DNA of 34,003 nucleotides from Anaerolineales bacterium (GTDB lineage: Bacteria; Chloroflexota; Anaerolineae; Anaerolineales; UBA11858), in assembly GCA_021108255.1 (NCBI GenBank), contig JAIORG010000066.1:1-34003 (forward strand). Direction: 5' to 3'. Within the stretch, counting starts at the first letter, position 1. Each line of letters opens with the position of its first letter. A model generated the notes under the pieces. The model did no database searches. It saw only the letters and a program-made list of their open reading frames with translations, and was not told the origin of the DNA. Positions 1 through 34,003 of this stretch are shown here, in pieces. The translations under genes were made by a program, and so were the position numbers.

Positions 1-2
1 CT

Positions 3-731
3 GCCGAGGATGTTAAGACCCGAGGACGGATCGGCATCTGTCCTCAGGAGAATGTCCTGTGGACAAAATTGACTCCTGTAGAACAGCTAATATTTCTGGG
101 GAATATGTACGGAATGAACCAGTCTCTGATCCAGCAGCGCAGTCAGATACTCCTGGATGCCCTGGGTTTAATCGACTCCGCAGACAGATTAGCAGGAACA
201 CTTTCCGGGGGTATGCAGCAGCGCCTAAACATTGCCCTGGCGTTGATCCATGACCCTGAGATAGTTATCCTGGATGAACCAGAGGCAGGCCTGGATCCCC
301 AGAGCCGGATCAGCATCCGGAAATACATCAAATCGCTGGCTGATGAGAAGACAATTATCCTGACTACGCATAACATGGACGAAGCGGATAGATTGGCAGA
401 CCGGGTGGCAATCATAGACCAGGGAAAACTTATGGTTCTGGATAAACCGGAAGCCCTGAAACAGACTGTTGGCGAAGGTGATGTGCTTGAAATTACATTA
501 GTAAACCAGGAAGTCCCAATTGAACCCGACTTGTCTTTCCTGGAGGGTCGGGTTCAGATTTTGATTGTGGGCAATGTGCTCCAGATTAGAGCGTTGGATC
601 TGGTCAACCTGCTCCAGAGTATTCTCGCCCACCTGAACGACTCCGGGATCCAAACCGGAGATATCCGGCTGCGGAAGAATACCCTTGAAGATGTCTTTAT
701 TAAGCTAACCGGAAGGAGGTTGAGGGAATGA
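3..731 (+). CDS. ABC transporter ATP-binding protein (5' truncated by window edge)
   Basis: Frame is open from nt 3 (…RIGICPQENVLWTKLTPVEQ…, Q-loop), then LSGGMQQRLNIALAL signature, IVILDEPEAGLDP Walker B, TTHNMDEAD H-loop; the ORF-track start at 69 is an internal TTG. Confidence 0.93.
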   Translation, partial: AEDVKTRGRIGICPQENVLWTKLTPVEQLIFLGNMYGMNQSLIQQRSQILLDALGLIDSADRLAGTLSGGMQQRLNIALALIHDPEIVILDEPEAGLDPQSRISIRKYIKSLADEKTIILTTHNMDEADRLADRVAIIDQGKLMVLDKPEALKQTVGEGDVLEITLVNQEVPIEPDLSFLEGRVQILIVGNVLQIRALDLVNLLQSILAHLNDSGIQTGDIRLRKNTLEDVFIKLTGRRLRE

Positions 732-1870
732 AAATCCTGAAGATCTTCTGGAAAAGCTTGAAAGAACAAGCCCGGGATCCAGTCACGCTGGGATTGAGCT
801 TGATCATAGGACCTTTTTTTGTGTTGCTCTATTGGTTGATGATACCCAGCGGATCGACCACTTATGATGTATTGGTCCAAAACTTGGATACGGGACCTCA
901 GGGAAGAGAAGCCATTACCTTGCTGGAAGCATTGGCCTACCCTAGCGGGGACCCTTTGTTGGAGGTGATATCTGTAAACGATGTGGCGCGAGCTGAGGAT
1001 TTACTTGAAGACAGGGACGCTGAAGTCCTATTAATCATTCCTGTGAATTTTTCTACCAAGCTCGAAGCTGCTTCCCGGGGAGAGATACAAAATCCTGCTG
1101 AAGTCACGCTTGTGGGAGATCTGACAAATCCATATTATGCAGTCGGCGCGGTGATGGCCGGCACAGTAATTGATGAATTTGTCCAGGTCCAGACTGGAGA
1201 GATCCGGCCGGTTCAATTTGTGGAAATAGCATTGGGGGCGTCCGAAGGAAGATCTGAATTCGACCTGTATATTCCGGGTATCCTGATTATCTCTGTGGTG
1301 ATGCTGGTATTTATTATCTCGATGACTATCACTTATGAGGTTGAAGCCGGAACCCTGCGACGTTTGCAAATGACTTCTATGAAGACATCCGATCTGTTAA
1401 TCGGAATTAGTCTGCCAACGGTCCTTTTGGGTGTTGTTTCCCTTTTGTTGACCTTATTTGTGGCGATTTTATTGGGTTTTAACAGCCAAGGTTCGATTTG
1501 GGCAGCCTTGTTAATTGGAGGAATTACAGCAGTGGCAGTAGTTGGTATTGGTCTAATTGTGGCCGCATTTTCAAAATCAGTCAGCCAGGCCTTTATTATC
1601 GCAAATTTTCCCCTGATCTTTTTTATGTTCTTTTCGGGAGCAGTTTATCCGATCCCGCGGATTATTTTATTTCAGATTGGGGGCTTAAATATCAGTCTCT
1701 ATGATTTGCTGCCGCCCACACATGCTGTTATGGCTTTAAATAAAATCCTTACCCTGGGGGCAGGATTAGCAGATGTGTTGTATGAAATCAGCTCTTTACT
1801 GGTTCTTTCTCTTGTCTATTACCTTATCGGGATCTGGATCTTTCAGCGCCGTCACCTTCGTATGCAGTAA
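728..1870 (+). CDS. ABC-2 type transporter permease
   Basis: 4-nt overlap with the ATPase; N-terminal TM, large extracytoplasmic segment, then about 5 TM helices typical of ABC-2 permeases. Confidence 0.9.
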   Translation: MKILKIFWKSLKEQARDPVTLGLSLIIGPFFVLLYWLMIPSGSTTYDVLVQNLDTGPQGREAITLLEALAYPSGDPLLEVISVNDVARAEDLLEDRDAEVLLIIPVNFSTKLEAASRGEIQNPAEVTLVGDLTNPYYAVGAVMAGTVIDEFVQVQTGEIRPVQFVEIALGASEGRSEFDLYIPGILIISVVMLVFIISMTITYEVEAGTLRRLQMTSMKTSDLLIGISLPTVLLGVVSLLLTLFVAILLGFNSQGSIWAALLIGGITAVAVVGIGLIVAAFSKSVSQAFIIANFPLIFFMFFSGAVYPIPRIILFQIGGLNISLYDLLPPTHAVMALNKILTLGAGLADVLYEISSLLVLSLVYYLIGIWIFQRRHLRMQ

Positions 1871-1921
1871 CAGAGGTATTAAAGTCTCAGTCCGGCAGGT
1901 TAAATTAAGGAGGATAATTTA

Positions 1922-2248
1922 ATGTTCGACGAGGGGCTGGCTCAACGGGTCCGGGAAATATTGTCTGAGAATCTGGGCTACGAGGAAAAGGAAATGTTTG
2001 GCGGGATTGGATTTTTGTTACAGGGACACATGGCTTGCGGGGTAATTAGGGAAGATTTGATTGTGCGGGTCGGAGAGGAAAATTACACTGAAGCTCTTTT
2101 GCAGCCTGATGTAGAACTGTTTGATATGACTGGTAGAGCGATGACAGGCTGGGTTGTTGTCAAGGAGACAGGGTACAGAAAAGATAGTAACCTGAGAGAT
2201 TGGGTTGACCAGGGAGCTAGTTATTCGCTGACACTGCCCCCAAAATGA
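1922..2248 (+). CDS. TfoX N-terminal domain family protein
   Basis: KEMFGGIGFLLQGHMACGV…LIVRVG…MTGRAMTGWVVV pattern typical of the TfoX N-terminal family; GGAGG upstream. Confidence 0.85.
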   Translation: MFDEGLAQRVREILSENLGYEEKEMFGGIGFLLQGHMACGVIREDLIVRVGEENYTEALLQPDVELFDMTGRAMTGWVVVKETGYRKDSNLRDWVDQGASYSLTLPPK

Positions 2249-2258
2249 GCAATAATCT

Positions 2259-2951
2259 ATGACAGATCATAAAACAGTTTATCAGCAGGAAGCGGATATG
2301 TACCAGCGCCTGATTGGCCGGGAAGACTATCTGGGTAACCTGCTTACGGAACTTAAAGAAATCACACCACTAAATGGAAAAGACGTAGTTGATCTGGGCT
2401 CTGGCACCGGGCGTCTGGCGTATTTGCTGGCCCCGCATGTTAAATCAGTTCATGCTTTGGACTTGTTTCCCCACATGTTGGGAGTAGCGACTGAAAGACT
2501 GCGAAATCAACAGTTGGGAAACTGGCAAGTGACTGCCGGAGATCACCGCCGGTTACCATTGCCGAACAAGTCTGCTGACCTGGTGATCTCTGGCTGGAGT
2601 ATCTGTTACCTGGTTGTCTGGGAGGGGGAAGAATGGAAAAGAGAAGTGGAGAGTGCGCTGCTGGAAATGAAGCGTGTGCTGCGCAGCGGGGGAACGATAA
2701 TCATTATCGAAACCCTGGGTACTGGCAATATAGAGCCAATGGAAAAGGGTGATTTGAAACCATATTTTACTTTCCTGGAATCCCGGGGTTTTCAACGTTC
2801 CTGGATCAGAACTGATTACTGTTTCGACAGCCAGGAAGAAGGGTTGGAATTAGTGGAGTTTTTTTTCGGAGAGGAGATGATAAGCGAGATTGGAAAGGGA
2901 AGCAAGTCGGTCCTCCCGGAATGCACTGGACTCTGGTGGTTAAAACTATAA
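2259..2951 (+). CDS. class I SAM-dependent methyltransferase
   Basis: VVDLGSGTGRLAYLLAPHVKSVHALDLFPHML motif I/II; VLRSGGTIIIIETLG. Confidence 0.88.
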   Translation: MTDHKTVYQQEADMYQRLIGREDYLGNLLTELKEITPLNGKDVVDLGSGTGRLAYLLAPHVKSVHALDLFPHMLGVATERLRNQQLGNWQVTAGDHRRLPLPNKSADLVISGWSICYLVVWEGEEWKREVESALLEMKRVLRSGGTIIIIETLGTGNIEPMEKGDLKPYFTFLESRGFQRSWIRTDYCFDSQEEGLELVEFFFGEEMISEIGKGSKSVLPECTGLWWLKL

Positions 2952-3110
2952 AAAGCAGGAAGTACTTTCGACTGAAGAGCTGCCCCATGAGTAATGCTAT
3001 CCGCAAATTAAACGCCAAGCCGCTACGGCGCTACCGGATTTACCAGCACGATTTGGAAATATTTGGAAGCACAATACTGCTTCGTTAGTGAAACAGGAAA
3101 GAAGTGATCT

Positions 3111-4031
3111 ATGGAAAATCAATCGGTGACCGGGACCACTGTTGAGAGTCGGAGACTAATTGCCCTTGGCGAAAGTTTGCTGGTGACCCTGATCTGGTCC
3201 TCAACTTTTGTGATTGTAAAAATCGGTTTGGAAACTTTAGGTCCGCTTACTATTGCAGGGCTGCGATACTTCCTGGGGGCTGTTGTGCTGCTGCCCTTTC
3301 TTATCAAAAAGCAGTCGTTAAAAACCCCGATTTCTAAGGAACTCTGGCTGCGCTTGATTTTAATAGGTGTCAGCGCTTACACAATTGGCAACGGCGCTCT
3401 GTTCTGGGGTTTGAAGTATGTGCCGGCTACGACCGGATCATTCTTGATGAGCCTGATTCCGCTGTTGGTACTTGCCGGGGGAGCTCTGCTACTGAGAGAG
3501 ATTCCTACCAGGTGGCAAATATTCGGTGTTCTCTTATCCTTATTTGGCAGTGTCTTGTTTTTTTCTTCCGGGATGAGTCCCGGTGAACCCAAAGGCATTG
3601 TAATTGTCGGTGTCGGCTTGATAGGCTTTTTAGCATTTAGTTTACTGGGTCGGGGAATTGCCCGGGATGGAAAACTGGACACGCTGACATTAACAGCCCT
3701 CCCGCTTGCGATTGGAGGGATACTCAGCATGCTGCTGGCGCTTATCGTGGAAGGTGTTCCTCAATTTACCCCGAAATCAATAATAGTTGTTCTCTTTTTG
3801 GCAGTGGTGAATACAAGCTTGGGATATCTGCTGTATAATCATTCGCTCCGGGAATTAACGGCGCTGGAGATGAACATGGTTTTGAATCTCTCGCCGATAT
3901 TCACGGCATTATTGAGCTGGGTTCTTCTCGGGGAAACCCTGGGCACGATTCAAATTCTTGGCATGATGGTCGTAATAGTTGGTGTGATCTTTGTGCAGCG
4001 GTTTAAAGATCCAGGTCATTTAAACGCCTGA
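3111..4031 (+). CDS. EamA/DMT family transporter
   Basis: Ten hydrophobic helices in two EamA-like repeats (LIWSSTFVIVKIGLETLGPLTIAGLRY; LGYLLYNHSLRELTALEMNMVLNLSPIFTALLSWVLLGE). Confidence 0.9.
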   Translation: MENQSVTGTTVESRRLIALGESLLVTLIWSSTFVIVKIGLETLGPLTIAGLRYFLGAVVLLPFLIKKQSLKTPISKELWLRLILIGVSAYTIGNGALFWGLKYVPATTGSFLMSLIPLLVLAGGALLLREIPTRWQIFGVLLSLFGSVLFFSSGMSPGEPKGIVIVGVGLIGFLAFSLLGRGIARDGKLDTLTLTALPLAIGGILSMLLALIVEGVPQFTPKSIIVVLFLAVVNTSLGYLLYNHSLRELTALEMNMVLNLSPIFTALLSWVLLGETLGTIQILGMMVVIVGVIFVQRFKDPGHLNA

Positions 4032-4056
4032 TAAATATTTGCAGTAATCTAAATTA

Positions 4057-4779
4057 ATGAACTTTACTCTGCTTTCTGCCCTGGTTCTATTAATAATATT
4101 CATCTCCACGCTGATTCGGTCAACCTTTGGCTTCGGTAATGCCTTGATTGCCATGCCGCTGCTGATTTTAATCCTGGGTACCAAAACAGCTGCACCTCTT
4201 GTTGCGTTGGTCGGCATTGTAATTGCCCTGGTGATGCTGCTTCGGGAGTGGCAGGAAGTGGATATTAAAGCCGCTTTTTACTTAATCCTTTCTACCCTGG
4301 CTGGCATACCATTGGGATTATTCTTCTTAAAATCTACTCCGGAAGGCATCGTCAAGATGATCCTGGGGTTAGTTTTAATTGGATTTGGTTTATACAACTT
4401 GTCAGGCCTGCAGCTTCCTTCGCTTAAGAGGGGAACCATGGTATTTCCATTCGGATTACTTGCCGGGATACTGGGAGGCGCATATAATGCCAATGGTCCG
4501 CCGGTTGTAATATACGGAGTAATGCGGGGATGGGGAAAGGAAAAGTTCCGGGCAACCCTGCAGGGCTATTTCCTCATCTCAAGCGCTTTAATTGTTGCTG
4601 GCCATGGAATTTCAGGACTTTGGACCCGCTCGGTGCTCGTTTACTTCCTGGCATCCATACCCATTGTGGTTTTAGCAGTCTTGCTGGGTGATTGGATGGT
4701 CCAGAAAATCTCGGGAGAACATTTTAATAGGGCGATCAACCTGTTCCTGGTGGCTGCTGGCTTCCTGATGTTCATTTAA
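4057..4779 (+). CDS. sulfite exporter TauE/SafE family protein
   Basis: Polytopic; RSTFGFGNALIAMPLL and GLLAGILGGAYNANGPPVVIYG motifs typical of TauE/SafE. Confidence 0.88.
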   Translation: MNFTLLSALVLLIIFISTLIRSTFGFGNALIAMPLLILILGTKTAAPLVALVGIVIALVMLLREWQEVDIKAAFYLILSTLAGIPLGLFFLKSTPEGIVKMILGLVLIGFGLYNLSGLQLPSLKRGTMVFPFGLLAGILGGAYNANGPPVVIYGVMRGWGKEKFRATLQGYFLISSALIVAGHGISGLWTRSVLVYFLASIPIVVLAVLLGDWMVQKISGEHFNRAINLFLVAAGFLMFI

Positions 4780-4926
4780 TCTCACTCTTTTCTTCGGACT
4801 TTAAGTCCCGGTTATCTTCCAGTCCTATCAATGCCGGATGGAACTACAGTATCCCAACAAAAGGTCGGTATAATCAAGGGAACTCTTTTGTTTGGTAACC
4901 AGATGTAAACAAGAGGAGGTCCTCCG

Positions 4927-5688
4927 GTGACTGAAGGACAAACTGGTCAAAGATCCCTCACAGCAGAACCACAAATTATTACCAGGTTGTTTGGCACGCT
5001 TGTTACTGTCCGTGGGAACACCTGGTTTCCTCTGACCCAGCTGGTAATGTGGGGAATTATGACCCGGGTATCTAAAAAGAAACGGACAGAAGCTGGTTTT
5101 TCACGGCATATCACAGAAGGGGCTCTGACATCCTCTGCGATTTTAGGAATGGAATGGTGCCACAATCTCGCTCATGCGTTTATTGCAAATTGGATCGGGA
5201 AACCCATGGATGAACTCCAGATTCAATTTGGGATGCCTCGCTGCCGCTATAAGGAGATTAATGACAGGAAAATATCTCCCCGGCAGCATGTGATTCGCTC
5301 CCTTGGCGGACCCCTGATTAATTTGCTGCTGATTCCCTTGACTGCCCTGGCCAGGTTTCTTGCTAAACCAGACACAATTGCCTGGGAGACAGCAAATGCC
5401 GCCCTTCAAACCAATGGGTTTCTCTCTGTTGTGTCTTTGCTGCCAATACCCGGAATTGACGGAGGACCGATATTAAAATGGAGCCTGGTTGAGAAAGGAT
5501 ACGAAATAGAAGAAGCTGATCAAGTTGTTCAAAGAGTCAATGGCCCCCTCTCTTTGGGCCTTGGTTTATTTAGCAGTGTGGCTTTCCTGAATAAAAAGAA
5601 TTTAGCCGGCATATTCGGCGCTTTGCTGGCATTAATTTCTTTAGGTATTTTTACCGGAAAGATCAAGGAAGATGAAATAACTATTTAG
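4927..5688 (+). CDS. M50 (site-2 protease)-like membrane protein, probably catalytically altered
   Basis: GTG start after AGGAGG; SLLPIPGIDGGPIL matches the M50 second motif; HExxH position reads HNLAH (cac aat ctc gct cat). Confidence 0.65.
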   Translation: MTEGQTGQRSLTAEPQIITRLFGTLVTVRGNTWFPLTQLVMWGIMTRVSKKKRTEAGFSRHITEGALTSSAILGMEWCHNLAHAFIANWIGKPMDELQIQFGMPRCRYKEINDRKISPRQHVIRSLGGPLINLLLIPLTALARFLAKPDTIAWETANAALQTNGFLSVVSLLPIPGIDGGPILKWSLVEKGYEIEEADQVVQRVNGPLSLGLGLFSSVAFLNKKNLAGIFGALLALISLGIFTGKIKEDEITI

Positions 5689-5804
5689 GGATGGGTTAGT
5701 TCGAAAATATCCGCGGAACACATGTTCAGAGAGTGTATGCCCTTAATTCCAGCAGGAGAAGCAAGGTTTTTTTATTAGATAGGCAAGCATATTTTGGAGG
5801 TTTA

Positions 5805-6263
5805 ATGAAATTGTCCATAATCACTGGCGCCCTGGTTGCCCTTTTGACCGGGATAGCGATTGCAGCTCAATCCACAATGACCAGCCGGGTGGGCGGCATA
5901 ATAGGGGATATCCGGACAGGCATCCTGATCAACACTATGGGAGGAATTGCGGCTGGGTCTCTAATGCTGATCTGGCTCCTCCGGGATGGTCCTCAAGCCT
6001 GGAAAATCACTCCCGTGGTTTTAGGTATAACCGCATTGTCTGGTATCCTGGGTATATTCATTGTCACTGGTATTTCCTTTTCCTTGCAGCGGGCGGGAAT
6101 TGCAGCCGGACTGGCCAGTGTTATCCTGGGACAGCTGGCGCTGTCTTTTGTTATCGATGCCCTGGGGGTTGGCGGAGTGGAGCCGATTCCGATATCGGCA
6201 ACCAGAATTCTCGGGATTGTGGTCTCCGGGTTCGGGGTATACCTGTTGTTGCCAAAGGGATAA
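5805..6263 (+). CDS. DMT family transporter, YdcZ (DUF606)-like
   Basis: Start placed at ATG 5805 preceded by GGAGG (5796-5800) rather than ORF-track 5733; MKLSIITGALVALLTGIAIAAQSTMTSRVGGIIGDIRTGILINTMGG resembles YdcZ. Confidence 0.75.
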   Translation: MKLSIITGALVALLTGIAIAAQSTMTSRVGGIIGDIRTGILINTMGGIAAGSLMLIWLLRDGPQAWKITPVVLGITALSGILGIFIVTGISFSLQRAGIAAGLASVILGQLALSFVIDALGVGGVEPIPISATRILGIVVSGFGVYLLLPKG

Positions 6264-6374
6264 AGAACCGCCGGGCTGGATGAAATGACTCACTGATTCA
6301 GCTGTCAATAATAACAAATAAATCACTCTTGAATAGTCAGCGGACAGATTACTCCAATTGTTAGTTTTTAAGAT

Positions 6375-6408
6375 AAAAAAACGCCTGGTTTGCGGAAAAC
6401 CAGGCGTT
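6375..6408 (-). terminator. intrinsic terminator of the cold-shock gene
   Basis: Minus strand AACGCCTGGTTT-TCCGC-AAACCAGGCGTT followed by T-run; 12-bp perfect stem, 5-nt loop. Confidence 0.88.
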
Positions 6409-6464
6409 ATGTATTCGCCTTACTGCTTCAACAGAACGATGCAGTCAGGTGCGAAAGAAGATTC

Positions 6465-6674
6465 TTAGACAGGACGAACGTCGACTGCCTGTAAACCTTT
6501 GTCGCCTTGCTCAACTGAGAACTCAACCTGCTGTTCCTCACTTAAGGATTTGAATCCCTCCATTACGATTGCGGTGTGATGAACGAAAACGTCCTCACCA
6601 GCTTCGCGAGAGATGAAACCATAACCTTTTGCATCATTGAACCATTTGACGGTTCCTATTTCTTTTTCTGCCAC
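6465..6674 (-). CDS. cold-shock domain protein (CspA family)
   Basis: [33 protein letters not shown]1/RNP2 cold-shock motifs; GTG start with AAGGAG upstream. Confidence 0.96.
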
Positions 6675-6725
6675 TTTTGTTACTCCTTGTTACTTTTGAT
6701 AGAATTGAAGCAGTGCAGTTAGAAC

Positions 6726-6760
6726 AAAAAACCGCCCAGTTTCCGCAAGTTTGGGCAGTT
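6726..6760 (-). promoter_or_regulatory. terminator-like hairpin in the cold-shock gene leader (putative attenuator)
   Basis: Minus strand AACTGCCCA-AACTTGCGGAAAC-TGGGCGGTT followed by TTTTTT; lies between the predicted promoter and the start codon. Confidence 0.7.
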
Positions 6761-6802
6761 CATATATTGCTACCATTACCTACTTCATCTTTAACGCTCG
6801 TA

Positions 6803-6831
6803 ATAGTAGCATATAATTAAGTTTCTGTCAA
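6803..6831 (-). promoter_or_regulatory. sigma70-type promoter for the cold-shock gene
   Basis: Minus strand TTGACA (6831-6826), 17-nt spacer, TACTAT (6808-6803). Confidence 0.6.
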
Positions 6832-6886
6832 TAATGTTGAAAATGTATATTTGATTTCAAGAATATCCAGGAAATCCGGAGGGTTT

Positions 6887-7375
6887 ATGGCAGATCAAAT
6901 CTATCAGGAAAAAATTCAGTCCTCTCTAACCACCTTGTTATTTACCTTCCTGATGTTGGTTTCCTCTGCCCTTTTTGCCTGGCGGGTGATGATTGTTGGT
7001 TTCCGGGCGTTCCCCATCATCTGTTTGGTTTTGGCGCTGTTCTTTTTTTTATATGTACTGAACTATAGAACCTTGAGGATAATGATCACAGAAGAAGAAG
7101 TTTTGCTAAAATTTGGCTTGATCCGCTGGAGAACCAGGCTGGAAAACATTCAGGCCTGCAAAGTTGATGATTCCCCCAATTTGATTAAGTATGGCGGCGC
7201 AGGGGTGCACTTCGCCTTTGTCAAAGGGGAATACCGGGCATTTTTCAATTTCCTGGAACATCCCCGGATCCTGATCACCTTCCATCAAAAACAAGGCCTT
7301 GTGCAGGGAGTGGTCTTTACTACCCGGCAGCCTGAGCAGGTGCTGGAAATTATTAATTCAAGGATAGCGGCGTAA
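6887..7375 (+). CDS. membrane protein with PH-like domain
   Basis: Start placed at ATG 6887 with GGAGGG upstream (ORF-track TTG 6851 is less likely); two TM helices then ITEEEVLLKFGLIRWRTRLENIQACKV, resembling bacterial PH-like domains. Confidence 0.55.
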   Translation: MADQIYQEKIQSSLTTLLFTFLMLVSSALFAWRVMIVGFRAFPIICLVLALFFFLYVLNYRTLRIMITEEEVLLKFGLIRWRTRLENIQACKVDDSPNLIKYGGAGVHFAFVKGEYRAFFNFLEHPRILITFHQKQGLVQGVVFTTRQPEQVLEIINSRIAA

Positions 7376-8148
7376 TGAAACGGCGAACTATTCTCACGCC
7401 TTATTTTCTAGATCAAGGGCTGCCAGGATTGGAAGCGCTGGCAGAGCCTGAGTGGATCATCAATCAAATGGTATTGCCCAAAGCGGACCTGTTAACCAGG
7501 ATATCCAGACTTCACGCCGCCCTGGCTGTTCAGGTGGAAGAAGCTGTCCGGGAGGGGCAGCTTCCAGTTTCCCTGGCCGGGGACTGCTGTACTGCTGTAG
7601 GAGTGCTGGCAGGATTAAACCGGGCTGAGCTATATCCGTTATTAATCTGGTTTGACGCCCATGGTGATTTTAATACCCGGGAGACCAGCCCCAGTGGTTT
7701 CTTGGGCGGTATGCCGTTGGCCATGCTGGCAGGATTAGGAGATTTAACCCTGCTGGAAAACCTGAAAATGGAAGCAATTCTCCAGGAACAGATCATACTT
7801 ACCGATGGCCGGGACCTGGATCCTGGCGAGAAGGAACTGGTAGCCAATGCTTCCCTCACCCATCTCCAGGATCCGCTGGAGTTGCTGAATTACCCGCTAG
7901 GAGAGCAATCGATCTGGGTCCATTTTGATACTGACATTGTGAACCCTGAAGAATCGCCGGCCCAGAATTATCCTGCACCGGGCGGCCCCGGCGCAGAGGA
8001 TCTGGAGCGGGTTTTCCGCTATTTAGCAAGCACTGGTTTGATTAAAGCTGTTTCGCTATCATCCTGGGCTCCGGGGCTGTCAGGTGAGCAGATGTCGAAG
8101 GATGTCAGCATGGGACTTTTGGAGATATTGGTTGGAGATGGAGATTAG
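7375..8148 (+). CDS. arginase/agmatinase family protein (divergent)
   Basis: WFDAHGDFNT and VHFDTDIVNPEESPAQNYPAPGG motifs; translationally coupled to the previous gene (TAATGA). Confidence 0.8.
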   Translation: MKRRTILTPYFLDQGLPGLEALAEPEWIINQMVLPKADLLTRISRLHAALAVQVEEAVREGQLPVSLAGDCCTAVGVLAGLNRAELYPLLIWFDAHGDFNTRETSPSGFLGGMPLAMLAGLGDLTLLENLKMEAILQEQIILTDGRDLDPGEKELVANASLTHLQDPLELLNYPLGEQSIWVHFDTDIVNPEESPAQNYPAPGGPGAEDLERVFRYLASTGLIKAVSLSSWAPGLSGEQMSKDVSMGLLEILVGDGD

Positions 8149-8207
8149 TAAACTGTATGCAGCACGGAGTAAACAGTTAGTAGATTTTCTATAACCCGCA
8201 ATAAAGG

Positions 8208-8255
8208 CATCCTGAGTAGCTCTGAGTGATTTTTACGAAGAGCATATCGAAGGGA
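8208..8255. repeat. degenerate REP-like intergenic repeat (CATCCTGAGTAGC…CGAAGGGA)
   Basis: Ends match the common bacterial 'ATCCTGAG…CGAAGGAT' imperfect palindrome; interior decayed. Confidence 0.45.
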
Positions 8256-8415
8256 GCCGGTGGCCCAGTTAATCTTTCATTGCGAGATTGGAAGAGGGAT
8301 CTTCCCCGGGTAGTTTAGCCACGGGAGCTGACTTTTCAAGGATTAACTGCTGATGCCCCGCCAGGGTGTTTATCCTGCGACCAAAGGAAGCATCAAAGGG
8401 CTGCGCAAAAGCAGA

Positions 8416-8436
8416 GGGCGACTCATCGAGTCGCCC
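8416..8436. repeat. short perfect palindrome GGGCGACTC-ATC-GAGTCGCCC (REP/MITE-like)
   Basis: 9-bp perfect inverted repeat with 3-nt loop, followed by CCTACGATT as in widespread GTAGGGGCGAC-type repeats. Confidence 0.7.
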
Positions 8437-8489
8437 CTACGATTGAGCAGGGGGTAAATTTTTGAGCGGTCTATACAGACATTCTGAGT

Positions 8490-8535
8490 ACCCTGAGCGG
8501 ACTCCGAGTTTAATCGAGGAGGAAGACGAAGGGGT
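8490..8535. repeat. degenerate REP-like repeat (ACCCTGAGCGGA…GACGAAGGGGT)
   Basis: Half-sites resemble the common ACCCTGAGCGGAGTCGAAGGGT palindrome with an insertion between them. Confidence 0.45.
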
Positions 8536-8645
8536 AGCGAATGATGTGCACCCTCTTAATGACATTTAATTCCAGTAAGTGCCGGATTTGACGAATCTAT
8601 ATATAATAGTAAAATCATACCCCTAATCATCACTGGAGCTCCTTC

Positions 8646-9590
8646 ATGAAACCATTTCGCAAGAACGTGGCCCTGGCTGTTGATGGCGGTGGCATAAAAG
8701 GCGTCATTCCCTCCCGGGCAATTGCAGTCCTGGAGGATTACTTAAAACAACCAGCCTACAACATTTTCAGACTGCTGGCGGGAACTTCTACCGGATCCAT
8801 TATCTCTGCCGGTATTAGTACAGGGATGTTTGGTGATGAACTTCATGATTTGTACTGTGACTTTGGTCCAAAAATCTTCCGCAAGACCTGGCGGTCTGCC
8901 CTCTGGCCATTGACTCGATATCGCTATCCGCTGGATCCACTCCAGGAAGCTCTGGAAGAGTACCTGGGTGGGAAAACCATGGGAGATTTCTGGTGTTCCC
9001 GGCAGCCGACTGATCTTGTAATCACTGCTTTTGACCTGGTTAAGAATAAAACGCTTTTTATCAAACCGTTTAATAAATCAAAAGGCTACGACCAATGGAC
9101 GGTTGTGAAAGCAGTTCTCGCTTCCTCGTCAGTCCCCTCATATTTCCCGCCAGTGGAAAACCGGTATGTCGATGGGGGTGTAGGGTCTTATCATAATCCC
9201 TGTTATATCGCGGCCTATGAAGCCCAGTTTGTGCTGGGATGGGATCCGGCTGAGACTACCCTGATCAGTCTTGGGACGGGGCGGGAACCCCATTCCCTTG
9301 AACCGGAACAAATAAAACGCTTTTGGCCCTGGCATTGGATCAGCCCGGTTTTGGGCGCCTTTCAGCAGTCCTCTGATGATCAGCAGGTCCACCTGGTAGA
9401 GACTTTCTTTAATGAGTTGGATTTTCGGCGTTTCCAAGTGGATTTACAAGGATCTTATCCAATGGATGAACCGGAGAAGATCCCGGAGCTGACGGCTTAT
9501 GGTGACCTGCTGGGGGAGATGATACTCAATGACCAGGTGGATCAAGCCATGCGGATTCAGCCGAAAAAAGCGCCGAAGCCTGATCTGTAA
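8646..9590 (+). CDS. patatin-like phospholipase
   Basis: VDGGGIKGVIPSRAI oxyanion loop, AGTSTGSIISAG nucleophile elbow (GxSxG), RYVDGGVG catalytic Asp motif. Confidence 0.92.
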   Translation: MKPFRKNVALAVDGGGIKGVIPSRAIAVLEDYLKQPAYNIFRLLAGTSTGSIISAGISTGMFGDELHDLYCDFGPKIFRKTWRSALWPLTRYRYPLDPLQEALEEYLGGKTMGDFWCSRQPTDLVITAFDLVKNKTLFIKPFNKSKGYDQWTVVKAVLASSSVPSYFPPVENRYVDGGVGSYHNPCYIAAYEAQFVLGWDPAETTLISLGTGREPHSLEPEQIKRFWPWHWISPVLGAFQQSSDDQQVHLVETFFNELDFRRFQVDLQGSYPMDEPEKIPELTAYGDLLGEMILNDQVDQAMRIQPKKAPKPDL

Positions 9591-9710
9591 TTGAAATCCC
9601 TTTGGGGGTAGAATTTCCGAGTGAAGGAAATGTCCTGATGAAGAAAGTATATTGCTAAAGATGGACAACTAGTATTAGCAGGTTAGTTTTATTTGCTGAA
9701 TATTTAAAAT

Positions 9711-10994
9711 ATGTATTGGAAAAATAAAATCGGGAAGTTATTCTTTAGTTTATTTATTATCGTCATTGGAATTCTGCCAGTTCGTGGTTCGGAGGTAGAT
9801 CTTTCTCAACAGCTGGAGCAAATTCGATCTTATTCCCGTCCCTATGAATTTGATTATGCCTCCTGGATTGTTTCTGCCCTGGGACAAAAACTGACCCAGT
9901 CAAGCCTGAAAGTATACCGGTATACACCCGCGGGGGAAGAGCGACAGATTGTTCTGGACTACCTGGACTTAAGAAACCAGATCAACCAATCGCAGAATAT
10001 TTTAATTAGTGTTTTATCTGATCCTCAATTAGAAAACAGGGATCAGGCTTCTGCTGAGATCAAAAAAGAACTGGAGGAAATGCGTTCCCGGCGGGAAGAT
10101 ACAGCCCCCTTTGTGGAACAGATTATTCAGAGTCAGATGAATCACGCACTGGTAAATTTAGGAATGTCAGCGGGAGGACAGCTGGTCCCGCCAGTTCTCT
10201 ATCGGTCTGAACCTGATTCGTACGCCCTGATTGTCTCTCCCCGGGATGAGATCCAGCAGGCAGCCAATCTGATGCTGATCCGCAACCTCACCCTGGAGCA
10301 AATCATCCACCTGGAAGAAATCATTGAAAGGGAATTAAATCTGTCAGCGCTGGTGGTAGGCATCGGCGGCGTAGGGTTATATCCTTCCATGGTTATCGAG
10401 ACCGGAAATCTGGATTGGTTAATTCATGTCATCGGCCATGAATGGACCCACAATTTCCTCACAATCCGCCCCCTGGGAGCTAATTATTTCACCAGCCCGG
10501 AACTGACTACGATCAACGAAACTATCGCGGATCTTTCGGCGGACGAAATTCAAAGGGAAACTTTCCTGCTCTACTACCCGGAATTTTTACCAGCGGAATC
10601 CGTCGCAGAGGAACCTGAAGAAACTCCGCCCCCAGATCCAATTCCTGCAGGAGATGTTTTTGATTTTCGGGCGGAGATGCATATTACCCGGTTGGAAGTT
10701 GACCGCCTCCTTGCAGAAGGAGATATAAATAAAGCGGAAGACTATATGGAAACTCGCAGGCTTTTTTTTCTGGAAAACGGTTATTTGATCAGGAGATTAA
10801 ACCAGGCCTATTTTGCTTTTCACGGTTCTTATGCTGCTGCCCCCGGCGGTGCGGCGGATGCGGAAGGAGCGGATTTGGGCAGCCAACTGCGGGAGCTGAA
10901 GACAAACGCATCATCCTATGCAGCGTTTATGCATGAGGTCGCCTGGAAATGGCGGCTGGATCAATTCCAGAGACTTTTTGAGGAAAATAATTGA
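9711..10994 (+). CDS. secreted/membrane-anchored putative zinc metallopeptidase
   Basis: N-terminal signal/TM (LFFSLFIIVIGILPVRG), IGHEWTHNFL (HExxH), downstream INETIADLSADEI gluzincin-like Glu. Confidence 0.6.
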   Translation: MYWKNKIGKLFFSLFIIVIGILPVRGSEVDLSQQLEQIRSYSRPYEFDYASWIVSALGQKLTQSSLKVYRYTPAGEERQIVLDYLDLRNQINQSQNILISVLSDPQLENRDQASAEIKKELEEMRSRREDTAPFVEQIIQSQMNHALVNLGMSAGGQLVPPVLYRSEPDSYALIVSPRDEIQQAANLMLIRNLTLEQIIHLEEIIERELNLSALVVGIGGVGLYPSMVIETGNLDWLIHVIGHEWTHNFLTIRPLGANYFTSPELTTINETIADLSADEIQRETFLLYYPEFLPAESVAEEPEETPPPDPIPAGDVFDFRAEMHITRLEVDRLLAEGDINKAEDYMETRRLFFLENGYLIRRLNQAYFAFHGSYAAAPGGAADAEGADLGSQLRELKTNASSYAAFMHEVAWKWRLDQFQRLFEENN

Positions 10995-11093
10995 ATAAAT
11001 GATGATTTTAAGAATGATATTAGAAATGAAAATATGTCATCTAGGGGCAATATTATTGGTACAATGTTGGAATAGTTTATCAGAGGAGATTTT

Positions 11094-12344
11094 GTGAAAA
11101 ACAAAAAATATTTCTTATTAGTGATGATATTGGTGTTATTAGCGGCGGCTTGTTCCACTGCTGATGAACCAGAAGTAGTGCTACCGACGCCGACAGAGTT
11201 GATTGAAACCATCGAAACAGAGGTGGTTGCAGTAGATCCAACCTGTCAGCCAAACCTTCCCCCGCCGCAACCAAGCGCCCAGGATTTGGCAAATTACTCA
11301 CCTGATCCGGATAGTGATTGGATCATAGGTCCGGAAGATGCCCGGATCACGATTGTTGAATATGCTGATTTCCAATGTCCATTCTGCTCAGAAGCTTCCA
11401 ACATTCTAAAAGACATCCAGGAGAAGTATTCTGAGGATGTGCGGATTGTCTACCGGCATTTTCCACTTGTGAGCATTCATGACAAAGCCACTTTGGCTGC
11501 CCAGGCTGCAGAAGCAGCTGGCCTGCAGGGAGCGGATGCGTTTTGGTCTATGCATGACATGCTGTATGATACCCAGACAGCATGGTCTATGTTCACTGTA
11601 GAAGAATTTGGCAGCTGGCTGGTGGATCAAGCCGCAATATTAGAATTGGATTCTGAGCAGTTTGAGCTTGATTTGTTCAGCGAAACGATTGTGACCGAGG
11701 CGGAAGCCACCTGGATTGACGGCCAGGAAATGGGCCTTCAGGGCACCCCCGCAATAAAAATCAACAGTCTGTACGACGCCCAGGCAGACCCCCAAATGTT
11801 AACCGCAATCGTGGAAATGATTAAACTTGAAGAGAAGCAATTTTCTGAATGCCCTCCAATGACTGTGGATGCAGGAACCACCTATCAGGCCACTATTGAA
11901 ACTGAAGGCGGAGATATCGTGATTGAACTGTTTCCGGATGCCGCTCCTTTGGCTGTGAACAGCTTCATATTTCTGGTAGAAAATGATTGGTTTGACGGGG
12001 TTGTTTTCCACCGCGTTATACCCGATTTTGTCGCCCAAACTGGAGATCCTTCCGGTACCGGTTATGGTAACCCGGGATATTCTTTCAGCAATGAGGTTGC
12101 TGGGGACCTGGTATTTGACCGGGCTGGATTAGTTGCCATGGCGAATTCTGGTCCAGACACCAATGGCAGCCAATTCTTCATTACTTATGACGCAACGCCC
12201 AATTTAAACGGGGGCTATACAATATTCGGTGAAGTAATTGAAGGAATGGATGTAGTAGATGGATTAACTCCCCGGGATCCTCAACAAGCTGGGGATATTC
12301 CTCTTGGAGATTTGATTTTAAATATCACAATTGATGAAAAATAA
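11094..12344 (+). CDS. lipoprotein fusing a DsbA-like thioredoxin domain and a cyclophilin-type peptidyl-prolyl isomerase
   Basis: Lipobox-like LLAAAC; YADFQCPFCSEASNIL (CPFC, DsbA/Thioredoxin_4); C-terminal GGDIVIELFPDAAPLAVNSF…FHRVIPDFVAQTGDPSGTGYGNPGYSF…MANSGPDTNGSQFFIT cyclophilin. Confidence 0.93.
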   Translation: MKNKKYFLLVMILVLLAAACSTADEPEVVLPTPTELIETIETEVVAVDPTCQPNLPPPQPSAQDLANYSPDPDSDWIIGPEDARITIVEYADFQCPFCSEASNILKDIQEKYSEDVRIVYRHFPLVSIHDKATLAAQAAEAAGLQGADAFWSMHDMLYDTQTAWSMFTVEEFGSWLVDQAAILELDSEQFELDLFSETIVTEAEATWIDGQEMGLQGTPAIKINSLYDAQADPQMLTAIVEMIKLEEKQFSECPPMTVDAGTTYQATIETEGGDIVIELFPDAAPLAVNSFIFLVENDWFDGVVFHRVIPDFVAQTGDPSGTGYGNPGYSFSNEVAGDLVFDRAGLVAMANSGPDTNGSQFFITYDATPNLNGGYTIFGEVIEGMDVVDGLTPRDPQQAGDIPLGDLILNITIDEK

Positions 12345-12386
12345 GCTTTACGCAAGCTGGGGCCTGATGACTCAGAACGAGATTAA

Positions 12387-13616
12387 TTGATGAATCAGGT
12401 CCCTCAACGAAAGAAGTTTGATTGGCTGACAGCAGGCCAGTTTGGTTTCAGCCTGCTCGCCAGCCTGCTGTTGATAGGGTCATCCCTGGTGGGAATATTG
12501 GTGATGTCCCTGGGCGGTTCACTCGCTGGTCTGGCTGTTACTGAAAATCAACTGGGATCCGCGTTATTATTTTCTGCAGGGTTGGGTTTTGCGGGATTTT
12601 TAATGATCCCTTCAATTTATTTTTCCGGCCGGCGTTTATTTGGAAAACCTCCCCGCACGAGTAAAATCTGGCAGAGATCTGGTTGGCTCATTTTTTCAGT
12701 GCCGATTCTCATTTATCTGGGCCATATTTCCCAGGCTAATTCTTCCTGGGGTAATTTCATCCTCCCCTTTATCCATATTCTTACCAATGGCGCAGCTATC
12801 TTCTGGTTGTTAAACCGGGTGAAGAGAAAATTGCCGGGAGAAAGCGCCCAGCGATTTTGGGGTGTATTTGGCAGCGGACTCACCTTTGCTCCACTGATTT
12901 CTCTTGTTGTAGAAATCCTGATTCTTGTTCTTCTGGGGATATTATGGTGGATGCTATTACAGAATCAACCCGGCCAGAAGCAGGAGTTCCTCAATCTTAT
13001 CAATCGTTTGCAGCAATCTTCGGTTACCCCTGCCATCTTGGAAAGTTCAATTAGTAGATTGTTGGAAAGCCCTGGAGTCGTAGGCGTTATTTTTGTTTAC
13101 ATAGCAGTGATAATCCCACTGGTCGAGGAGTTGATTAAACCGATCGCGGTTTGGTTCCTGTTGGGTCGAAACCTGAGTCCAAGGGAGGGATTTCTGCTTG
13201 GAGCGGTTGCTGGTGCCGGATATGCACTGTTCGAGAATTTGACCATTGCAGCTGATGCCGGTATCTGGACATTTGTGGTTATTTCCAGGCTCGGAACTGC
13301 AGCAATTCACATCCTGACAACCGCGTTGGTAGGATGGGGGCTTGCCTCCGCCAGTACAGAAAAACGTTATGCCCGATTATTGATGTCCGTAATTGCCTCT
13401 GTTTCGCTGCATGGAGTTTGGAATGGGTTAAATATTCTAACTGCGCTGGCTGAAATTTCCTCTTTCCAGCCCACTCTGGGATCATTTGGCACTTACTTTG
13501 CCAGTTATGCGCCTGTGGGTTTGGTGATTTTAGCCCTGGGAGCTTTACTGGGTTTGTTCTGGGCTAATTCTCGTTTTCAACGTGCTATAATGTCGCAGGT
13601 TAATCAAGACAAGTGA
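12387..13616 (+). CDS. PrsW family intramembrane metalloprotease
   Basis: VEELIKPIAVWFLL (EExxK), GAGYALFENL, and SLHGVWNGLN motifs in a polytopic protein. Confidence 0.88.
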   Translation: MMNQVPQRKKFDWLTAGQFGFSLLASLLLIGSSLVGILVMSLGGSLAGLAVTENQLGSALLFSAGLGFAGFLMIPSIYFSGRRLFGKPPRTSKIWQRSGWLIFSVPILIYLGHISQANSSWGNFILPFIHILTNGAAIFWLLNRVKRKLPGESAQRFWGVFGSGLTFAPLISLVVEILILVLLGILWWMLLQNQPGQKQEFLNLINRLQQSSVTPAILESSISRLLESPGVVGVIFVYIAVIIPLVEELIKPIAVWFLLGRNLSPREGFLLGAVAGAGYALFENLTIAADAGIWTFVVISRLGTAAIHILTTALVGWGLASASTEKRYARLLMSVIASVSLHGVWNGLNILTALAEISSFQPTLGSFGTYFASYAPVGLVILALGALLGLFWANSRFQRAIMSQVNQDK

Positions 13617-13622
13617 GGTGTA

Positions 13623-14279
13623 ATGGAAGTAATTAAGTTCTTAATCGATTTTGTGCTGCATATGGATGTATATCTAAATGACATCATCGCCAATTACGGA
13701 GTCTGGACATACGGCATTTTATTCTTCATTATTTTTTTAGAAACGGGATTTGTGATCACTCCCTTTCTCCCGGGAGATTCTCTGCTGTTTGCGGCAGGCA
13801 CCTTTGCTGCGCTGGGTTCACTGAATCCGATCTACTTGTTTCTGTTGTTAAGTGTTGCCGCTGTGATCGGCGACACCGTTAATTATTCCATCGGCCATTA
13901 TATTGGTCCTAAAGCCTTTAGCGGGGAAATTAAATTTCTAAAAAAGGATCATTTAGACAAGACCCAGGAATTTTACGATAAGCATGGTGGAAAAACTATC
14001 ATCCTGGCCCGCTTTATTCCCATCATCCGCACCTTTGCTCCCTTTGTGGCGGGTATTGGAACGATGAAATACAGCAAATTCATTCTGTACAATGTGGTTG
14101 GCGGCATCTCCTGGGTGGCGATTTTCATCTCACTGGGATACTTCTTTGGGAATATCCCCGTTGTTGCTAAGAATTTTGAGCTGGTGATCTTTGCGATTAT
14201 CTTCATCTCCTTCATCCCACCGGTTTTGGAATTCATTAAAGCCCGCAAGGAAATGAAAGAAAACAAGGCAGAAGTTTAG
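13623..14279 (+). CDS. DedA family membrane protein
   Basis: ETGFVITPFLPGDSLLFAAG, GDTVNYSIGHYIG, LARFIPIIRTFAPFVAGIGTMKY. Confidence 0.95.
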   Translation: MEVIKFLIDFVLHMDVYLNDIIANYGVWTYGILFFIIFLETGFVITPFLPGDSLLFAAGTFAALGSLNPIYLFLLLSVAAVIGDTVNYSIGHYIGPKAFSGEIKFLKKDHLDKTQEFYDKHGGKTIILARFIPIIRTFAPFVAGIGTMKYSKFILYNVVGGISWVAIFISLGYFFGNIPVVAKNFELVIFAIIFISFIPPVLEFIKARKEMKENKAEV

Positions 14280-14304
14280 AGATCAAAAAGTTCTGGATAA
14301 TACG

Positions 14305-14332
14305 AAAACCGCCCGGGTGGGCGGTTTTTTTT
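14305..14332 (+). terminator. intrinsic terminator after the DedA gene
   Basis: AAAACCGCCC-GGGT-GGGCGGTTTTTTTT; 10-bp perfect stem with T-run. Confidence 0.93.
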
Positions 14333-14464
14333 CAAAATGGTTAATCAGCTCAAAAAGGCAGTCTGTCAATATGACTTAGGGGCCAAGCCGAGCAGTATTT
14401 GGTGATCGATTTATAGTAGGCAACCGAGGTTCCAGATATTACTCTTGAAATGGACTGGAACTTG

Positions 14465-15772
14465 CTAAATCTCTGAGTATTGCCTAACAGATAAAAGCCA
14501 TTCATAAAGAGGCATAACATCCACTATAGTGCCCTCTGTTGTTATGGTTTCTTTGTCTGCCAGAGTGACAATTTGAAATCGATGTTGTTCTTTCTTTTCT
14601 TCGGAGAGTTCTACTAAAGAGCGAAGTTCTCGCAGCCTGGTTTCCTCATCGCTCAAGTCCTGACTGACCTGAATGGCCAGTTGTTGCGAAGGAACGAAAA
14701 AGTCAACCTCATGATTTTGCTTTGTTTTGTAATAGTAAACATCCTGGTATTGTCTTCGCAAATGGAGAAAAACAAGATTCTCCATTAAATTTCCAATATT
14801 CTTTGAAAATGAGAATCCAACTGAGTTCAGCATGCCAGTATCAACGCTGAATACTTTTTTGGCAGCTATTTGCTGTTCTTTGACTGAGTAGGCATACTTG
14901 TTGATCGTAAAAAATAACCAGGCATCTTCCAAGTAACTAATATATTTCTTCACTGTGTTAGCGCTGCCCAGTTTGAGGTTTGTTTTAAGTTTGTTATAGG
15001 AAATCTCAGAAGCTGGGTTGCTAACTAAATAGAAAGCCAGTTCCTGGAGGCTCCTTACATTTTCAATTCCATAACGAGCTGCGATATCCCTGTAAAGGAC
15101 ATCGTTGTACAGGGTTTTGAGTATATCTAACTTGGGATACTTTAAAGCATCAGGTATACCACCATTGACTAAGTACTCTCGTGAATGCTTCAATAAGGCT
15201 CCCCTTTCGCGAGTGGTTAGGACCGATGTCTTTGGTGATTCAACGCCGTGAAACGCTATATATTCCCTAAATGAAAATGGAAATAGCTCATAGCGAAGAG
15301 ATCTGCCGGTAAGCTTTGTTCCCAGCTCCTGCCCCAATAGGGAAGAGTTGGACCCAGTGATGATGAACTGATACCCCTGGTCGTGAAGCCGGCGGACAAA
15401 ACGTTCCCATTCTGGAACATTTTGAATTTCATCAAACAAGAATATCTTTCTGTCACCAAATAAACTAATTAAGGCTTCATGGAGACGGTCAAATTGATCC
15501 GCTGTAAAATTCAGCAGGCGTTCATCTTCAAAGTTGACAAAGAAGTAGTTATCAGCCAGTTGATTGTGGGCGATTTGGGCCAGCAGTGTAGACTTGCCGA
15601 CTCTTCGGAGACCGGTGATGACCAATGTTTTTGGTGAGGCTAACCCCGCAATAATCTCTGGGAGGATTTCCCGCGGGGTTCCTAAATCAATATTGGAAAA
15701 GGTTTCATGTTGTTCCTTGAGAACGGAACTCAATCGCTCTAAGGGTAGGTTCTGGAAGGTCTGATTATTCAT
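14465..15772 (-). CDS. AAA_14/DUF4143 family ATP-binding protein
   Basis: VITGLRRVGKSTLLAQIA (Walker A), KIFLFDEIQNVPEWERFVRRLHDQG, ITGSNSSLLGQELGTKLTGRSLRYELFPFSFREY; C-terminal DUF4143-like nuclease-fold region (YYYKTKQNHEVDFFV). Confidence 0.92.
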   Translation of the reverse strand: MNNQTFQNLPLERLSSVLKEQHETFSNIDLGTPREILPEIIAGLASPKTLVITGLRRVGKSTLLAQIAHNQLADNYFFVNFEDERLLNFTADQFDRLHEALISLFGDRKIFLFDEIQNVPEWERFVRRLHDQGYQFIITGSNSSLLGQELGTKLTGRSLRYELFPFSFREYIAFHGVESPKTSVLTTRERGALLKHSREYLVNGGIPDALKYPKLDILKTLYNDVLYRDIAARYGIENVRSLQELAFYLVSNPASEISYNKLKTNLKLGSANTVKKYISYLEDAWLFFTINKYAYSVKEQQIAAKKVFSVDTGMLNSVGFSFSKNIGNLMENLVFLHLRRQYQDVYYYKTKQNHEVDFFVPSQQLAIQVSQDLSDEETRLRELRSLVELSEEKKEQHRFQIVTLADKETITTEGTIVDVMPLYEWLLSVRQYSEI

Positions 15773-15781
15773 GATACCTGA

Positions 15782-15810
15782 ATTCTAACTGAAATTGTTT
15801 TCACTGTCAA
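15782..15810 (-). promoter_or_regulatory. sigma70-type promoter for the AAA_14/DUF4143 gene
   Basis: Minus strand TTGACA (15810-15805), exactly 17 nt, TAGAAT (15787-15782), 9 nt from there to the ATG. Confidence 0.75.
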
Positions 15811-15821
15811 TGAAAACAATT
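15793..15821. promoter_or_regulatory. perfect 11-bp palindrome centred on the -35 box (putative operator)
   Basis: AATTGTTTTCA-CTGTCAA-TGAAAACAATT. Confidence 0.75.
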
Positions 15822-15831
15822 AGGCAAAAGA

Positions 15832-15848
15832 TTTCACTGAGAATGAAA
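15832..15848. promoter_or_regulatory. second, weaker operator-like copy
   Basis: TTTCA-CTGAGAA-TGAAA: same half-site, same 7-nt spacer, centre 33 bp from the first palindrome. Confidence 0.55.
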
Positions 15849-15924
15849 ACTATTTGTTCAAGGCTGGTTGAAAAATTGGTTTTAAGATGCTTTTCCAGGA
15901 CAGAATTTGGGGTTTTGGTGCAGT

Positions 15925-16143
15925 TTACATAGATTCCATAGTGATTGGAGGGGCAATTTCATCCATGATGGCAGTAGCTTTTTCCTGTACACCAGTAACT
16001 TTATGACCATAGATGTCCAATGTGACACTGGATTTGCTGGGACCCAAACGTTTTGATACTGTCAGGATATCGCCCCTATTTCTTTTCAAGAAATCAATCT
16101 TGAATAAACATATCCGTGTAGGTTGTAAGCCTTTATCCGCCAA
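15925..16143 (-). pseudogene. C-terminal relic of a tyrosine recombinase/phage integrase
   Basis: TVSKRLGPSKSSVTLDIYGHKVTGVQEKATAIMDEI aligns by eye with integrase C-termini (VSERLGHSSVSITLDIYSHVLPGMQEEAA); HxxR box region absent or degenerate; N-terminal domain missing. Confidence 0.6.
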
Positions 16144-16485
16144 GCCGCAGGCTGCACATGCTTTTCGAATCCTGCCGGCCCACTCTTGCTCTAGATTTAT
16201 CCCAAAAACATACCCAAAACATATACCATACTGGATTTGAAAATATATGCCACAGGTTACAGGTTTGAATCAGTACGGGTCTGACGATGAACATATTGAG
16301 GGCATGTCAGCAGGTCAAATCAACCTGGAGTTTAATGCAATATAAATTTGGACTATAATTGGTGCTGAGCAGCCATTATTCATCCTTTATATATCTAATA
16401 TTTGAGGCTTTCATATCATCAATTATTAGCTTTTTGATCCGGCTCAAGGTGTATCCTTCAAACAACTTATATACGTTCTCTCATC

Positions 16486-18093
16486 ATGAAGCTTAAAAAT
16501 AAACTTGCAAATAATTTAGTTTATCTCTATACGATCAGTTTAAGCCTAGTTCCTGCTGTTACCTTATATTGGAGCAGTGGTGTTCCTATCCAACATGCCT
16601 ACTTATCTTGGATCACTATTGCATTTATTATTGGGATTTTGGTCATTAGCATTAACTCCTTCACAAAAAGCAAACAAAAGGCGGGTGTGATTGTGGCTGC
16701 AATCTCAATCGCATTCTTCTATTTTGGAAATTTCCTTCAACTCATAATTTCCATTTCTATGACAGCGGGTATCATCCAAGAAAAATCAGTTTTAGAAAAT
16801 TCAATTGTGCTGCCAGTGGTTTTTTTCATCAGCTGGTCAATATTATGGATTGTGATCACCCGGATCATTATCCGGTCAGATTCATTAACACAAAAAAGTG
16901 ATTATTATCTAAGTGTTGTTTCAATAATCCTATTGGTTTTCATGGTAAGCGGGGTTGGATTGAAAATTGATGTTTCAAGCAAAAATAAAAAACTCATAGA
17001 GTCAATCTTATTGAATAATTCGGAACTAGATCCTTATGCGGGTATAGCTCTTACTAGCTATGATAATGAGAATTCCCCTGATATTTATTATTTAATATTC
17101 GATGGTTTTGCTGGACCTAACATATTATTGAAATATTATGATACGGATATTCTATATTTCATTCAACAGCTTGAAAAAAGAGGGGTATATGTAGCAAATG
17201 AGAGCAAATCAAATTACAGCATGACCATTAGCTCCCTTCCATCTTCATTAAATATGAATTATTGGGATGAACTTGCCAGAAATGAGATTAAGGATGTTGG
17301 TTGGATCCCAGTGATTCCATTATTACATGACAATCTAGTCTCAAATTATCTACACAATAGAGGATATGATCTAGTTACTTTCCCAAGCGGATTTTGGCCT
17401 ACAGAAGATTTCCAGACAGACATGAAAATAAGCCCTCTGATCAATCTGAATGAGTACCAGGAAAACTTACTATTGTATACTCCAGTTCCGCGAATCTTTC
17501 CAAGTATCTTATATGACAATCATCGAAATAGGATTAACTTTACATTGAATAGCCTGAAGAATATTACAAATGAGGAAAGACCGATTTTTGTATTTGCTCA
17601 TATCCTAACCCCACATCCACCCTTTATCTTTGATGGGGAGGGAAATCCAGTTCACCCTCAAAGGACATATAATCATTTTGATGCCGATGATTATCGAAAA
17701 TTAGGAGGTACTACTGCAGAGTATCAAGAAATGTATTCAGATCAGTTGAACTATATCTTTAGTGAAATTCTAGAAATGATCGATGGAATTCTATTAGAGT
17801 CCGAATCGCCTCCCATCTTAATTATTCAAGGTGACCATGGTCCTGGTTCGCTGGTTTCACAGTCGCACTTTGAAGAAAACAACCTAGATGAAAGATTCTC
17901 AATCATGAACGCATATTATTTTCCAGATAAAGACTATAGTTCACTTTACCCATCGATAACGCCAGTAAATACATTTAGAGTGATATTAAATAAATATTTC
18001 GAAGAAAATTTACCCTTATTACCAGACAAGAACTATTTTTCCATTCTTTATCATCCTTATGAGTTTATTGATGTGACAGAGATACTAAAATAG
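16486..18093 (+). CDS. membrane-anchored AlkP-superfamily (sulfatase/LTA-synthase-like) transferase or hydrolase
   Basis: N-terminal TM helices, then PDIYYLIFDGFAGPNILLKYY…SNYSMTISSLPSSLNM…FVFAHILTPHPPFIFD…ILIIQGDHGPG. Confidence 0.82.
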   Translation: MKLKNKLANNLVYLYTISLSLVPAVTLYWSSGVPIQHAYLSWITIAFIIGILVISINSFTKSKQKAGVIVAAISIAFFYFGNFLQLIISISMTAGIIQEKSVLENSIVLPVVFFISWSILWIVITRIIIRSDSLTQKSDYYLSVVSIILLVFMVSGVGLKIDVSSKNKKLIESILLNNSELDPYAGIALTSYDNENSPDIYYLIFDGFAGPNILLKYYDTDILYFIQQLEKRGVYVANESKSNYSMTISSLPSSLNMNYWDELARNEIKDVGWIPVIPLLHDNLVSNYLHNRGYDLVTFPSGFWPTEDFQTDMKISPLINLNEYQENLLLYTPVPRIFPSILYDNHRNRINFTLNSLKNITNEERPIFVFAHILTPHPPFIFDGEGNPVHPQRTYNHFDADDYRKLGGTTAEYQEMYSDQLNYIFSEILEMIDGILLESESPPILIIQGDHGPGSLVSQSHFEENNLDERFSIMNAYYFPDKDYSSLYPSITPVNTFRVILNKYFEENLPLLPDKNYFSILYHPYEFIDVTEILK

Positions 18094-18142
18094 AATAGTA
18101 GATTTTTTCATGAAATCATCTATAGATTAAAGGAGTTTAATT

Positions 18143-18307
18143 ATGTCCGGTTTTCCCGCCCCCAAACTGTATCTTGACCCTGGCACAGGAAGTATCCTTA
18201 TTCAGGTGATCCTGGCTTCCGTCCTGGGATTTTTATTTATCATCAGGACAAAAATTACCAGCGCGGTTAAGTGGCTCTGGAGCAAGCTTAGCGATAAAGG
18301 AGAATAA
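18143..18307 (+). CDS. 54-aa YLDPGTGS-type single-TM microprotein (absent from the ORF track)
   Basis: Manual translation MSGFPAPKLYLDPGTGSILIQVILASVLGFLFIIRTKITSAVKWLWSKLSDKGE*; AGGAG at 18131-18135; stop abuts the next ATG (TAAATG). Confidence 0.82.
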   Translation: MSGFPAPKLYLDPGTGSILIQVILASVLGFLFIIRTKITSAVKWLWSKLSDKGE

Positions 18308-19708
18308 ATGAAGGGTTTCTCCAGGGATAAGGGATCGTTTCGTGACCCCGGTGGATTCATCTATTCCAGAGATGGGAATGTATATCGTCAGATCAACATC
18401 TCTTCCAGGGATGATTTTGATTATTTAATGGATTCAGGACTTTACCAGGACCTTGTCGAAAGGAACCTGATCGTCGAACATGAAGAGGTTGATATTGCTC
18501 CATTCGATAAATCTACTTCTTATAAAGTGATCCAACCCACGAAACTGCCCTTTATTTTTTATCCCTATGAGTGGTGTTTCAGCCAATATCAAAGGGCAGC
18601 TTTAGCTACTCTTGAAATTCAAAATAAAGCATTGGATTATGGCATGACTTTAAAGGACGCCAGTGCTTATAATATCCAGTTTGTGAATAACGATCCTGTG
18701 TTGATTGACACTTTATCCTTCGAGATTTACAAGGAAGGTAGCCCCTGGGAAGGCTACCAGCAGTTTTGCAAACATTTCTTCGCTCCCTTGCTTCTGATGT
18801 CTTACCGGGACGTCAGACTAAATACCTTGCTGCGTGGATTTATTGATGGAATTCCTTTAGAGATTGCCAGCAGTCTGCTTCCAGCTAAAACAAGATTTAA
18901 TTTCTCAATCCTGGCACACATACACCTGCATGCAAAAGCTCAAGAGAGATATAAGGGTGGTGGTGAAGAGGGAGATCAAGTCGGTGAGGTTTCTAAACTG
19001 GGCTTGAGGAAAGAAGGCATATACAGCATTGTTGACAGCCTTGAACGGCAGATTAAGAAACTGACCTATCAGATCAATGACACCTCCTGGGGAGACTATT
19101 GTTCTTTTCATAATTACTCAGAAGATGCTTACCTGCAGAAAATGATGCTTGTTGAAACATTCATCCAACAAGCAAAACCAACTATAGTCTGGGATTTTGG
19201 CGCCAATACGGGCGATTTCAGTCGGCTTGCTAGCAGGAAGGGCATTACAACGATATCTTTCGATATTGATCCCGCTGCGGTTGAACAGGGCTACCTAAAG
19301 AGTGTTGGTGATAACGACAGTAATATTCACCATGCTATCATCGACTTGTTCAATCCAAGCCCTAACCTGGGATGGAGTAATGTCGAACGGAAATCCTTGG
19401 TGGACAGAGGGCCCACAGACCTTCTTTTGGCCCTAGCGCTTATTCATCACCTGGCTATTGCAAACAACCTTCCCCTTTATATGGTTAGCAGCTTCTTTTC
19501 TGAATTAACTGAGTGGCTGGTAATTGAGTTTGTGCCTAAAAAAGACTCTCAGACAAAGATACTACTTTCCTCAAGACGGGATATTTTCAATGATTACACG
19601 ATAGAAAATTTTGAAGAAGTTTTCTCAAAGGATTTTTCTGTGATAGAAAAGGCGCAGATAGAGGGTACAGAAAGAACGCTATACCTGATGAAAAAGATTG
19701 TTAAATAG
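18308..19708 (+). CDS. NoeA-like protein: N-terminal kinase-fold-like region plus SAM-dependent methyltransferase
   Basis: LKDASAYNIQFVNNDPVLIDTLSFEIY (kinase-like loop motif) followed by IVWDFGANTGDFSRLASRKGITTISFDIDPAAVEQGY (SAM motif I). Confidence 0.78.
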   Translation: MKGFSRDKGSFRDPGGFIYSRDGNVYRQINISSRDDFDYLMDSGLYQDLVERNLIVEHEEVDIAPFDKSTSYKVIQPTKLPFIFYPYEWCFSQYQRAALATLEIQNKALDYGMTLKDASAYNIQFVNNDPVLIDTLSFEIYKEGSPWEGYQQFCKHFFAPLLLMSYRDVRLNTLLRGFIDGIPLEIASSLLPAKTRFNFSILAHIHLHAKAQERYKGGGEEGDQVGEVSKLGLRKEGIYSIVDSLERQIKKLTYQINDTSWGDYCSFHNYSEDAYLQKMMLVETFIQQAKPTIVWDFGANTGDFSRLASRKGITTISFDIDPAAVEQGYLKSVGDNDSNIHHAIIDLFNPSPNLGWSNVERKSLVDRGPTDLLLALALIHHLAIANNLPLYMVSSFFSELTEWLVIEFVPKKDSQTKILLSSRRDIFNDYTIENFEEVFSKDFSVIEKAQIEGTERTLYLMKKIVK

Positions 19709-19728
19709 TACTATCCACTACTTACTAT

Positions 19729-20103
19729 TCACTTACTTTCCCCCACACATACAACCACGGCGGCTGCCGTATCACGGGAATGAGTCAGGCTGACAGACCA
19801 GGTTGTATAACCCAACTCTTCGGCAATGAGGGCAGCCCTTCCGTGTAAATGGAGCTGAGGTTTTCCACTGAAATCATTTATTGTCTCCATTTCTCGCCAG
19901 GATACCGGACCTATTCCTGTTCCAAGCGCTTTGGAAGCGGCTTCTTTGGCGGCAAACCGGGCAGCTAACTCAGGGGCATTTCCCCGGGCTTGCTTAATTT
20001 CAGCTTCAGTGTAAATCCGGTCGAGAAAACGATCGCCATGACGCTCAAGCGCTTTTTGGATCCGTTTTATTTCAATTAAATCAATACCCGAGGAGAGGAG
20101 CAT
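19729..20103 (-). CDS. acpS: holo-[acyl-carrier-protein] synthase
   Basis: GIDLIEIKRIQKALERHGDRFLDRIYTEAEI…RFAAKEAASKALGTGI…VSLTHSRDTAAAVVV. Confidence 0.95.
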   Translation of the reverse strand: MLLSSGIDLIEIKRIQKALERHGDRFLDRIYTEAEIKQARGNAPELAARFAAKEAASKALGTGIGPVSWREMETINDFSGKPQLHLHGRAALIAEELGYTTWSVSLTHSRDTAAAVVVCVGESK

Positions 20104-20105
20104 AT

Positions 20106-21395
20106 TTAAGGTCCCGCGGTTGAAATGGCCAATTTGCCCGGATCCAGGTACTTCCGGGAGGCTTCAAGGATACTTTCTGGAGTAATTCCAGAGATAAATT
20201 CCTCATACTGTTGAAAATAATCCAACCCTAATTGATTGCGTTCAATGATCAACAACGCACCCGCCACACCAGTGTTGGATTCCAGGGACAAGGGCAATTT
20301 GCCAATGTAGCTGGATTGGACGTCTTGTAGTTCTTCCGGGGTAACTGGATCTGCGACAAACTTTTTTATCTCTTCAGTTATTAACTGCAGTGCCTGCTCT
20401 ATATTTTGGGGATCTACACCGGCTGACACAATCCAGGGCCCGGGACCGATACCGCTGCTGAGGGAGCTGTACGCGTAATAGGCCAGTCCGGCTTTATTGC
20501 GAACTGATTCTCCGATGCGGCCCATCATTCCAAATTGGCCCAGGATACTGTTTCCCATCAGCGCTGGATAAAACTCCTCCGCTTTTCGGGGAGGACCGAC
20601 TACGCCGAGGATAATGTCCGCCTGGCTTTTCTCCTCGATCACGTGATGGCTGCGGACGGTTTTTTCTAAGGGATCTGCGCCTGGTACCAGAAAAACCTCC
20701 GGCTGTTCGGAATTTGCCCAGTCTCCGAACTTGTCTTTTGCTAATTGCAGAGCCTGGTCTGGTTTCACTGCGCCGGCAACCGCGATCACCATTTCTTTTG
20801 GCCCGTAATGTACCTGATGGAAATTCACCAGGTCTTCTGTTTTAATGGCAGTGACCGTCTCAATAAAGCCGTCACTCGGATTTCCGTAGGGGTGCCCGGC
20901 ATAAGCAATCTTATCGAAACCCATTCCAGCCATTTCATTTGTATCCTGCGTCCTTAAGTTCAGCCCGGTCAGCAATTGGGATCGGACCCGTTCGATATGG
21001 GATGGAGGGAATACCGGCTCTTTTAAGACATCAGCCAGGATCTCTAATAAGGCTGGCAGATCATCCGCGAGGGATTTCCCGCCGAATCCGGCAGTGTGAG
21101 CTCCGCAGCTGACCCCAAGGCTGGCGCCCATAGATTCAAGGTTTTCATAAATTTGCTGAAAATCTTGTTTTTTTGTACCCCGCATCAACGTTGAAGCTGT
21201 AAAATCTGCTAAACCAAGCTTTTCCAGGGGATCATAAAGGCTTCCAGCTTGCAGGTAGCCAGCAATTGAAACCGAGAGTGTGTTGAAATTGGGGCGGACA
21301 AGCAGGGTGATTCCGTTGTCCAGCTGGGTTCGGGTGATATCGTGTGGACCAGGCAGAGATTCGGGATTGAAGGAGGCGTGATTTTGGGTTTTCAT
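20106..21395 (-). CDS. M16 family peptidase-like protein, non-catalytic subunit
   Basis: M16 fold sequence; HxxEH position reads LADFTAS; C-terminal repeat with AYYAYSSLSSG. Confidence 0.9.
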   Translation of the reverse strand: MKTQNHASFNPESLPGPHDITRTQLDNGITLLVRPNFNTLSVSIAGYLQAGSLYDPLEKLGLADFTASTLMRGTKKQDFQQIYENLESMGASLGVSCGAHTAGFGGKSLADDLPALLEILADVLKEPVFPPSHIERVRSQLLTGLNLRTQDTNEMAGMGFDKIAYAGHPYGNPSDGFIETVTAIKTEDLVNFHQVHYGPKEMVIAVAGAVKPDQALQLAKDKFGDWANSEQPEVFLVPGADPLEKTVRSHHVIEEKSQADIILGVVGPPRKAEEFYPALMGNSILGQFGMMGRIGESVRNKAGLAYYAYSSLSSGIGPGPWIVSAGVDPQNIEQALQLITEEIKKFVADPVTPEELQDVQSSYIGKLPLSLESNTGVAGALLIIERNQLGLDYFQQYEEFISGITPESILEASRKYLDPGKLAISTAGP

Positions 21396-22696
21396 TGTTT
21401 GTTATTTCCCTTGTTCTGCGGGTAATAAAATCCCACCAACCTGTTTTGCGGTATTAGATAGGTTTGGGCTGCCCGCTGGACATCCTCCGGCGTAACTGCT
21501 TCCAGGTTCTCTAGATAATCTGTTACCCATTCATAACTGGCAAACATCTCTGAAAAACCCAGCCAAAAAGCCTGATTGGTGATGCTCTCCCCTCCGTAGG
21601 CGAACAATGCCCTGGTTTGTTTTGCTGCCCGCAGGATCTCTTCCTGGCGGGGCGGTGTATCCTGAAGGCGCTGGATTTCCTCGTCGAGCACCTTTATTGC
21701 TGCGTCAGGTGTTGAGGAAGGATGAACGATAAAATTGAGGCTGTACAAAAATGGATCAATAGTAGCCGGTAACCCGCCGTGAATGTTTACAACGACTTCC
21801 TCTTTTTCTACCATTTTTAAATATAACCTGGAGGTTTTGTTTGATATTCCTCCTCCACCGAACATGTTCAATCCTTGCGGTCCGGAGAGTATACTGTCCA
21901 GGATCAACAGCGGGAAAAAATCCGGATCACTGGCAGGCGGTGTGTGGTAAACCACATCGCCGAGGATAGTCTCTCCTGGTCCCTCTACCTTTAACCGGTG
22001 TTCTCCCCGCTGGGGCGGTTCAGGTCTATTCACCCTGGGGGGCTCATCATTCGCAGGGATATGCTCATAGAGATCTTTTATTCGCTTCAGCATATCGTCT
22101 TTATCAAAGTCTCCAGCCATGGTGATCACGGCATTGTTGGGAGAGTAATATGTCTGGTAGTGTTGGAAGAGATCATCACGCTGGATGGATTTCAGATCTG
22201 CCAGATCGCCAATGATCTCATGGTGGTAGGAATGAACCCGGAAAGCAGCGCTTTTGACAGCCTCACCGAGCCGGAACCCGGGACTGTTTTCCCTTCCCTG
22301 TCTTTCTGAAATCACCACAGTACGCTCGGATTCCACTTCCTCCGGATCGTAGGTGCTGTTAATCATCCGGTCGGCTTCCAGTTCCATGGCCAGGTCTATC
22401 TTGTCAGCAGGCATGGTCTCGAAAAAAGTTGTCCAATCCAGGTAGGTGAACGCGTTCCACACCCCGCCAGTTCGGGAAATAGCTTTTTCCAATTCATCGG
22501 CAGGAAAACGGGCAGTTCCCTTAAACTGAAGATGTTCGACCCAATGGGAAATCCCTGTTCGCCCCGGGATTTCATCCCGGGATCCAACCCGGTACCAAAT
22601 CCAGCTGCTGATAAGGGGAGCGGTGTGGATTTCCTTGAGTTTGATTTGCAAACCGTTGGCTAACGTAATGGTTTTAATGGGTTTTAACATGTTCAT
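21392..22696 (-). CDS. M16 family zinc peptidase, catalytic subunit
   Basis: GISHWVEHLQFKGT (HxxEH zinc motif); 4-nt overlap with the following M16 gene. Confidence 0.94.
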   Translation of the reverse strand: MNMLKPIKTITLANGLQIKLKEIHTAPLISSWIWYRVGSRDEIPGRTGISHWVEHLQFKGTARFPADELEKAISRTGGVWNAFTYLDWTTFFETMPADKIDLAMELEADRMINSTYDPEEVESERTVVISERQGRENSPGFRLGEAVKSAAFRVHSYHHEIIGDLADLKSIQRDDLFQHYQTYYSPNNAVITMAGDFDKDDMLKRIKDLYEHIPANDEPPRVNRPEPPQRGEHRLKVEGPGETILGDVVYHTPPASDPDFFPLLILDSILSGPQGLNMFGGGGISNKTSRLYLKMVEKEEVVVNIHGGLPATIDPFLYSLNFIVHPSSTPDAAIKVLDEEIQRLQDTPPRQEEILRAAKQTRALFAYGGESITNQAFWLGFSEMFASYEWVTDYLENLEAVTPEDVQRAAQTYLIPQNRLVGFYYPQNKGNNKQ

Positions 22697-22711
22697 AAGG
22701 CTGGCCTGCTG

Positions 22712-23695
22712 TTATTGGGTGAGAGAGGCAATTAATAAATCCAGCGCCAGGGTAAAATCCAGCTGACCGCTTTTCATTGCTTGGTCTACATCGGATAATT
22801 GGTGATAAATAATTTTTAATCTGGGCAGAGTAAATTGTTTTACTTTGGGAATTATCTTTTTAATCGGATAGGGATGAGAACCCATTTTTTTTGCGATAGT
22901 ATTATGATCCTGGCTTGGATCTTCATCCAGCAGCTCCCGAACCTGGATCATAAGCCGGAATTGGCGGACAATCATACCAAAGAGGGAAAGAGGTTCACTG
23001 TCTTCCAGCAGCCGGCGCAGCATGAACATGGCTGTTTTCCCGTCCCCGTTTCCAATAGCATCGACCATCTCAAAAATATCTCCCTGGCGCACATCTGCAG
23101 TCAAGGTTCGGACGTCGGCTTCGGATACTGGCCGGGAAAAATCTACATAAGTAAGAAGTTTTTCAATTTCTTTTTTCGCCAGTCGGGGGTCTTCATCAAT
23201 ATAACTAGCCAGCAGCTGGGCTGCCTCATTGTGGAATTTGCCGCCGACTTCTTTTGCCTGATCTTGAATCCAGCGAGTCATTGCGCCGCCTGTAGGCAGG
23301 GAAAATATCCGAATCCAGCAGCGGTCTTTGTGTTTCTGCATCCAATGGATCAGCCATTGCCCACTTTTTAGTATTTCATTCTCGATCAGAATCAAAGCAG
23401 TCGTAGGGGGAACAGATTCAAGAAGATTTAAAAATTTTTCCTGATTGGCTTTACCTTTTGTTAATTTTAGAGGATTGTTTAATACCACCATCCTACGTTT
23501 AGCGAGAAACGGCATAGCATGGGTTTCTGATTTAATTCCATCAAGTTTTTGTGTATTTCCATCCAGCGTTGTGATGTCCATGGCGGCCTCGGAGGAATCG
23601 CCCATTTTAGGTTTCAGCTGCTCGTTCAGGAAGCTGCGAATGGCGAATTCATCATTGCCGTGAAGCAGGTAAATTGTGGGCGAAGAGGTGCTCAT
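22712..23695 (-). CDS. holA: DNA polymerase III subunit delta
   Basis: YLLHGNDEFAIRSFLNEQL N-terminus, LLASYIDEDPRLAKKEIEKLLTYV, DIFEMVDAIGNGDGKTAMFMLRRLLEDSEPLSLFGMIVRQFR. Confidence 0.9.
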   Translation of the reverse strand: MSTSSPTIYLLHGNDEFAIRSFLNEQLKPKMGDSSEAAMDITTLDGNTQKLDGIKSETHAMPFLAKRRMVVLNNPLKLTKGKANQEKFLNLLESVPPTTALILIENEILKSGQWLIHWMQKHKDRCWIRIFSLPTGGAMTRWIQDQAKEVGGKFHNEAAQLLASYIDEDPRLAKKEIEKLLTYVDFSRPVSEADVRTLTADVRQGDIFEMVDAIGNGDGKTAMFMLRRLLEDSEPLSLFGMIVRQFRLMIQVRELLDEDPSQDHNTIAKKMGSHPYPIKKIIPKVKQFTLPRLKIIYHQLSDVDQAMKSGQLDFTLALDLLIASLTQ

Positions 23696-23698
23696 TTT

Positions 23699-24193
23699 TT
23701 AATCCTGGGTTTTGATCCTGTGGGCAGGAAAGCCGTTTAATGTGTGTTTGGCTATTGATACAATTTTCAAGGGACCCGGGTCGCTGCTGGTAGTTAGATT
23801 TTTCTGCAGGATGGGACCCAAAGGCTTTGAAATAAATAACGCCAATACACTCAAAGCGGTTATTACGGGAATCCGCTCAAATTTATCCCGTGTTCGCTCC
23901 CCGACACCCAATAACCCTACGGCTCCAGCCAGGCCGGCTGCAAAACCGGAAACTAGCAGATTAGTCCCGCAGTTTTGATGAATTGCCAGATTGCTCTGCC
24001 CGGACTTTAATTTTTCCAGAGCGTCAGAAATGGTTTGACTCAGTTCTCCGGTCGGGAGCTCACCCAGAATCCAGAAACCGCCCGCATCAGAATGCCCGGC
24101 GAAGGGCTTCCCGGGATGGGTTTTGGCCAATAAATTCAGTGTGGCATGTTCCAGGCCGTGATTGCGGCGCGTACGCGAAATTAGAGAGCTCAT
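23699..24193 (-). CDS. DUF6391-like membrane protein
   Basis: RRNHGLEHATLNLLAKTHPGKPFAGHSDAGGFWILG…NCGTNLLVSGFAAGLAGAVGLLG; family name from memory. Confidence 0.5.
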   Translation of the reverse strand: MSSLISRTRRNHGLEHATLNLLAKTHPGKPFAGHSDAGGFWILGELPTGELSQTISDALEKLKSGQSNLAIHQNCGTNLLVSGFAAGLAGAVGLLGVGERTRDKFERIPVITALSVLALFISKPLGPILQKNLTTSSDPGPLKIVSIAKHTLNGFPAHRIKTQD

Positions 24194-24472
24194 AAGATTG
24201 GCCTAACAATGGGTGGGTAAATAAGATAAAATTTATAATCCCCAGTCCGAAATTTCTTATATTCTGATTCAAAATGGGGAGATAAATTTACCTAATATCC
24301 CGAATAAATTACCCGATCAGTAGGATTTCTATTTTACTAGAGAACCGTGATAAATACTACTGGAGGTGATGGTAAAAAATACAGTTCTGAGAAAGCTGAT
24401 ATCGATGCTTAAAACTTCACATGCTATAATTGCCTAGCTGTACAAATTTGCAGGAGAGTAGAAAACAGGTAT

Positions 24473-25405
24473 ATGAAAACTTTAATTACAGGGGTGGCCG
24501 GTTTTTTAGGGTCGGCATTGGCCCAAAAATTAATTGAGAACGGACATGAAGTGCTGGGGCTGGACGACCTGTCTACCGGAAAGGAAGAAGCGATTCCCTC
24601 CCAGGTGCAATTTGAGCTGGGAGATATGCTGGATCGGCCAAAGCTGTGGACCTTGCTCCAGGGGGTGGAATGTGTTTTCCATCTCGCTGCCCGGGTCGCA
24701 GTCCGGGAATCCATTCTTTATCCCCGGGAATATAACAGTACCAATGTCGGCGGAACGGTTAGTGTGATGGAAGCCATGCGCGATGTGGGTGTAAAGCGAG
24801 TGGTATTTACTTCCTCAGGTGCGGTTTATGGCGCCCAGGAAGAACAGCCTCTCCACGAAGATATGCGTCCTGCGCCGGACTCACCATACGCTGTTTCAAA
24901 ACTCTCGGCTGAATATTATGTCAAAACAATTGGTAATTTGTGGGGTATAGAAACCGTCACCCTGCGGGTTTTTAATGCCTTTGGCCCCGGTCAGCATACA
25001 CCGGCAGATCATCCGCCGGTGATAGCGAACTTCCTCAAGCAAGCGGTCCAGGATGGAACCATGGTCATTCATAACGGCGGGACCCAAACCAGGGATTTTG
25101 TATACCTGGATGATGTGGTGGAAGCTCTGATTAAAGCAAGCAGCGCTTCGAATGTTGACGGCAAGACAATAAATATCGGCAGCGGCAAAGAAGTCAGCAT
25201 CGTTGATCTGGCACAAAGGGTGGTTGATTTAACCGGTGTGAAAACAGAGTCGATCTTTAATCCCAAATCCAAGGGTGGAGTAAGCAGGATGAGGGCAGAT
25301 ATCACAAGGGCTGCGGACCTGTTGGGTTATCAGCCAAAGCATACCCTTTCTGAGGGATTGAAGCTGACCCTGGAACGGGATCCCCGCTACCAAGTTTCGG
25401 ATTGA
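24473..25405 (+). CDS. NAD-dependent epimerase/dehydratase (SDR family, UDP-glucose 4-epimerase-like)
   Basis: ITGVAGFLGSALAQKL Rossmann motif; SPYAVSKLSAEYY (YxxxK); RVFNAFGPGQ. Confidence 0.93.
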   Translation: MKTLITGVAGFLGSALAQKLIENGHEVLGLDDLSTGKEEAIPSQVQFELGDMLDRPKLWTLLQGVECVFHLAARVAVRESILYPREYNSTNVGGTVSVMEAMRDVGVKRVVFTSSGAVYGAQEEQPLHEDMRPAPDSPYAVSKLSAEYYVKTIGNLWGIETVTLRVFNAFGPGQHTPADHPPVIANFLKQAVQDGTMVIHNGGTQTRDFVYLDDVVEALIKASSASNVDGKTINIGSGKEVSIVDLAQRVVDLTGVKTESIFNPKSKGGVSRMRADITRAADLLGYQPKHTLSEGLKLTLERDPRYQVSD

Positions 25406-25558
25406 TAGGCCCCCTTTGGTAAATTGCTAAAATTTCCCTCATTGGAGTCAACCGGGCAAGGCGAATCGTGCTTTTAGTCCCGGCATTTGAGTTCTTAATA
25501 ATTGAAAGAAATTTATTAGCTTATCCTCTTTTTGAGGTCGATATTGTACAATACCCCT

Positions 25559-26167
25559 ATGACTGACAGGTTATCAGCTTCTTTTTATACCCGGGACACA
25601 GTGCAGGTAGCCCGGGAATTGATTGGCAAACGGCTGGTACGATTGGATGGAAAACGACGGATTGCAGGCGTGATCACCGAAACTGAAGCCTACCGGGGAG
25701 AGGATGATTTAGCCTGCCACTGCCGATCTGGACAAACACCGCGGACAGTAATCATGTATGGGCCTCCCGGTAAAGCGTATGTATATTTTGTCTACGGCAT
25801 GCACTGGTTGTTGAATATTGTGACTGAAAAAGATGGATATCCCGGTGCCGTGTTGATCCGGGCAATTCATCCGGAAGAAGGATTGGACCTGATCGCCAAG
25901 CGCAGAAATGGCAAACCCCAAAAACAATGGGTAGATGGGCCAGCTAAGCTCTGCCAGGCGCTTGGGATAGATGGCGGGTTCAATGGCGTGGATACTTGCA
26001 GCAATGATGCCCATGTTTTTGTTGAGACTGGAATAGAGATACCATCGGCTTTGATTCAAAAAACACCGCGGATAGGGCTGGAAAAAGTCCCCGAACCCTG
26101 GCGGAGCAAACCCTGGCGGTTTGCCTTAACTGACCCGAACTTGATCCTCCGGGAAAGTAAAGAATAA
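25559..26167 (+). CDS. DNA-3-methyladenine glycosylase (AAG/MPG type)
   Basis: ITETEAYRGEDDLACHCRSGQTPRTVIMYGPPGKAYVYFVYGMHWLLNIVTE…DGPAKLCQALGI; start chosen at ATG 25559. Confidence 0.95.
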   Translation: MTDRLSASFYTRDTVQVARELIGKRLVRLDGKRRIAGVITETEAYRGEDDLACHCRSGQTPRTVIMYGPPGKAYVYFVYGMHWLLNIVTEKDGYPGAVLIRAIHPEEGLDLIAKRRNGKPQKQWVDGPAKLCQALGIDGGFNGVDTCSNDAHVFVETGIEIPSALIQKTPRIGLEKVPEPWRSKPWRFALTDPNLILRESKE

Positions 26168-26188
26168 TTAAGAATAACTGGAGAGTAT

Positions 26189-26662
26189 ATGTTTAAGAAA
26201 CGCGAAGAGCCTACCCCGAAAATTGATGTTGTTCCGGCTCAGATCCGGGTAACCTCCATCCTCGGAGAAAGCACCAGCTGGAAAGGTGAATTGACCGGGA
26301 AAGGCGGTATTCGGATTGAAGGCTTGTTTGAAGGAACAATTGATCTGGAGGGCTTAATCATCGTGGACCGGAAGGGACGGGTAGAAAGTGATCTGATCAA
26401 GGCTGATACGGTGATAATTGGTGGTTCTGTTCGCAGTGATATCCAGGCCAAGCGGGTTGAAATACGCAGCACTGGACGGGTCTGGGGGAATGTAACTACC
26501 GTTCTCTTTTCCACAGAAGAAGGCGCCTATCTGCGGGGAGAAATTCAGATGGAAGAAGATGTATCGGAAGAAGACAAGTCCGGACCCGTTGAGTCTGACC
26601 CCGTTAAGGATAAACAGAAAAAGGTTAAGCCAGAATTAACACCCAAAAAGACCAAAGAATAA
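26189..26662 (+). CDS. bactofilin-type polymer-forming protein
   Basis: ILGESTSWKGELTGKGGIRIEGLFEGTIDLEGLIIVDRKGRVESDLIKADTVIIGGSVRSDIQAKRVEIRSTGRVWGNV: bactofilin beta-helix repeats. Confidence 0.9.
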   Translation: MFKKREEPTPKIDVVPAQIRVTSILGESTSWKGELTGKGGIRIEGLFEGTIDLEGLIIVDRKGRVESDLIKADTVIIGGSVRSDIQAKRVEIRSTGRVWGNVTTVLFSTEEGAYLRGEIQMEEDVSEEDKSGPVESDPVKDKQKKVKPELTPKKTKE

Positions 26663-26672
26663 GAGGACTAAC

Positions 26673-27599
26673 TTGAAATACTCCTGGCTTCTTGGATTAA
26701 TCTTGATTTTGGCGCTGACCGCCTGCGGAAGTGGTGTGCCCACCAACCAGGTAGTACCTTCAATATCTTCAAGTCCTGATTCCAGCACTCTGGAAATTTC
26801 CCCGGATCCTTCCGATAACACACCTGATCCTGATCCTGTGCAAACCATTGAACTTGTCAGTCCTACTTCTGCAGCAGAGAAAATTCCCTGCCTGGACGAG
26901 GCTGGTTTGATTCAGCCGTTTTCTATCCCCGTCTCAAGAACCCAGGATGAAATATCTGGCAGGATTTATACTCCGCCTTGTTATGGCGCAGATCTGGATC
27001 AGAATTACCCCACATTGTATTTACTGCACGGAGCAACTGAGACTGACCAGCAGTGGGAAGAACTTGGCATTGATAAATTGGTAGATACCCTTATTTCCCA
27101 TGACGATCTTCTTCCCTTGATTATAATTATGCCCAGAGAAGACAGCTGGATTCCCCTTCCCGAGAATCAATTTGGAGATCATTTAGTTAAGGACCTGATC
27201 CCCTGGGTGGATGCGCATTATCGAACTCTGGCGGAAAGGGAGTACCGGGCAATCGGCGGTCTGTCCCGCGGTGGCAACTGGGCGGTTCGGATCGGTTTAA
27301 TGCATTGGGCCTTGTTTGAAGCAATTGGAGCACATAGCGCGCCCTTGTTTTATGGCGATTTAGATCGAATTCCCAACTGGATTGAGGCGATTCCTGAATC
27401 AAAAATCCCCCGCCTTTATCTCGATATAGGGCAGGACGACACTGATCGGGAGGATGCCGCAGCCTTTGAAAACCTGTTGGTAGAATTGAGCATTCCCCAT
27501 TCCTGGTATCAATTTACCGGTATGCACGAAGAATCCTACTGGCATGCGCACCTGGATAAGTATCTGTTATGGTACAGTTCAGGGTGGGGAGAAAAATAA
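26673..27599 (+). CDS. alpha/beta-hydrolase (esterase-family) lipoprotein
   Basis: TTG start; LILALTACGSG lipobox; S/P/D-rich linker; TLYLLHGATETDQQW, IGGLSRGGNWAV (GxSxG), MHEESYWHAHL. Confidence 0.9.
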   Translation: MKYSWLLGLILILALTACGSGVPTNQVVPSISSSPDSSTLEISPDPSDNTPDPDPVQTIELVSPTSAAEKIPCLDEAGLIQPFSIPVSRTQDEISGRIYTPPCYGADLDQNYPTLYLLHGATETDQQWEELGIDKLVDTLISHDDLLPLIIIMPREDSWIPLPENQFGDHLVKDLIPWVDAHYRTLAEREYRAIGGLSRGGNWAVRIGLMHWALFEAIGAHSAPLFYGDLDRIPNWIEAIPESKIPRLYLDIGQDDTDREDAAAFENLLVELSIPHSWYQFTGMHEESYWHAHLDKYLLWYSSGWGEK

Positions 27600-27683
27600 T
27601 ATTTGAATTCTGGTTATGTTCCCGTCTGGAAATATGATAAAGATAGATCCTAAATCAAAGTTAGGTGTAAAGAGGAAACTAAA

Positions 27684-29390
27684 ATGAAAACCCCTGGATT
27701 TGAAGTATTTATGACCCTGAACTGGGAAGGTATCCAGCCCTTATATCAGCAGTTGGAGGATATTGAGCTGACTGAAGAATCTCTGGATTTATGGATGGAG
27801 GGTTGGTCTGATCTGAGGAAATTGGTGGATGAACGATATGCCCGCCTGGTGCTGGCAACTCACCTGGATACTACTGATGAGGAAAAAGAGAAGCGTTTCC
27901 ACGATTTTTTGGAGCATGTCTACCCATCCGCGCAGGCTGCTGACCAGTGTTTAAAGGAGAAACTTCTAGGGAGTGAATTGACGCCAAAGGGAATGGCGTT
28001 AGTGTTAAAGAAAATGCAGGCGGAAGCAGATCTGTTCTGCGAGGATAACCTGCCTTTGATGACGGAAGAGAGTAAACTTGGAACTCAATACAGTAAAATC
28101 CTCGGCGCACAAACTGTTCAGTGGCAGGAGGAGGAACTGACCTTGGTGCAGGTTAAATCTGCCCTTTTAACCACAGACAGGGCGGTCCGGAAAGAACTCT
28201 GGGAGCTCTCGTCCCAGCGTCAACTTGAGGATAGGGAGGCTATTAACGAACTCTGGAAGAAGTTCTTGGCAGTTCGGGGAAAAATGGCGTCCAATGCGGA
28301 TTTTCCGGATTATCGGGCTTTCCGCTGGCAGCAGCAGCTCCGGCTGGATTACAGCCCCAAGGAAAGCCGGCAATTTATTGACGCAGTGAAGGAAGTAGTT
28401 GTCCCGGCAGCAACGCGTGTTTACGACCGGTATCAATCCCGACTGGGTATAGATCAAGTCCGCCCCTGGGATTTGATGAACAATCAAACTACCTTCAGTC
28501 TGCCCGCCATCCAGGCTTTTAAAACTGAGGAGGAGTTCACCTCCCGGGTGGGGAATATACTTGATTGTCTGGATCCAGTATTGGGTGGATATTTTAAATC
28601 CATGCGGGAAAATGATTTGCTGGATTTGATGAATCGGAAAGGGAAAGGGCCGGGTGGTTTTTGCACCTCATTCGCTACCCTGGGTGTGCCGTTTATTTTT
28701 ATGAATGCGGTTGGTCAAGGATCCGATCTGCGGGTGCTTTTCCATGAAAGCGGCCATGCTTTCCATGTCTTTGAGCGGATTAATCTACCTTATCATCACC
28801 AATGGCGGTCGGGAATGGAGTTTGCGGAAGTCGCTTCAACAGCTATGGAGTTATTGGCTGAGCCCTACCTTTCAGAAGATAAGGGAGGATTTTTGTCCGC
28901 TGAGGATGCAGCCCGGACCAGATTATTAAACCTGGAGGAGAAGCTGCTTTTCTGGCCGTATATGTCAGTTGTGGTTGATTTCCAACACTGGGTTTATGAG
29001 AATCATAGCCTGGCCAGCAACCCGGATGCCTGTGATAACAAATGGTCGGAATTGATTGACTACTATATGCCCGGCATTAACTGGGAAGGATATGAAGATG
29101 TGAAGATGACCGGGTGGCATCGAAAACTCCATATCCATCAAGCGCCTTTTTATTACATTGAATATGGCTTGGCTTCACTAGGCGCATTTCAAATTTGGGA
29201 GAATGCCCAGAAAGATCGGGCAAAAGCGCTTCAGGATTACCGCCAGTCTTTGGCGCTGGGCGGTACTGCGACTCTTCCCGAGTTGTACAATGCTGCAGGT
29301 GCGAACCTGTCGTTTGATTCGGACACCCTGGGTTCAGCAGTTCAGTTAATTGAAAAAACCATGGCTGAACTAGAAACACAGCTGACTTGA
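27684..29390 (+). CDS. M3 family oligoendopeptidase
   Basis: DLRVLFHESGHAFHVF (HExGH), SGMEFAEVASTAMELLA. Confidence 0.94.
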   Translation: MKTPGFEVFMTLNWEGIQPLYQQLEDIELTEESLDLWMEGWSDLRKLVDERYARLVLATHLDTTDEEKEKRFHDFLEHVYPSAQAADQCLKEKLLGSELTPKGMALVLKKMQAEADLFCEDNLPLMTEESKLGTQYSKILGAQTVQWQEEELTLVQVKSALLTTDRAVRKELWELSSQRQLEDREAINELWKKFLAVRGKMASNADFPDYRAFRWQQQLRLDYSPKESRQFIDAVKEVVVPAATRVYDRYQSRLGIDQVRPWDLMNNQTTFSLPAIQAFKTEEEFTSRVGNILDCLDPVLGGYFKSMRENDLLDLMNRKGKGPGGFCTSFATLGVPFIFMNAVGQGSDLRVLFHESGHAFHVFERINLPYHHQWRSGMEFAEVASTAMELLAEPYLSEDKGGFLSAEDAARTRLLNLEEKLLFWPYMSVVVDFQHWVYENHSLASNPDACDNKWSELIDYYMPGINWEGYEDVKMTGWHRKLHIHQAPFYYIEYGLASLGAFQIWENAQKDRAKALQDYRQSLALGGTATLPELYNAAGANLSFDSDTLGSAVQLIEKTMAELETQLT

Positions 29391-29534
29391 ATATCCGGGT
29401 AAGATATAAATAAGGAAAACTAGAATTATCCTGGTTTTGGTTCCAGTATCTGGGTGAATTATTTGTCATTGCCCGAGGGAGAAACTCTCCGTTATAATAA
29501 ATTTTCAGTTTAGTGATTAGGAAAAAGGGAAACA

Positions 29535-30548
29535 ATGGACAAAATACTAAAGGTTGTCATTCCCATGGCTGGCTACGGGAAGCGGCTCCGACCTCATACT
29601 TGGAGCCGACCTAAACAGCTGATTAGCATGGCTGGTAAAAACGTTATTGAGCATGTGCTGGATACATTCTCTACCCTTCCTGAAGACATAAAGATTGAAT
29701 TTGTCTTTATTGTCGGCTATTTGGGGGAAACAATTCAGGCCTTTATGGAAGCAGAGTATCCGGATCTGACTGTGCATTATGTGGTCCAGGAGGAAATGCG
29801 CGGCCAATCCCATGCTATTTACCTTGCCAAAGAACATATCAATGGCCCGATGATCATGGTTTTTGCGGACACATTGATTGAAACTAACCTTGCTTTCCTG
29901 GAGCAGGAAAAATCAGATATTGTCGCCTGGGTTAAGCCAGTACCGGATCCCCGGCGGTTTGGTGTTGCCGAGGTAGGCAAGGATCAGCAGGTTACACGCT
30001 TAATTGAAAAACCAGAAGCCATGGATAACAACCTGGCACTGGTTGGTTTCTATTATTTCAAAAAAGGCCAGGATTTAATCCAGGCCATTGAAAAACAGAT
30101 GGACCAAAAAGTCCAGCTTAAAGGGGAGTTTTTCCTGGCGGACGCAATAAACATTATGCTTGATGGGGAAAGTTGTAACATGCGTATCCAGAAAGTCAAT
30201 GTTTGGCTGGATGCCGGCACATTTGAAGCAGTGTTGAGCACCAACCGTTACTTACTGGAGCACGGATATGATAATTCCGAAAAAGCCGGAGGACGAATGG
30301 GAGTTAATATCATTCCTCCTGTTTATATTCATCCCGAAGCGGAAGTGGAATCTTCGGTCATCGGACCTCACACTGCCATTGAAGCTGGCTGCCGAATATT
30401 TGGAAGTATTATCCAGAATTCCATCGTGGAGAAGAATACCCAGATAGAAGACGTGATTCTGGAAGGTTCCATGATAGGGCAAAATAGCCGGTTGAAGGGG
30501 GGATCCTATTCTATCAATATCGGGGACAATACAGAGGTAGAACTCTGA
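29535..30548 (+). CDS. sugar-1-phosphate nucleotidyltransferase with C-terminal left-handed beta-helix
   Basis: VVIPMAGYGKRLRPHTWSRPKQLISMAGKNVIEHVLD; C-terminal hexapeptide-like repeats. Confidence 0.92.
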   Translation: MDKILKVVIPMAGYGKRLRPHTWSRPKQLISMAGKNVIEHVLDTFSTLPEDIKIEFVFIVGYLGETIQAFMEAEYPDLTVHYVVQEEMRGQSHAIYLAKEHINGPMIMVFADTLIETNLAFLEQEKSDIVAWVKPVPDPRRFGVAEVGKDQQVTRLIEKPEAMDNNLALVGFYYFKKGQDLIQAIEKQMDQKVQLKGEFFLADAINIMLDGESCNMRIQKVNVWLDAGTFEAVLSTNRYLLEHGYDNSEKAGGRMGVNIIPPVYIHPEAEVESSVIGPHTAIEAGCRIFGSIIQNSIVEKNTQIEDVILEGSMIGQNSRLKGGSYSINIGDNTEVEL

Positions 30549-30585
30549 TAAATATTTTTCCACAGCATACCTCCTGGGGAGTTAA

Positions 30586-31749
30586 ATGAGCCGAGAATTC
30601 GTCGCCGAACGCGTTGCTACTCTTAAACCATCAGGCATCAGGAAATTTTTTGACATCGTTGCTACGATGGATGATGTGATCTCGCTTGGGATCGGGGAGC
30701 CGGATTTCACAACTCCGGAACCCATTCTGGAGGCAGGCATTAAGGCGATCAGGAATGGAGAGACCCATTACACCTCGAATGCCGGCATTTATGAACTCAG
30801 AGAAGCAATCTCTGACTTGCTTGAGGAAAAATACCAGGTCCGATATGACCCTGCTGATGAGGTTGTGATTACAGTAGGAGTATCAGAGGCGCTTTACCTG
30901 GCGCTGACAGCTGTGATTAATCCGGGAGAGGAAATTATTATCCCTACCCCTTGTTTTGTTTCCTATCAGGCGGAAGTGATTCTGGCAGGCGGCGTACCGA
31001 TTGAAATTCCAGGGTCAATAGAGAATAAGTTTCAGCCAGAACCAGGGTTAATTGAAGCTGCTATCACACCGCAGACCAAGGCAATCTTCATTGGATTTCC
31101 CAATAACCCTACCGGCGCTGTGGCAACCCGGGAGAATTTACTTGAAATCAGTCGAATCGCGGAAGAACACGATTTGGTAGTTATTTCAGATGAAATCTAT
31201 GACAGTCTGGTTTATGGAGTGGAGCATGTTTGTTTTGCATCACTGCCGGGAATGAAGAAGCGAACCATCACTCTGGGGGGATTCTCAAAAAGTTATGCGA
31301 TGACGGGTTGGCGGGTGGGTTACGCGGCAGCGCCGGCAGAGATTCTACACGGATTAGTTCGGATTCATCAATATACCGTCATGTCCGCACCTTCCATATC
31401 GCAGTTGGCAGCTCTGGCTGCATTGCAACATGGGGCTGACTACGCGGAAGAGATGCGGGTAAAATATGACCGCCGCCGGCAGCTAATCGTCTCCCGGTTA
31501 AATGACATTGGACTGGAAACTTTTATGCCGCAGGGCGCATTTTATGCTTTCCCGAAAATCGAGAGTACGGGCCTGGATGATGATCAGTTTGCTCATAAAT
31601 TACTGAAAGAAGAAAAGGTGGCGGTTGTCCCCGGTTCTGCTTTCGGTGCCGGCGGTGCTGGTTTTGTGCGCTGTTCCTATGCAACCAGTTATGAAAAGAT
31701 TGAAAAAGCGCTTGATCGGATTGAAATTTTTGTGAATCACTGCAGCTAA
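30586..31749 (+). CDS. pyridoxal phosphate-dependent aminotransferase class I/II
   Basis: ISLGIGEPDFTTPEPI, FPNNPTGAV, LGGFSKSYAMTGWRVGY (PLP Lys). Confidence 0.95.
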   Translation: MSREFVAERVATLKPSGIRKFFDIVATMDDVISLGIGEPDFTTPEPILEAGIKAIRNGETHYTSNAGIYELREAISDLLEEKYQVRYDPADEVVITVGVSEALYLALTAVINPGEEIIIPTPCFVSYQAEVILAGGVPIEIPGSIENKFQPEPGLIEAAITPQTKAIFIGFPNNPTGAVATRENLLEISRIAEEHDLVVISDEIYDSLVYGVEHVCFASLPGMKKRTITLGGFSKSYAMTGWRVGYAAAPAEILHGLVRIHQYTVMSAPSISQLAALAALQHGADYAEEMRVKYDRRRQLIVSRLNDIGLETFMPQGAFYAFPKIESTGLDDDQFAHKLLKEEKVAVVPGSAFGAGGAGFVRCSYATSYEKIEKALDRIEIFVNHCS

Positions 31750-31783
31750 AACCAGTATTCAGTAGTCAGGAAATCAAATAATT

Positions 31784-31917
31784 CTGTCTTTGCGAGGGAG
31801 CGGAGAGGACGAAGCAATCTCATGGAAATTTCAAGAGTTACCAGTCTTCATTGGTAGTTGGAGATGATTTGGAGATTGCCGAGTCAGGAAGCTAAGCTTC
31901 CTTTTTCTCAATGACAG
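31784..31917. repeat. MITE-like/REP-like intergenic element
   Basis: Imperfect terminal inverted repeats CTGTCTTTGCGAG … CTCAATGACAG; internal GAAGCAATCTC … GAGATTGCC inverted pair; matches the widespread TGTCATTGCGAGG…GAAGCAATCTC type. Confidence 0.7.
31886..31906 (+). terminator. possible intrinsic terminator of the aminotransferase, inside the MITE-like element
   Basis: AGGAAGCT-A-AGCTTCCT followed by TTTTT. Confidence 0.5.
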
Positions 31918-32012
31918 TAAAAACATTAACCTCCCCCTATCTCTCCCCTTTTCTCTTTGCCCATTCGTCATTCTATTTCTAGCTTGGGCTTCCGTCCTCG
32001 GTCCCCTGCACT

Positions 32013-32052
32013 ATGTCCTGAGTGTAGTGTGTGTTTAGCGCGTCGAAAGGTC
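32013..32052. repeat. degenerate REP-like repeat (TGTCCTGAGTGTAG…AGCGCGTCGAAAGG)
   Basis: Resembles the ATCCTGAG…CGAAGGAT family seen at 8208. Confidence 0.4.
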
Positions 32053-32057
32053 CGATC

Positions 32058-34003
32058 TTACAAGATCGCAGGCGGATTAACCTCGATAATCCAATCCGGT
32101 CCTGGAGGATGGTCTCGCACCAGGTCTATCGGATTGGGTCCTTTCAGCAGGATCTGCCAGCGTGTTTTCCCCCGGATTCTAGTGAAGTATGGAGGGACCG
32201 GTCCCACCAACCTGGTAGCCTGGTATCCTTCGATTTCAATCCATCCCTGAAGCGCGGCAGCATAGGCGCGGGCTTCGGCTTCTGCGGCTTTGGGATCTGC
32301 TGACCGGGTTTCCAGTCTGACCAGATTGGTAAATGGAGGATAGCCAAGATCACGACGATATTCCAGTTCCTGCTGGTAAAAATCACGGTAGTTATGCCGG
32401 GAAGCGGCCTGGATCACATAATGGTCTGGTTCGAACGTTTGCAGAATTACCTCACCACCAAGTGGACTGCGCCCTGCCCTGCCCGCTACCTGGGTCAGTA
32501 CTTGAAAAGTCCGTTCCGCAGCTCGGTAATCTGGCAGGTGTAGACCGGTATCCGCCAGCACAACTCCGACCAGGGTGACTAAAGGAAGATCCAACCCTTT
32601 GGCAAGCATCTGTGTGCCAACCAATACATCAGCCCGGTGAGAAGAGAATTCCTCCATGATCTTCCAGTGAGCTCCTTTTGTCCGGGTTGTATCTCTGTCC
32701 CAGCGCATGGTGCGGATTCCTGGAATCAGCTTCTGTAAGGCTGATTCAACCTGCTCGGTACCTGTTCCCAGGTGGCGGATACGGGGGCTTCCGCAGGAGG
32801 GGCAGGTCCGGGGAATGTTTCTCCGGTAATCACAGTGGTGACAATGGAGAGCTCTGTCCATTTTGTGGGCAGTAAGAGAGGTGTCACAGCGGGGACAGCG
32901 GAGAGCCTTTCCGCAATCCCGGCAAAAGACATAAGAAGAACTGCCCCGGCGGTTTAAGAACAAAATTGCCTGCAGGTTTTTATTAAATGTAGAAAACAAG
33001 GCATCTTGGAGAGAGCGGCTGAAAATTGAGCGATTGCCACCTTTTAGCTCAACCCGCATATCAACAATCTCGACCTGCGGCAGATCTGCCATTTGCAGAT
33101 TCTCATTAAGTTTCTGATAACGTTGGGTTTCTGGATTCAGTTCTGATTGTTTCAGCTGGACCTGGATGGATTCTCGGTGAGCGAGAATCCGCTCAGGGAG
33201 CGACAGGTAGCGCCAGTCTCCATGGGAGGTCATGTACATACTGGTAATATCAGGCGTGGCAGAACCCAGGATACAAACGGCCCCGGTTAGCGCTGAATAG
33301 CAGACTGCGGAATGGACGGCGTGATAACGGGGGGAGATGTCACCCTGGTAGTAGGAGCCGTCATGGCATTCATCCACCACAATTAAACCCAGATCAGGGA
33401 ATGGGGTGAATAAGGCACTGCGAGGGCCGACAACGATTGAAAGTTTTCCCTCACGGGCTAACCGCCAGGTGTCATACCTTTCACCCGGAGAAAGTTCAGA
33501 ATGCAGAACACCCACTTGCTCCGGGAAGCGGCTCATAAACCGGCTGACAGTTTGTGGGGTCAAGGCAATTTCTGGAACGAGGATGATGGCTTGTTTTTCC
33601 AGGGCAAGGGCCTGGTCAACAGCCTTCATGTAGATTTCTGTTTTTCCGGAACCGGTGACGCCAAAGAGCAGGTAAGGAGTCGGATTTTCTTCCTCAAATG
33701 AGCTTTGTATGGCATCCCAAACTATTTTCTGATCCTCGGTCAATGTTGGTGATTGGGAGGGGAGAACCTGTATCCCTTTCAGTGGGTCTCGCATGACAGG
33801 AACTTCCAGGATTTGAACAAGGCTTCTTTTAATAAGCTGTTTCAGATCGTTAAGATTGGCCCCGGTTTGTTGATAGATATCAGATAAAGGCAGTTCACTT
33901 TTACTCTCCATCGCCAGACGGAGGGCAGTCTGTCTTCGCTTCAAAGCTTCAGGATAACCTGGTTTTGCCAGGGTATCCATTTGATTCATAGCCTCCGCAG
34001 GTT
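32058..34003 (-). CDS. priA: primosomal protein N' (PriA helicase), N-terminus beyond the right edge
   Basis: LLFGVTGSGKTEIYMKAVDQAL (Walker A), VVDECHDGSYYQ, zinc-binding CRDCGKALRCPRCDTSLTAHKMDRALHCHHCDYRRNIPRTCPSCGS; frame remains open upstream of the Met at 33989. Confidence 0.97.
   Translation of the reverse strand, partial: PAEAMNQMDTLAKPGYPEALKRRQTALRLAMESKSELPLSDIYQQTGANLNDLKQLIKRSLVQILEVPVMRDPLKGIQVLPSQSPTLTEDQKIVWDAIQSSFEEENPTPYLLFGVTGSGKTEIYMKAVDQALALEKQAIILVPEIALTPQTVSRFMSRFPEQVGVLHSELSPGERYDTWRLAREGKLSIVVGPRSALFTPFPDLGLIVVDECHDGSYYQGDISPRYHAVHSAVCYSALTGAVCILGSATPDITSMYMTSHGDWRYLSLPERILAHRESIQVQLKQSELNPETQRYQKLNENLQMADLPQVEIVDMRVELKGGNRSIFSRSLQDALFSTFNKNLQAILFLNRRGSSSYVFCRDCGKALRCPRCDTSLTAHKMDRALHCHHCDYRRNIPRTCPSCGSPRIRHLGTGTEQVESALQKLIPGIRTMRWDRDTTRTKGAHWKIMEEFSSHRADVLVGTQMLAKGLDLPLVTLVGVVLADTGLHLPDYRAAERTFQVLTQVAGRAGRSPLGGEVILQTFEPDHYVIQAASRHNYRDFYQQELEYRRDLGYPPFTNLVRLETRSADPKAAEAEARAYAAALQGWIEIEGYQATRLVGPVPPYFTRIRGKTRWQILLKGPNPIDLVRDHPPGPDWIIEVNPPAIL

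Follow-up and report, generated by a model that had tools for sequence, protein, structure and literature searches.

Three tightly spaced genes on a contig of an Anaerolineales bacterium raise the question of whether they form one functional unit, what such a unit would do, and whether it has been described before. The window, i.e., the whole stretch of DNA that was analysed, is an entire 34-kb contig of an assembly of 2.98 Mb. A sequence-only reading had interpreted the three genes as a surface-polymer-like cassette of a membrane transferase, a YLDPGTGS microprotein and a kinase/methyltransferase, and had proposed them as an undescribed system.

Gene arrangement and composition of the locus

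The three co-directional genes were found exactly where that reading had placed them (Table 1), with a gap of 49 nt between the AlkP gene and the microprotein gene and with the stop codon of the latter abutting the NoeA start (TAAATG). A ribosome-binding-like GGAG is located just 5' of the NoeA start, within the final codons of the microprotein gene, suggesting that translation of the microprotein and NoeA is probably coupled.

Table 1. Features of the locus and its surroundings in the window
Feature	Positions	Strand	Evidence
427-aa ORF	9711-10994	+	without significant Pfam match
AAA_14/DUF4143 ATPase, adjoining the integrase-like fragment	14465-15772	-	Pfam, E 5e-38 and 1e-24
Tyrosine recombinase/integrase, degenerate C-terminal fragment, outside the module	15925..16143	-	PHROG integrase, E 0.005 (weak)
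AlkP-superfamily membrane transferase (NoeB-type), 535 aa	16486..18093	+	ORF, Pfam, AF2, fold search, profile
Microprotein, 54 aa	18143..18307	+	ORF, profile matches
NoeA-family kinase-like + class I SAM methyltransferase, 466 aa	18308..19708	+	homology, AF2, profile

The locus had also been described as visibly AT-rich, which is correct for the AlkP gene (34.5% GC, GC3 32%) but not as a uniform feature, because the NoeA and microprotein genes have 41.9% and 46.7% GC, respectively; it is thus mainly the AlkP gene that accounts for the dip. For reference, the GC content is 46.3% in the window and about 45.6% in ten other 20-kb stretches from the same genome. On the left, the anticipated AAA-DUF4143 gene was confirmed by its Pfam matches (41.8% GC, below its own left flank), and the proposed integrase relic was weakly supported by a match to the C-terminal end of the PHROG profile. 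Housekeeping genes on the right of the cassette were identified by eye. The low GC of the AlkP gene, the integrase-like fragment and the branching of the window NoeA among mixed phyla, rather than with Anaerolineales, suggest that the cassette was acquired, and horizontal acquisition is plausible. As tree support was weak and the AU test did not reject a Chloroflexota placement of the window NoeA (p 0.41), horizontal transfer was not adopted as a firm reading.

The three predicted proteins

The window NoeA shares 34% identity with Sinorhizobium meliloti NoeA across 98% of its length (plasmid records; profile E 7e-117), and this full-length homology bears out the earlier assignment to a NoeA-type kinase/methyltransferase. 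In the AF2 model, built with 75 aligned relatives (pLDDT 91.1, pTM 0.92), the best PDB fold was WbdD (E 1.2e-8), with ~220 columns aligned on the methyltransferase side. R27, D117, N122 and D134 as well as the SAM site D296-x-G-x-N-x-G were invariant in all 75 relatives, and kinase roles of the first four residues follow from the family assignment in the Legionella kinome study, in which an Arg in place of the usual catalytic Lys was reported for the NoeA family (PMC9758233). With this replacement, the activity of the kinase part may have been changed or even lost. The window protein thus possesses both NoeA domains over its full length, together with the D...N...D pattern and the Arg-for-Lys substitution. 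No published report of kinase or methyltransferase activity of NoeA, or of NoeB biochemistry, was found.

In the AF2 model of the AlkP protein (pLDDT 88.5, pTM 0.90), an extracytoplasmic AlkP domain comes after N-terminal membrane helices, and EptC, EptA and MCR-1 were the best PDB folds of the protein; its match to PF00884 was below the Pfam cutoff (E 1.3e-4). A profile of its relatives matched S. meliloti NoeB distantly and in three pieces (E 1.6e-15). By profile comparison it is a distant relative of NoeB, and it models as an EptA/EptC-like membrane transferase, combining NoeB homology with the helices, AlkP fold and Thr/Ser nucleophile of such enzymes; for phosphoethanolamine transfer from PE, the resemblance to the EptA type may be read at the fold level only. 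Putative catalytic residues are D206, T247 (in the motif SNYSMTISS), D450 and H451, and H372 and H377 are also conserved. In the alignment, the nucleophile position was occupied by Thr or Ser and never by Cys in 38 of 38 relatives, and D450 was likewise present in all 38. The formylglycine Cys/Ser in C-x-P-x-R that characterises arylsulfatases (S1) was absent, and the Thr/Ser nucleophile implies that the protein is not a usual formylglycine sulfatase. A plain sulfatase was rejected because of this residue and the EptA-family fold, in agreement with the membrane transferase that had been predicted. In five of the 38 relatives (e.g., L065 and L070), D-E replaces the metal-binding D-H at the H451 column.

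The window microprotein begins with MSGFPAPKL-YLDPGTGS-ILIQ, continues with a membrane helix and a basic tail, and represents a leaderless form. Among 70 collected copies, the motif reads Y(100%)-L/I-D(100%)-P-G-T/S-G-S with Q at position 12 (100%), the 100% values being partly circular because Y, D and Q belonged to the collection rule, which did not apply to the profile searches. The motif is followed by a hydrophobic helix, K/R at position 26, W at position 29 and a basic tail. A hydrophobic leader precedes it in 45 copies (a short stretch in the others, including that of the window), and 38 of these 45 have A or G at position -1, resembling a signal-peptidase site. The leader with its cleavage-like site and the basic residues after the helix fit an N-out/C-in topology. 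At one locus (L084), where the microprotein ORF stops shortly ahead of NoeA at 7980, the microprotein has a zinc-ribbon-like CxxC...CxxC extension at its C-terminus, a feature that a cytoplasmic tail would lead one to expect. Of the roles first suggested, membrane partner or adaptor, that of a membrane partner is probable.

The YLDPGTGS family is defined here by Y-[LIV]-D-[PA]-[GAS]-x-G-S...Q, one helix, a basic tail and pairing with NoeA, all of which were found for the window microprotein. No model in Pfam or NCBIfam covers it, and a search of the available literature for the YLDPGTGS motif in this sense returned nothing. A dN/dS of ~0.23 in a comparison of S. meliloti with Rhizobium T136 indicated purifying selection. 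In addition, a second subtype, MYIDPNTGGILFQ..., was detected in two genomes (L184, G028:C21:30512-30670; L185, G064:C9:107273-107425) directly 5' of a PF01663 type I phosphodiesterase of the AlkP superfamily, in clusters that contain sulfatases and sulfotransferases and lack NoeA; on this basis, the family may have a wider role alongside AlkP-type enzymes. Another genome has two copies with a YIDTSTGS motif (L201 and L195, G201:C137) beside several NoeB-type AlkP paralogues.

Co-occurrence across genomes

A scan of 85,462 species yielded at least 580 NoeA relatives, of which 80 from many bacterial phyla and Methanoculleus were kept. Of the 79 loci at which the NoeA ORF was usable, 70 had the microprotein gene nearby; at most loci it abuts the start of NoeA or overlaps it, and genomes without a local copy had one elsewhere, except four in which NoeA lies at a contig start. 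An initial count of 28/80 loci lacking the microprotein proved to be artefactual, having been caused by too strict a motif, by limits set on the ORFs and by contig starts. Similarly, apparent microprotein-NoeA gene fusions, considered as evidence that the two proteins interact, were out-of-frame start artefacts, i.e., long NoeA ORFs running over the microprotein, and none was found.

Whole-genome profile searches gave the same picture. NoeA was detected in 19 of 151 Chloroflexota genomes and the microprotein in those 19 plus one (matches with E above 0.001, inside large unrelated frames, were set aside); complete NoeA was detected in 7 of 249 Bacteroidota genomes and the microprotein in exactly those 7; and in the archaeal phylum of Methanoculleus both occur, adjacent, in the same 4 of 199 genomes. 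Pooled over the three phyla, the microprotein was present in 30/30 genomes with NoeA and in 1/569 without it (Fisher p 3e-23, 9e-14 and 2e-8 for Chloroflexota, Bacteroidota and archaea, respectively, values that relatedness makes too optimistic). One Bacteroidota locus (L209, G439:C12:142463-142936) matches the NoeA kinase part alone in a genome that lacks the microprotein, hinting at an association of the microprotein with the complete kinase-methyltransferase. Unannotated microproteins were also observed on a Singulisphaera plasmid, followed by a methyltransferase and an 'LTA synthase family' gene, and just downstream of a methyltransferase in Deltaproteobacterium Smac51. A check for phage carriage gave no match among 50,697 phage records.

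The triad, whose recurrence outside close kin the sequence-only reading had asked for, was found well outside that circle. The window order (AlkP-microprotein-NoeA) is a minority order, and microprotein-NoeA-AlkP is the commoner one. As it recurs across phyla, the three-gene arrangement is far beyond chance. In a genome with a second microprotein copy (L186, G101:C39, around 8524-9894), this copy adjoins an oppositely oriented NoeB-type AlkP gene; the ORF that follows the copy has a NoeA-like start (...TRLPGH...) followed by unrelated protein and is apparently a decayed or replaced NoeA.

Whether the AlkP transferase belongs to the same unit is less straightforward. It is possible that the functional unit consists of the microprotein and NoeA alone, NoeA modifying a membrane lipid or the microprotein itself, and that the AlkP protein is a separate co-travelling decoration enzyme; we regard this as a tentative alternative. 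Compared with the near-total linkage of microprotein and NoeA, a codirectional AlkP gene directly flanks NoeA at about half of the loci overall (downstream at 29/69, upstream at 6/67), and the very different GC of the window AlkP gene points the same way. Moreover, two NoeA genomes have no AlkP match at all: G112, a one-contig genome, carries NoeA and the microprotein, and G096 has both genes broken, a state that fits joint decay. Against a unit without AlkP, the NoeB-type AlkP of Chloroflexota was confined to genomes with NoeA (17 genomes, all among the 19; Fisher p 1e-20), and in the operon of rhizobia noeB comes after noeA. The microprotein is paired more strictly with NoeA than with AlkP, an argument that it would primarily serve NoeA.

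Proposed function and likeness to named systems

The reading that we prefer, with moderate confidence, is that the cassette is a three-part envelope-modification module of the noeA-noeB type, composed, as judged by sequence, of a predicted cytoplasmic NoeA kinase-methyltransferase, a near-obligate single-helix microprotein and a NoeB-type AlkP-fold transferase. The microprotein would span the membrane N-out/C-in, with YLDPGTGS at the outer face and the basic W-x-K-I-K tail inside, where the tail may anchor NoeA beside its substrate. NoeA would then phosphorylate and subsequently methylate a lipid-linked glycan or head group in a WbdD-like manner, and the Thr of the AlkP protein could act as a covalent phospho-carrier that moves a phospho-substituent between lipid and glycan outside the cell. 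In S. meliloti, the same set may tune a surface or secreted glycan signal for host-specific nodulation. Several observations speak against this envelope module: the WbdD match covers the methyltransferase half, AlkP adjacency is partial, and the neighbours are not consistently polysaccharide genes. Among 143 neighbour genes of NoeA, no consistent polysaccharide-gene neighbourhood was found; glycosyltransferases were among the most frequent, yet few (8/143), and GreA near NoeA is probably shared synteny of close relatives.

It is unlikely that the target of NoeA and NoeB is a soluble, diffusible signal, such as the Nod factor, instead of an envelope polymer. This hypothesis has been published for rhizobia (PMC9048898, PMC9758233), where the operon is shared with nodL, but the module is also present in groups not known as Nod-factor makers (Chloroflexota, Zixibacteria, candidate phyla, methanogens), and the AlkP enzyme and the microprotein are membrane proteins. 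Very improbable is the possibility that the microprotein acts as a leader peptide or regulatory ORF of NoeA and is not itself a functional protein, as its short length and position at the NoeA start might suggest; residue-level conservation in bacteria and archaea, the purifying selection noted above, and genomes that place it 3' of NoeA, one gene off or elsewhere all stand against such a role. The notion of an ordinary sulfatase in a chance or horizontally transferred assembly, which could invoke PF00884 as the main family match and the AT-rich AlkP gene near the integrase fragment, is largely refuted by the nucleophile residue, by the EptA-family fold with membrane helices and by genome-level co-occurrence.

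The three-part envelope module can also be extended to a bolder and rather doubtful claim, in which the YLDPGTGS microprotein would be an obligate ancient membrane partner of the kinase-methyltransferase. Together with AlkP-fold transferases, the two would make up a three-part machine, widespread in bacteria and methanogens and undescribed so far, that carries out phospho-methyl modification of glycans or lipids of the envelope, and the nod box n5 operon of S. meliloti would contain a fourth gene that has been overlooked and that host-specific nodulation requires. The data indicate that the noeA/noeB set is a module common to many phyla and methanogens, with an overlooked third component that is absent from family libraries and often left unannotated. 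This component would be required in any reconstitution of NoeA, and knowing it makes the question of the role of NoeA directly testable.

Among named systems, EptA, EptC, MCR-1 and LTA synthases share membrane helices, an extracytoplasmic AlkP domain and a Thr nucleophile with the AlkP protein, at about 12-15% identity. WbdD, the kinase-methyltransferase of the E. coli O9a O-antigen, phosphorylates the glycan end and then methylates that phosphate, and it resembles NoeA in its fused kinase-like and methyltransferase domains. In WbdD the kinase part is C-terminal, whereas in NoeA it is N-terminal, so that the domain order is reversed; NoeA also lacks the WbdD coiled coil, and sequence similarity to the window NoeA is negligible (profile E about 0.3, methyltransferase part only). 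Neither detectable sequence homology nor the same domain order thus links the window NoeA to WbdD.

Closer counterparts exist in Legionella and rhizobia. The 2022 kinome study described the NoeA family as a kinase plus a methyltransferase in about 1,200 species and listed as its neighbours Lani_1193 (65%) and the AlkP-fold NoeB Lani_1195 (38%) of 816 (PMC9758233). The cluster Lani_1193-1194-1195 pairs the kinase-methyltransferase with an AlkP-fold neighbour as in the window; Lani_1193, which the text of that paper does not describe, is presumably a YLDPGTGS microprotein, and the profile-based microprotein-NoeA linkage obtained here is much above the 65% reported for it. The genes nodL-noeA-noeB are host-range nodulation genes with a hypothesised role in Nod-factor modification (PMC9048898, PMC10945364), and noeA and noeB have been known as such since 1995 (Ardourel 1995, as cited in later papers). 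In the S. meliloti nod box n5 operon, a 71-aa ORF between nodL and noeA, immediately 5' of the latter and labelled 'hypothetical protein' or unannotated, encodes MPIIMSVVGFLILSIVPAHA-YLDPGTGS-MLVQ..., and a profile built without this ORF still finds it (E 4e-14); the microprotein was present in all 61 noeA plasmid records of Sinorhizobium, Rhizobium and Ensifer. Given this match to [71-aa ORF]-noeA-noeB and the conserved neighbourhood already reported in PMC9758233, the cassette is not the undescribed system that had been proposed. All three window products have homologs in the rhizobial operon, from which the window cassette differs in its order (AlkP-microprotein-NoeA), in the lack of nodL and in not being part of a symbiont gene set; what is new here is the identity of the small component, its near-obligate presence, its probable topology and its place in the classical nod operon.
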